This document shows positions 1 to 42,964 of a stretch of 42,964 bases of DNA, piece by piece. Made by a program: the position numbers and the translations under genes. Under the pieces are notes generated by a model, which was given only the letters and a program-made list of their open reading frames with translations, made no database searches and was not told the origin of the DNA. How positions within the stretch are numbered: position 1 is the first letter of the stretch; each line of letters opens with the position of its first letter. The stretch covers positions 1 through 42,964 of the forward strand of contig JAIOIH010000035.1 of NCBI GenBank assembly GCA_019912395.1, in the 5' to 3' direction. This DNA comes from Flavobacteriales bacterium (GTDB lineage: Bacteria > Bacteroidota > Bacteroidia > Flavobacteriales_F > PHOS-HE28).

Positions 1-1578
1 GCGCCGGGCCTCTACTGCAGCTCACTGATGGCCCCGCAGGTGACCCTGCTCAACAACGGCGACATCGACCTCACCAGCGTGCAGATCACCTACGGGCTTT
101 CCGGCGGTGCCTCGCACATTTACAACTGGACGGGCAACCTCATCTACGGTGCATCCACCACCATCACCCTGCCCACCGTGACGGCCGAGTACGGTCTCGG
201 GCAAACGCTCACCGTGGCCACCAGCTTGCCCAATGGCGTTGCTGACGACATCCCGGCGAACGACAGCCAGGGCGTGGCCCTCGATGTGGGCGGTGAAGCC
301 GTGGTGGTGAAGATCAAGACCGACAACGATGCCAGCCAGCTCACGTGGGTGATCTACGACGAATTCTTCAACCCCGTGGCACAAGGCGGTCCCTACGCCC
401 AGGCCAATACGGTGATCAACGAGGAACACTGCCTCTCCACCATCAACGGCAACTGCTTCATGTTCCAGCTCACCGACGGCTTCGGCGACGGCCTCTGCTG
501 CGGCAACGGCAACGGCTACTGGGCGCTGCGGACCCCTGCGGGCGGACTGCTGCTGCGCGACCTCTTCGATGACTTCGTGGACGGGGACGCCTCGCCCACC
601 TACACACCGGCCTGGGCCGGCTATCCCTTCGGGCACAGCGTTTGCCTGCCTCCCGGGCCCGCCAACATCGCGCCCACCGAGTGCGGCATCATGAACAACA
701 ACCTGCTGAACAAGGTGTACTGCAACAAGGTGACCGGTGCAACGAAGTACCAGTTCGAGTTCTCTGATCCCGACGCCGGCTACATCCGCCGCATCGCGCG
801 CAACCGCAACTACATCATCTTCACCGAGATGCAGGCCGTCCCACTGACACCCGGCGTGACGTACTTCGCCCGGGTCCGCACGGACCGCGACGGGCCCATC
901 GCCTCGGCGCACTTCGGCACGGGTTGCGAGATGGGCTTGGGAGTTCCGCAAGTGGGGCCCTGCACCGAACTGATCCAAGCGCCGACCTACGGGCACTCCT
1001 GCGACGAGACCCGGGCCTTCAACACCAACAACAGCTTCATTTATGCCCAGCCGGTGGTGGGTGGCACGGAGTACCAGTTCCGCCTGATCAACGCCCAGGA
1101 GGGATATGACCAGACCTTCATCCGCAACACCTACATCCTGCAGTTGAAGTGGAACAACAACGTGGCACCCATGCTGGTGGACGGATACACCTACAACGTG
1201 CAGATCAACGTGAAGGTGAACGGCCTCTACAGCGGCTTCTGCCCCAGTGACTGCGACATCACCATCGACAACAGCGGCAACCGCCCCGAGGCCAGCCTGA
1301 CGCAGGCCAAGTTCGGCAACGCCACGCTGTGGCCGAACCCCGTGCGTGATGGCCAGGTCAACCTCAACATCGAGGGCATCCGGGACGCGGACCAGCAGAT
1401 CACCGTGGACATCCTGAACATTCATGGCAAGAAGATCTTCGCCAAGGAGTTCGGGAACAGCGGCGAGCGCTTCAATACGACCATGGACCTGCCGGGCGAT
1501 ATCGCCAGCGGCATTTACATGGTACACATCACCGTGAACGGTAAGAGCACCGTGCAGCGGTTGAGCATTATCCGGTAA
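1..1578 (+). CDS. T9SS type A sorting-domain protein, 5' end outside the window
   Basis: The frame is open from base 1, so this is the C-terminal part of a larger secreted protein; the first internal ATG (28) is not a credible start. The visible part has a beta-rich segment, then two similar fibronectin-like modules rich in Cys, Tyr and Asn (around residues 220-310 and 325-420 of the visible part), each with a 'YQF' strand and a late 'Y-x-V/A-x-V/I' strand. The last ~85 residues are a typical type IX secretion type A sorting domain: 'LWPNPVRDGQVNL', a central 'VDILNIHGKKIF' strand and a 'GIYMVHI...VQRLSI' end. The protein is therefore expected to cross the outer membrane by T9SS and be attached or released after cleavage of the tail. 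Its cargo function cannot be read from the visible portion. A strong hairpin terminator follows the stop. Confidence 0.85.
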   Translation, partial: APGLYCSSLMAPQVTLLNNGDIDLTSVQITYGLSGGASHIYNWTGNLIYGASTTITLPTVTAEYGLGQTLTVATSLPNGVADDIPANDSQGVALDVGGEAVVVKIKTDNDASQLTWVIYDEFFNPVAQGGPYAQANTVINEEHCLSTINGNCFMFQLTDGFGDGLCCGNGNGYWALRTPAGGLLLRDLFDDFVDGDASPTYTPAWAGYPFGHSVCLPPGPANIAPTECGIMNNNLLNKVYCNKVTGATKYQFEFSDPDAGYIRRIARNRNYIIFTEMQAVPLTPGVTYFARVRTDRDGPIASAHFGTGCEMGLGVPQVGPCTELIQAPTYGHSCDETRAFNTNNSFIYAQPVVGGTEYQFRLINAQEGYDQTFIRNTYILQLKWNNNVAPMLVDGYTYNVQINVKVNGLYSGFCPSDCDITIDNSGNRPEASLTQAKFGNATLWPNPVRDGQVNLNIEGIRDADQQITVDILNIHGKKIFAKEFGNSGERFNTTMDLPGDIASGIYMVHITVNGKSTVQRLSIIR

Positions 1579-1938
1579 GTCCGGATCCCCAGGGGGGGGT
1601 CCGCCATCCGGCGCAAGACCGCTGAGGGAGCAATACAATATGGCGAAGGGCCGTTCCGCGAGGGACGGCCCTTCGCGCGCTTTTCGAGACCTCCGGTGGA
1701 CACGTATGCCGACCGAGCTCCGATCCATGGATCCGGCCCCAAGCGGACCTGTACTTCGCGAAAGCATGGTCCCTCCGTACCGGTTTTGGCACCCTGCAAC
1801 CCGGCTTCCATCTCCGCATAATACTTCGTATCTTCGCGCACCCGCATCCTTCACCTCAAGCCCGCTGGGCGCGTGCTCCTGCCCGGAGAACGGTTCAGCG
1901 GTTTAATCCGGGGTGAACCATCCATGCCGGGATCGCAC
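1579..1938. other. Intergenic region, 360 bp
   Basis: No gene is supported here. It holds the terminator hairpin at 1643-1684 and, near 1835, TATCTTCG, a relaxed form of the Bacteroidota -7 element that could serve the cold-shock gene downstream. ORFs on both strands in this stretch have no recognisable protein features. Confidence 0.5.
1643..1684 (+). terminator. Rho-independent terminator of the T9SS gene
   Basis: A 15-bp stem (1643-1657 with 1662-1676, one G-T wobble) closes a GCGA tetraloop, and a TTTT run follows at 1681-1684. It lies 65 bp past the stop codon at 1578. Confidence 0.8.
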
Positions 1939-2451
1939 ATGGCAACATTCGAGAAACGACAGAAGGAAAAAAAACGATTGCAAAAGAAGCAGGAGAAGCA
2001 GCGCCGCAAGGAAGAGCGCAAGGCCAATCCCGGCGGGAGCAGCTTGGATGATATGATGGCCTACGTCGACGAGTTCGGCCAGATCGTCGACACCCCCCCC
2101 GATCCCGCCAACCGTGTGGAGATCGATGCCAGTGAAATTGAACTCGGCGTGCCCAAGCGCGAGCGGGAGGAGATCGATCCGATACACCACGGCAAAGTGG
2201 ACTTTTTCGATACCTCGAAGGGCTTCGGTTTCATCAATGAGATCGGAAGCCAAGAACGATACTTCGTTCACATCAGCGGTATGCTCGATGAGATCGGCGA
2301 AGGTGACAAGGTGAGCTTTGAGCTGGAGCGCGGCCCCAAAGGCTTGAACGCCGTTCGGGTACAACTTGCAAAAGCAACGCCTCCCCCTGCACCGAAGCCA
2401 CCAACGCCTCCGGCAGCTCCAACGCCACCTGAGGCCAAATCAGATACTTAA
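1939..2451 (+). CDS. Cold-shock-domain protein with Lys-rich N-terminal extension
   Basis: 170 residues starting 'MATFEKRQKEKK'. An upstream in-frame ATG at 1924 is possible, but the Lys-rich start matches the Bacteroidota form of this family. Residues 1-30 are almost all Lys, Arg, Glu and Gln and should form a basic helix. Residues ~85-145 are a cold-shock OB-fold with RNP1-like 'KGFGFI' (94-99) and RNP2-like 'YFVHIS' (108-113), which bind single-stranded RNA or DNA. The tail is a Pro/Ala-rich low-complexity segment. The expected role is a cytoplasmic RNA chaperone that melts mRNA structure, perhaps ribosome-associated through the basic extension (inference). It appears monocistronic. Confidence 0.85.
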   Translation: MATFEKRQKEKKRLQKKQEKQRRKEERKANPGGSSLDDMMAYVDEFGQIVDTPPDPANRVEIDASEIELGVPKREREEIDPIHHGKVDFFDTSKGFGFINEIGSQERYFVHISGMLDEIGEGDKVSFELERGPKGLNAVRVQLAKATPPPAPKPPTPPAAPTPPEAKSDT

Positions 2452-2491
2452 CGATCGCTTCGGGCACGGTGCCCATGTGATAATTGGCCGA

Positions 2492-2520
2492 GCCCATGGG
2501 AGCATTCCTGTTCCATGGGC
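2492..2520 (+). terminator. Possible terminator hairpin after the cold-shock gene
   Basis: GCCCATGG (2492-2499) pairs perfectly with CCATGGGC (2513-2520), extendable by two weaker pairs around a 9-nt loop. No T run follows, so the terminator role is tentative. Confidence 0.35.
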
Positions 2521-2654
2521 AAGCGCATCCATCGCGCCTTGGCCTTTTAGCCGAATGGCCACTCCTCCGTGTGTTCGGAAGATCCATTCCGCTTCCACAG
2601 GGTGATCCCCTTCAGTTCGAAGCACCGGCCGAGACGAGCAAACCTTATCCTTCG

Positions 2655-2662
2655 TTGCTTTG
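2655..2662 (+). promoter_or_regulatory. -7-like element TTGCTTTG
   Basis: One mismatch to the Bacteroidota -7 consensus TAnnTTTG, ending 6 nt before the ATG at 2669. If used, the transcript would be nearly leaderless. No clear -33 element was identified. Confidence 0.4.
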
Positions 2663-2668
2663 TAGCAC

Positions 2669-3535
2669 ATGCGGCTCCTCATCGCACTAGCCCTACTGCT
2701 CTCGCCGCAAACAGGCGGTCTGCGACATCCCCTTCCCGAACCGGCTTCCATCGTTGAGCTACCCTCGGAACTCCTTGAGGTGAGCGGGTTGACCGATCTC
2801 GACCAGCACACCGTGGCCTGTCTCCAGGATGAGGATGCCACGCTTTATGTGGTGGACATCCGCGACGGGCGGATCCTCGAGCGGCATCCGTTCGGCCCAC
2901 CGGGCGACATGGAAGGCTTGACCCGGGTGAAGGACGGGCTGTTTGCATTGCGCAGCGATGGCCTCATTTATCACCTCCGGATCAAAGGCGCGCATTACAC
3001 CGCAGTGGACAGCTTCCGAATGGAACTGGGCCACCGCAACATTGAAGGACTGGGCTATGACGAACACACAGGCCTGGTGCTCGTTGCCCCGAAGGACGTA
3101 TTGAAAGGCGAGCCACAAATACGCGACCAACGTTCGGTCTTCGCGTTCGACCCGGCCACACGCAAGGTCTTGCCCGAGCCGGTGCTCACCTATTCCGTGC
3201 AGGAGGTGATGCGCCAAGCCGAGGCTGGCGGCATGAAGCTGCCCACACGCACCACCAGGAACGGAAGAATCGTGGACGCGATCAAGCTGCGCATGGCCTC
3301 CATTGCAGTGGACCCAGTGAGCGACCATTACTTCCTGCTCTCCGCAGTGGACCAGACCTTGCTGGTGTTGGACCGACAAGGTGCGTTCGTTGCGCTGCAC
3401 CTGCTGGATGCCGACCTGTTGCCCAAACCGGAGGGCATCACCTTCCTGCCCAATGGCGACATGCTGATCGCCACCGAAGGCAAGAACGGGCCGCCGCGAT
3501 TGGTGCGCTATGCCTTGACCAAGGAAGGTCGGTAA
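2669..3535 (+). CDS. SdiA-regulated-like beta-propeller protein
   Basis: 288 residues. The start has a short hydrophobic stretch ('LLIALALLL'), so it may be exported, though no clear signal-peptidase site follows. The rest is beta-strand blades: 'LPSELLEVSGLTDLDQHTVACLQDEDATLYVVDIRDGRI'-type openings, 'GDMEGLT', 'NIEGLGYD...LVLVAPK', and a late 'PEGITFLPNGDMLIATEGKNGPPRLVRY'. The repeated 'EG(L/I)' motif is characteristic of the SdiA-regulated/YjiK-like propeller family, which is poorly understood and sometimes linked to phytase-like folds. I infer a six-bladed propeller in the periplasm or on the cell surface; the ligand is unknown. It stands alone between non-coding gaps. Confidence 0.6.
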   Translation: MRLLIALALLLSPQTGGLRHPLPEPASIVELPSELLEVSGLTDLDQHTVACLQDEDATLYVVDIRDGRILERHPFGPPGDMEGLTRVKDGLFALRSDGLIYHLRIKGAHYTAVDSFRMELGHRNIEGLGYDEHTGLVLVAPKDVLKGEPQIRDQRSVFAFDPATRKVLPEPVLTYSVQEVMRQAEAGGMKLPTRTTRNGRIVDAIKLRMASIAVDPVSDHYFLLSAVDQTLLVLDRQGAFVALHLLDADLLPKPEGITFLPNGDMLIATEGKNGPPRLVRYALTKEGR

Positions 3536-3721
3536 GTTCTCACTGTGTACTGGAGAGGGCCCCTACCATCGCATGGTTCGGGCCGTTCGAGGGATGTCCC
3601 TGCGGGGACTTTCAGGTGCCATTGATCGGTTTGCTTGTCACATTCGATCGTGGGAAAGCCGCCGGGATCCATGCATTCATTCTTGGATCGATCTCGTTCC
3701 TTCGTGAAAACCCCGATCCGG

Positions 3722-4564
3722 ATGATCCCATTCTCCCCTTCCCTTCGTCTGCTCCTATCCGTTGCGTTCCTCACTCCCACCCTCGCGATGGCCCAGCCTG
3801 CTTATGCCGGGCCTGACGTAATGGTTTGCGGCGACGAGTACGACATGCAGGCCAATACGCCCGCCCCTCCCGGCAACGGCGTGTGGACCTTGATCTCCGG
3901 TTGCGGCTTCCTAATGGATGACACCGACCCGAACACCCATCTGTACGGCCTTTGCCCGGGTTCGAGCACCTGGCGCTGGTCCACGGTGGATGCTGGAGGA
4001 GTCCAATCCTCGAGTGTCGTGGAGGTGATCTCCTTCGATCCCAACGTACCACCTGCGAATGCCGGCCCGGATGTAACGATCGCTTTGCCGAATAACTCCG
4101 TTCCATTGCAAGGCTCCCCCGATCCCAACCCGCCGATGCTCTGCACATGGACGATCGTTTCTGGATCCGGGATCATCGCCAACCCATACGACCCGAACAC
4201 CATGGCCACTGGCTTGACCGTCGGTGACAATGTGTTCCGCTGGACCTGCGACAATGGCCCCTGCGGCACCACGAGTGATGAAGTAAACATCCAGTTGATG
4301 CTGGTTTCCGGGATCGGCACTACGGGTACCGAGATCTCGAAGCTCTTCCATTACGAGCCGAGCACGCAGCAGCTGGTGATCACCGATGGTGCACCCATCA
4401 CCGACATGATGATCGTGGATGCCTTGGGCCGCTCGATGACCCAGCTACCTTCCAGCGCAGGCACGGGTACTTGGGACCTTTCCGCATGGCCCATGGGCTT
4501 GTACCTTCTCCGCGCCACAGTGGGCGGAAGTTCGCACGTGTACCGCTTCGTGGTGGAGCAATAG
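3722..4564 (+). CDS. Secreted tandem PKD-like protein, paralogue 1 (T9SS type A)
   Basis: 280 residues from the ATG at 3722, which gives a signal peptide ending 'TPTLAMAQ'; an in-frame ATG at 3671 would place 17 unlikely residues before it. Two Ig/PKD-like repeats follow. Each begins with an 'AGPDV' motif (about residues 29 and 117) and contains a 'W-x-[IL]-x-S-G' strand; the second ends 'FRWTCDNGPCGTTSDEV'. The C-terminal ~75 residues match a type A sorting domain ('MMIVDALGRSMT...GLYLLRATVGG..YRFVV'). It is clearly homologous to the products at 8720-9550 and 9727-10560: same domain order, same 'WTC[DE][ND]GPC' signature. Probable surface or secreted adhesin-like protein; ligand unknown. Conserved Cys pairs may form disulfides. 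Confidence 0.75.
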   Translation: MIPFSPSLRLLLSVAFLTPTLAMAQPAYAGPDVMVCGDEYDMQANTPAPPGNGVWTLISGCGFLMDDTDPNTHLYGLCPGSSTWRWSTVDAGGVQSSSVVEVISFDPNVPPANAGPDVTIALPNNSVPLQGSPDPNPPMLCTWTIVSGSGIIANPYDPNTMATGLTVGDNVFRWTCDNGPCGTTSDEVNIQLMLVSGIGTTGTEISKLFHYEPSTQQLVITDGAPITDMMIVDALGRSMTQLPSSAGTGTWDLSAWPMGLYLLRATVGGSSHVYRFVVEQ

Positions 4565-4594
4565 GCCACGAACGGATAACTTCAGCCGTTGCTG

Positions 4595-4615
4595 CGGAAG
4601 GGATCGGTCCTTCCG
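4595..4615 (+). terminator. Weak hairpin after paralogue 1
   Basis: CGGAAGG (4595-4601) pairs with CCTTCCG (4609-4615) across a 7-nt loop. No T run follows. Its position supports placing the next gene's start downstream. Confidence 0.3.
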
Positions 4616-4717
4616 GTTCCGATCCAACCATGGAATTACGGGAAGCACCGTAGAAAAATACGGGAACCCACGGCGTGCCGTCCTCGTTACGAAGGGAAAT
4701 TTACCAACCCTTTCATC

Positions 4718-5911
4718 GTGGACCCTTCACGCGCCGTACAACGTATTGATCGCTACTCCGCTCCCGCGTTGATCACAGCGGCGCTGGCCGCGCTTCTCAC
4801 CCTTACCGCCACGGCCCAGAGCGATGGACAGGAATACCGCACCATCCGCATAGGAGGCCAGGAAACCCTCTCCGGTCACCTGATCTCCTGGCTGGATGTT
4901 GCCCCTGACGGTAGCACCGTCTCGGCCTCCTCCACCCAAGGTTTCCCCTTGCGCTTCTTCCCCATGGACCGCCCGGAGGAGGTCTCGGCCATCGATGTGG
5001 GCAATTGGTACGCCGGCAGCCGGGCACGGTACAGTGCCTCCGGGAAGTACATGCTCCTGCAACAGTTGTTCTACCTGGACTTCGCGCCCAACAAGGACAA
5101 GCCCATCAAGTACGAAGTGATCGATGTGGCGGCGGGTGCTCCTGTGCGCAGCTTCAAGGACCTGTACGCCGCCGACCTCACTCCGGACGGCTCCACCGTG
5201 CTTACGCTGGACAAGGACGGAGTACGGTTCGTGGACCTGGCAACGGGAGCCACCAGCAACGCACGCAGCCTGGACCGGACGGGCAACGCCATTGCGGTGA
5301 GCGCGGACGGGAAACGCTTTGCCGTGGCCCATCGCCCCACCAAGGCCGAGGTGGAGGCACTCCCTTCCGTGCGCAATGACAAGGACGCCATCAAGCGGGG
5401 GGTGAAGCAAGGGCAGATCGTGGTGGTGTACGACATGGCCACCCTGAAGCCGCTGCACACGCTGCCGGAGCTTTTCGACAAGGTGTTCCGCCTGGAATAC
5501 AGCCGGGACGGACAGGACCTGTGGATCCATGCCAAGCCCCACAGTCGCAAGGGCGGCAACCCGAACCCCAACCAGAGCTACGTGGAGGTGGCCGATGCCG
5601 AGAGCGGTGAAATGCGGCGCACCTCCTTCCCTTCCCTGGCCACCTATGAACCGGACTTCCGCGCCAGCCCCGATGGTTCGCTGTTCGCGATCGGCAGCTC
5701 GGGGAACAAGTTCCAGGAAGTACACCTCCATGACCGTGCCAGCGGAAAGATGGTGGACCGCTTCGTGGTGAGTTGGCGGCTCTGGGAGAACCTGGACAAA
5801 GGCGAGTTCGCCAGCGGCGACGGGCGGCTCAGCTTCACTTTCCTGCCGGATGGCAAACGGATGCTGCTCACCAGCGGCAACCGCATCATCGAATGGACCT
5901 ACGCCAAATGA
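4718..5911 (+). CDS. Exported WD40-like beta-propeller protein
   Basis: The frame is open from 4589, but the only sensible exported start I find is GTG at 4718: it gives a basic n-region and a hydrophobic core ('ALITAALAALLTLTATAQ') ending in a cleavage site. The mature part is a string of propeller blades with 'SPDG/TPDG/SADG' turns ('VAPDGSTV', 'LTPDGSTVLTL', 'VSADGKRFAVA', 'ASPDGSLFAI', 'FLPDGKRMLL'), as in WD40/TolB-like propellers. It overlaps the next gene by ATGA and leads a run of three exported proteins, the last a PQQ-type propeller, suggesting joint function in the periplasm or envelope. Exact role unknown; the start is the least certain part. Confidence 0.65.
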   Translation: MDPSRAVQRIDRYSAPALITAALAALLTLTATAQSDGQEYRTIRIGGQETLSGHLISWLDVAPDGSTVSASSTQGFPLRFFPMDRPEEVSAIDVGNWYAGSRARYSASGKYMLLQQLFYLDFAPNKDKPIKYEVIDVAAGAPVRSFKDLYAADLTPDGSTVLTLDKDGVRFVDLATGATSNARSLDRTGNAIAVSADGKRFAVAHRPTKAEVEALPSVRNDKDAIKRGVKQGQIVVVYDMATLKPLHTLPELFDKVFRLEYSRDGQDLWIHAKPHSRKGGNPNPNQSYVEVADAESGEMRRTSFPSLATYEPDFRASPDGSLFAIGSSGNKFQEVHLHDRASGKMVDRFVVSWRLWENLDKGEFASGDGRLSFTFLPDGKRMLLTSGNRIIEWTYAK

Positions 5912-6285
5912 AACAGCTCCTCCCCCTCCTCATCGGAATGCTCCTGGGCACTGCCGCGCTCGCGCAGAAGAAGGAATTGATCCAGGACAAGGAAACCATC
6001 CTCGCCCGTGCGGCGGAAACCTTCGATGCATCCCTTCGGCCGGGCGGTAGCCTGTATGAGCCGGTGATCAAGGAAAACCTCACCGGCACCTACGTGCTAC
6101 AGGTGAGCTTCGGCGACAAGGGCGACATCTCCAGTGTGTTCGTGGAGCGCTCCGAAGGGGGCAACATCCCTTCCCAGAACCGCTTCAAGGACCTCGTGGC
6201 CAAGGGCCGTATGCCTTTCAAAATGCCCAAGGGCCGCCAGTACAAGCTCACCCACACCTTCGACCTCAACGCCATTGAACGCTAA
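5908..6285 (+). CDS. Small exported protein of unknown function
   Basis: 125 residues; its ATG overlaps the stop of the upstream propeller gene (ATGA), so translational coupling is likely. The first 19 residues ('MKQLLPLLIGMLLGTAALAQ') are a clear signal peptide. The mature part has an 'ETFDASLRPGGSLYEPVIKENLTGTYVLQVSFGDKGDISSVFVE' stretch and then 'RMPFKMPKGRQYKLTHTF', resembling a short TonB-C-like or energy-transducer-like beta fold in which partner 'gain of function' strands pair; this resemblance is weak. It sits between two propeller genes and probably works with them. Confidence 0.65.
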   Translation: MKQLLPLLIGMLLGTAALAQKKELIQDKETILARAAETFDASLRPGGSLYEPVIKENLTGTYVLQVSFGDKGDISSVFVERSEGGNIPSQNRFKDLVAKGRMPFKMPKGRQYKLTHTFDLNAIER

Positions 6286-6310
6286 CCTGCACACCAAACG
6301 ATCACAACAC

Positions 6311-7957
6311 ATGAAACAATTGCTTACACCCGTCCTCGGCCTCCTCGCACTGGGCACCTTCGCCCAGAAGGACATGTCCGTGGTCTTCGAGACCAAACTG
6401 GACCACCGCATCGAAAACACGGGCACCGGCACGGAGGAACGCGGCTACAGCTACGCGGCCAGCGACAAGGAGATCACCGTGTTCAACAACAAGACCGGAA
6501 GCGTGCGGTGGACGGGAAAGTTCAAGGACCTTACCCCGAAGCTGAGGAAGGTGGACGAACTGACGCCGTTCTGGGAAAGCAATGTGCTCTTCCTCTTCGA
6601 TCGCAAGACGGGCAAGGACCAGATCGCCTGCTTGGACCTCGCGGACGGACACCTGCTTTGGACCACGGACAAATACCAGAACATCACCGATGAGAACGTG
6701 GTGTACATCCCGGAACTGGACGGCTTCGCCATCACCCTGAAGGACCGCTTGGTCTGGATCTTGGCGCGCACCGGGGAGGAGCGCTGGAGCACGGACAAGT
6801 TCAAGGGCGTGGTAGGCCAGTACGTGGTAACCCCGGACAGCAAACTGGTGATGGTGAACTTCATGCCCGGCAACCTCGCCGCCCTCTTCAGCGGCTATAA
6901 GAACCAGATCGCGAAGATCGACCTCACCAACGGCAACATCCTCTGGGAGAACAGCTATGTGGGCCGTGCGGAACGGAAGGTCGTCTCCAGGGACTTCATG
7001 TATGACCTCGATGTACATGACGACAAGGTGTTCCTGCGCATGAACGGGATCCAGGTGTACGACCTCAACACCGGGGCCAACCTCTACTCCGCCGCGTTCG
7101 ACTATACCCCGGATAAACTGGTGGGCGCGCCCTCCGGCGCGAAGAAGTTCGGCGTGTACAATGCCGTGGCCGATCCCGTGGTGGTCGGGGACGACCTCTA
7201 TGTGCTGGACATGAGCAGCAAGAAAAGCCAGTACGTGCGGAAGTACGATCGCCACAGCGGCAAACTGCTGTGGAGCAGCGCGGAGATCAAGGACGCGCGG
7301 GCGATACCGAACATGTATGTGGTCGGCGACAAGGTGCTGCTGCAGATCGGGGGCAACGTCGAGGCCCAGGCCTACATCTACAAGCGCGAGCGACAGTCCG
7401 ACGGCTCCTACCAGGTCACCGAGGAATGGCGCATCTGGCACCCCAACGTAAAGCCCAACGGGATCCAGGCCTTCAACACCAGCGACGGCAGCCTCGCCTG
7501 GGACAGTGAACGTTTCCGCAAGGGCATCACCAATGCCGTGGTCGTGGACGATAAGTTCATCGTGTGCAGTGGCAAGGAACTCTACAGCATGGATGTGGGC
7601 ACCGGTGCCGAACAATATGTGGTGCCCGTGGCCAAGGGAGGTGTGGGCAACGCGGACCAGATCATGACGTACAAGGACAAGGTGGTGGTGATCGGCGACA
7701 AGGGCGTCAGCACCTTCAACGGAAAGACCGGTGAACTCGTGGCCCAAGGCAAGTACAAGAAGAGCGACCTGGAGGACTATGAGGGCGACCGCATGATCCT
7801 GAAGACCGCGGGCGCGGACATCGCCTGCTTCAACCTGGAAGACTGCACCTTCCAGGAATTCAAGGCACGCAAGGGTGCCACCACAAGTCTGAGCACGGAC
7901 GGCAATTTCGTGTACGTCTACGAGAAGAAGAACGTGACCAAAGTGGCCACGCGCTAA
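6311..7957 (+). CDS. Exported PQQ-type beta-propeller protein
   Basis: 548 residues. The ATG at 6311 gives the signal peptide 'MKQLLTPVLGLLALGTFAQ'; longer in-frame starts run back into the previous gene. Repeats follow the PQQ-propeller pattern of a buried Trp after an exchange of readouts: 'TGSVRWTGKF', 'DGHLLWTTDK', 'TGEERWSTDK', 'NGNILWENSY', 'SGKLLWSSAE', 'DGSLAWDSER'. This is the fold of PQQ dehydrogenases and of BamB, but I see no catalytic dehydrogenase residues and no lipobox, so a scaffold role is more likely than a quinoprotein enzyme. It is third in the 4718-7957 cluster, 25 bp after the small exported protein, and a hairpin follows it. Confidence 0.75.
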   Translation: MKQLLTPVLGLLALGTFAQKDMSVVFETKLDHRIENTGTGTEERGYSYAASDKEITVFNNKTGSVRWTGKFKDLTPKLRKVDELTPFWESNVLFLFDRKTGKDQIACLDLADGHLLWTTDKYQNITDENVVYIPELDGFAITLKDRLVWILARTGEERWSTDKFKGVVGQYVVTPDSKLVMVNFMPGNLAALFSGYKNQIAKIDLTNGNILWENSYVGRAERKVVSRDFMYDLDVHDDKVFLRMNGIQVYDLNTGANLYSAAFDYTPDKLVGAPSGAKKFGVYNAVADPVVVGDDLYVLDMSSKKSQYVRKYDRHSGKLLWSSAEIKDARAIPNMYVVGDKVLLQIGGNVEAQAYIYKRERQSDGSYQVTEEWRIWHPNVKPNGIQAFNTSDGSLAWDSERFRKGITNAVVVDDKFIVCSGKELYSMDVGTGAEQYVVPVAKGGVGNADQIMTYKDKVVVIGDKGVSTFNGKTGELVAQGKYKKSDLEDYEGDRMILKTAGADIACFNLEDCTFQEFKARKGATTSLSTDGNFVYVYEKKNVTKVATR

Positions 7958-7981
7958 AGCTCATACCGCCAGAGCCTGCGG

Positions 7982-8016
7982 GCCGCACCGTTCCGAACAC
8001 CATCGGAAGGTGCGGC
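7982..8016 (+). terminator. Hairpin terminator after the propeller cluster
   Basis: GCCGCACC (7982-7989) pairs with GGTGCGGC (8009-8016), and inside it TTCCG pairs with CGGAA after a one-base bulge, giving about 13 bp around an 8-nt loop. There is no T run. Confidence 0.45.
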
Positions 8017-8074
8017 TCGCTTGCGTTCCTGCTCTACCGGCGAGAAAAGGGACCGTAAGGGGACCGCATTGCCC

Positions 8075-8082
8075 TACCTTTG
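8075..8082 (+). promoter_or_regulatory. Exact -7 element TACCTTTG
   Basis: Perfect match to Bacteroidota TAnnTTTG. It ends 4 nt before the ATG at 8087, so transcription would begin at or next to the start codon (leaderless mRNA). Confidence 0.6.
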
Positions 8083-8086
8083 GAAG

Positions 8087-8506
8087 ATGACCATTGAACC
8101 CCGCGAAGTCCGCACCAGCATCGCCATCCTGAAGCGGATGCGCCCGGACCATATCGAAGTACACTACTTGTCCGGTGCCATGCTAAACACGGCAGGGCTG
8201 GCCGAAGTGCGGAAAGCCCGCCGCGAACTGATGGGGAATGCCCCGTACAGCATGCTCAGCATCATCCCCGAGGATGTGGATTACGCGGCATCCGCCATGA
8301 GCGTGGACCATTTGGCCGATGACCGCAAGGAAGGAGCGCTGCTCGCCATCGCCGTGGTGGCCCATGCCAATATGATGGAGATGATCCTGAAGCTCTACTT
8401 CTCGTACTACCCTCAGCTCAACCGCATCAAAGTGACCCCGAGCGAAGCGGACGCACGCGCTTGGCTGAAGGCGCAGATGGAAGAGATCGGACAGACGGGG
8501 AGCTGA
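8087..8506 (+). CDS. Cytoplasmic protein of unknown function, possibly STAS/SEC14-like
   Basis: 139 residues from the ATG at 8087, chosen because an exact -7 promoter element ends just 4 nt before it. No signal peptide. The pattern is mixed alpha/beta: 'DHIEVHYLSGAMLNTAGLAEVRKARRELMGNAPYSMLSIIPED', then 'AASAMSVDHLADDRKEGALLAIAVVAHANMMEMILKLYFSYY'. This reminds me of small single-domain proteins in Bacteroidota annotated as STAS/SEC14-like (SpoIIAA-type fold), where an acidic loop and a helix follow two strands, but the match is by general shape and I hold it loosely. It is monocistronic. Confidence 0.65.
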   Translation: MTIEPREVRTSIAILKRMRPDHIEVHYLSGAMLNTAGLAEVRKARRELMGNAPYSMLSIIPEDVDYAASAMSVDHLADDRKEGALLAIAVVAHANMMEMILKLYFSYYPQLNRIKVTPSEADARAWLKAQMEEIGQTGS

Positions 8507-8719
8507 GCGCGTGGCGGCCCTGTGGGTCTGTGGAACAGTTCCAGCTTGCTACATGGTCAAGTGAGGAAAGGCCCAGTCTGGATGATCCCACTTGGCCAGG
8601 TCCCGTCGACCAGCGGATCCATCGAACCGAATGATCCCACCACGAGCGGTTGGATCATTCCTTCACTCATCCGCTCAAGAAGTGCCCAAGCCACGATCTT
8701 CGGGAAAATACAGAGCGTC

Positions 8720-9550
8720 ATGCGCCACATCATTTCTATTGCAGCCCTTTGTCTGTTGCTTCTTCAAACCACGGCATTGCATGCGCAAGCCGATGCTGGT
8801 CCAGACCAGTGGACCTGTCTTGATACGGTCTCGATGCAAGCCACCGCAACGTCAGCAGGGAATACCGCCTTCTGGTCATTGTCCAGCGGGTTCGCGACGA
8901 TCGTCAATCCTTCGGATCCCCTGACCTTGGTGACCGACATCTGGATCGGCACTAACGTCCTCACTTGGACCGTCATCACGCCGATGGATACGACCACTGA
9001 TGACGTGAACATCTACCGTGTGGAATTCGACCCCGGCATCGCCAACGCGGGACCGGACCAGGTCGTTCTCGCTCCGCCTTACACCACCAACTTGAACGCA
9101 AATCAGCCGATCTTCCCGCAGGTTTGTACATGGACGGTGGTCCAAGGCATGGGCGATATCAGCAACCCCAATAACCCCTTCAGCGAGGTAACCTCCTTAG
9201 GTCTGGGTGAAAACATCTTCCAGTGGACCTGCGACGACGGACCGTGCAGCACCTTCGTCAATGCGGACCAAGTGATGATATCCGTGGAACTGGGAACATC
9301 CGTTGCGATGGTGGGGAACGGCGATCCAATGACGTTATGGTTCGACAATGCTGCCGGGCTGTTGCGCATGGCCGGAAATACGCAGTACAGGTCGTTGAGC
9401 ATCGTCAATGCGATGGGCCAGCAAGTTCCCGTTGGCTCTGACCGCACCGGTGCAACGGTGGACGTGAGCAGCCTGTCTCCGGGCGTTTATGCCGCGATCG
9501 CGATCATCGGTGGGGAACGCATGACCTTGCGCTTCGTGGTGGGGCACTGA
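8720..9550 (+). CDS. Secreted tandem PKD-like protein, paralogue 2 (T9SS type A)
   Basis: 276 residues. The ATG at 8720 gives the signal peptide 'MRHIISIAALCLLLLQTTALHAQ'. The mature protein starts at once with 'ADAGPDQWTC', the first PKD-like repeat; the second starts 'ANAGPDQVVL' and carries 'FQWTCDDGPCSTF'. The C-terminal ~70 residues form a degenerate type A sorting domain ('LSIVNAMGQQV...LSPGVYAAIAIIGGERMTLRFVV'). Same order and signature residues as the products at 3722 and 9727. Paralogue 1 lies about 4 kb away with an unrelated cluster between them; paralogue 3 is the next gene. Likely a cell-surface or released protein; function not known. Confidence 0.75.
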   Translation: MRHIISIAALCLLLLQTTALHAQADAGPDQWTCLDTVSMQATATSAGNTAFWSLSSGFATIVNPSDPLTLVTDIWIGTNVLTWTVITPMDTTTDDVNIYRVEFDPGIANAGPDQVVLAPPYTTNLNANQPIFPQVCTWTVVQGMGDISNPNNPFSEVTSLGLGENIFQWTCDDGPCSTFVNADQVMISVELGTSVAMVGNGDPMTLWFDNAAGLLRMAGNTQYRSLSIVNAMGQQVPVGSDRTGATVDVSSLSPGVYAAIAIIGGERMTLRFVVGH

Positions 9551-9726
9551 ACCCGCTCCCCTACTTACGTCCCATGGTCGAAAAGAACCGACCTCGAAGT
9601 CTCCGCGAACGAAGACTTCAGAAAGCTGAAACTGGACGATCTCAACACCGGCCGGTTGGATCTACTTTGATGATCGTTGTGACGCGTTACGTGCAAGCTC
9701 GCATCTTTAGGAAAACCATTTCGGCC

Positions 9727-10560
9727 ATGAAGACGTGTTTTCTCATTGCCAGTGCGTCACTTTCGTTCGCGACGATGACTTGCAAGGGCCAAGTTGCAGA
9801 TGCAGGTCCCGACACAACGCTATGTGTCGACTCCTACACCATGCTGGGGAGCGCGCTTCCTCCGGGCGCTACCGGGCAATGGGTGCTCTACACCGGATGT
9901 GCCACGTTTACCCAACCGTCATCGCCGACCACCCTGATAACAAACCTCTGCATCGGTGAAAATATAGCCGGCTGGGTGGTGAACGACAATGGAACGATCA
10001 CCCTTGATCAAGTGGCGATCACCGTGTACGATCCCGACATGCCCTTCGCCAATGCAGGCATGGACCAGACCATTGTTGGACCACAGAACTGGGCTCAACT
10101 CAGCGGTTCGCCCACACCGATCTGGCCAGCCACGTGCTCGTGGACCATACTTACAGGCCCATCCATCCTGAACGACCCAACTGACCCTTACGCCATAGCC
10201 GGAGGGCTTGGAACGGGAGAGAATATATTCCTCTGGACCTGCGAGAACGGCCCTTGCTGGAGCAGCCCTACAGCCGATACCGTGGTGATCCAGATGATGA
10301 TGGTGGTGAACGGACTGTCAACTACAGAAGCCAATAGCACAAATTCGCTGGCTTACGACCCTTCAACTCAAGAGCTCCGCGTAATGAAAGGCACAGCATT
10401 GGAAGCGATGGAGGTCACGGACATCCGTGGGCGATCAATCACAAGAGTTGGTAGAGGCACGCGGTCCATAAGCATGGCCGACCAGCCGGACGGTATCTAC
10501 CTGGCACGGGCGATCATGGATGATCGACCTGTGGTCCTTCGTTTCGTGGTAACACACTGA
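9727..10560 (+). CDS. Secreted tandem PKD-like protein, paralogue 3 (T9SS type A)
   Basis: 277 residues from the ATG at 9727; signal peptide 'MKTCFLIASASLSFATMTCKGQ' with an unusual Cys near its end. 'ADAGPDTTLC' begins repeat 1, 'ANAGMDQTIV' repeat 2 (AGPD changed to AGMD), and 'FLWTCENGPCWSS' is the family signature. The end is a type A-like sorting domain ('MEVTDIRGRSITRVG...DGIYLARAIMDDRPVVLRFVV'). It directly follows paralogue 2 (176 bp gap), suggesting tandem duplication, while divergence among the three is high outside the signature positions. A repeat-rich gap follows. Confidence 0.75.
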   Translation: MKTCFLIASASLSFATMTCKGQVADAGPDTTLCVDSYTMLGSALPPGATGQWVLYTGCATFTQPSSPTTLITNLCIGENIAGWVVNDNGTITLDQVAITVYDPDMPFANAGMDQTIVGPQNWAQLSGSPTPIWPATCSWTILTGPSILNDPTDPYAIAGGLGTGENIFLWTCENGPCWSSPTADTVVIQMMMVVNGLSTTEANSTNSLAYDPSTQELRVMKGTALEAMEVTDIRGRSITRVGRGTRSISMADQPDGIYLARAIMDDRPVVLRFVVTH

Positions 10561-10570
10561 TCTGCATTTC

Positions 10571-10642
10571 GCGTTAGGGATTGGACTGGAAAGCCGGCAA
10601 GCGAGGAACGAGTGCGGACTTGGAGGGGAAAGCCCGACGGCG
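10571..10642 (+). other. Candidate structured intergenic element
   Basis: After the paralogue 3 stop is a ~70-bp stretch with two similar halves: 'GCGTTAGGGATTGGACTGGA' plus 'AAGCCGGC', then 'GCGGACTTGGAGGGGAAAGC' plus 'CCGACGGC'. The phrase pattern (GCGTTAGGGAT ... GGAAAGCC ... GGACTTG ... GAAAGCCCGAC) resembles an intergenic element I believe recurs in Bacteroidota; that is memory and not a search result. It could be a small structured RNA or a mobile repeat. Confidence 0.35.
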
Positions 10643-10649
10643 TTGCTTC

Positions 10650-10701
10650 TGAGCGAAGTCGAAGGATGAATGCCGTAACGCCCACCCTTCGACTACGCTC
10701 A
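10650..10701. repeat. REP-like inverted repeat
   Basis: TGAGCGAAGTCGAAGG (10650-10665) is the inverse of CCTTCGACTACGCTCA (10686-10701), 15 of 16 positions, with a ~20-nt loop. The arm CCTTCGACTACGCTCAGGGT is of a type commonly dispersed between genes in many bacteria. It could also act as a terminator, but no T run follows. Confidence 0.6.
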
Positions 10702-10773
10702 GGGTGATGATGTCCGATATTCGCGTTTGGACCCGATCTTCGCGCAGCAGGCGCTGGAGCGGTCAGAGCATTT

Positions 10774-10804
10774 TCTGATCTTCTGATCGTCTGATCATCT
10801 GATC
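10774..10804 (+). repeat. Four tandem TCTGATC heptamers before the carboxylase start
   Basis: TCTGATC occurs at 10774, 10782, 10790 and 10798, an exact 8-nt period with one variable base between copies (t, g, a). The array ends 3 nt before the ATG at 10808, in the position of a ribosome-binding or leader region. Confidence 0.85.
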
Positions 10805-10807
10805 CAC

Positions 10808-12448
10808 ATGGCCGAAAAGATCGACATCGAAGCCTCCAAGAACGAGGACCATAACAAGCTCGCTATCTCCGAGCTTCACAAGCGTCTCCACAAGATCCAC
10901 GAAGGCGGTGGTGAAAAGCGTATCGCCAAGCTGCACAAGCAGGGCAAGATGACCGCCCGCGAGCGCATCGATGCCCTGCTGGACCCCAAGAGCCCGCGCA
11001 TCGAGATCGGGGCCTTCGCTGCGGACGGCATGTACGAAGAATATGGCGGTGCGCCCAGCGCCGGCGTGATGGTGGTGATCGGCTACGTGAGCAAGCGCCA
11101 GTGCATGGTGGTGGCCAACGACGCCACCGTGAAGGCCGGCGCCTGGTTCCCCATGACCGCCAAGAAGAACCTCCGCGCACAGGAGATCGCCATCGAGAAC
11201 CGCCTGCCCATCATCTACCTCGTGGACAGTGCCGGCGTCTTCCTCCCCATGCAGGACGAGATCTTCCCCGACAAGGAGCACTTCGGAAGGATCTTTCGCA
11301 ACAACGCCGTGATGAGCTCCATGGGCATCACGCAGATCGCCGCCATCATGGGCAGTTGCGTGGCCGGTGGCGCCTACCTGCCCATCATGAGCGATGAAGC
11401 CCTCATCGTGGAGAAGACCGGCAGCATTTTCCTTGCCGGGAGCTACCTCGTAAAAGCCGCCATCGGTGAGGACATTGACAACGAGACCCTCGGCGGCGCG
11501 ACCACCCACAGCGAGATCAGCGGTGTGGTGGACTACAAATGCAAGGATGATGCGGAATGCCTGAAGACCATCCGCGACATCATGGACAAGCTCGGCAAGC
11601 CGAAGGACGCAGGCTTCAGTCGCGAGAAAGCGAAGGCACCGAAGGCGGACGAGAAGGAACTCTACGGCATCCTCCCGGTGGATCGCACCAAGCCCTACGA
11701 CATGCGCGACGTGATCGCCCGCTTGGTGGACAACAGCGAATTCACGGAGTACAAGAAGGGCTACGGCCAGAGCATCATCACCGCCTACGCCCGCATCGAC
11801 GGCTGGGCCGTGGGCATCGTGGCCAACCAGCGCAAAGTGGTGAAGAGCAAGAAGGGCGAGATGCAGTTCGGCGGCGTGATCTACAGCGACAGCGCCGACA
11901 AGGCCACGCGCTTCATCGCCAACTGCAACCAGAAGAACATTCCGCTGGTCTTCCTACAGGACGTCACCGGCTTCATGGTGGGCAGCCGGAGCGAGCAGGG
12001 CGGCATCATCAAGGACGGCGCGAAAATGGTGAACGCCGTGGCCAACAGCGTGGTGCCGAAGTTCACCATCATCATCGGCAACAGCTACGGCGCCGGCAAC
12101 TACGCCATGTGCGGCAAGGCCTACGACCCGCGCCTCATCGTGGGCTGGCCCAGCGCCCAAGTGGCCGTGATGGGCGGCGACCAGGCCAGCAAGGTGATGC
12201 TCCAGATCGAGGTGAGCGCCCTGAAAGGCCGCGGCGAAGTGATCACACCGGAGAACGAAAAGGAACTCCTGGACAAGATCCGCAAGAAGTACGAGGACAC
12301 TACCTCGCCGTATTATGCGGCCTCACGGCTGTGGCTGGATGCGGTGATCGATCCGTTGGAAACGCGGACTTGGGTGAGCATGGGGATCGAGGCTGCAGCG
12401 CAGGCGCCTGCTACGCGGGAATTCAATATGGGAGTGTTGCAGACGTGA
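10808..12448 (+). CDS. Acyl-CoA carboxylase, carboxyltransferase (beta) subunit
   Basis: 546 residues, full length for the family. It transfers CO2 from carboxybiotin to an acyl-CoA (propionyl-, methylcrotonyl- or related) in cytoplasmic branched-chain amino acid or propionate metabolism. N-terminal crotonase-like half: 'GKMTARERIDALLD', 'VVANDATVKAGAWFPMTAKK', 'DSAGVFLPMQDEIFPDKEHFGRIF', 'MGSCVAGGAYLPIMSDE', 'LGGATTHSEISGVVDY'. C-terminal half: 'GWAVGIVANQR', 'IPLVFLQDVTGFMVG', 'IIIGNSYGAGNYAMCGKAYDPR', 'AQVAVMGGDQA'. The 'LPMQDEIFPDKEHFGRIF' segment is closest to methylcrotonyl-CoA carboxylase beta chains, but substrate cannot be fixed from sequence. No biotin-carboxylase partner lies nearby. 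The final 117 bp recur at 12763-12879, and four TCTGATC repeats precede the start. Confidence 0.9.
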   Translation: MAEKIDIEASKNEDHNKLAISELHKRLHKIHEGGGEKRIAKLHKQGKMTARERIDALLDPKSPRIEIGAFAADGMYEEYGGAPSAGVMVVIGYVSKRQCMVVANDATVKAGAWFPMTAKKNLRAQEIAIENRLPIIYLVDSAGVFLPMQDEIFPDKEHFGRIFRNNAVMSSMGITQIAAIMGSCVAGGAYLPIMSDEALIVEKTGSIFLAGSYLVKAAIGEDIDNETLGGATTHSEISGVVDYKCKDDAECLKTIRDIMDKLGKPKDAGFSREKAKAPKADEKELYGILPVDRTKPYDMRDVIARLVDNSEFTEYKKGYGQSIITAYARIDGWAVGIVANQRKVVKSKKGEMQFGGVIYSDSADKATRFIANCNQKNIPLVFLQDVTGFMVGSRSEQGGIIKDGAKMVNAVANSVVPKFTIIIGNSYGAGNYAMCGKAYDPRLIVGWPSAQVAVMGGDQASKVMLQIEVSALKGRGEVITPENEKELLDKIRKKYEDTTSPYYAASRLWLDAVIDPLETRTWVSMGIEAAAQAPATREFNMGVLQT

Positions 12449-12466
12449 ACACTTAGACGCTCATTC

Positions 12467-12679
12467 ATGCGCAGACGCGAAGTTTTACTCGACAAAAAGA
12501 AAGTGCTCCGATCCGTCAGCCTTATGTCTGATCGCTTCAGCTTGGACGAATTCGTGGACCGAATGATCATTCTCGAGAAGATCGAACGTGGACTCGCTGA
12601 TATTGAAGCTGGCCGAACTTTCACGTTGGAAGAAGTGAAGAAGCGGTTCGACCACATTCTGACGAAGGGAACCAAATGA
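12467..12679 (+). CDS. Small antitoxin-like protein
   Basis: 70 residues from ATG 12467, or 51 from ATG 12524 ('MSDRFSLDEFVDRM'); the shorter form is more natural for the family. The core 'EFVDRMIILEKIERGLADIEAGRTFTLEEVKKRFDHILTK' has the 'I..GL.D...GR..T.EEV..R' pattern of RelB/ParD-type antitoxins in Bacteroidota. Its stop overlaps a downstream ATG (ATGA at 12676), as in antitoxin-toxin operons, but the next frame does not look like a toxin; after ~30 residues it runs into a carboxylase-tail copy. So the toxin is missing or replaced. I infer an orphan antitoxin brought in with the insertion at the carboxylase 3' end. Confidence 0.55.
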   Translation: MRRREVLLDKKKVLRSVSLMSDRFSLDEFVDRMIILEKIERGLADIEAGRTFTLEEVKKRFDHILTKGTK

Positions 12680-12879
12680 GGAGTGCATCATCGATCCGCA
12701 GCAAGTGCGAGAAAACCATCAGCACGTACCACCCGGCAGCTGGTCCCGCATTTGATGCGGGATGGCTGGGTGCGGTGATCGATCCGCTGGAAACACGGAC
12801 GTGGATCTCGACGGGGATAGAGGCGGCGGCGCAGGCGCCTGCTACAGGGGAATTCAATATGGGGGTTTTGCAGACGTGA
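12676..12879 (+). pseudogene. Chimeric ORF ending in a second copy of the carboxylase C-terminus
   Basis: The frame begins at an ATG overlapping the antitoxin-like stop. The first ~29 codons match nothing I recognise and include a CCCGCAT/ATGCGGG hairpin. From 12763 to the stop it is a copy of the carboxylase 3' end (12332-12448): 39 codons, 17 base differences (85% identity), encoding 'WLGAVIDPLETRTWISTGIE' and ending 'EFNMGVLQT'. Only 4 of 38 residues differ and most base changes are at third positions, so both copies evolved under protein-level constraint before becoming neighbours. This looks like a recombination or insertion scar and not a functional gene. Confidence 0.7.
12744..12762. 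repeat. Short perfect hairpin TCCCGCAT-TTG-ATGCGGGA
   Basis: Eight perfect base pairs around a 3-nt loop. It ends exactly where the carboxylase-tail copy begins (12763), so it may mark the recombination junction. Confidence 0.6.
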
Positions 12880-12929
12880 TCTTTTACATCGACCGGAATC
12901 GCGATGTGGGCGTGCCGTTGATCAATTTC

Positions 12930-12956
12930 GGGCGGACCGTTTCACCGGGCGGACCG
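12930..12956. repeat. Direct repeat GGGCGGACCG
   Basis: Two identical 10-mers at 12930-12939 and 12947-12956 (17-nt period) next to the left flanking palindrome of the RAYT element. Confidence 0.6.
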
Positions 12957-12974
12957 ATCATGATCGGTCCCTAC
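12951..12974 (-). repeat. REP-like palindrome with GTAG, left of the RAYT gene
   Basis: GGACCGATCATGATCGGTCC (12951-12970) is a perfect 20-bp palindrome. On the minus strand it is immediately preceded by GTAG (plus-strand CTAC at 12971-12974), the tetranucleotide that marks the 5' foot of REP hairpins recognised by RAYT enzymes. It abuts the 3' end of the transposase gene (stop at 12971). Confidence 0.75.
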
Positions 12975-13711
12975 CCGTTGAAACGATCGCCTTTCCAATT
13001 TTTCGGGTTGTCGCGGATGTAATCCGCGATGCGTTGGTGTTCCGCGTCATCGCGGATGATGCGGTCCCAATAATTGTGTTGCCATAACCGTGTGCCGCGG
13101 GGCAACAAACCATCACGGTACGCGATGCGGGTAACGGCGGATTTATACGACGCGACGATCTGGCCCAACGCGCCACGCGGGATGCCCGGTGGTTTCCGCG
13201 GATCCTGTAGGGGCGCGCCATGACGCGCCCGTGTGCGTTGGTCATGTGCGTCGGCCGTGTCGGGATCACCGCCGGGCGTTCCGGTAACGGGATCATCGGG
13301 CGTTGTTTCGGATGTATTGTCCGCGATGCCATGCGCATCCCGCGCACCAATGCCGGGCGCGTCCGACGCGTTCGTATCGGGCGCGTCATGACGCGCCCCT
13401 ACGTCCAACGCACCGCCCCGCACATCCCCACGCGCGTCCACCAACCGTTCCCGTATCACAACGATCCCATGCACATGGTTGGGCATCACAACAAATTCCC
13501 CGACATCCACATGCGGCATGTGTTCAGGTATCGCATCCCAACATTGTTGGGCCAATTCACCGATGGGTGATCGATGCATCACCGCATCCGCGATGCGCCC
13601 GAACCAATGGCGGCGGTCATCGGTGCAGATCGTTACATAATACGCACCCTGTTGGGCGTAATCATATCCCCGCATCCGGATCGTGCGGCGCTTCGGTAAT
13701 TCACGGGCCAT
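12971..13711 (-). CDS. REP-associated tyrosine transposase (RAYT), with REPs inside the ORF
   Basis: 246 residues, Y1/IS200-like HUH fold. 'GYDYAQQGAYYVTICTDDRRHWFG' is the N-terminal strand set; 'MPNHVHG' holds the metal-binding His pair (79 and 81); 'QIVASYKSAVTRI' is the following helix; 'WQHNYWDRIIRDDAEHQRIADYIRDNPKNW' holds the catalytic Tyr (214). RAYTs cut and rejoin single-stranded DNA at REP hairpins; cellular role unclear. Between His81 and Tyr214 is a low-complexity Asp/Ala/Gly/Thr/Pro-rich linker (~residues 92-175). Its borders 'GARHDAP' (105-111) and 'RARHGAP' (161-167) are translations of two GTAG-flanked palindromes. Palindromes also flank the gene. A -7-like GATATTCG ends 3 nt before the ATG. 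Confidence 0.85.
   Translation of the reverse strand: MARELPKRRTIRMRGYDYAQQGAYYVTICTDDRRHWFGRIADAVMHRSPIGELAQQCWDAIPEHMPHVDVGEFVVMPNHVHGIVVIRERLVDARGDVRGGALDVGARHDAPDTNASDAPGIGARDAHGIADNTSETTPDDPVTGTPGGDPDTADAHDQRTRARHGAPLQDPRKPPGIPRGALGQIVASYKSAVTRIAYRDGLLPRGTRLWQHNYWDRIIRDDAEHQRIADYIRDNPKNWKGDRFNG
13207..13230 (+). repeat. REP-like GTAG-palindrome inside the RAYT gene (copy 1)
   Basis: GTAG at 13207-13210 is followed directly by GGGCGCGCCATGACGCGCCC (13211-13230), a 20-bp palindrome with one mismatched pair. On the minus strand it encodes residues ~161-167 of the transposase. Confidence 0.75.
13379..13402 (-). repeat. REP-like GTAG-palindrome inside the RAYT gene (copy 2, inverted)
   Basis: GGGCGCGTCATGACGCGCCC (13379-13398) is a perfect palindrome; its GTAG is on the minus strand (CTAC at 13399-13402). 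Over 25 nt it differs from copy 1 by one base and is inverted relative to it, so the two form a REP pair spanning 13207-13402. Confidence 0.75.
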
Positions 13712-13745
13712 GCACGAATATCGGCATCACCAGTTGAACGGTTTC

Positions 13746-13765
13746 GGGCCGATCATGATCGGCCC
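13746..13765. repeat. Palindrome on the far side of the RAYT gene
   Basis: GGGCCGATCATGATCGGCCC is a perfect 20-bp palindrome sharing the 14-bp core CCGATCATGATCGG with the left flank. It lacks GTAG (GTGT on the minus strand). The methyltransferase stop codon at 13753 lies inside it. Confidence 0.8.
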
Positions 13766-14295
13766 ACACCCCGCCCAACCCAAACCGAATACAACCGCGC
13801 TCCCCCGAACGCAGAAGTCCGCTCTCCAAGCCGCTGCACCGTTCCAAATCCGCGATCAGCGCATAGTTGCGACAACGCAACAAACGATAGCGGATGCGGC
13901 ACCCATGGGTTCGGGCTGCCCGTATCGTACTCCACGAGCAGGAGTGCCCCCGTGGGTTTCAACGATGTGCTTATGCGCTGTATGAATGCAGCCTGGTCGC
14001 GCACGAAATGCAAGGCGTTCGCGAGGAGGATGCCGTCCAGGTCCTTCATCGCCAGTGGCTCGGTAACGAAATCGCCCACGTGTTTCGTGATCTGCACGTT
14101 TCCGTGCAGATCAGGCACTTGCTTCACGGCCGTGGCATTGTGATCCATGGCGGCGATGGTGCTTCCCGTCGGCAGCAATTCGGCAAGCGCCCGCGTGAAT
14201 GTGCCCGTACCGCAGCCGAGGTCCGCCCAATGCTGCGGCCGGCCGATCGACATTGGAGCATTGCGCAACAAGTCTACCGCATCGCGATGATCCAT
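13753..14295 (-). CDS. SAM-dependent class I methyltransferase
   Basis: 180 residues from the ATG at 14295 ('MDHRDAVDLLRNAP'); the frame opens farther upstream, but this start has TACACTTG, a -7-like element, 4 nt before it. Motif I is 'WADLGCGTGTFTRALAELLPTGSTIAAMDHN', the glycine-rich SAM loop followed by the acidic residue ending strand 2. 'DGILLANALHFVRDQAAFIQRISTSLKPTGALLLVEYD' covers motifs II-III of small-molecule methyltransferases (Methyltransf_11/25 type). Substrate unknown. The C-terminus is odd: the last residues 'GRGVGRS' and the TGA stop lie in or next to the palindrome at 13746-13765, so the native tail may have been cut by the neighbouring RAYT element. Confidence 0.8.
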   Translation of the reverse strand: MDHRDAVDLLRNAPMSIGRPQHWADLGCGTGTFTRALAELLPTGSTIAAMDHNATAVKQVPDLHGNVQITKHVGDFVTEPLAMKDLDGILLANALHFVRDQAAFIQRISTSLKPTGALLLVEYDTGSPNPWVPHPLSFVALSQLCADRGFGTVQRLGERTSAFGGARLYSVWVGRGVGRS

Positions 14296-14466
14296 GGGGC
14301 AAGTGTAGGCACTTACGCATACCAACACCTCCCGAACGCTCCCGCAAATCTTTCCGGCCACACGAATTTGAGCTCGTGGACGAACTGGCCGGTGCGACTT
14401 GTGGCACTACCATACTTCTACTCGTTCGCAAGCGTTGCTCATCGCTCAGCGCTTTCCGGCAGTCTT

Positions 14467-14610
14467 CCTCGGAAGCCGAAGCCTTGGCGAAGGTTTCAGC
14501 CTGCTACACGGAACGAGCTTTAATGCCTTGATGGTTTGCTAAGGTACCGAGCCGTGATGGACTCACTTCGTGAAGCCTGGGGACCTTCGCCAAGGCTTCG
14601 GCCCCCGAGG
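14467..14610. mobile_element. Candidate MITE-like element with 28-bp inverted ends
   Basis: 14467-14494 and 14583-14610 are inverted copies: an 18-bp core CCGAAGCCTTGGCGAAGG is perfect, and over 28 bp only two positions differ. They bound a ~144-bp unit without an ORF. No target-site duplication was seen, so mobility is only inferred. Confidence 0.5.
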
Positions 14611-14614
14611 GAGC

Positions 14615-14700
14615 CTTCATCTCAATTCACCCAGTGATGTCCAGAACAAAGGCCCATAAATCCCCCTCGCCGTTCACGGTGGAACCGTGCTTACGGCAGG
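14615..14700. repeat. Dispersed repeat, copy 1
   Basis: From CTTCATCTCAAT onward it aligns without gaps for ~70 bp at roughly 75% to copy 2 at 23666. Upstream similarity ('CGTGAAG..C.GG.GAC') continues in both, but in copy 1 about 30 bp carrying the second inverted-repeat arm separate the two parts. Confidence 0.6.
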
Positions 14701-14750
14701 CAGGCGCAGAGCATTGTCGGGTGATCCGGATCACGGAACGATAAACCGGT

Positions 14751-15155
14751 TCAGTGAAAGACGAGTACGGCGAGGACGAGGGTACTGAGGCTTGTGAGCA
14801 GCATGATCTTGCCCAGCACTTCCGAACGTGCGGCCCAGCGTTCGCCCTTGCCGACAGCAAAAGTGAGCAGGGTGATCAATACGATCATGACGACCACAAG
14901 AACGAGTTTGGCAATGAGCAACGGAAGGTCCGGCAACACGTTCCAATAGGGGCCCATCAAGAACAGGCCCGAGACCACCAACAAAGCCAACCCGATGGCA
15001 CCCATCCGGGTCAAGATGGACGTGCGCTGCCGGAACGTCCTTGCATCCTCGCCCTGCAGGTCGGCATTGCCGACACCTAGGAAGATGAACGCGAATCCGG
15101 TGCCCAAGCCCATCACCAGGCCCAGGAAATGAAGGATGAGCATAGCGTCATGCAT
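14751..15155 (-). CDS. Small integral membrane protein, DUF2269/CopD-like
   Basis: 134 residues starting 'MHDAMLILHFLGLVMGLGTGF' at 15155; longer in-frame starts add a hydrophilic stretch that does not fit. Four membrane helices are visible: ~5-28, ~48-70 ('AIGLALLVVSGLFLMG'), ~78-101 ('LLIAKLVLVVVMIVLITLLTFAV') and ~112-132 ('IMLLTSLSTLVLAVLVF'). The N-terminal His in a 'LHFLG' helix and the overall layout recall the DUF2269/CopD-like four-helix family. Function unknown. It is divergent from the TerC gene with a 197-bp shared upstream region, so co-regulation is possible. Confidence 0.65.
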   Translation of the reverse strand: MHDAMLILHFLGLVMGLGTGFAFIFLGVGNADLQGEDARTFRQRTSILTRMGAIGLALLVVSGLFLMGPYWNVLPDLPLLIAKLVLVVVMIVLITLLTFAVGKGERWAARSEVLGKIMLLTSLSTLVLAVLVFH

Positions 15156-15352
15156 CGTACACTGGTTTTGGTCCGATCGATCGACCTTCCCGCCACGTTC
15201 CGCTTCCACCGCAACACGAATGTAATACGCCGATCGCGTGAAGCCGACACGTGCGGTCGATCGTTCTTTTGTGTCAACCCATTCCGGGGAAACGGGATTA
15301 CTTTTTGATCCGGAAAGTTCACGCAACACATTCCGTTCAGACCTTCGCGGCC

Positions 15353-16057
15353 ATGGAAATAATCGACATCACCCTTGCCCTGCTCACCCTGATCGCACTG
15401 GAGGTGGTGCTGGGCATCGACAACATCATTTTCATCGGTATCCTGTCGGACAAGTTGCCGGAAGGGCAACGCGACAAACTGCGGAAATGGGGCATCGGGT
15501 TGGCAATGGGAATGCGCCTCGCCCTGCTCACCGTCATCTCCTGGGTGATGAAGCTGGACAGCGATGTCATCACCGTGTGGGGCAAAGGCTTCAGCGGTAA
15601 GGAACTGATCCTGCTTGGTGGAGGCATCTTCCTGCTGCACAAATCCACGCGGGAGATCTTCCACATGACGGAGAAGTCCTACGAGGACGCGAAGAAGAAC
15701 ACCGGGAAGCATACGTTCGGCGCCCTTCTCGCGCAGGTGCTGGTGCTCGATGTGGTCTTCTCGCTGGATTCCGTCATCACAGCGGTCGGCATGGTGGACC
15801 AGTTGTGGGTGATGTATGTGGCCGTGGTGGTCACGGTCATCATCATGCTCGTGGCATCAAAACCCATCATCGATTTCATCACCAAGCACCCCTCGTTCAA
15901 GGTGCTGGCACTTTCATTCCTCATGGTGATCGGCGTGGCGCTGGTGGCCGAGGGCATGGGGCACTACCTGCCGAAGGGCTATATCTACGGCCCGATGGCG
16001 TTCGCCTTCCTGGTGGATTTGCTCCAGATGCGCGTGTTGAGGAACAAGCAGGCTTAG
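15353..16057 (+). CDS. TerC family integral membrane protein
   Basis: 234 residues from ATG 15353. It shows the TerC hallmarks: 'IALEVVLGIDNIIFIGIL' (first helix with the conserved Glu, Asp and Asn) and 'QVLVLDVVFSLDSVITAVGMV' (fifth helix with two conserved Asp), plus five other hydrophobic helices. TerC-family proteins are inner-membrane proteins implicated in metal-ion (e.g. Mn2+) export during exoenzyme maturation and in tellurite resistance; the acidic residues inside the membrane are thought to bind cations. No other ter genes are nearby, so tellurite resistance is not implied. Length is typical of the short TerC form without CBS domains. Confidence 0.9.
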   Translation: MEIIDITLALLTLIALEVVLGIDNIIFIGILSDKLPEGQRDKLRKWGIGLAMGMRLALLTVISWVMKLDSDVITVWGKGFSGKELILLGGGIFLLHKSTREIFHMTEKSYEDAKKNTGKHTFGALLAQVLVLDVVFSLDSVITAVGMVDQLWVMYVAVVVTVIIMLVASKPIIDFITKHPSFKVLALSFLMVIGVALVAEGMGHYLPKGYIYGPMAFAFLVDLLQMRVLRNKQA

Positions 16058-16351
16058 AGGCCAGCGGCTCGGCGGATCCCTCGAACCGCTCATGGCAGGC
16101 GTTATCGTTATGGACCGCTACTTCCGCAGGGGCTTGTTTCTCTCGTATCAGTTGCTTTCGCCTCTCGCTGTGTACGTGATCCTCCCGCCTTGGGCAAGGG
16201 CGCGATGGCGCATTCCCCTACGCTCCTTCTGACCTCCAGCCGTGCGTTCGCGGACCATGGGGCTCACTGAACGCTTGGATGGTGGCCGGCGTGAGAGCGA
16301 GCAACGCCGCGCACACCGGGTCCGTCAATGATGCATTCCCGCACCAACACC

Positions 16352-17218
16352 ATGAACCCAGCTCTACCCTTCAGCATCGCACTTTCCCTCGCCCTCGCCA
16401 CCACGGTACAGGCGCAGGACATCCCCAACGGCGGATTTGAGAACTGGACCAGCCAAGGATCCTACATCGACCCCGACGGCTGGCTCACCAGCAACATGGT
16501 AAGCTGGTCCGTGGCCAACATGCTCACTTGCGAGCAGGGCTCACCGGGCGTGGTGGGCGCGCACTTCGTGAAGGTGAGCGACCGCTTCCTCACCGGTGCC
16601 GGCATGCAGCAGGGCAGCATTACCGTGGGTGAATGGGGCAGCTTCCCCGCCTTTCCCTATACCGGACGCCCCGATGCACTGAACGGATTTTGGCAATTTC
16701 ATCCGCAGAACGGCGGCAGCGATGGCGTGGTGAGCGCGGCGCTCACCCGCTGGAACAGCGTGACGCACCAACGCGAATACATTGCCAACGCGCCCATCCA
16801 TGCCACCGCCGCGATCAACAGTTGGACCGCCTTCTCCAGCCCCTTCCTGTACTACAGCAACGAGATCCCGGATTCGGCCATCGTGAGCATCTCGGCCACC
16901 AACGCATCCGCCGGCGACGGCACCTCCATCTGGGTGGATGAGCTCAGCTTCGGCAACGTGCAGGGCGCGGCGGAGAATAGCGCGCCGGTGCGCTTCACCC
17001 TGTGGCCCTCCCCCGCCACGGACCGGTTGCACATCGAGGCAAGCAGCCCGATCGCGGAAGTGACGGTGCAGGATATCTGCGGCCGGGTGATGGTCCGCAC
17101 CGCACCCTCACAGGCAACGGCCGCGGTGGAAGTGGGCGAGCTACCGGCCGGCATCTACCTGGCGCAGCTGCGCTTGGCCGATGGGCGCATGGCGGTGCGC
17201 CGCTTCACCAAGCAGTAG
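16352..17218 (+). CDS. T9SS type A sorting-domain protein with a PCMD-like domain
   Basis: 288 residues from ATG 16352 (an in-frame ATG at 16328 is possible). Signal peptide 'MNPALPFSIALSLALATTVQAQ'. The mature part begins 'IPNGGFENWTSQGSYIDPDGW', typical of Bacteroidota carbohydrate-binding-like jelly rolls ('NGGFEnW...P.GW'); it ends with 'SAIVSISATNASAGDGTSIWVDELSFG', which fits the PCMD (putative carbohydrate metabolism) family. The last ~75 residues are a type A sorting domain ('LWPSPATDRLHIEA..IAEVTVQDICGRVM...LPAGIYLAQLRLADGRMAVRRF'). Likely a T9SS-exported surface protein, perhaps polysaccharide-binding (inference). Confidence 0.8.
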   Translation: MNPALPFSIALSLALATTVQAQDIPNGGFENWTSQGSYIDPDGWLTSNMVSWSVANMLTCEQGSPGVVGAHFVKVSDRFLTGAGMQQGSITVGEWGSFPAFPYTGRPDALNGFWQFHPQNGGSDGVVSAALTRWNSVTHQREYIANAPIHATAAINSWTAFSSPFLYYSNEIPDSAIVSISATNASAGDGTSIWVDELSFGNVQGAAENSAPVRFTLWPSPATDRLHIEASSPIAEVTVQDICGRVMVRTAPSQATAAVEVGELPAGIYLAQLRLADGRMAVRRFTKQ

Positions 17219-17617
17219 GGCTGCACTTTGGCGTTCATTCCGGCGCTCGGGTATTCTGCGAGTGCCGTTTGCTGCCCGTCCTCTGGCCGTCGGTCCGGTC
17301 TGATAGCGATCGTGGAAATCACTGGTGGTAGACCGCCGGTGGCGGATGGACCGTCGCACTCGGAAAACTCCCGTGCGGGTTCGGATCGAACCTTTCCCCC
17401 TGACCCGTGTACCGCGTAGCATGCATGTTGCACGGTCCACCATCCATCTCTTCCTCCTCCTGCCCTTGTCCCCCAAAAGGCAAGACACGCCAGTGCCGTC
17501 ATTGAACGTCCACACGTGCTGCGGGTGCGTGCGGCAGCGCGGGGTTGCAGTAACAGGTCGATCTGTGCAATGGCCGACCGCCTTGCATCGTTCTTCATAC
17601 AACCGAACATCATTCCC
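17219..17617. other. Intergenic region, 399 bp
   Basis: I see no supported gene. The only structure noted is a short CCGCC-GGT-GGCGG hairpin near 17333. ORFs crossing it are shadows without signals. Confidence 0.45.
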
Positions 17618-18259
17618 ATGAGGTACGCAATAGCACTGGCCGCTCTCCTGGTCGGGCACTTCGGCATAGCGCAATCGAGCACCTTGAAACCCGTGACCGT
17701 GAAGTACATGGTGCGCGGCTACTTCTACGCCTCCTCGCAAGGACCGGCCGAGCTCAACGGGTTCGGTGGCTGGGGCCGCTCGTCCAACGGTTCCGCACGC
17801 TTCATACCGTCCGCTGGGGCGATCGGCTTGCAGGTCCTGGTGGACACCTCCAGCGTTGTTCCGCTGGATAGCCTGCACGAAGGCCGGAGGGTGACCGTAC
17901 GCAACAACGGACCGGATACCATCTACTTCCCCGCGCAGGACAGCCGCTTGTACATGAAAGCGCAGGCGAAGCAGGGTGGCGTGTTCCGCGACATCGAGTA
18001 TTTGCCCAGCTCCTGGTGCGGGAACAGCTACCACACGCTCTTCCTTGCTCCGGGCGAACAATGGCAATTCGTGATGCCGAACTACAGCGGGCCATTGAAG
18101 ACAAGCCTGCGCTTGGAGCTGGCCTATCGCACCACGGCGGAAAGGGATGATGAGAAGTTGTTATACAGTCATCCGTTCCCCGGCTCGGTACATCCAAAAC
18201 AATTCAGCGAGAAGAAGGAGTACCAACCGGGTGGCCTCATGGATCCCTATAACGATTAG
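17618..18259 (+). CDS. Exported protein of unknown function
   Basis: 213 residues from ATG 17618, giving the signal peptide 'MRYAIALAALLVGHFGIAQ'. The mature part reads like an Ig-type beta sandwich: 'VTVRNNGPDTIYFPAQDSRLYMKAQA', 'WCGNSYHTLFLAPGEQWQFVMPNYSGPLKTSLRLELAYRT'. The pattern (a 'V.N.g...i.f...Dsrl' strand, then an 'L.PGE.w.f..P...G...T.LR..l' strand) recalls proteins that measure out a beta fold similar to intracellular proteinase inhibitors, but no family name is justified. No T9SS tail or lipobox, so periplasmic. It is convergent with the next minus-strand gene. Confidence 0.6.
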   Translation: MRYAIALAALLVGHFGIAQSSTLKPVTVKYMVRGYFYASSQGPAELNGFGGWGRSSNGSARFIPSAGAIGLQVLVDTSSVVPLDSLHEGRRVTVRNNGPDTIYFPAQDSRLYMKAQAKQGGVFRDIEYLPSSWCGNSYHTLFLAPGEQWQFVMPNYSGPLKTSLRLELAYRTTAERDDEKLLYSHPFPGSVHPKQFSEKKEYQPGGLMDPYND

Positions 18260-18337
18260 GTTGTCCGATCGGTGAGCACGGCTACGGCCATCGGGTCGAA
18301 CGCATCCATGATCGAAGGAACCTTCATTGTGTGCGAC

Positions 18338-18355
18338 ACCCGCCGTGCGGCGGGT
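18338..18355. repeat. Hairpin between convergent genes
   Basis: ACCCGCCG-TG-CGGCGGGT is a perfect 8-bp stem in the gap between the genes ending at 18259 (+) and 18421 (-). It may act as a bidirectional terminator, although no T runs flank it, or be a REP-like unit. Confidence 0.5.
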
Positions 18356-18420
18356 CATGTACCGTTGGTGTTGGACATCTTACCTACTCGATGGAGTTCG
18401 CGGGGGAGCATGCCATGGCC

Positions 18421-18831
18421 TTACCTGCCCCAAGCAATGATCCGAAGGTCCGCCACACGATCCTTGTGGTCCAGGAACAGTACGATGGTCTGCCCGATGA
18501 TGCCGTTCGTTCCGGCGAAGAGGCAGTACTCCGTAAGGTCGTTGGTGCGCAGTGCCGGATCCATCAGCACCAAGCAGCTACACGCCGGAATGCACGGACC
18601 CAGGGTGCTGCGGTCCACATACGAACCGATCGGGAAGCGCTTCCTGGATTCCCGCATCACCTCCCCCACGGCGAATCCACTTCGCACCGTGCAGTAGTAC
18701 GCATAGGCACCATGGTCCACGGTATCCAAGCGGACCAACTCCCCGCGTACCGGTTCCTGTGCGTACAGGCCGTTGGTCGCGCCAAGTGCAAGAAGCGTGG
18801 CAAGGATCACGAAGTGCAGCGGTGGAAGCAT
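18421..18831 (-). CDS. Small exported Cys-containing protein
   Basis: 136 residues from the ATG at 18831 ('MLPPLHFVILATLLALGATNGLYAQ', a good signal peptide); an in-frame ATG at 18858 would add nine residues. The mature part has 'LVRLDTVDHGAYAYYCTVRSG', 'VDRSTLGPCIPACSCLVLMDP' and 'EYCLFAGTNGIIGQTIVLFLDHKD', with five Cys that could pair in the periplasm. I do not recognise the family. It is divergent from the oxidoreductase gene at 18968 and convergent with 17618-18259. Confidence 0.5.
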   Translation of the reverse strand: MLPPLHFVILATLLALGATNGLYAQEPVRGELVRLDTVDHGAYAYYCTVRSGFAVGEVMRESRKRFPIGSYVDRSTLGPCIPACSCLVLMDPALRTNDLTEYCLFAGTNGIIGQTIVLFLDHKDRVADLRIIAWGR

Positions 18832-18955
18832 CGGCGAATGTTCCACCCAATGATGCAACTACCAGACCGATCGCATACACCGTCCCCAACGCTCGCGATT
18901 GCAGGTCGGTGCTCGTTCTTACCCAACGTCAACGGATCTTGGCTGCAGCCCGCAA

Positions 18956-18963
18956 AACCTTTG
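18956..18963 (+). promoter_or_regulatory. -7-like element AACCTTTG
   Basis: One mismatch to TAnnTTTG; it ends exactly 4 nt before the ATG at 18968, as at 8075-8082. Confidence 0.45.
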
Positions 18964-18967
18964 CCCC

Positions 18968-19942
18968 ATGGAAAACAAGAACATGAAGGCGGTGGTGTAC
19001 ACGAAGTACGGTACACCCGAAGTGTTGTCAATTGCGCAGGTGGCGAAACCCGAACCCAAGGACAACGAAGTGCGCATCCGGATCCACGCCACCACGGTCA
19101 CCTCCGGTGATGTGCGCTTGCGCAAGGCCGATCCGTTCGCGGTGCGGTTCTTCTTCGGGCTCTTCAACCCCAAGACCCCGATCCTCGGGCATGAGGTGGC
19201 CGGTATCGTGGAAGCGGTCGGTAGCCAGGTCACGCGTTTTCGCATCGGAGACCGCGTGTTCGGTTCCACCGGAATGCGTTCAGGCACCTATGCCGAATAC
19301 ATCTGCCTGCCGGAGGAAAGTGCCATCGCATGGACGCCCGAGCAGGTGCCCCATGGCGAAGCGGCCACCCTGACCATTGGCGCGCTCACGGCCTTGCACT
19401 TCATCAACGCGGCCAAGCTGCAGCGCGGGGAGCACATCCTCATCCACGGCGCATCCGGTTCCATCGGCACGGCCGCGGTGCAGTTGGCCAAGAGCAGGGG
19501 TGCCACCGTGAGCGCAGTGTGCAGCACGGCCAATGTGGAACTCATGCATTCCCTCGGTGCCGACCACGTGATCGACTACAAGCACGAGGACTTCACCAAG
19601 AGCGGGAACACCTACGACGTGATCTTCAGCACCGTGGGGCAAACCACCTATACGGCAAGCAGGCACCTGCTGAACAAGAACGGCCGGTACGTCACCAGTG
19701 AAGGTGCCGCCTCGGACTACTGGCACATGCTGCGCAGCAGCATCTTCGGTGGCAAGAAGGTCATTGGCGGTGTGGCATCGGATGCGGAGCAAGGCATCGA
19801 GAAGATCCGCACGCTGATCGAGGCCGGTGAGCTGAAGGCCGTGATCGATCGGCACTATCCCTTGCAGGCCATTGTGGAAGCGCACCGCTACGTGGAGCAG
19901 GGCCACAAGAAGGGCAACGTGGTGATCGACGTGGCCGCGTGA
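18968..19942 (+). CDS. Zinc-free MDR NAD(P)-dependent oxidoreductase (quinone-reductase type)
   Basis: 324 residues. The catalytic fold begins 'MKAVVYTKYGTPEVLSIAQVAKP' and includes 'GHEVAGIVEAVGSQVTRFRIGDRVFG'; the Rossmann half has 'ILIHGASGSIGTAAVQLAKSRGATVSAV' (nucleotide loop ~161-167) and 'LGADHVIDYKHEDF', the usual MDR nucleotide-discriminating region. The structural zinc Cys cluster of classical alcohol dehydrogenases is absent, so this is a zinc-free quinone oxidoreductase/enoyl-reductase relative; the substrate is unknown. The start at 18968 is supported by a -7-like element 4 nt upstream. It ends 8 bp from the convergent Crp/Fnr gene. Confidence 0.85.
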   Translation: MENKNMKAVVYTKYGTPEVLSIAQVAKPEPKDNEVRIRIHATTVTSGDVRLRKADPFAVRFFFGLFNPKTPILGHEVAGIVEAVGSQVTRFRIGDRVFGSTGMRSGTYAEYICLPEESAIAWTPEQVPHGEAATLTIGALTALHFINAAKLQRGEHILIHGASGSIGTAAVQLAKSRGATVSAVCSTANVELMHSLGADHVIDYKHEDFTKSGNTYDVIFSTVGQTTYTASRHLLNKNGRYVTSEGAASDYWHMLRSSIFGGKKVIGGVASDAEQGIEKIRTLIEAGELKAVIDRHYPLQAIVEAHRYVEQGHKKGNVVIDVAA

Positions 19943-19950
19943 TCCGCGCC

Positions 19951-20538
19951 CTACCCTGCCGCTTCCTTCGCGAAGATGCGCTTGCGGATCCGGCTCAACG
20001 ATTCAGGCGTTACGCCGAGGTAACTGGCCAGCAGGTATTGCGGCACGCGCTGCAGCAGCTCTGGTCGGTTCTCCATCAGGTCCATGTAGCGTTGCTCCGG
20101 CGTCTTGGTGATGAAGGCCGCCAGCTTCTCCTGGTGCTCGCCGAAGTCGCTCTCCACGGATACCCGGCAACCCGACTCCAGCTTCGGGTACTTGCCGAAG
20201 AGCTCCCGTTCCGCCGCGTAGCTCCACACCACCAAGGTGCAGTCCTCCACGCAGGCGAGGTAGTGGTTCGCCGGCACTTGGTTGATGAAGCTGTACAACG
20301 ATGCGACCGCCTGTCCTTCCGTATAGAACTCGGTGGTGCGCAGGTCGCCGTCCACATCATAGTACATGTGTACGCAGCCCTTCACCAGGAAATAGGAGTC
20401 GGTGGCCACCTGTCCGGCCTTCAGCAGCACGGTGCCTTTCTTGAAGGTGCGTATCGGCACCAAGCGGTCCATGTCCCGCGCCTCTTCTTCCGATAGAAGC
20501 TCCGACACGCCGGGAAGTTGGGAGGGTTTCAGTTCCAT
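19951..20538 (-). CDS. Crp/Fnr family transcriptional regulator
   Basis: 195 residues from the ATG at 20538; longer in-frame starts extend into non-conserved sequence. Cyclic-nucleotide-binding-like barrel: 'RTFKKGTVLLKAGQVATDSYFLVKGCVHMYYDVDGDLRTTEFYTEGQAVASLYSFINQVPANHYLACVEDCTLVVW'. The C-terminal winged helix includes 'QYLLASYLGVTPESLSRIRKRIF', the recognition helix. The 'R..E...GR.C' type cAMP-contact motif is not evident, and the barrel is of the effector-divergent type common in Bacteroidota, so cAMP sensing should not be assumed. A class III cyclase gene lies ~0.7 kb away, which makes a cNMP link worth testing. Targets unknown; the nearest gene is the convergent oxidoreductase. Confidence 0.85.
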   Translation of the reverse strand: MELKPSQLPGVSELLSEEEARDMDRLVPIRTFKKGTVLLKAGQVATDSYFLVKGCVHMYYDVDGDLRTTEFYTEGQAVASLYSFINQVPANHYLACVEDCTLVVWSYAAERELFGKYPKLESGCRVSVESDFGEHQEKLAAFITKTPEQRYMDLMENRPELLQRVPQYLLASYLGVTPESLSRIRKRIFAKEAAG

Positions 20539-20672
20539 GGCATTCGGTTGTAGGGCTAAAATACAAAAGATGGCCTGGCCGGATGCTCCGCGCACCCTAT
20601 CTGTCCGCACGAGTCGGATTGGAGTAATACCTGCTCCAGCTTGGGAAAAGCCGAGGCCTTCCCCCTTCGTAT

Positions 20673-20680
20673 GATCTTTG
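20673..20680 (+). promoter_or_regulatory. -7-like element GATCTTTG
   Basis: One mismatch to TAnnTTTG, ending 4 nt before the ATG at 20685. Confidence 0.45.
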
Positions 20681-20684
20681 TACC

Positions 20685-20936
20685 ATGTCAGCAGCAAGCG
20701 ACAGCGGCGACCGGGGCAAGTACAACGGCAAGCCGGTGGTGTTGGCATCCACCATCACCTGCCCGAACTGCGGGCACCGGAAGGAAGAGCGAATGCCCAC
20801 GGATGCCTGCGTCCATTTTTATGAATGCGAGCAATGCAAGTCCCTCCTGAAGCCCAAGGCGGGTGACTGCTGCGTGTTCTGCAGTTACGGAACGGTGAAA
20901 TGCCCACCGGTCCAGTCCGGCGGGGCGTGCTGCTGA
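20685..20936 (+). CDS. GDCCVxC domain-containing protein
   Basis: 83 residues. 'CPNC' (26-29), Cys42, Cys48, Cys51, then 'GDCCVFCSYGTVKCPP' (Cys62, 63, 66, 73) and a 'CC' end: ten Cys in all. The GDCCVxC motif defines a small family in which some members carry selenocysteine at the first of the paired Cys positions; here all are Cys codons (TGC), with no TGA. The Cys pairs probably bind a metal or run thiol redox chemistry; relatives often sit near mercury or metal genes (general knowledge, not seen here). Function unproven. Confidence 0.85.
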   Translation: MSAASDSGDRGKYNGKPVVLASTITCPNCGHRKEERMPTDACVHFYECEQCKSLLKPKAGDCCVFCSYGTVKCPPVQSGGACC

Positions 20937-21262
20937 GCGGCTCGTTCCTGTGAACCTCTCCCCCGGCGCTCGGCCTAACCGATGATCCAAGAGTCTGCCC
21001 TGTGCCCGGCACTCCATCCGCCAGACCCTGAGGCCCTCGAAGGGCGGCGGTTTCCAACACCTCATTTTAAGAGTCCGTCGCGAAGAAGCTCGATCATGGT
21101 CGGAGGCCGGTGCTAATGGGCACAGGGCAAGCAGCCGAGCGCCGGGAGGGAGACCGCCTGAGCATGCTTACAGCAGCCAGGGGCGAATGCGTCATGGCAC
21201 GCAATAAATACCGAGCGCGGGCCCGGTTACTTTTGGGGGAGATCCGGTTAACTTTCCACCGC
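20937..21262. other. Intergenic region, 326 bp
   Basis: No gene is supported. The only signal seen is the -7 element TACTTTTG at 21228-21235; a second, weaker TAACTTTC (21249-21256) lies 6 nt before the next ATG. Confidence 0.5.
21228..21235 (+). promoter_or_regulatory. Exact -7 element TACTTTTG
   Basis: Perfect TAnnTTTG, 27 nt before the ATG at 21263. No convincing -33 TTG was found at the usual spacing. Confidence 0.5.
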
Positions 21263-23569
21263 ATGCAACAGGACCGCCGACTTGCCGCCATCATGTTCAC
21301 CGACATCACCGGGTATACGCGGTTGATGGGTGACAGCGAAGAGAAAGCCCTTGCCGTGCTCGTGCGCAACCGCGAAGTGCAGAAGCCCCTGATCGATCGG
21401 TACAACGGTCGCTTCATCAAGGAACTGGGCGATGGCACCATGGCCACCTTCAACAATGCCAGCGACGCGGTGCGATGTGCCATGGCCATGCAACTGGCCG
21501 TAAAGGAAGATCCCGACCTGAACCTGCGCATCGGCATCCACTTGGATGAGATCGTTTTTGAGAACAACGACATCTTCGGCGATGGCGTGAACATCGCAGC
21601 GCGGATCGAAGCCGCTGGCAGGCCGGGAGCCATCTTCATCTCCGATGCGGTCTGCAACGCCATCCGCAACAGGGAGGACTTCACCACGCGCTTCGTGCAG
21701 CAAATGCAGTTGAAGAACGTGAGCCGCCCGATCGACATCCATGAAGTAGCCGTGGATGGCGTGTTCTCCGGGCCCCCGCCGAAGGCGGTGGATCCAAAGG
21801 CGCCATCCGCGTTCCGCAAGCAGGCAGGTATCGCCGTGGCCGTTCTTGCCGTGTTGCTGGTGGCGGCATGGGCGCTGTGGAACAGGCCAGCCGCGGATGC
21901 GGTAATGGCAGCGGCACCCCGGCAAGCCTCCATCGCCGTGCTGCCTTTCGTGAACATGACCAGCGATGTTGACCAGGAGTTCTTCAGCGATGGGCTCACC
22001 GAGGACATCATCACCCAGCTCGCCAAGATCAAGGACCTGCACGTGATCTCGCGCACCACGTGCATGAAGTTCAAGGGTGATACGCTTACGATCAAGGAGA
22101 TCGGCGCACAGCTCAGCGTGGGCACCATCTTGGAGGGAAGTGTGCAACGCGCGGGGGACCAACTGCGGATCACCGCACAGCTCATCGATGTGGCCACCGA
22201 CGCGCACCTCTGGGCGGAGAGCTACGACCGGCCGGTGACCGACCTGTTCAACATCCAACGCGAGATCGCCACGGCCATCGCGGGCATGCTTCAACGGAAA
22301 CTGTCACCGAACGAAGTGAGCAACCTGGCCGAAGTGCCTACCACGAACGTTGAGGCCTATCAGGTCTACCTCAAAGGCCGGCACCTTTCGCACAAGGACC
22401 ACTTCGTTGGTGAAACGGCGCTGCAGGCCATCGTCAACCTGGAGCAAGCGGTGCAGCTCGATAGCACCTTCGCCCTGGCCTACGCCGAGTTGGCGCGCTG
22501 CCATGCTCGGGCCTACTACTTGCGTACCGACCAGACCGAGGAGCGCCGCGCAATGGCGACCCAAGCTGCGGAAAAAGCGCTGGCACTGGGGGCTGAACAA
22601 CCAGCGGTGCACCTCGCCATCGGCGACTACTACAACTGGGCCTTCCGCGACAAAGGGAAGGCCATGGAGCATTGGTCCATCGCAGAGAAGAGTATGCCCA
22701 ACAATGCCGAGTTGATCCATGCCAGGGCCATGGTCATGCTCACGGAAGGACGGATCGAGGAATGCATCACGGAACTCAAGAAAGCCGTGGAACTCAGTCC
22801 GAAGGACGCGTTCTACTTCATGGAACTTTCCTGGGCCTACATGTGGGCGCACCGCTTCCCGGAGGCCATTGCCGCGGCGGACAAGGCGGTCGAACTGGCA
22901 CCGGACCAGAACTGGCCGTACATCTACAGGGCTATGAACTACTACTGTTGGAAAGGCCCTTGCCCGGAAGCCTATGCGGCCTACAATGCGGTGGAACATG
23001 ATTACCCTTGGTACACCTGGGGAATGCTGAACCTGGAGATGGCCGACGGAAGGATCGATGCAGCGCTGAAGCGCGTGGCCGCCCTTCCTGATGGGTGGCA
23101 CATCACCAAGATCGAAGTGTACCCCGCAGCCTTGGCCGAAGCCTTCCTGCGCCAGCGCTTGGGTGAAACGGAGGTGGCGGACCGGAAATTCAAAGAGGCG
23201 GTGATCCTGCTGGAAAAAGAGTTGCCGAAGCACCTGGAGGACGCCCGCTACCACAGTGCCTTGGGCATTGCGCTCGCAGGCGCCGGCCAGAAGGAGCGCG
23301 GGATACAGATGGCCGTAAAAGCCACCGAGCTGCTGCCCTACGCGAAGGATGTCGGTTATGGCGTCATGCCGCTCTACGACCTCGCGGTAACCTACACGCT
23401 GGCCGGCGAATTGGACAAGGCCTTCGAGCAACTGGAATTCAACCTCTCCAACCCGGGTTACTTCACCGTGGAGTTCTTCAAGGGTGATGTGCGCTACGAT
23501 GGCGTGCGGAAGGATCCGCGCTATGCGGCCTTGCTGAAGAAGCACGCCTTGGCGGAGAAGCCGGCATAG
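21263..23569 (+). CDS. Class III adenylate/guanylate cyclase with TolB-like and TPR regions
   Basis: 768 residues from ATG 21263 ('MQQDRRLAAIMFTDITGYTR'). The cyclase domain spans ~1-165: metal Asp14 in 'FTDITGYT' and Asp57 in 'KELGDG', Lys53, and the transition-state Asn110 and Arg114 in 'GDGVNIAARIE', so it looks catalytically complete. A membrane helix follows (~188-207). Then comes a TolB/FlgO-like N-terminal fold ('SIAVLPFVNMTSDVDQEFFSDGLTEDIITQLAKIKDLHVISRT...IGAQLSVGTILEGSVQR'), then about ten TPR-like helices to the end. The cyclase probably faces the cytosol and the TPR part the periplasm. This architecture is common in alphaproteobacteria and rarer in Bacteroidota (general knowledge). 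A -7 element, TACTTTTG, lies at 21228. Confidence 0.85.
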   Translation: MQQDRRLAAIMFTDITGYTRLMGDSEEKALAVLVRNREVQKPLIDRYNGRFIKELGDGTMATFNNASDAVRCAMAMQLAVKEDPDLNLRIGIHLDEIVFENNDIFGDGVNIAARIEAAGRPGAIFISDAVCNAIRNREDFTTRFVQQMQLKNVSRPIDIHEVAVDGVFSGPPPKAVDPKAPSAFRKQAGIAVAVLAVLLVAAWALWNRPAADAVMAAAPRQASIAVLPFVNMTSDVDQEFFSDGLTEDIITQLAKIKDLHVISRTTCMKFKGDTLTIKEIGAQLSVGTILEGSVQRAGDQLRITAQLIDVATDAHLWAESYDRPVTDLFNIQREIATAIAGMLQRKLSPNEVSNLAEVPTTNVEAYQVYLKGRHLSHKDHFVGETALQAIVNLEQAVQLDSTFALAYAELARCHARAYYLRTDQTEERRAMATQAAEKALALGAEQPAVHLAIGDYYNWAFRDKGKAMEHWSIAEKSMPNNAELIHARAMVMLTEGRIEECITELKKAVELSPKDAFYFMELSWAYMWAHRFPEAIAAADKAVELAPDQNWPYIYRAMNYYCWKGPCPEAYAAYNAVEHDYPWYTWGMLNLEMADGRIDAALKRVAALPDGWHITKIEVYPAALAEAFLRQRLGETEVADRKFKEAVILLEKELPKHLEDARYHSALGIALAGAGQKERGIQMAVKATELLPYAKDVGYGVMPLYDLAVTYTLAGELDKAFEQLEFNLSNPGYFTVEFFKGDVRYDGVRKDPRYAALLKKHALAEKPA

Positions 23570-23665
23570 CAGTGCGTTCGAGATCCCCACGCTCCTGCAA
23601 GGCTTCCCGGCCACAGAGCTCGAAGGCACCACGCTATGGTAAGTTCGTTGCGTGAAGTCCGGAGA

Positions 23666-23745
23666 CTTCATCTCAATGCACGCTCGGATGTCCGGAAGAA
23701 AGAGCCACAAGTCGCCCCCGCCGTTCGCGGTGAAGCGCACACCTT
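23666..23745. repeat. Dispersed repeat, copy 2
   Basis: Begins CTTCATCTCAAT and aligns ungapped with 14615-14700 for ~70 bp at about 75%. It lacks the ~30-bp inverted-repeat arm found in copy 1 at the matching point. Confidence 0.6.
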
Positions 23746-23753
23746 GGTTGGCG

Positions 23754-23877
23754 GGGATAAGTAAGTAAAACGCTCCATCGCAGGGTCCCGAAACGGAGAC
23801 CCTTCGGGAGAGAGGAGGGATAGGTAAGGAAAACGCTCCATCGCAGGGTCCCGGAACGGAGACCCTGAGGGAGAGAG
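23754..23877. repeat. 63-bp tandem repeat, two units
   Basis: Units start GGGATA at 23754 and 23817, about 90% identical. Each holds AGGGTC and GACCCT, which pair as a short hairpin, and AAACGCTCCATCGCAGGGTC. Two units only, without CRISPR features. Confidence 0.75.
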
Positions 23878-23928
23878 TACCGCTTGGCCTATCTCCCCGG
23901 CCAAATGCAGGCAGGCGCACCAATATGC

Positions 23929-24267
23929 CTACACCTTCTTCACGAACTCACTCTTCAGCGCCATTCTACCGAAGCCGTCGATGCGGCAATCGATGTTGTG
24001 GTCACCGTTCACCAGCTTGATGTTCTTCACCTTGGTGCCGGCCTTCAGCGCCTTGGGCGCGCCTTTCACCGCGAGGTCCTTCGCCATCACCACATCATCG
24101 CCGTCCTGCAATATGTTGCCGTTGGCGTCCTTCACCACGGGTCCGGCTTCTTCAGCGGCCACTTCCTCCGGGTTCCACTCGTGGCCGCATTCGGGGCACA
24201 TCAAGCTCTGGCCCGTGGGATAGGCAAAGGCGGACTTGCATACGGGGCAGGGAGGTGTGGTGGGCAT
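23929..24267 (-). CDS. yjdM: PhnA/YjdM family zinc-ribbon protein
   Basis: 112 residues. The N-terminal zinc ribbon has Cys7, Cys10, Cys24 and Cys27 ('[24 protein letters not shown]'); the C-terminal part has the family signature '[25 protein letters not shown]' and '[38 protein letters not shown]'. This is the YjdM/'alkylphosphonate utilisation operon protein PhnA' family, usually cytoplasmic and of unproven function; despite the name, it is not the phosphonoacetate hydrolase. Full length. No phosphonate genes are nearby. A TAGCTTCG element on the minus strand at 24287-24294 may be its promoter. Confidence 0.9.
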
Positions 24268-24349
24268 GGGATCGCGGGCTCAGCTGCGAAGCTAGCCTTT
24301 CCCTGATCGGTGCCCGTGCCACCATGAACGCGGAAACCCCGATCTCACC

Positions 24350-24357
24350 GATCTTCG
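24350..24357 (+). promoter_or_regulatory. -7-like element GATCTTCG
   Basis: A two-mismatch variant of TAnnTTTG ending 4 nt before the ATG at 24362; notable mainly because the spacing matches other genes here. Confidence 0.35.
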
Positions 24358-24361
24358 TTCC

Positions 24362-24871
24362 ATGGAACGCGACCGGCTCACCGATCAACTTGAGCGCCAT
24401 GGCGAGGTTTTCCGTGCGCTGCTCGATAGCCTCACGCCCGAAGAGACCCTCTGGAAACCCGCACCGGACAAGTGGTGTGCACTGGAGGTGATCTGCCACC
24501 TGCATGATGAGGAGCGCGAGGACTTCCGCGCACGGCTTAAGCACGTGCTGGAAACACCGGAAGGCCCCATGCCCAAGATCGATCCGGCGGCATGGGTCGC
24601 GGAGCGCAACTACATCAGGCAGGACCTTTCAGCGATGCTGGAAAAATTCCTCCGGGAAAGGGCACGGTCCATCGCTTGGTTACGCGGCTTGACGGAAGCT
24701 CCATGGAGCAATGCCCATATGCATCCCAAAGCGGGGCCGGTGAGCTGTGAACTGCTGCTCACCAACTGGGTGGCGCACGACCTGCACCACATCCGGCAAC
24801 TGGTGAACCTGCGCTACGCATACCTTGCAACGCATACCACAGTTCCCTTGGACTATGCGGGAACTTGGTGA
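24362..24871 (+). CDS. DinB family protein
   Basis: 169 residues. A four-helix bundle with 'ETLWKPAPDKWCALEVICHLHDEEREDFRARL' (metal His in the 'CHLHD' helix) and 'LLLTNWVAHDLHHIRQLVNL' (His pair in 'HDLHH'), the three-His metal site of the DinB/YfiT superfamily. Members are cytoplasmic thiol- or metal-dependent enzymes (bacillithiol-S-transferase-like in some cases). A bacillithiol gene (bshB1) lies 6 kb away, so a bacillithiol-dependent role is possible but untested. The ATG is chosen over later ones for the intact first helix. Two small membrane-protein genes follow at 26 and 36 bp and could be co-transcribed. Confidence 0.85.
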   Translation: MERDRLTDQLERHGEVFRALLDSLTPEETLWKPAPDKWCALEVICHLHDEEREDFRARLKHVLETPEGPMPKIDPAAWVAERNYIRQDLSAMLEKFLRERARSIAWLRGLTEAPWSNAHMHPKAGPVSCELLLTNWVAHDLHHIRQLVNLRYAYLATHTTVPLDYAGTW

Positions 24872-24896
24872 CCCGTTCCACCAACACCTCCACACC

Positions 24897-25316
24897 ATGC
24901 ACCCCATCCTCCGCAACATCCTCGCAGTCATCGCCGGTATTGTCGTCGGCGGCTTTGTGAACATGGGCCTGATCATCCTGGGCGGGAAGGTCCTTCCTCC
25001 ACCCGCCGACGTGGACGTGAACGATATCGCCAGCATCAATGCGCACATCGGCGAGTATTCCACATTGCAGCTTTTGGCTCCTTTCCTGGCCCATGCGCTG
25101 GGTGTGCTGGTCGGCGCATTCCTCACGGCGAAGTTGGCGGCATCCCGGCACATGGCACTCGCCCTTGTGATCGGTGCCTTCTTCCTGCTGGGCGGCATCA
25201 TGGCCGTGCGCATGATCCCCAACGCACCGGTCTGGTTCAGTGCGCTGGACCTGGTAGTGGCCTATTTGCCCATGGCGTGGCTTGGAGCAAAGCTGGCGCT
25301 TGGCACTACGCGCTGA
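24897..25316 (+). CDS. Small four-helix membrane protein
   Basis: 139 residues from ATG 24897, 25 bp after the DinB stop. Four hydrophobic helices: 'LRNILAVIAGIVVGGFVNMGLIILG', 'LLAPFLAHALGVLVGAFLTAKLA', 'MALALVIGAFFLLGGIMAVRMI' and 'WFSALDLVVAYLPMAWLGAKLA', with a short soluble loop 'PPPADVDVNDIASIN'. I do not recognise a named family; similar small proteins in Bacteroidota are unannotated. Position suggests an operon with the DinB gene and 25352-25771. Confidence 0.6.
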   Translation: MHPILRNILAVIAGIVVGGFVNMGLIILGGKVLPPPADVDVNDIASINAHIGEYSTLQLLAPFLAHALGVLVGAFLTAKLAASRHMALALVIGAFFLLGGIMAVRMIPNAPVWFSALDLVVAYLPMAWLGAKLALGTTR

Positions 25317-25351
25317 TAGCCCTGTACCCATTACTCAAAACCCACTTCACC

Positions 25352-25771
25352 ATGGACATAGGACAACTTCCATACTTGCACATTCTCGTGGCCGCGCTCG
25401 CTGCTTTCGCTCTGGGCGCCATCTGGTACAGCTTCCTCTTTGGCAAGACCTGGATGAAGGAGCTCGGCTTCACGGAGGAATCGATCCGGAGTTCCGGTGC
25501 CAACATGGGGATGATCTTCGGCAGCACGCTGGTGCTCACCTTCATCATGGCCTTCGGCATCGCCGTGCTCATCGAATTGCACCAGGTACCGAACATCACC
25601 TGGATGGACGGCCTGCGGATCGGGCTGTTGGCAGGCCTGTTCTTCGTGGCCACATCCATGGCGATCAACTACCTGTACCAACGCCGTTCGATCAAACTAT
25701 GGCTGATCGACGCCGGCTATCAGGTTTGCTTCATGGGCCTCATCGGTGCCATCCTCGGGGCGTGGCATTGA
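25352..25771 (+). CDS. DUF1761 family membrane protein
   Basis: 139 residues from ATG 25352. 'HILVAALAAFALGAIWYSFLFGKTWMKELGFTEE' is the DUF1761 opening (an 'A.G..WY..LFG..W' helix then a hydrophilic loop), followed by 'STLVLTFIMAFGIAVLIEL', 'GLRIGLLAGLFFVATSMAINYLYQRRSIKLWLIDAGYQVCFMGLIGAILGAW'. Four helices, function unknown. Third gene of the DinB cluster. Confidence 0.8.
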   Translation: MDIGQLPYLHILVAALAAFALGAIWYSFLFGKTWMKELGFTEESIRSSGANMGMIFGSTLVLTFIMAFGIAVLIELHQVPNITWMDGLRIGLLAGLFFVATSMAINYLYQRRSIKLWLIDAGYQVCFMGLIGAILGAWH

Positions 25772-25847
25772 GCCGACCCGCTTGAAGTAGAAGTATGCGC
25801 TCGCGTGTCTCGAGTGCAAGCGCATCACGAGTGCGCCAAGTGACCGC

Positions 25848-26684
25848 TCACTTCCCTTTCGCGTTCATCACCTCGAAGGCCCGGTACACCGCACGGTGCA
25901 GCAGGGTGGCGTGGGTTTCCTTCGGGAAGTATTCGTACGTGCATTCCAACGACGGCTTTCCGTACGTCCGGAACGCCTCCACCACTCGGTCCACCTGCTT
26001 CTGCATCATATCCTCGTTGCTCGCCGACGCGATGTAGACCCGCTTGTGCCACCTGTTGTGTGCTTTTACCCAAGCCTCCGCACCGGCGGCGAGCGCGCCG
26101 TTGTTCCACCAGAGGCTGGGGCCGACCAGAATGTAATCATCGAACAGCTCCGGCTTGGTGAACAGCACTTCGGTGGCCAGCAAGCCTCCCAACGATTGCC
26201 CGATGATGGTGCGGTGACCCGAGGTGCGGTAGTGTTCCTCCACCATCGGCTCCACTTCCTGCCCCAAGAATTTGATGAACGCCGCCGCCCCCCCGGCCGT
26301 GGGATTCCACACCAGGTCACTATCGCCTTGCGTGGGCGAGGTATAATCGTGATAGCGCGAAGGGCCGTTGTTGGCGATGCCCACCACGATGCTCTTCGGC
26401 AGCAGGTCGTACATGTTCATGAACTGCGCCAAGCCCGCGATATGCGGGAAGTCCTCGTTGGCGGAACCGTCCAGTACATAGATCACCGGATAGCTCAAGG
26501 TACTGTCGGCGTAGCCGTCCGGCAGGTACACGTTAAGCACGCGCTCCTGATCCAGGGCTTCGGAATGGAAAGTGAGCACTTCGCCGAGGACGAATGGACT
26601 TTCCTTCGCCTGAGGCAGCGGCGGCGTATATTGACCGAGCAGGGAAAAGGAGATCAGCAGGGTGGGAAGCAGCAGGGATCGCAT
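25848..26684 (-). CDS. Exported alpha/beta hydrolase, esterase family
   Basis: 278 residues from ATG 26684 (signal peptide 'MRSLLLPTLLISFSLLGQ'). 'ERVLNVYLPDGYADSTLSYPVIYVLDGSANEDFPH' and the nucleophile elbow 'IIGQSLGGLLATEVLF' (Ser164) are those of the esterase D/IroE-like hydrolase-fold family; 'ETHATLLHRAVYRAFEVM' near the end supplies the catalytic His (about residue 262). Probably periplasmic carboxylesterase or siderophore-ester hydrolase; substrate unknown and no siderophore genes are seen. GATATTTG on the minus strand (26689-26696) ends 4 nt before the ATG. Divergent from 26753-27439. Confidence 0.8.
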   Translation of the reverse strand: MRSLLLPTLLISFSLLGQYTPPLPQAKESPFVLGEVLTFHSEALDQERVLNVYLPDGYADSTLSYPVIYVLDGSANEDFPHIAGLAQFMNMYDLLPKSIVVGIANNGPSRYHDYTSPTQGDSDLVWNPTAGGAAAFIKFLGQEVEPMVEEHYRTSGHRTIIGQSLGGLLATEVLFTKPELFDDYILVGPSLWWNNGALAAGAEAWVKAHNRWHKRVYIASASNEDMMQKQVDRVVEAFRTYGKPSLECTYEYFPKETHATLLHRAVYRAFEVMNAKGK

Positions 26685-26688
26685 GTAC

Positions 26689-26696
26689 CAAATATC
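26689..26696 (-). promoter_or_regulatory. -7-like element GATATTTG (minus strand)
   Basis: One mismatch to TAnnTTTG on the minus strand; the 4 nt GTAC separate it from the ATG at 26684. Confidence 0.4.
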
Positions 26697-26737
26697 GCCA
26701 TCACCGGTGAAAGCATGTTCGGCCAACATGCGCCCCC

Positions 26738-26745
26738 GACCTTTG
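26738..26745 (+). promoter_or_regulatory. -7-like element GACCTTTG
   Basis: One mismatch to TAnnTTTG, ending 7 nt before the ATG at 26753. Confidence 0.4.
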
Positions 26746-26752
26746 TCGCACC

Positions 26753-27439
26753 ATGCCCAAGAAAGTCAGCATCGCTTCCGCCACCCTCGCCTTCCTGAAG
26801 GACCTTGACAAGCACAACGAACGCGAATGGTTCCTCGCGCACAAGGAGCGCTACCAAGCGGCCTTGGAGAACATGCGCGATTTCGCGGATGCATTGATCG
26901 AGCAGATGAACCGGCATGACCGCATTGAAACGATCGATGGCAAGAAGGCCTTGCAACGCATCTACAACGACCAGCGCTTCCACGATCGGCCACCCTACAA
27001 GGCGCGCTTCGGCGGCGGGCTGGCGCGGGTGAAGCCGGCACTGCGCGGCGGCTACTACTTCAGCATCAAGCCCGGTGCATCCTTCATCGCCTGTGGTTTC
27101 TTCGCCCCGGAGGCCGCCGACCTGAAGCGCCTCCGCACGGACATCCTGTACGATCACAGGACATGGGAACGGCTGCTGAAGGCGAAGGCGCTGCGGAGCC
27201 ATTGGGGCATGCTGGAAGGCAAGCAGTTGAAGACCGCGCCGCGCGGCTTTCCCAAGGACCACGAAGCCATCGGGCTGCTGCGGCACACGCAGTTCCTGTT
27301 CCGCCGCACCTTCACGGACAAGGAAGTGCTGGCGCCCGGCTTCGTGGAGGTGGTGAACGCCCACTTCAAGAGCGTGCGCCCCCTGTTCGACCATATCAGC
27401 GAGGTGCTCACCACGGACGAGAACGGGGATCCGTTGTAG
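26753..27439 (+). CDS. DUF2461 family protein
   Basis: 228 residues. 'ATLAFLKDLDKHNEREWFLAHKERYQAALENMRDF' and 'LQRIYNDQRFHDRPPYKARFGGG...LRGGYYFSIKPGASFIACGFFAPEAADLKRLRTDI' are the conserved blocks of this family (DUF2461/TIGR02453); it continues with 'PRGFPKDHEAIGLLRHTQFLFRRTFTDKEV'. Length matches family. Cytoplasmic, function unknown, though structural relatives suggest a nucleic-acid or small-molecule role (uncertain). Convergent with the beta-helix gene after a 27-bp gap. Confidence 0.9.
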   Translation: MPKKVSIASATLAFLKDLDKHNEREWFLAHKERYQAALENMRDFADALIEQMNRHDRIETIDGKKALQRIYNDQRFHDRPPYKARFGGGLARVKPALRGGYYFSIKPGASFIACGFFAPEAADLKRLRTDILYDHRTWERLLKAKALRSHWGMLEGKQLKTAPRGFPKDHEAIGLLRHTQFLFRRTFTDKEVLAPGFVEVVNAHFKSVRPLFDHISEVLTTDENGDPL

Positions 27440-27466
27440 TCCGGGCCTTGGAACCTGTTCGGGAAT

Positions 27467-29524
27467 TCACGGTTGCACGCCGAAGGCACGCAGCACCTTC
27501 GGGTCCACGGTGGTGCCGGTCCTCACTTTGCTGGCCGTATCCGCTTCCTGCTCCGTGGTGTTCCCGATCATCGTGTTGGCATACAGCGTCAGGATGGCAC
27601 CGCCCAGAACGACCTGATCACGTTGCAGGACGAACACCTTTGCATTGCCGGTGAAGGTGCAGCCGTCCACATCAAGCTCGGAGCCGTCCGAGCCGCGCAC
27701 CGCAACGGCATTGTCATTGAACTGGCAGCCCGTCAGCAGCACCTTGCTGTCACGCGCCGACCGCAGGGCCACAAAGGGCAGCCCTGCGAAGGTGCAATTG
27801 CGCACCAGCATCCTCGAAGCGCGCAGACCGATCCCGCTCCTCCCCTTGGTGTTCCCGCCGCCGGCCGGTTGAACGAAGGCACAACGTTCCACCGATCCCT
27901 CAACCTCGGAAAGGTCCACGAAGGAATGCGCGGCACCGGCGAGATGGCAATCGCTCATCGCCATGGTACCGCGCTGCAGGCTTACGGAGGCATCCCCGTA
28001 GGTGGTTCCGATGCTGCAATGGTCCATGCGGACATCGGCGCGGATGAAGCTGAGCATGCCGCCGTGGCGGATACCGTCCACGAGCAGGTCGCTTCCGCCG
28101 CTCATGCGGAGCCCGCGGATCCTCACGCGGGTGTCACCGGTGCCGTTCACCGCAATGGAGCCGAAGGGTTGCGCATCGTCCTGCGGCCTGATGAAGACCG
28201 GGTTCAGATCCGTGCCGCGCGTATGGAGCTCGCCGTTCACCACCACGCTGACGCCCGGTGCGATGAACCAGCGCGTCCCGCGCTCCAGGACCACCGCCAT
28301 GCCCTTGGGCAGCACCAGGTCATGGTCGATGGCATACTTGCCCCGAACAAAGCGCAGGGTGTCCGGGTTGGTCCGGAATTGGGCCAACCAGGGATCCAGC
28401 GGAATGGCTGGTGGTGTCGGCACTGCCACGGGCGCTCCGATGAAGGTGGCCGGTGCGGGATGGAACAGGCGCTGCATGAACTGTTCGCGCGTGTGATCCA
28501 CTTCGGCCTGCACCAGCCCGATGTTCCGGCCCTTGGCCAGCACGGGCACCGCGATCGAATCAATGGCGAGGAAGCGGGCCGCCCACGCAGCGCTGTCGGC
28601 GCGAAGGCGGGCCGCCAACCGGTTGATCCGGGCCTCGGTCCTCTCACTGGAAAATGCTTCGCGGAAGATGGAGGGGAGCGTCCCTCCTTCCGGCGCCGCA
28701 CCGCTGCGCAAGCGCATCCGGTACAAGGGGACCACCCTGCCCGTGACCCTGTCATGGAGCGCTCCGGCATCCCCGTCCAGCAGGTCCGTTCGTTGCTCCG
28801 CACAGGCCAGGAGGCCCACCGCAGCGGTGGCCGCTGTATCGAAACGGGTACTTCGCACCAGTGGGCCGGGCGTTCCCGTGCGCATGGTGTCCCCGGCCGC
28901 GGTCCCCGGCCTTCCCGCGTCCGCCACGGTACCGTCGGCGGCTACCAGCGCCATGGCCGTTGGCACGTTCCGGAGCAGATATTCGGGCGTGATCAGTTCC
29001 TGAGCCAGGAACGGCCCGAGTTCATCGCCATTGCGGACCAATTTCACCAGACCCGCACGGGGCGAAGGAATGGCCAAGGAGTCGGCGACCGCCTGCGCGT
29101 ACAGCACGTCCAACGAACGCAGGTCGGCAGGCACAAGCACCAGGCCCGTAGTCCCTCTGAACGGTTCGCTCACCGCGAAGTCCAGTGCCAGCCCGCCCGG
29201 TATGGGGGATGCGCCCACTGCGGTGGGCAACGGCCGCTCGGTGGCGGCGACCTTGTCCTTACCGGCGCTCAACATCACCTTTCCCGCCGGTCCTTGCTCC
29301 GTGAGGGTAAAGACCTCCGCATGGCCTTCCACATGCTGGCCCGGCCTGCGATCGAACAGATGCTGGAACGCCATCACCTCCTCCTTGCCGATGCCCCACG
29401 GCCAATGCCCCACCATCCGGTCGTACGGCAGCAACGAGAAGAGCATGAAGAGCGCCACCGCGGGCACGGCGAGGCCGAAGAGCCAGGCCTGCACGGTGGT
29501 CCTGGACCGCCTTGACCTTCTCAT
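27467..29524 (-). CDS. Membrane-anchored protein with right-handed beta-helix
   Basis: 685 residues. One N-terminal membrane helix ('AWLFGLAVPAVALFMLFSLLPY', ~13-34) after an Arg-rich start, so type II or signal-anchored. Residues ~60-330 hold alpha/beta sequence with 'AGLVKLVRNGDELGPFLAQELITPEYLLRN', slightly like CotH-kinase relatives but without the catalytic block I would need. From ~385 to ~650 the repeats 'IAPGVSVVVNGELHTRG', 'GSIAVNGTGDTRVRIRGLRMSG', 'MLSFIRADVRMDHCSIGTT', 'GLRASRMLVRNCTFAG', 'LRSARDSKVLLTGCQFNDNA', 'GSELDVDGCTFTGN' form a parallel beta-helix, as in pectate-lyase-like folds. It probably forms an operon with 29547-29975 (22-bp gap). Confidence 0.75.
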   Translation of the reverse strand: MRRSRRSRTTVQAWLFGLAVPAVALFMLFSLLPYDRMVGHWPWGIGKEEVMAFQHLFDRRPGQHVEGHAEVFTLTEQGPAGKVMLSAGKDKVAATERPLPTAVGASPIPGGLALDFAVSEPFRGTTGLVLVPADLRSLDVLYAQAVADSLAIPSPRAGLVKLVRNGDELGPFLAQELITPEYLLRNVPTAMALVAADGTVADAGRPGTAAGDTMRTGTPGPLVRSTRFDTAATAAVGLLACAEQRTDLLDGDAGALHDRVTGRVVPLYRMRLRSGAAPEGGTLPSIFREAFSSERTEARINRLAARLRADSAAWAARFLAIDSIAVPVLAKGRNIGLVQAEVDHTREQFMQRLFHPAPATFIGAPVAVPTPPAIPLDPWLAQFRTNPDTLRFVRGKYAIDHDLVLPKGMAVVLERGTRWFIAPGVSVVVNGELHTRGTDLNPVFIRPQDDAQPFGSIAVNGTGDTRVRIRGLRMSGGSDLLVDGIRHGGMLSFIRADVRMDHCSIGTTYGDASVSLQRGTMAMSDCHLAGAAHSFVDLSEVEGSVERCAFVQPAGGGNTKGRSGIGLRASRMLVRNCTFAGLPFVALRSARDSKVLLTGCQFNDNAVAVRGSDGSELDVDGCTFTGNAKVFVLQRDQVVLGGAILTLYANTMIGNTTEQEADTASKVRTGTTVDPKVLRAFGVQP

Positions 29525-29546
29525 GCGATGGGAGCGCTGCGCCCGG

Positions 29547-29975
29547 TCATCGCTTGGTGACGGGACTGAGCATGAACACGAACAAGGCCACTACCGTGAG
29601 CGCCAAGGCACTGAGCACAAGGCCAAGGCCCAGCAGCGTGGCGATCAACATGATGGGGAGCACCATGCCGCGGCCGGTATCGTTCCGATCGAAAAAGCCC
29701 GCGACGATCACCGCCGTGGCAATGACCAAGGGCTGCCACCATTCCTGATGAAAGCTGCGGACCAGGAGGGCCAGACCGAACGACAGGGTGAGGAGCGGCA
29801 AGCGCAACAAGGGCCCCCGGTCGTGTGCGCGGAAGCCCCTGTTGTAGGCCCAGCCCACCACGGTGAGGACGACGATCAGTTGGACGAGCAGGACGAGAAC
29901 ATCCCCGGTGCCCGCGGGAAGAAGATGCCTCCACTGGTCCACGTATTGCCGCATGGCGGCGAATATCCGGAACAC
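29547..29975 (-). CDS. Small integral membrane protein
   Basis: 142 residues. Four helices: 'GDVLVLLVQLIVVLTVVGWAYN', 'LLRLPLLTLSFGLALLVRSFH', 'WWQPLVIATAVIVAGFF' and 'MVLPIMLIATLLGLGLVLSALALTVVALFVFMLSP'. The 'G..LG.G.VL.ALALTVVAL' stretch slightly recalls DUF4956 proteins, which in other bacteria sit next to CotH-like genes, but the similarity is too weak to name it. It lies 22 bp upstream of the beta-helix protein's start on the same strand, so both are probably made together. Confidence 0.6.
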   Translation of the reverse strand: MFRIFAAMRQYVDQWRHLLPAGTGDVLVLLVQLIVVLTVVGWAYNRGFRAHDRGPLLRLPLLTLSFGLALLVRSFHQEWWQPLVIATAVIVAGFFDRNDTGRGMVLPIMLIATLLGLGLVLSALALTVVALFVFMLSPVTKR

Positions 29976-30090
29976 GATCAGGGATAGGAAGCGGGACCGG
30001 CGACTTTCGCCAACAAGGCACCGTGAGTAACCAACGCCGCGTTCGGCTTCGCCGGGGCGGGGACGAAATCTCCGACCCTCTTCAATGGCA

Positions 30091-30122
30091 CGGGATGCCC
30101 GCCATTAGAGCGCAGCATCCCG
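30091..30122. repeat. Hairpin CGGGATGC...GCATCCCG
   Basis: Eight perfect pairs (30091-30098 with 30115-30122) around a 16-nt loop, between two minus-strand genes. Terminator or REP-like; no T run is seen. Confidence 0.4.
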
Positions 30123-30215
30123 AAGGCGGAAGTATCGCGCCCATGCAGGGCAAACAGCCGGGCGCCGAATGGGTGAACTCAGCATGCGCTCCCGTGTCGC
30201 GAGTGCTTGCAGACC

Positions 30216-30938
30216 TCACCCCAGCTCCATCACGTCCGCGATCCCCGGCGGTCGTTCCACGGTGAAGCCCTCACCGTAGGTCACGCCGATCAAGCGGCCC
30301 ATGTCGAGGGCGCGGCCCTCCAAGGTGGGCAGGAACTCCGGTACGCTGATGGGCGATTCCGGCTCGGTGCTGTCCGGGTCATGGAACTGGGACTTGAAGC
30401 AGGCCAGGGCCTCCATCTTGCCCTTCCAGTATGCGGTGACGTCCACCACCAGGTCGGGTTCGATCCAGCGGTCCTGGATGATATGGAACACGGAAGTTGG
30501 CCGCCATGCCTCCTGCGCGCTGCCGGCGTGTACGGTGGCGATCCGGCGCAGGCCGCTGAGGAAGCAGGCCTCGGAGACCAACGCGGAGCCGCGCCCATGG
30601 TCCGGGTGCCGATCGTGGACCGCATTGGTGAAGACAACGCGTGGCCGATGCCTGCGCAGGGCGACCACCACTTGCAACAGGCTTTCCTCATCGGCCCGGA
30701 AAAAGCCGTCGCGCAGCCCGAGCTGGTACCGAAAGCCAACGCCGAGGGACGTTGCGGCCGCTTCGGCCTCCTGCTGCCGGATCTCCCCGGAGCCGCGCGT
30801 TCCCAACTCCCCTACGGTAAGGTCCACGATACCCACCGTACGTCCCTGGTCCAAGTGCCGGAGGATCGTACCCCCCATGCCGATCTCCGCATCATCCGGG
30901 TGCGCCGTGATGCAGAGGATGTCCACCTGCTCGCTCAT
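30216..30938 (-). CDS. bshB1: Bacillithiol biosynthesis deacetylase BshB1
   Basis: 240 residues; ATG 30938 chosen because it overlaps the stop of the peroxidase gene (ATGA) and gives the expected 'MSEQVDILCITAHPDDAEIG' start. 'AHPDDAEIGMGGTI' (His13, Asp15, Asp16) and 'NAVHDRHPDHGRGS' are the zinc and catalytic motifs of the LmbE/PIG-L family, and 'GELGTRGSGEIRQQEAEAAATSLGV' is typical of BshB1. The enzyme deacetylates GlcNAc-malate to give GlcN-malate, the second step of bacillithiol synthesis. BshA and BshC are not in this window. Translational coupling to a thiol peroxidase supports a shared role in thiol redox defence. Confidence 0.9.
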   Translation of the reverse strand: MSEQVDILCITAHPDDAEIGMGGTILRHLDQGRTVGIVDLTVGELGTRGSGEIRQQEAEAAATSLGVGFRYQLGLRDGFFRADEESLLQVVVALRRHRPRVVFTNAVHDRHPDHGRGSALVSEACFLSGLRRIATVHAGSAQEAWRPTSVFHIIQDRWIEPDLVVDVTAYWKGKMEALACFKSQFHDPDSTEPESPISVPEFLPTLEGRALDMGRLIGVTYGEGFTVERPPGIADVMELG

Positions 30939-31516
30939 TTCGCGTCGAGCCATTTCAGGATCGCTGCGCTGAGGGGCTCCTGTGCGCTGGGATACATGGT
31001 GACGAGGTTGCCGTCCTCATCGATGAGGTACTTCTGGAAATTCCATTTCACCTCGCTGTCCAGCTTGCCGTTGAGCTTCTTGCGCGTGAGCCAGGCATAG
31101 ACCGGGCTTTGGTCCGGGCCCTTGGTGGCGATCTTGGACATCAAGGGGAAGGTGACTCCGTAGTTCTTCTCGCAGAACGCGGCGATGGTCTTCTCATCCC
31201 CCGGCTCCTGTCCGCCGAAATCGTTGCTGGGGAAGCCGAGAATGACGAAGCCCTTGTCCTTGTATCGCTCGTAGAGCTCTTCCAACTGTTCGTATTGGGG
31301 GGTGAAGCCGCATTCGCTGGCGGTGTTCACCACCATCACCTTGCGGCCCTTGAGCTGGGCCATGTCGTACGGACGGCCATTGATGTCCGTGGCGGAGAGC
31401 TGATGGAAGTTCATGGCGGCTTGTTCTTGGGGGAATGGATCAACAGGGTTGGCGGGTTCGGGTGCGTTTCCGCAACCGAGAACGGCCAAGGGTAGAAGAA
31501 GGATCACTTTGCGCAT
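30935..31516 (-). CDS. Glutathione-peroxidase-family lipoprotein
   Basis: 193 residues from ATG 31516. A lipoprotein signal ends 'LLPLAVLGCGN' (lipobox Cys15), so it is anchored in the periplasm. The thioredoxin-like fold has 'KVMVVNTASECGFTPQYEQLEELY' with peroxidatic Cys69 (Cys, not selenocysteine), 'GFPSNDFGGQEPG' (Gln103), Cys115 as likely resolving residue, and 'VKWNFQKYLID' (Trp158): the Cys, Gln, Trp triad of GPx. Such enzymes usually draw electrons from thioredoxin, not glutathione. It reduces peroxides at the envelope. Its stop overlaps the bshB1 start. On the minus strand CAACTTTG, a -7-like element, lies 16 nt before the start. Confidence 0.9.
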   Translation of the reverse strand: MRKVILLLPLAVLGCGNAPEPANPVDPFPQEQAAMNFHQLSATDINGRPYDMAQLKGRKVMVVNTASECGFTPQYEQLEELYERYKDKGFVILGFPSNDFGGQEPGDEKTIAAFCEKNYGVTFPLMSKIATKGPDQSPVYAWLTRKKLNGKLDSEVKWNFQKYLIDEDGNLVTMYPSAQEPLSAAILKWLDAK

Positions 31517-31532
31517 TGGGCTGGTTGGGCCG

Positions 31533-31540
31533 CAAAGTTG
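31533..31540 (-). promoter_or_regulatory. -7-like element CAACTTTG (minus strand)
   Basis: One mismatch to TAnnTTTG on the minus strand, 16 nt before the peroxidase ATG at 31516. Confidence 0.4.
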
Positions 31541-31565
31541 CGCGATCCGGGCCAAGCTCCCCCGG

Positions 31566-31573
31566 TATCTTTG
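31566..31573 (+). promoter_or_regulatory. Exact -7 element TATCTTTG
   Basis: Perfect TAnnTTTG match, 33 nt before the ATG at 31607 (conventional leader). It is divergent from the peroxidase promoter 25 bp away. Confidence 0.55.
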
Positions 31574-31606
31574 GCCCCCGATCGGGATCCCGAACCGCCG
31601 AAGCCC

Positions 31607-32431
31607 ATGCGCAGCCTGCTCCTTCCCTTTGCATTTGCCCTTGTCCCCTGCCTGTTCGCGCAGCAGGAAGTGAAGATCACCGATGCCAAGGCCCTGGCCG
31701 GCGCGCCGGACGTCCGCAAGGACAAGGCCGCACAGGAAGCCATGAGCAGCGCCGGTTTCAGCGAGGAGGAGACCGGGCTGGTCCTTCAGTACGGGGACCG
31801 CGACCAGTGGCCGGAAGGGATCCGCAGCGACAGCGCCCGCGCCGCGAACGCACCGTACGTGATCAACTATGTGGGCTTTCGTTTATCCGATTTCCAGGAG
31901 GACACCAGCCTGATGTCCCTGGTGATGATCCCCGCCAAGAGCAACATCCACATGCCGGAAGGGATGCGCCCCTTGGGGGATTTCTACCTCGTGCTACCGG
32001 ATCGTGCGCTGAAAAATGCCGAATCCCCGAAGCCCAGGCCCTACATCAGTCGCGGTCCGCAGTGGAAGAAGCGCACGAAGGCGAAGATCATCAAGCCGGA
32101 CGACCTCTATGCCGCCTACGACCTGGCCGCGGACAGTGCCGGCATGCGAGCGCTTGCCAAGGCGGGCATGAGCAAGGCGGAGATCGATGCCGTGCTGTTC
32201 CGCAGCACCGAGCGCAACTGGCCGGACGGCATCAACAGCTTCGAGGGCCGCTACCCGCTTCTGGATAAATTCACCAAGTACCGCGCCTACCTGGGTGCCC
32301 GGTGGGACGACAAGGTGCTGCTGATCGTGCCGGTGGCGAAGAACCGCCGGATGCCGGTGGCGATGCGGCCCTACATGGACCTGTACTTCGTGTACAAGGC
32401 ACCGGCGGTGAAGTTGGGGCGGAAAAGGTGA
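31607..32431 (+). CDS. Exported protein with two copies of one domain
   Basis: 274 residues; signal peptide 'MRSLLLPFAFALVPCLFAQ'. Two ~100-residue halves align: 'GFSEEETGLVLQYGDRDQWPEGI...YVINYVGFR...SLVMIPAKSNIHMPEGMRPLGDFYLVLP' and 'GMSKAEIDAVLFRSTERNWPDGI...KYRAYLGARW..KVLLIVPVAKNRRMPVAMRPYMDLYFVYK'. Shared residues include the 'WP[ED]GI' and 'MP..MRP..D[FL]Y' motifs. I do not recognise the family. No T9SS tail and no lipobox, so it is probably periplasmic. Monocistronic, with an exact -7 element at 31566. Confidence 0.75.
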   Translation: MRSLLLPFAFALVPCLFAQQEVKITDAKALAGAPDVRKDKAAQEAMSSAGFSEEETGLVLQYGDRDQWPEGIRSDSARAANAPYVINYVGFRLSDFQEDTSLMSLVMIPAKSNIHMPEGMRPLGDFYLVLPDRALKNAESPKPRPYISRGPQWKKRTKAKIIKPDDLYAAYDLAADSAGMRALAKAGMSKAEIDAVLFRSTERNWPDGINSFEGRYPLLDKFTKYRAYLGARWDDKVLLIVPVAKNRRMPVAMRPYMDLYFVYKAPAVKLGRKR

Positions 32432-32501
32432 TGACCGCGGATGCCCCCTTAGCTGGGGCTTTATGAAAAACTGCCGACGGCACGGATGGCACCGAGACAG
32501 C

Positions 32502-33008
32502 TCAGACCTTCGTACGGACCCGCCCCCAGTCCTTTATCTGCCAGGTGATGTGGCCCGTGGCCAAGTGGTTGCCTTGTGCGTCGTGCAGGGGCACTTCCGC
32601 GATGTAGAGGACCGGTTCGCCCGTGCGCAGCGGTTGGAACAGGTGATCATCGAGCCCTTGGGCGGAAGGCGCGAATTGGGCATGGGCACGGGTCTTGGCC
32701 TGGTAGTGGTAGTCCATGGTCAGCGACTTCATGATGATGCGATAGCGCTTGGGGTCCAGGTGCTCCATCAGCGCCAGCCCGCTGCAGTACTCCGCCGCCG
32801 TGGCCAGGCAGCACGCATGGATCCCCTTGATGTGATTGCGATTGACCCGCCAATACGGGACATCCACGCGGATGCCGCCAGTGGGCAGGGGCACCACCCG
32901 GAAACCGTGCGGGCGGTTGAAGGGGATCATCCAACGCAGGCCGGCATTGAGCCACCAGCGGGACCAAGCGGAGGTACGTGACCGCTGGAGAAGACGGGGA
33001 AGGTTCAT
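32502..33008 (-). CDS. DUF4442 family (hotdog-fold thioesterase-like) protein
   Basis: 168 residues from ATG 33008 ('MNLPRLLQRSRTSAWSRWWLNAGLRWMIPFNRPHGF'). 'VDVPYWRVNRNHIKGIHACCLATAAEYCSGLALM' is the conserved hotdog helix block of DUF4442 ('..N....H...l.t.aE..sg..l'), followed by 'IIMKSLTMDYHYQAKTRAHAQF', 'GEPVLYIAEVPLHDAQGNHLATGHITWQIKDW'. Relatives are often near acyl-CoA thioesterases; an acyl-thioester substrate is plausible but no catalytic proof is visible. Faces away from the moxR operon start (divergent). Confidence 0.8.
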   Translation of the reverse strand: MNLPRLLQRSRTSAWSRWWLNAGLRWMIPFNRPHGFRVVPLPTGGIRVDVPYWRVNRNHIKGIHACCLATAAEYCSGLALMEHLDPKRYRIIMKSLTMDYHYQAKTRAHAQFAPSAQGLDDHLFQPLRTGEPVLYIAEVPLHDAQGNHLATGHITWQIKDWGRVRTKV

Positions 33009-33095
33009 GGCGGAGCTACAAGGGGATGGCACCCAGGGACATGCCGGGGGTAGGTTTGAACGCTGGGGCAAGGTAGTCAACGGCCCCCTCTACCG

Positions 33096-33111
33096 GTTAA
33101 CACATGTTAAC
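33096..33111. promoter_or_regulatory. GTTAAC-acat-GTTAAC operator-like repeat
   Basis: Two GTTAAC palindromes (33096-33101, 33106-33111), 10 bp apart centre to centre, in the gap between the divergent DUF4442 and moxR genes. Spacing of one helical turn is compatible with a regulator site; none is known to me. Confidence 0.4.
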
Positions 33112-33144
33112 TGCGAAACCGCCGGAAAGGCCCGTCAATAGTGG

Positions 33145-33152
33145 CAATTTTG
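33145..33152 (+). promoter_or_regulatory. -7-like element CAATTTTG of the moxR-bat operon
   Basis: One mismatch to TAnnTTTG, 28 nt before the ATG at 33181. The most likely promoter of the long operon ending at 41715. Confidence 0.4.
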
Positions 33153-33180
33153 CGTCCCAGAACCTTTCTGGATCCCTATC

Positions 33181-34217
<1,037 letters not shown>

Positions 34218-34221
<4 letters not shown>

Positions 34222-35213
34222 GAAAGTGGAAAGCTGAAGGCTGGAACGGTGACGACAAGGTTGCAGTCGGCAGTGGCAGTCGGCAGCCGTCCGATCACCG
34301 GTCACCAACCACTCATAACCAATCGCCATACCTCATCGCCACGCAACAACATACCAAGGACCTCATCAGGAAGGTGCGGTTGATCGAGCTGAAGACACGC
34401 GGATTGAGCGACCACATTTTCAGCGGTGAGTACCACAGTGCGTTCAAGGGGCGTGGCATGGCCTTCAGCGAGGTGCGCGAATACGTGCCGGGTGATGAGG
34501 TGCGGGCGATCGATTGGAACGTTACGGCGCGGCTGGGCCATCCCTACGTCAAGATCTTCGATGAGGAGCGCGAGCTCACCGTGATGCTGGTGGCGGACGT
34601 GAGCGGCAGCGGTGATTTCGGCACGTCCAACCAGCTGAAGCGGGAATTGATCACCGAGGTCTGCGCCACCATCGCCTTCAGCGCCATCCAGAACAACGAC
34701 AAGGTGGGCTTGATCCTCTTCAGCGACCAGGTGGAATTCTTCATACCGCCGAAAAAGGGACGCGGCCACATACTCCGCATCGTGCGGGAGCTGTTGGAAT
34801 TCCGTCCCAAGGGGCGCGGCACCGACATCACCGGCGCGCTGAAATACCTCAACAACGTGATCAAGAAGCGCAGCATCGCCTTCCTGATCAGCGACCTGCT
34901 GGACGAGGGCTACGAGGATGCCCTGAAGATCGCGAACCGCCGGCATGACCTGGTGGTCTTGCGCACCACCGACCCGCGCGAGCTGGAGCTGCCGAACATG
35001 GGCCTCGTGCAGTTCATGGACCCGGAAACCGGCGGCACGCAATGGGTGAACACCCGCAGCAGGGCCGTTCGCGATCACTACCGGGCGGAAGCGCTGAAGC
35101 ACCAAGCCCATACGCGGGACGCGCTGCGCCGTGCCGGGGTGGACCACGCGGTGATCAGCACGCGGGAAGGATATGTACGGCCATTGATGAACCTGTTCCG
35201 GCAACGGGATTAG
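34218..35213 (+). CDS. DUF58 domain protein with an abnormal N-terminus
   Basis: 331 residues if started at TTG 34218, overlapping the moxR stop (TTGA). The conserved DUF58 part starts near residue 46: 'DLIRKVRLIELKTRGLSDHIFSGEYHSAFKGRGMAFSEVREYVPGDEVRAIDWNVTARLGHPYVKIFDEERELTVMLVADVSGSG', then a VWA-like end ('LVADVSGS', 'AFLISDLLDEGYED'). It probably binds or is remodelled by MoxR, near the membrane. The oddity is residues 1-45: they are encoded by repeat-like DNA, and I find no ATG, GTG or TTG between 34218 and the domain. Either TTG 34218 is used or a non-standard codon is. Confidence 0.85.
34222..34356 (+). repeat. Repeat-like linker between moxR and DUF58
   Basis: GCAGTCGGCAG occurs at 34263-34273 and 34276-34286 (13-nt period), then a CACCGGTCACCAACCACTCA type low-complexity run follows. 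Such runs are typical of dispersed intergenic repeats in Bacteroidota (from memory). It is in frame with the DUF58 gene. Confidence 0.5.
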
Positions 35214-35334
35214 GAAAATGAAGATGGGCCGCAGCGGCGCAGATGCGCAGGGAAATTCAATGACCACTTTGATGGTGGGCCACGGAGGTGCGTGGCATAC
35301 CGGTATGCTACAAGGAGTGCTGCGGAGAATAAGA
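35214..35334 (+). repeat. Repeat-like junction between DUF58 and the next gene
   Basis: Contains GCCGCAGCGGCGCAGATGCG, a degenerate form of the CGCAGA-rich repeats seen between genes in many environmental bacteria (from memory). This junction is 121 bp, in contrast to overlaps elsewhere in the operon. Confidence 0.4.
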
Positions 35335-36303
35335 ATGCCAAAGGCGGTTCTGAGGTCCACAGTTGCGCTGGCCTTTCTCCTTTTCGCAGTACAGGCCACG
35401 CTGGCGCAGCACATCAAACCGAAGGCGGTATTGGACAGTGCTTCCATCCTTATCGGCCAGCAGGCCCATGTGGAGCTGAGCGTGACCTACCGGGTGGATG
35501 CAGGCCCCGTGAGCGTTCGATGGCCGATGATCACGGATACCATCACCGGCCACATTCCGGTGCTTCACGACAGCCATGTGGACACGATCCTCCCGGACAA
35601 GAAGAACGACCCCTTCCTCTTCACACAGGTGCGCACCCTTACCGTTACCTCATGGGACTCCGGGTATTGGGCCATCCCGCCGTTCTCCTTCATCATCAAC
35701 GGGGACAGCGTGGAAACGGACCCGCTGCTGCTCACGGTGAACACGGTGGAAGTGGATACCACCCAGGCCATCCGGGACATCAAGGAGATCTACACGGTGC
35801 CCTTCAGCCTCTTGGACTGGTTGCGCGACAACTGGCAATGGATATCCGGCGGATTGGCGGCAGTAGCGCTCATCACCGCGTTGTTCATCTTCCTCTACCG
35901 GCGATCGCGCCGCCCGGAACCGGCCGTGCCGGAAGCCCCGAAAGCACCGGCGCACGTGCGCGCACTCCTGGCCCTGGAGGCCCTTCAACGGAAGAAGCTT
36001 TGGCAGCAGGAGCGAACGAAGGACTACTACACGGAACTCACCGACATTGTCCGGGGCTACGTGGAGGAGCGCTACGGCGTGCCGGCGATGGAGCAGACCA
36101 CGGATGAACTGCTGGGCCGCCTGCGGCTGAGCAGCATGCCCAGCGGGCCGCAGGAGCAACTGGCCCGGCTGTTGCGCTTGGCGGACATGGTGAAGTTCGC
36201 CAAATGGAAGGCGCTGCCCACGGAGAACGAACAGGTGATGGCCAGCGCCGTACGGCTGGTAGAGGAAACCGCAGATACCCGACCCGATGCGCCGCTCCCG
36301 TGA
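35335..36303 (+). CDS. Membrane protein of the bat operon
   Basis: 322 residues from ATG 35335, which gives the signal peptide 'MPKAVLRSTVALAFLLFAVQATLAQ' (the frame is open from 35218, through repeat-like DNA). Mature: a beta-sandwich ('KAVLDSASILIGQQAHVELSVTYRV...', ~30-180), one membrane helix ('WISGGLAAVALITALFIFLYRRSRR', ~195-217) and a cytosolic helical domain ('ALLALEALQRKKLWQQERTKDYYTELTDIVRGYVEERYGVPAMEQTTDELLGRL'). This organisation matches the DUF4381-like/BatD-related proteins found between DUF58 and batA genes. Role unknown; perhaps an anchor for the MoxR/VWA complex. Its last 17 bp overlap batA. Confidence 0.75.
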   Translation: MPKAVLRSTVALAFLLFAVQATLAQHIKPKAVLDSASILIGQQAHVELSVTYRVDAGPVSVRWPMITDTITGHIPVLHDSHVDTILPDKKNDPFLFTQVRTLTVTSWDSGYWAIPPFSFIINGDSVETDPLLLTVNTVEVDTTQAIRDIKEIYTVPFSLLDWLRDNWQWISGGLAAVALITALFIFLYRRSRRPEPAVPEAPKAPAHVRALLALEALQRKKLWQQERTKDYYTELTDIVRGYVEERYGVPAMEQTTDELLGRLRLSSMPSGPQEQLARLLRLADMVKFAKWKALPTENEQVMASAVRLVEETADTRPDAPLP

Positions 36304-37369
36304 CCTCATCGTACTGATCACCTTGCTCGTGCTGGTGCATGTGGCAGCGCTGGCGGCGGCGTGGTGGCTGAAGGAACACTACGAGCTGGCCTCACCGGGC
36401 TTGCTGTGGGGGCTGGTCCTGATCCCCCTGTTGAGCGTGTGGTACGTGATCCGCCGGAACCACCGCAGGCCGCACGCCACCCTGAGCACCTTGAGCGCCC
36501 TCCGCAATGGGCCTACCGACCTGCTCGCACGAGTGCGGCACCTGCCCTTTGCCTTGGCCCTTCTCGGCCTGGCGCTCATGCTACTGTCCATGGCGCGCCC
36601 CCAGAGCAAGGACAGCTGGAGGGACGTGACCCACGACGGGATCGACATCGTGATCGCCATGGACTACAGTGCCAGCATGCTGGCCAAGGATTTCAAGCCG
36701 GACCGCTTGAACGCGGCGCGCGATGTGGCCATCAGCTTCATCGATGCACGGCCCAACGACCGCATCGGGCTGGTGGTGTATGAGGGTGAGGCCTTCACGC
36801 AGTGCCCCCTTACCACCGACCATGAGGTGCTGAAGAACCTCTTCATGGAAGCGCGCACGGGGCTGATCACCGGCGGCACCGCGATCGGCATGGGTCTGGC
36901 CACGGCCATCAACCGGCTTCGCGAAAGCACCAGCAAGAGCAAGGTGGTGATCCTGCTCACCGACGGCATGAGCAATGCGGGCACCATACAACCCCTGGAC
37001 GCCGCGCAGATCGCCGAGGAGCTGGGCATGCGGGTGTACACCATCGGGGTGGGCACGCGTGGTCGCGCGCTTTCGCCCGTGGCCATCTATCCCAACGGGC
37101 AATACAGGTACGATTATGTGGAGGTGGACATAGACGAGGCCATGTTGCAGAAGATCGCCGAGATGACCGGAGCCCGGTACTTCCGCGCCACCGATGAGAA
37201 AAAGCTCCGGGCCATCTATCAGGAGATCGACCGCTTGGAGAAAACGCGGATGAAGGTGACCGAGCACAGCAGCCGCACCGAAGAATACTTCCGGCCGCTC
37301 CTGGCGGGCTGCTCCCTCCTGTTCCTCTCGCTGTTCCTGGGCAACACATTGCTGCGCACCACCCCATGA
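36287..37369 (+). CDS. batA: BatA, VWA domain membrane protein
   Basis: 360 residues. Two N-terminal helices (~7-26, ~37-55), a third (~86-102), then a VWA domain ('GIDIVIAMDYSASMLAKDFKPDRLNAARDVAISFI') with MIDAS residues 'DYSAS' (126-130) and 'LLTDGMSNAG', and a C-terminal helix ('LLAGCSLLFLSLFLGNTLL'). BatA/BatB are aerotolerance-associated VWA proteins first named in Bacteroides; metal-dependent partner binding is expected at the periplasmic face. Its start lies inside the previous gene, and its stop overlaps batB (ATGA at 37366). Confidence 0.92.
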   Translation: MRRSRDLIVLITLLVLVHVAALAAAWWLKEHYELASPGLLWGLVLIPLLSVWYVIRRNHRRPHATLSTLSALRNGPTDLLARVRHLPFALALLGLALMLLSMARPQSKDSWRDVTHDGIDIVIAMDYSASMLAKDFKPDRLNAARDVAISFIDARPNDRIGLVVYEGEAFTQCPLTTDHEVLKNLFMEARTGLITGGTAIGMGLATAINRLRESTSKSKVVILLTDGMSNAGTIQPLDAAQIAEELGMRVYTIGVGTRGRALSPVAIYPNGQYRYDYVEVDIDEAMLQKIAEMTGARYFRATDEKKLRAIYQEIDRLEKTRMKVTEHSSRTEEYFRPLLAGCSLLFLSLFLGNTLLRTTP

Positions 37370-38517
37370 GCACGAAGGGCACATACCGCACCGGAGCCAC
37401 CACGGCGGTGATCCTGGTCACCGAGGTGCTCGCCTGGGGCATCGGACTGGCCCTCTGGTTCTCCGCCGCGCACTATCTCCCCCAGTTCCGCGTGCAACGG
37501 CCCGAAGTGCTCTGGGGCCTGCTCGCCGGGCCGCTGCTGGTGCTGCTCTACCTCACGGCGCTGGCACTGAAGAACAGGGCGTTGCACCGCTTCAGCAGCG
37601 AAGCCCTTATCGCGGACATGGTACCCGGTGTTTCCTCGTGGCGCTCCGCGCTGAAATTCCTGCTCCTGCGGCACGGGTTCAGCTTTGCAGTGTTCGCATT
37701 GGCCGGGCCGCAGATGGGAACACGCCTGGAGGAGATCACCGCGAAGGGCGTGGACGTGGTGGTGGCCCTGGACGTGAGCAACAGCATGCTGGCGGAGGAC
37801 CTGAAGCCGGACCGGATGGAAGTGGCCAAGCGGGCACTTTCGCAGCTGATCGACCGGATGCAGGGCGACCGCCTGGGCATTGTGGTCTTCGCTGGTGAAG
37901 CCTACACGCAACTGCCGATCACCGCCGATCGCAGCGCGGCCAAGCTCTTTCTCAACAGCATCGGGCCCAACCTGGTGCGTGCCCAAGGCAGCGCCATCGG
38001 TGCGGCGATCGATCAGGCCCGGAAGAGCTTCGGGGAGGATGCCGCCAAGGGCAAGGCCATCATCGTGATCAGCGACGGGGAAAGCTTCGAGGACGATGGG
38101 CTGGGCGCGGCCAGGCGCGCGGCGGAAGCAGGGATCATCGTGAACACCATCGGCATGGGAACACCGCAAGGGGCGCCCATTCCCATCCGGCTGGGAGGCC
38201 GTATGGTCGGTTTCAAGAAGGACAAGCAAGGGCAGACGGTGATGACCAAGCTCGATCCGGAGGTGCTTCAGCGCGTAGCCGAGGCCGGCAACGGCGAATA
38301 CATCCAGGCCACTTCCGGCGACACCGGCGTGAACACGATGCTCGCCAAGCTCAGGGGCATGGACCAGACCGACCTGGGCACGTACAAGTTCGCCGGCCAC
38401 GAGGACCGGTACCAGTACTTCCTGTCCGTGGCCAGCATACTGATCTTTTTGGGCCTTTTGATCGGGGAGCGCACGGTTATTGTAAAATGGAGCAACTTCA
38501 TGCCATGGAACGCCTGA
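37366..38517 (+). CDS. batB: BatB, VWA domain membrane protein
   Basis: 383 residues, start overlapping the batA stop. N-terminal helices at ~13-34 and ~50-69, a third about 99-114, then a VWA domain with intact MIDAS 'DVSNS' (136-140; 'VDVVVALDVSNSMLAEDLKPDRMEVAKRALSQLID') and 'VISDGESFEDDG', and a final helix ('YFLSVASILIFLGLLIGERTVI'). It is the paralogue of BatA; the two likely form a pair. Its 3' end overlaps batC by 13 bp. Confidence 0.92.
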   Translation: MSTKGTYRTGATTAVILVTEVLAWGIGLALWFSAAHYLPQFRVQRPEVLWGLLAGPLLVLLYLTALALKNRALHRFSSEALIADMVPGVSSWRSALKFLLLRHGFSFAVFALAGPQMGTRLEEITAKGVDVVVALDVSNSMLAEDLKPDRMEVAKRALSQLIDRMQGDRLGIVVFAGEAYTQLPITADRSAAKLFLNSIGPNLVRAQGSAIGAAIDQARKSFGEDAAKGKAIIVISDGESFEDDGLGAARRAAEAGIIVNTIGMGTPQGAPIPIRLGGRMVGFKKDKQGQTVMTKLDPEVLQRVAEAGNGEYIQATSGDTGVNTMLAKLRGMDQTDLGTYKFAGHEDRYQYFLSVASILIFLGLLIGERTVIVKWSNFMPWNA

Positions 38518-39212
38518 CCTTGATCCTTTTCGCAGCGGCCATCGCCGGCCAACTTCATGCCCAGGAGGTGGACCGCAGCCTCCGCAAGGGAAATGCCGAC
38601 TACACGAGCGGGAACCTCGAAGGTGCCGTGGAAGCATACTCCAACGCGCAGAACGACGAGCGCGGCATGTTCAACCTGGGCAACGCCCATTATCGGCAGG
38701 ACAGCATTGCGGACGCGCAACGGAGCTTCGAGAACGCAGCATCCATGGCGAAGGGTACCGGCGCACAAGCGCGCGCCTATCACAACCTGGGCAACAGCTG
38801 GATGAGGCAAGGCAAGTACCGGGAGGCCATCAATGCCTACAAGGAAGCCCTGAAGCGGGAGCCTGCGGACGAGGATACGCGCTACAATCTTGCATACGCA
38901 CAAAAGAAGCTGGCCCGGGAACAGCAACAGCAACAGCAGGACAACAAGGACAAGGACAAGGACCAGGACAAGGAGGAGAAGGACAAGGAGGATCAGCAGA
39001 ACAAGGACCAGGAGAACGACAAGGACCAAAAGAAGAACGAGGAAAAGCAGGACCAACGGAAGCAGCAGGAGCAGAAGCCACAGGAGCGTATCGATCCGCA
39101 GGATGCGAAGCGCATGCTGGACGCTGCCCAACAACAAGAGCAGGACGTGCAGGAGAAAGTGCGTGAAATGATGCAGCCCAAACCGACCAAACCCGCCGAA
39201 AAGGATTGGTGA
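38505..39212 (+). CDS. batC: BatC, TPR protein
   Basis: 235 residues from ATG 38505 (signal peptide 'MERLTLILFAAAIAGQLHAQ'; an earlier in-frame ATG at 38487 is less natural). TPR units: 'SLRKGNADYTSGNLEGAVEAYSNAQ', 'GMFNLGNAHYRQDSIADAQRSFENAASM', 'AYHNLGNSWMRQGKYREAINAYKEALKREP'. Then a long Gln/Lys/Asp/Glu low-complexity stretch (about 130-190; 'QQQQQ', 'DKDKDQDKEEKDKED'), probably a flexible charged linker, and an 'RIDPQDAKRMLDAAQQQEQDVQEKVREMM' helix. A peptidoglycan- or partner-binding scaffold in the periplasm is the usual expectation. Confidence 0.9.
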   Translation: MERLTLILFAAAIAGQLHAQEVDRSLRKGNADYTSGNLEGAVEAYSNAQNDERGMFNLGNAHYRQDSIADAQRSFENAASMAKGTGAQARAYHNLGNSWMRQGKYREAINAYKEALKREPADEDTRYNLAYAQKKLAREQQQQQQDNKDKDKDQDKEEKDKEDQQNKDQENDKDQKKNEEKQDQRKQQEQKPQERIDPQDAKRMLDAAQQQEQDVQEKVREMMQPKPTKPAEKDW

Positions 39213-39217
39213 CCCCG

Positions 39218-40966
39218 ATGAAGAACTTCATCCTCGCCATAGCATCCTTCCTGGTCACGGGCTTCATGGCGCACGCCCAGGAGGTTACGTTCCAAGCCAG
39301 CGTGGACCGCAACCAATTCGCGACCGGGGAGAACATCAAGCTGACCATCACGCTGGAAAATGCATCGGCCAGCGGTGGCATCACCACCCCGGACATGGGT
39401 GGTCTGGTGGTGGTGCAAGGTCCGATGGAGAGCAGCAACTTTTCCAGCATCAACGGGCGCATGAGCCGATCATCCTCCAAGATCTGGTACCTCACCGCCA
39501 CACAGCCCGGCACCTTCGTCATCGGCGCCTCGACAGCGCGCGTGGGTGGCGGCGTGATGCAGACCGACCCCATCACCATCAAGGTGACCAAAGGGGCTTC
39601 CAGCGGCGGGACCAGCGCGGCCACGGACCAAGCGCAGAAGCGGGACGCCAACCTGTTCTGCACCATCAGCCTCAGCAAGGACAAGGCCTATGTGGGGGAG
39701 CAGATCATTGCCACCTACACCCTCTATTCCCGCTACAACTCGCTACAACCCCGCGACTACGACCTGCCCAAGCTCAGTGGCTTCTGGGCGGAGGAAGTGG
39801 ACCTGGGCTCCACCAATTGGGAGCCCGCACTGCGCACGGTGAACGGACTGCAGTACCGGGTGGCGGTGCTGAAGAAACAGGTATTGATCCCCTTGCGCAG
39901 CGGCAAGTTGACCGTGGCACCGATGACGCTGAACTACCTGGTGAACCCCGGGTTCTTCAGCAGTGGAACACCCGTGCGCATCCAGAGCAACACAAGTGAA
40001 GTGACGGTAGTGGAACTGCCGCCGGGGAAGCCAGCCGACTTCATCGGGGCCGTGGGAGACCTGCGGATGGACGTGAAGACCGGAGGAACCACGGTGAAGG
40101 CCAATGAGGCCATCGACCTGTCCATTCGCTTCACGGGCCGCTCGAACCTGAAGCTGATCGATGCGCCGAAATTGGGATTGCCCCCGGATTTTGAGACCTA
40201 CGACCCGAAGATCAGTGACAAGATCACGGTGAACGGCTCCGGTATGAGCGGCACGCGCGAATTCCAATACCTGCTCATTCCCCGCCATGAAGGCAGCTAC
40301 GAGCTGGGGAGCTTGACCTTCAGCTATTTCGACCCTTCCAGCAGCAGCTACAAGCAATTGCGCTCCGAGCCGCTCACCTTCAACGTGCAACCGGGCGATG
40401 CCCGTTCCAGCGCCTCCGCGGGCGGTCCGTCCAGAATGGAGGTTCAGCGGCTGGGCAGTGATATCCGCTACATCCGCACCGGTGATCTGGCGCTGCGCCG
40501 GCAAGGCACCCACCTGTTCGGCTCCCCGATCTACATCGTCGGCATGGTCGTCCCTCCTGCCCTCCTCTTGCTGGTGTTCCTCTGGCATCGGCGGCGTGAG
40601 CAGCGCTTGGGCGACCAGTCGGGGCAACGCCGTCGCGGAGCGGACAAGGTGGCCAAGCGGCGCCTTGCCGAGGCGGAAGCCGCGCTGCAAAAGGAGGATC
40701 GCTCCGCCTTCCACGATGCGGTGGGCAAGGCCCTGGAGGGCTATTTCGCGGACAAGTTCAATCTGGGGGTGAGCGAGGTGAACGCCGAAATGATCCAAAC
40801 CAAACTGGGCGGTATGGACGATGGCCGCATCGCGAAGGAATACATCGCCCTGATCCGCGAGGCGGAGATGGCCCGCTTCGCCCCGGTGGAAAGCAAGCCA
40901 CAGCGGCAGACGTATGATGAAGCCGTCGCCATCCTCAGCCGGATCGAAAACCAGCTTCGCCGATGA
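39218..40966 (+). CDS. batD: BatD, membrane protein
   Basis: 582 residues from ATG 39218 ('MKNFILAIASFLVTGFMAHAQ', signal peptide; the TTG 12 bp earlier is less likely). Several Ig-like beta-sandwich repeats follow: 'VTFQASVDRNQFATGENIKLTITLENAS', 'LFCTISLSKDKAYVGEQIIATYTLYSRY', 'FIGAVGDLRMDVKTGGTTVKANEAIDLSIRFTGRSNLKLIDAPKL', 'REFQYLLIPRHEGSYELGSLTFSYFDP'. One helix ('YIVGMVVPPALLLLVFLWHRR', ~445-467) and a cytosolic helical tail ('AEAALQKEDRSAFHDAVGKALEGYFADKFNLGVSEVNAEMIQTKLGG'). This is the BatD layout. Its stop overlaps batE (ATGA). Confidence 0.9.
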   Translation: MKNFILAIASFLVTGFMAHAQEVTFQASVDRNQFATGENIKLTITLENASASGGITTPDMGGLVVVQGPMESSNFSSINGRMSRSSSKIWYLTATQPGTFVIGASTARVGGGVMQTDPITIKVTKGASSGGTSAATDQAQKRDANLFCTISLSKDKAYVGEQIIATYTLYSRYNSLQPRDYDLPKLSGFWAEEVDLGSTNWEPALRTVNGLQYRVAVLKKQVLIPLRSGKLTVAPMTLNYLVNPGFFSSGTPVRIQSNTSEVTVVELPPGKPADFIGAVGDLRMDVKTGGTTVKANEAIDLSIRFTGRSNLKLIDAPKLGLPPDFETYDPKISDKITVNGSGMSGTREFQYLLIPRHEGSYELGSLTFSYFDPSSSSYKQLRSEPLTFNVQPGDARSSASAGGPSRMEVQRLGSDIRYIRTGDLALRRQGTHLFGSPIYIVGMVVPPALLLLVFLWHRRREQRLGDQSGQRRRGADKVAKRRLAEAEAALQKEDRSAFHDAVGKALEGYFADKFNLGVSEVNAEMIQTKLGGMDDGRIAKEYIALIREAEMARFAPVESKPQRQTYDEAVAILSRIENQLRR

Positions 40967-41715
40967 TGCGTCAACTGATCCCCATCGCGCTCTCCCTGTT
41001 GCTGCCTGCCTTCGCACAGGCGGGCCCCCAGCAGCTTCTGGAACAGGCGCAGCAGGCGTATGCCAACGGCGACCATAAGCATGCACTGGCGCTGTACGAC
41101 TCGGTGAACAACCAGTACACCTCGGCCGGCCTGCTCTACAACATCGGCAACTGCCATAGCAAGATGAATGACGTTCCGCACGCCATCCTGTACTACGAAC
41201 GTGCGCTTCGCCTGGCACCCGGTGCCGAGGACATACAAGCGAACCTGGACCTGCAGCGCGCCAAGGTGGTGGACCGGGTGAACCAGCTTCCGGCCTTCAC
41301 GCTGGGCTCCGTCTGGGGTCGGCTCCAGGGTGGGAAGGACGTGGACCAGTGGGCGCGCCGGTCCCTGTGGGCATGCGCATTCATGGCGGTGGCCGCTGCG
41401 CTGGCGATCCTTCTTCGCCAACGGATCCTCAAGCGCGTTCTCTTCGGAACGGCGGCGTTGGCCCTGTTGCTCACCTTGTTTTCCGCCGGGCTGGCCGCCT
41501 ATCGCGTGCAGGAGGTGGAGCGCCGGTCCGAGGCCATCATCATGACCCCTTCGGTGGAGATCCTCGGAGAGCCCCGCAAGGGTTCAACGCGCCTGTTCAT
41601 CCTTCACCAAGGCACCAAGGTGAAGCTGCTGAAGGAGCAGGACGAATGGCAGGAGGTCCGGCTTTCCAGCGGTTCCGTGGGCTGGTTGCCGCGCGAAGCG
41701 ATAGAGGTGATCTGA
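40963..41715 (+). CDS. batE: BatE, TPR and SH3-domain membrane protein
   Basis: 250 residues. Signal peptide 'MMRQLIPIALSLLLPAFAQA', TPR units ('LLEQAQQAYANGDHKHALALYDSV', 'AGLLYNIGNCHSKMNDVPHAILYYERALRLAP'), two membrane helices ('LWACAFMAVAAALAILL', 'VLFGTAALALLLTLFSAGLAAY'), and a C-terminal bacterial SH3 domain ('PSVEILGEPRKGSTRLFILHQGTKVKLLKEQDEWQEVRLSSGSVGWLPREAIEVI'). Last gene of the moxR-bat operon; no clear terminator follows before the convergent gene at 41900. Confidence 0.9.
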   Translation: MMRQLIPIALSLLLPAFAQAGPQQLLEQAQQAYANGDHKHALALYDSVNNQYTSAGLLYNIGNCHSKMNDVPHAILYYERALRLAPGAEDIQANLDLQRAKVVDRVNQLPAFTLGSVWGRLQGGKDVDQWARRSLWACAFMAVAAALAILLRQRILKRVLFGTAALALLLTLFSAGLAAYRVQEVERRSEAIIMTPSVEILGEPRKGSTRLFILHQGTKVKLLKEQDEWQEVRLSSGSVGWLPREAIEVI

Positions 41716-41899
41716 GCTTGGTCCCTTCGGGCCTGAACAGGCTCCTATACCATTTCGCACCACAAGGTCGTCCAAGGATGTGCCGCTATTTCCCCGCAGG
41801 ACGATCCAAGGACTGGCCGCGCAGCCGCGGCTACCTCCGTGGAGAAGCAATGCGGAGCAAGGACAAGCAGATCGGATGAACTCGTGGTGCGCGACGGTA

Positions 41900-42964
41900 T
41901 CAGGGCATCGCCTCCATCCGGATGGATGTACCCATCAGCCCGCCAACCGTGAGCAGGACGATCTCGCGATCGTTGTTCAATCCCGTGTAGGAGACCGATC
42001 CGTCCATGTTCACGTCCGCGTTGTAATAACCCACCACCATGTTCGTGGGCTCCGATCCGGTGACCGAGAGGATGGCATCCCGGTCGTTGCCCAGCCCGGT
42101 GTACTTCACCTCGGGGTCGTTGGACACGTTGCCCGGCCAGAGCGCCATGCGACCATCGATGATCGTTTGCGCATCAGTGCCGAAGGTGGGTGTGGAATAA
42201 TTCGTGAGATCCACCAGTTCACCATCGCCCGTTAAGGTTGCCGTGGCCAGTACGCCCAGGTGGTTGCGATGCCGCACGGAGACATGGCGTCCGGCGGGGG
42301 TCTCGTTAAAAGTGATCAGTTCGTCGCCTTCCGGGGTCACTACTTTACCGTTGCGCAGCACCAGCGCGGCGCGCCGCCCCGCCACGGTATATCCTGGATC
42401 ATCCTCGTGCAACTGCACCAGCACCCAGTCCACCACGGAAAGTGCTCCGCTGGCCTGCATCACGGAAGGCGAGACGGCCATGCCGGCGTTCTCGAGCGCA
42501 AAGCCCAGGGCGGTATAGGGTTCCGTGGCGGGGATCAATCCCAGCACATGCAGGTCGTCGCGCATCAGGGCATCGCTGCCGTCCAAGGCACCGCCCAACA
42601 GCATCTTCACCTTCACTCCGCCCGTGGGCACCACCGCCTCGCAATCCGGTCCTTCATACAGGTAGGCCACCTTGGAGGAATACGCGGGTACGGTGACGCT
42701 GCCGGAATACAAGTTCCCGTCAATATCCTTCCAGCAGCCTGTGGACAGGGAAAAGCTCTGCTCGGTGTCCTGATCGTTCACCAACAGCTTATGGCTCAAG
42801 GACGGGTCCACCGCCTGCGCGGTCACCCGGGTCACCTCCACGTTGTCCAGGTAATACATCGGCTCGGTCCATTGGTTCGCGAACTGGATCTGTGCCTGGT
42901 CCGTCAGGTCGCTCTGGAAGTACATCTCCAGGTCGCGGCGCTCTCCATCGAACGGCAATTGCTG
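41900..42964 (-). CDS. C-terminal part of a large exported protein, 5' end outside the window
   Basis: The frame continues off the window end (TTG 42958 is not a real start). Visible: 'QIQFANQWTEPMYYLDNVEVTRVTA' (jelly-roll end), then beta-rich sequence, 'VVDWVLVQLHEDDPGYTVAGRRAALVLRNGKVV', and a C-terminal segment 'YYNADVNMDGSVSYTGLNNDREIVLLTVGG' with EF-hand-like 'D.N.DG.V', as in Bacteroidota surface proteins that end in a dockerin-like block ('GDVNLDG.VKY.G..NDRD.IL'). No canonical type A T9SS tail is seen, but this C-terminal type also occurs on secreted proteins. Probably a large surface or secreted protein; function unknown. Convergent with batE. Confidence 0.75.
   Translation of the reverse strand, partial: QQLPFDGERRDLEMYFQSDLTDQAQIQFANQWTEPMYYLDNVEVTRVTAQAVDPSLSHKLLVNDQDTEQSFSLSTGCWKDIDGNLYSGSVTVPAYSSKVAYLYEGPDCEAVVPTGGVKVKMLLGGALDGSDALMRDDLHVLGLIPATEPYTALGFALENAGMAVSPSVMQASGALSVVDWVLVQLHEDDPGYTVAGRRAALVLRNGKVVTPEGDELITFNETPAGRHVSVRHRNHLGVLATATLTGDGELVDLTNYSTPTFGTDAQTIIDGRMALWPGNVSNDPEVKYTGLGNDRDAILSVTGSEPTNMVVGYYNADVNMDGSVSYTGLNNDREIVLLTVGGLMGTSIRMEAMP

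Follow-up and report, generated by a model that had tools for sequence, protein, structure and literature searches.

In-frame inverted REP elements in the linker of a RAYT gene from a Flavobacteriales bacterium, compared across Bacteroidia

A gene for a REP-associated tyrosine transposase (RAYT) from a Flavobacteriales bacterium carries two REP elements, inverted relative to each other, within its own reading frame. We analysed the stretch of DNA around this gene, here called the window (42,964 nt; GenBank assembly GCA_019912395.1, contig JAIOIH010000035.1, positions 1–42,964, forward strand), and compared the gene with homologues from its genus and from Bacteroidia as a whole. As judged from sequence comparisons, the gene is probably a RAYT resembling those of subclass 2.4 with a resident inverted REP pair, in which REPs would have entered a tolerant loop recurrently and their hairpins would then have been kept up. 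Insertion into the tolerant loop is the best supported step of this explanation. That RAYT genes can hold in-frame REPs has been described before (Quentin et al., 2018; PMC6006769), and the window gene is an ordinary member of that kind which adds useful comparative detail.

The window gene encodes a RAYT in which a linker, predicted to be disordered, separates the two halves of the core (Table 1). The earlier note on this DNA, made from its letters alone, had also called it a RAYT. The protein matches NCBIfam REP_Tyr_transpos with E = 8.6e-14 and a score of 51.7 bits, which is below the model cutoff of 80, and its match to Pfam Y1_Tnp is marginal (0.016, below cutoff). All 75 rows of an alignment of homologues match REP_Tyr_transpos at E ≤ 0.001, and a profile made from these rows found one PDB sequence, 4er8 (TnpArep; E = 1.1e-7). 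An AlphaFold model from 6 sequences was poor (pLDDT 41.7) and was set aside in favour of a model from 75 sequences. The best Foldseek matches of the latter were 2xm3 (ISDra2 transposase, E 4.1e-5) and 4er8 (E 6.2e-5), and only the fold is taken from these alignments, most of which have a large rmsd (2.5 to 12 Å in the first 30 rows). Model confidence is high in residues 21–80 and 181–240 (pLDDT 95–98) and low (43–67) in the blocks of 10 residues that make up 91–180. The identification and the split core follow from the NCBIfam and PDB matches, from this confidence pattern and from the invariance of H79, H81, Y231 and N235. By its family, Y231 is the candidate catalytic tyrosine.

Table 1. Positions in the window of the RAYT gene, its motifs and linker, and the four hairpins in or beside it.
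Feature	Position	Strand	Evidence or detail
RAYT (REP-associated tyrosine transposase, TnpA-Y1 class) CDS, 246 aa	12971..13711	-	NCBIfam, profile versus PDB, AlphaFold/Foldseek
HuH motif NHVH, residues 78-81	13469..13480	-	P77, H79, H81 invariant (75-row alignment)
Candidate catalytic tyrosine Y231 in YIRDNP	13019..13021	-	Y231, N235 invariant (75 rows)
Low-complexity linker, about residues 90-178, HuH strand to next helix	13178..13444	-	Predicted disordered
Internal REP 1, GTAG foot and 20-nt palindrome, encodes VGARHDAP	13379..13402	-	Palindrome 13379-13398
Internal REP 2, inverted versus REP 1; gene strand encodes ARHGAPL	13207..13230	+	Palindrome 13211-13230, foot GTAG
Downstream flanking REP, other stem type, GTAG foot	12951..12974	-	Palindrome 12951-12970
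Hairpin flanking the gene upstream, stem GGGCCGATCATGATCGGCCC, foot GTGT or GTGG	13746..13769	-	Palindrome 13746-13765

The gene has two features of the RAYT class, namely a Y1 HuH transposase fold with the HuH motif and a single candidate catalytic Tyr, and flanking GT[AG]G-footed REPs (GTAG downstream, GTGT/GTGG upstream). A cognate REP family at high genome copy, which is usual for RAYTs but not strictly required, was not found here. Two further RAYTs are present in the same genome. One (contig C31) has a GTCGACCC-type hairpin within its linker, and the other (C73) has no internal hairpin and GTAA-footed hairpins on both sides; there is also a weak RAYT match on C87.

Four 20-nt palindromes centred on CATG lie in or beside the window RAYT, at the places given for them in the earlier note (12951, 13211, 13379 and 13746). 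That note had seen a GTAG foot on three of them and had described two of these as lying inside the frame, inverted, with one base different in 25. All of this was borne out: the feet are on the minus strand at 12951 and 13379 and on the plus strand at 13211, and the fourth palindrome has the foot GTGT, or GTGG if its stem is taken 2 nt shorter. The peptides encoded there, given then as GARHDAP and RARHGAP, are read in the 246-aa frame as VGARHDAP and ARHGAPL (Table 1). A distance of 188 bp between the pair holds as the outer span of both palindromes (13211–13398) but not as the gap between the footed units, which is 148 bp. The internal hairpins have GCG at the stem centre versus CGA in the flanking type, CCGATCATGATCGG. 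The RAYT stop codon is the TAG of the downstream REP's GTAG foot. When the window was searched with the pattern GTAGGGNCNNNNCATGNNNNGNCC at up to 2 mismatches, five matches were obtained, the four hairpins and a non-palindromic one at 14946; shuffled windows gave a mean of 0.48 and reached five in 0/100 shuffles. Each of the four hairpins folds as single-stranded DNA with a z of −3.3 to −5.4 versus shuffles, and in the predicted RNA fold REP 1 and REP 2 form a long-range stem of 25 pairs (z −4.6).

Inverted REP pairs linked to RAYTs are known as BIMEs or REPINs. The window pair is like these in consisting of two inverted REPs that have their GTAG feet outward and are able to pair mutually, but unlike them it is translated, has a spacer of 148 bp and is not dispersed. 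Many dispersed copies of an inverted pair, as in BIMEs and REPINs, were not found; the pair of this stem type occurs once, in the RAYT gene.

According to the main text of Quentin et al. (2018), in-frame REPs between HuH and Y are unique to TnpAY1 subclass 2.4, which a table in that paper equates with Bertels group 4 and lists with the motifs NH[IFV]H, WQ and YIxNNP. In the features given there, the window RAYT is like subclass 2.4 in having NHVH, WQ and Y-x-x-x-NP, in a variable insertion between the core halves with in-frame REPs between HuH and Y, in its flanking GT[AG]G REPs and in its Bacteroidota host. It is unlike subclass 2.4 as tabulated and described there in reading YIRDNP, with D where the table gives N, in the small number of REP copies in its genome and in an internal stem type that differs from the flanking one. 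For comparison, GTAG REPs that lie within genes, and feet whose TAG serves as stop codon, are known from passages of Di Nocera et al. (2013; PMC3733652), where a legend also mentions REPs that overlap RAYT gene ends. The elements in the window share with those a short palindrome with a GTAG foot, the use of TAG as a stop and a place within open frames, whereas the hosts of internal REPs in those passages are repair and other genes and the host here is a RAYT. The same paper describes Rickettsia palindromic elements, which are CGTC-ended and inserted in frame in protein genes. These too are palindromic repeats translated in frame, but its passages do not describe them inside a transposase belonging to the repeat.

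To place the window gene among its homologues, we used two samples. The genus sample had a RAYT match at E ≤ 0.001 in 33 of 45 genomes, with 15 further stretches taken by place; searches at the family and order levels gave the same 45 genomes. The class sample had a match at E ≤ 1e-12 in 108 of 395 genomes, with 84 stretches (24, and 60 by place) taken among the matches listed. The 164 loci yielded 104 unique candidate genes; in 36 of the loci, some of them truncated genes or loci taken for their hairpins, the motif rule found no candidate. We counted the 76 genes that have an FK-like helix motif, one of which (L112) was left out of the alignment, giving 75 rows. The other 28 candidates were left out for lacking that motif, and an internal hairpin is present in at least 13 of these (L081, L089, L094, L097, L102, L103, L113, L124, L132, L154, L155, L160 and L161).

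The linkers of the 76 genes hold 66 footed hairpins, spread over 47 genes and 13 of 22 clusters (60% core identity), versus 4.94 expected from 50 synonymous codon shuffles, which is an excess of about 13-fold. The N-part of the same genes has 1 footed hairpin (1.58 expected) and the C-part 2 (0.74 expected), and 105 neighbouring ORFs covering 97.5 kb have 14 (10.4 expected). With a stricter foot rule the linkers retain 47 hairpins in 32 genes versus 3.75 expected, and the N- and C-parts have 1 each versus 0.5 and 0.35. The hairpin signal is confined to the linker, save for a second site in L132 and L142. By the inclusive rule 29 of the 76 genes have no linker hairpin; at least two of these, L045 and L107, show one by looser rules. 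An alignment of RAYT homologues had been proposed in the earlier note, which counted a lack of copies in relatives, together with a lack of linker palindromes in every homologue, as evidence against its reading; copies do occur in relatives, and linker palindromes in homologues.

The feet of the internal hairpins are read in more than one codon phase. GTAG is read as GTA|G in 13 clusters, as GT|AG in 3 and in the stop phase in none. The inverted form, CTAC, is seen in two phases (10 and 5 clusters) and not in the third, and CCAC, which is inverted GTGG, is seen in all three. Both GTAG phases are present within one cluster, so base substitutions alone do not link the two. Internal hairpins occur in both orientations and at linker positions from HuH+8 to HuH+100, and L084 has three direct copies plus one inverted. 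A GTAG hairpin in the N-terminal half of L132 and L142, at HuH−41/−43, marks a second insertion site. Because of the two phases, both orientations, the varied positions, the second site and the multiple copies, REP insertion into RAYT genes looks, in these sequences, recurrent and in frame. The phase of inverted internal REPs that is not seen, xxC|TAC, contains no stop, and the CCAC variant has it in 3 clusters. Its absence could be accounted for by double-foot elements of a length that makes both feet fall in the same phase.

Among close homologues in the genus the internal REPs have two stem types. Type A (GCGCGTCATGACGCGC) is found in the window gene, L022, L023, L024 and L027, and type B, which is the flanking type of the window, in L025, L026, L028, L029 and L030 and as a single copy in L077 and L078. 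In a tree of the core residues of 20 own-genus genes, one branch parts the A and B sets with support 100/99. In 8 of the 9 genes that hold two copies, the internal REPs agree in stem type; the exception is L022, in which the first copy differs. Where the amino acid is the same, hairpin codons are identical in 176/179 cases between B genes and in 50/58 between A genes, versus fractions of 0.74 and 0.67 outside the hairpins; between A and B genes they are identical in 101/174 cases versus 0.64 outside. From type A to type B the residues R and A become D and R, and base pairing is kept. A covariation test on 12 distinct rows of 21 found 95% of cells paired and a score of 0.400 versus 0.136 in shuffled and at most 0.119 in slid controls. 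In these rows 5 pairs changed on both sides versus 3.1 in shuffles, much of this two-sided change going back to one A/B switch that several genes have inherited; further pair types (7 versus 6.5 in shuffles) showed no difference. On these data, the palindromes seem to remain able to fold and to change in concert while the surrounding protein linker drifts fast. The shared stem type of the internal REPs, the change of type across one branch and the compensated changes are possibly new; the main-text passages of PMC6006769 do not describe a stem-type switch or compensated changes.

The closest comparison is with an orthologous locus (L022/L051) in G023, the Flavobacteriales MAG ACE_BAC32, which aligns to the window locus over one stretch of 2781 bp at 94.1% identity. 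DNA identity between the two genes is 97.0% in the N-core and 93.6% in the C-core, and 12947–12970, at the downstream REP, is identical at 24/24 positions. The stretch between the internal hairpins is 70.9% identical, with 24 inserted nt in the sister gene. Hairpin 1 is identical at 17/24 positions, with 7 changes in its 20-nt stem, of which 6 make up three compensated pairs (P 0.0008–0.006 under random placement, from simulations with transition shares of 1/3 to 0.8 and with a test chosen after seeing the data). Hairpin 2 has one unpaired base in the window and is a perfect palindrome in L022. The changed hairpin 1 of L022 was found at one place only in G023 and at none in the 6 other genomes tested. 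BLAST homology to L051 breaks off at 13729, a little upstream of the RAYT start and next to the hairpin on that side. Because of this, there may be a rearrangement end next to a REP near that position.

We also asked how the internal hairpins compare with those flanking the same gene. In the 11 genes that have both, the mean similarity of internal to own flanking hairpin is 0.647 versus 0.436 when permuted, and 0/20,000 permutations were as high, a figure that is too optimistic since two clusters supply three and two of the genes. Four of these genes score no higher than 0.55. A full match of the internal with the flanking hairpin is seen in L042, L064 and L115, and in L063 a match over its 19-nt core; in the window gene, L022 and L025 the two differ. 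L064 is unlike its tree neighbours L063 and L042 (support 100/98) in the internal and the flanking hairpin alike.

The earlier note had proposed a count of such hairpins in the genome. At up to 2 mismatches, type A occurs in the own genome at 2 places, both in the window RAYT, and type B at 3, including the two on the flanks of that gene; a relaxed pattern with 1 mismatch gave 15 matches. The own assembly has no donor for the window's internal REPs within 2 mismatches, and the assemblies used in the donor searches were mostly in many contigs, from which a donor could be missing. The view in that note that a REP pair had inserted in frame into its own transposase therefore has to be divided. 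In-frame hairpins in the linker stand and are recurrent, but an origin from the gene's own REPs is not supported for the window gene, where the internal stems are unlike the flanking ones and have no further copy within 2 mismatches in the assembly; it does fit L042, L063, L064 and L115. A substrate reservoir, self-recognition and self-limitation, which that note also put forward, would be hypothetical roles. Across the 45 genomes of the genus, type A was found in 23 and type B in 29, and reversed control patterns were found in none for both types. By hand count, 23/31 of the two-mismatch places of type A and 42/45 of those of type B are perfect palindromes. Most of the dispersed copies inspected have other feet (GTAC, GTTG), and some may be orthologous sites or genic. 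REP-like families are present at low copy, and the own genome is not REP-rich.

In the explanation that we favour, REPs would enter RAYT genes repeatedly, perhaps because the enzyme encounters single strands of REP and of target close to the gene that encodes it, and insertions would survive only where they are in frame and within the disordered loop. Hairpin-templated (template-switch) correction may then preserve the folding and the likeness of the copies, as may recombination, either copy with copy or with other REPs. Selection could also take part if the protein still binds the internal REPs. Against this explanation, the window gene has unlike internal and flanking types, no donor REP was seen for the window or for L022, and 29 of the 76 genes have no linker hairpin by the inclusive rule.

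It is possible, although we consider it rather doubtful, that the internal REPs are kept because they are functional. The RAYT would then bind its own gene or mRNA and limit expression, or the pair would be a substrate, as an in-gene REPIN. Consistent with this, the sister gene has three compensated pairs among 7 stem changes in a linker that is there only 71% identical, same-type hairpins exceed their surroundings in codon identity, the two copies are predicted to pair mutually, and some relatives have matching internal and flanking hairpins. By contrast, the 29 genes with no linker hairpin by the inclusive rule and the differing internal and flanking types in the window, L022 and L025 argue against a function, the two unlike copies in L022 imply that a long paired stem is not required, and the sister-gene test was picked after seeing the data.

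Upkeep could instead be purely mutational, with template switching at quasi-palindromes copying mutations from arm to arm and selection unneeded, but we are inclined to doubt this too. The compensated changes in hairpin 1 are as it would predict, as is hairpin 2 with its unpaired base in the window and its perfect palindrome in L022, and in E. coli mutations are reported to arise by template switching at quasi-palindromes (PMC7202029). By itself this process does not account for feet of the GT type, for the confinement of the hairpins to the linker or for the relatives in which the internal hairpin matches the flanking one.

A more far-reaching proposal is that the linker is an actively maintained, translated REPIN. 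The protein would read REPs in its own gene or mRNA, the pair would track its hairpin preference and stem-type switches would record changes of specificity; on the present comparisons this seems unlikely. RAYTs are thought to spread REPs. Genes with REPs in their own linker may record how RAYT and REP change together. Here two sister clades are unlike in both of their internal copies, and L064 differs from L063 and L042 in both its internal and its flanking hairpin. This raises a question for the bench, whether the enzyme prefers the hairpin carried inside its own gene.

Selection on the encoded peptide (VGARHDAPL-like), with the palindrome as a by-product, is very improbable. VGA- or VET-led peptides do recur in many RAYT linkers, but the residues change between types A and B while pairing stays, codon identity is higher inside same-type hairpins than outside, and the peptides lie in predicted disorder and are different in the GT|AG phase (for instance RRDAINRVST). 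Chance palindromes from codon bias or low-complexity GC-rich coding, with coincidental GTAG feet, can be dismissed, since even though the linker is GC-rich and repetitive and synonymous shuffles yield a few footed hairpins, the excess over those shuffles, the covariation with its slid controls and the empty reversed control patterns in all 45 genomes rule this out.

Two other observations were made along the way. The 3′ end of a carboxyltransferase gene (Pfam Carboxyl_trans) is duplicated downstream in the window (12332–12448 and 12763–12879), with a 70-aa ORF that has no Pfam match (12467–12679) between the copies. In the genus there is also a dispersed hairpin with fixed ends, GTACGGG/CCCCAAC, and variable, mostly self-complementary stems, with feet GTAC/GTTG and not GTAG (examples are L185, L188, L196, L206–L209 and L212–L214). 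It occurs at 59 places in 32 of the 45 genomes versus 18 for the reversed control (hand sum), and 11 of the 16 contexts read have an ATG no more than about 15 nt after the hairpin, at putative gene starts.
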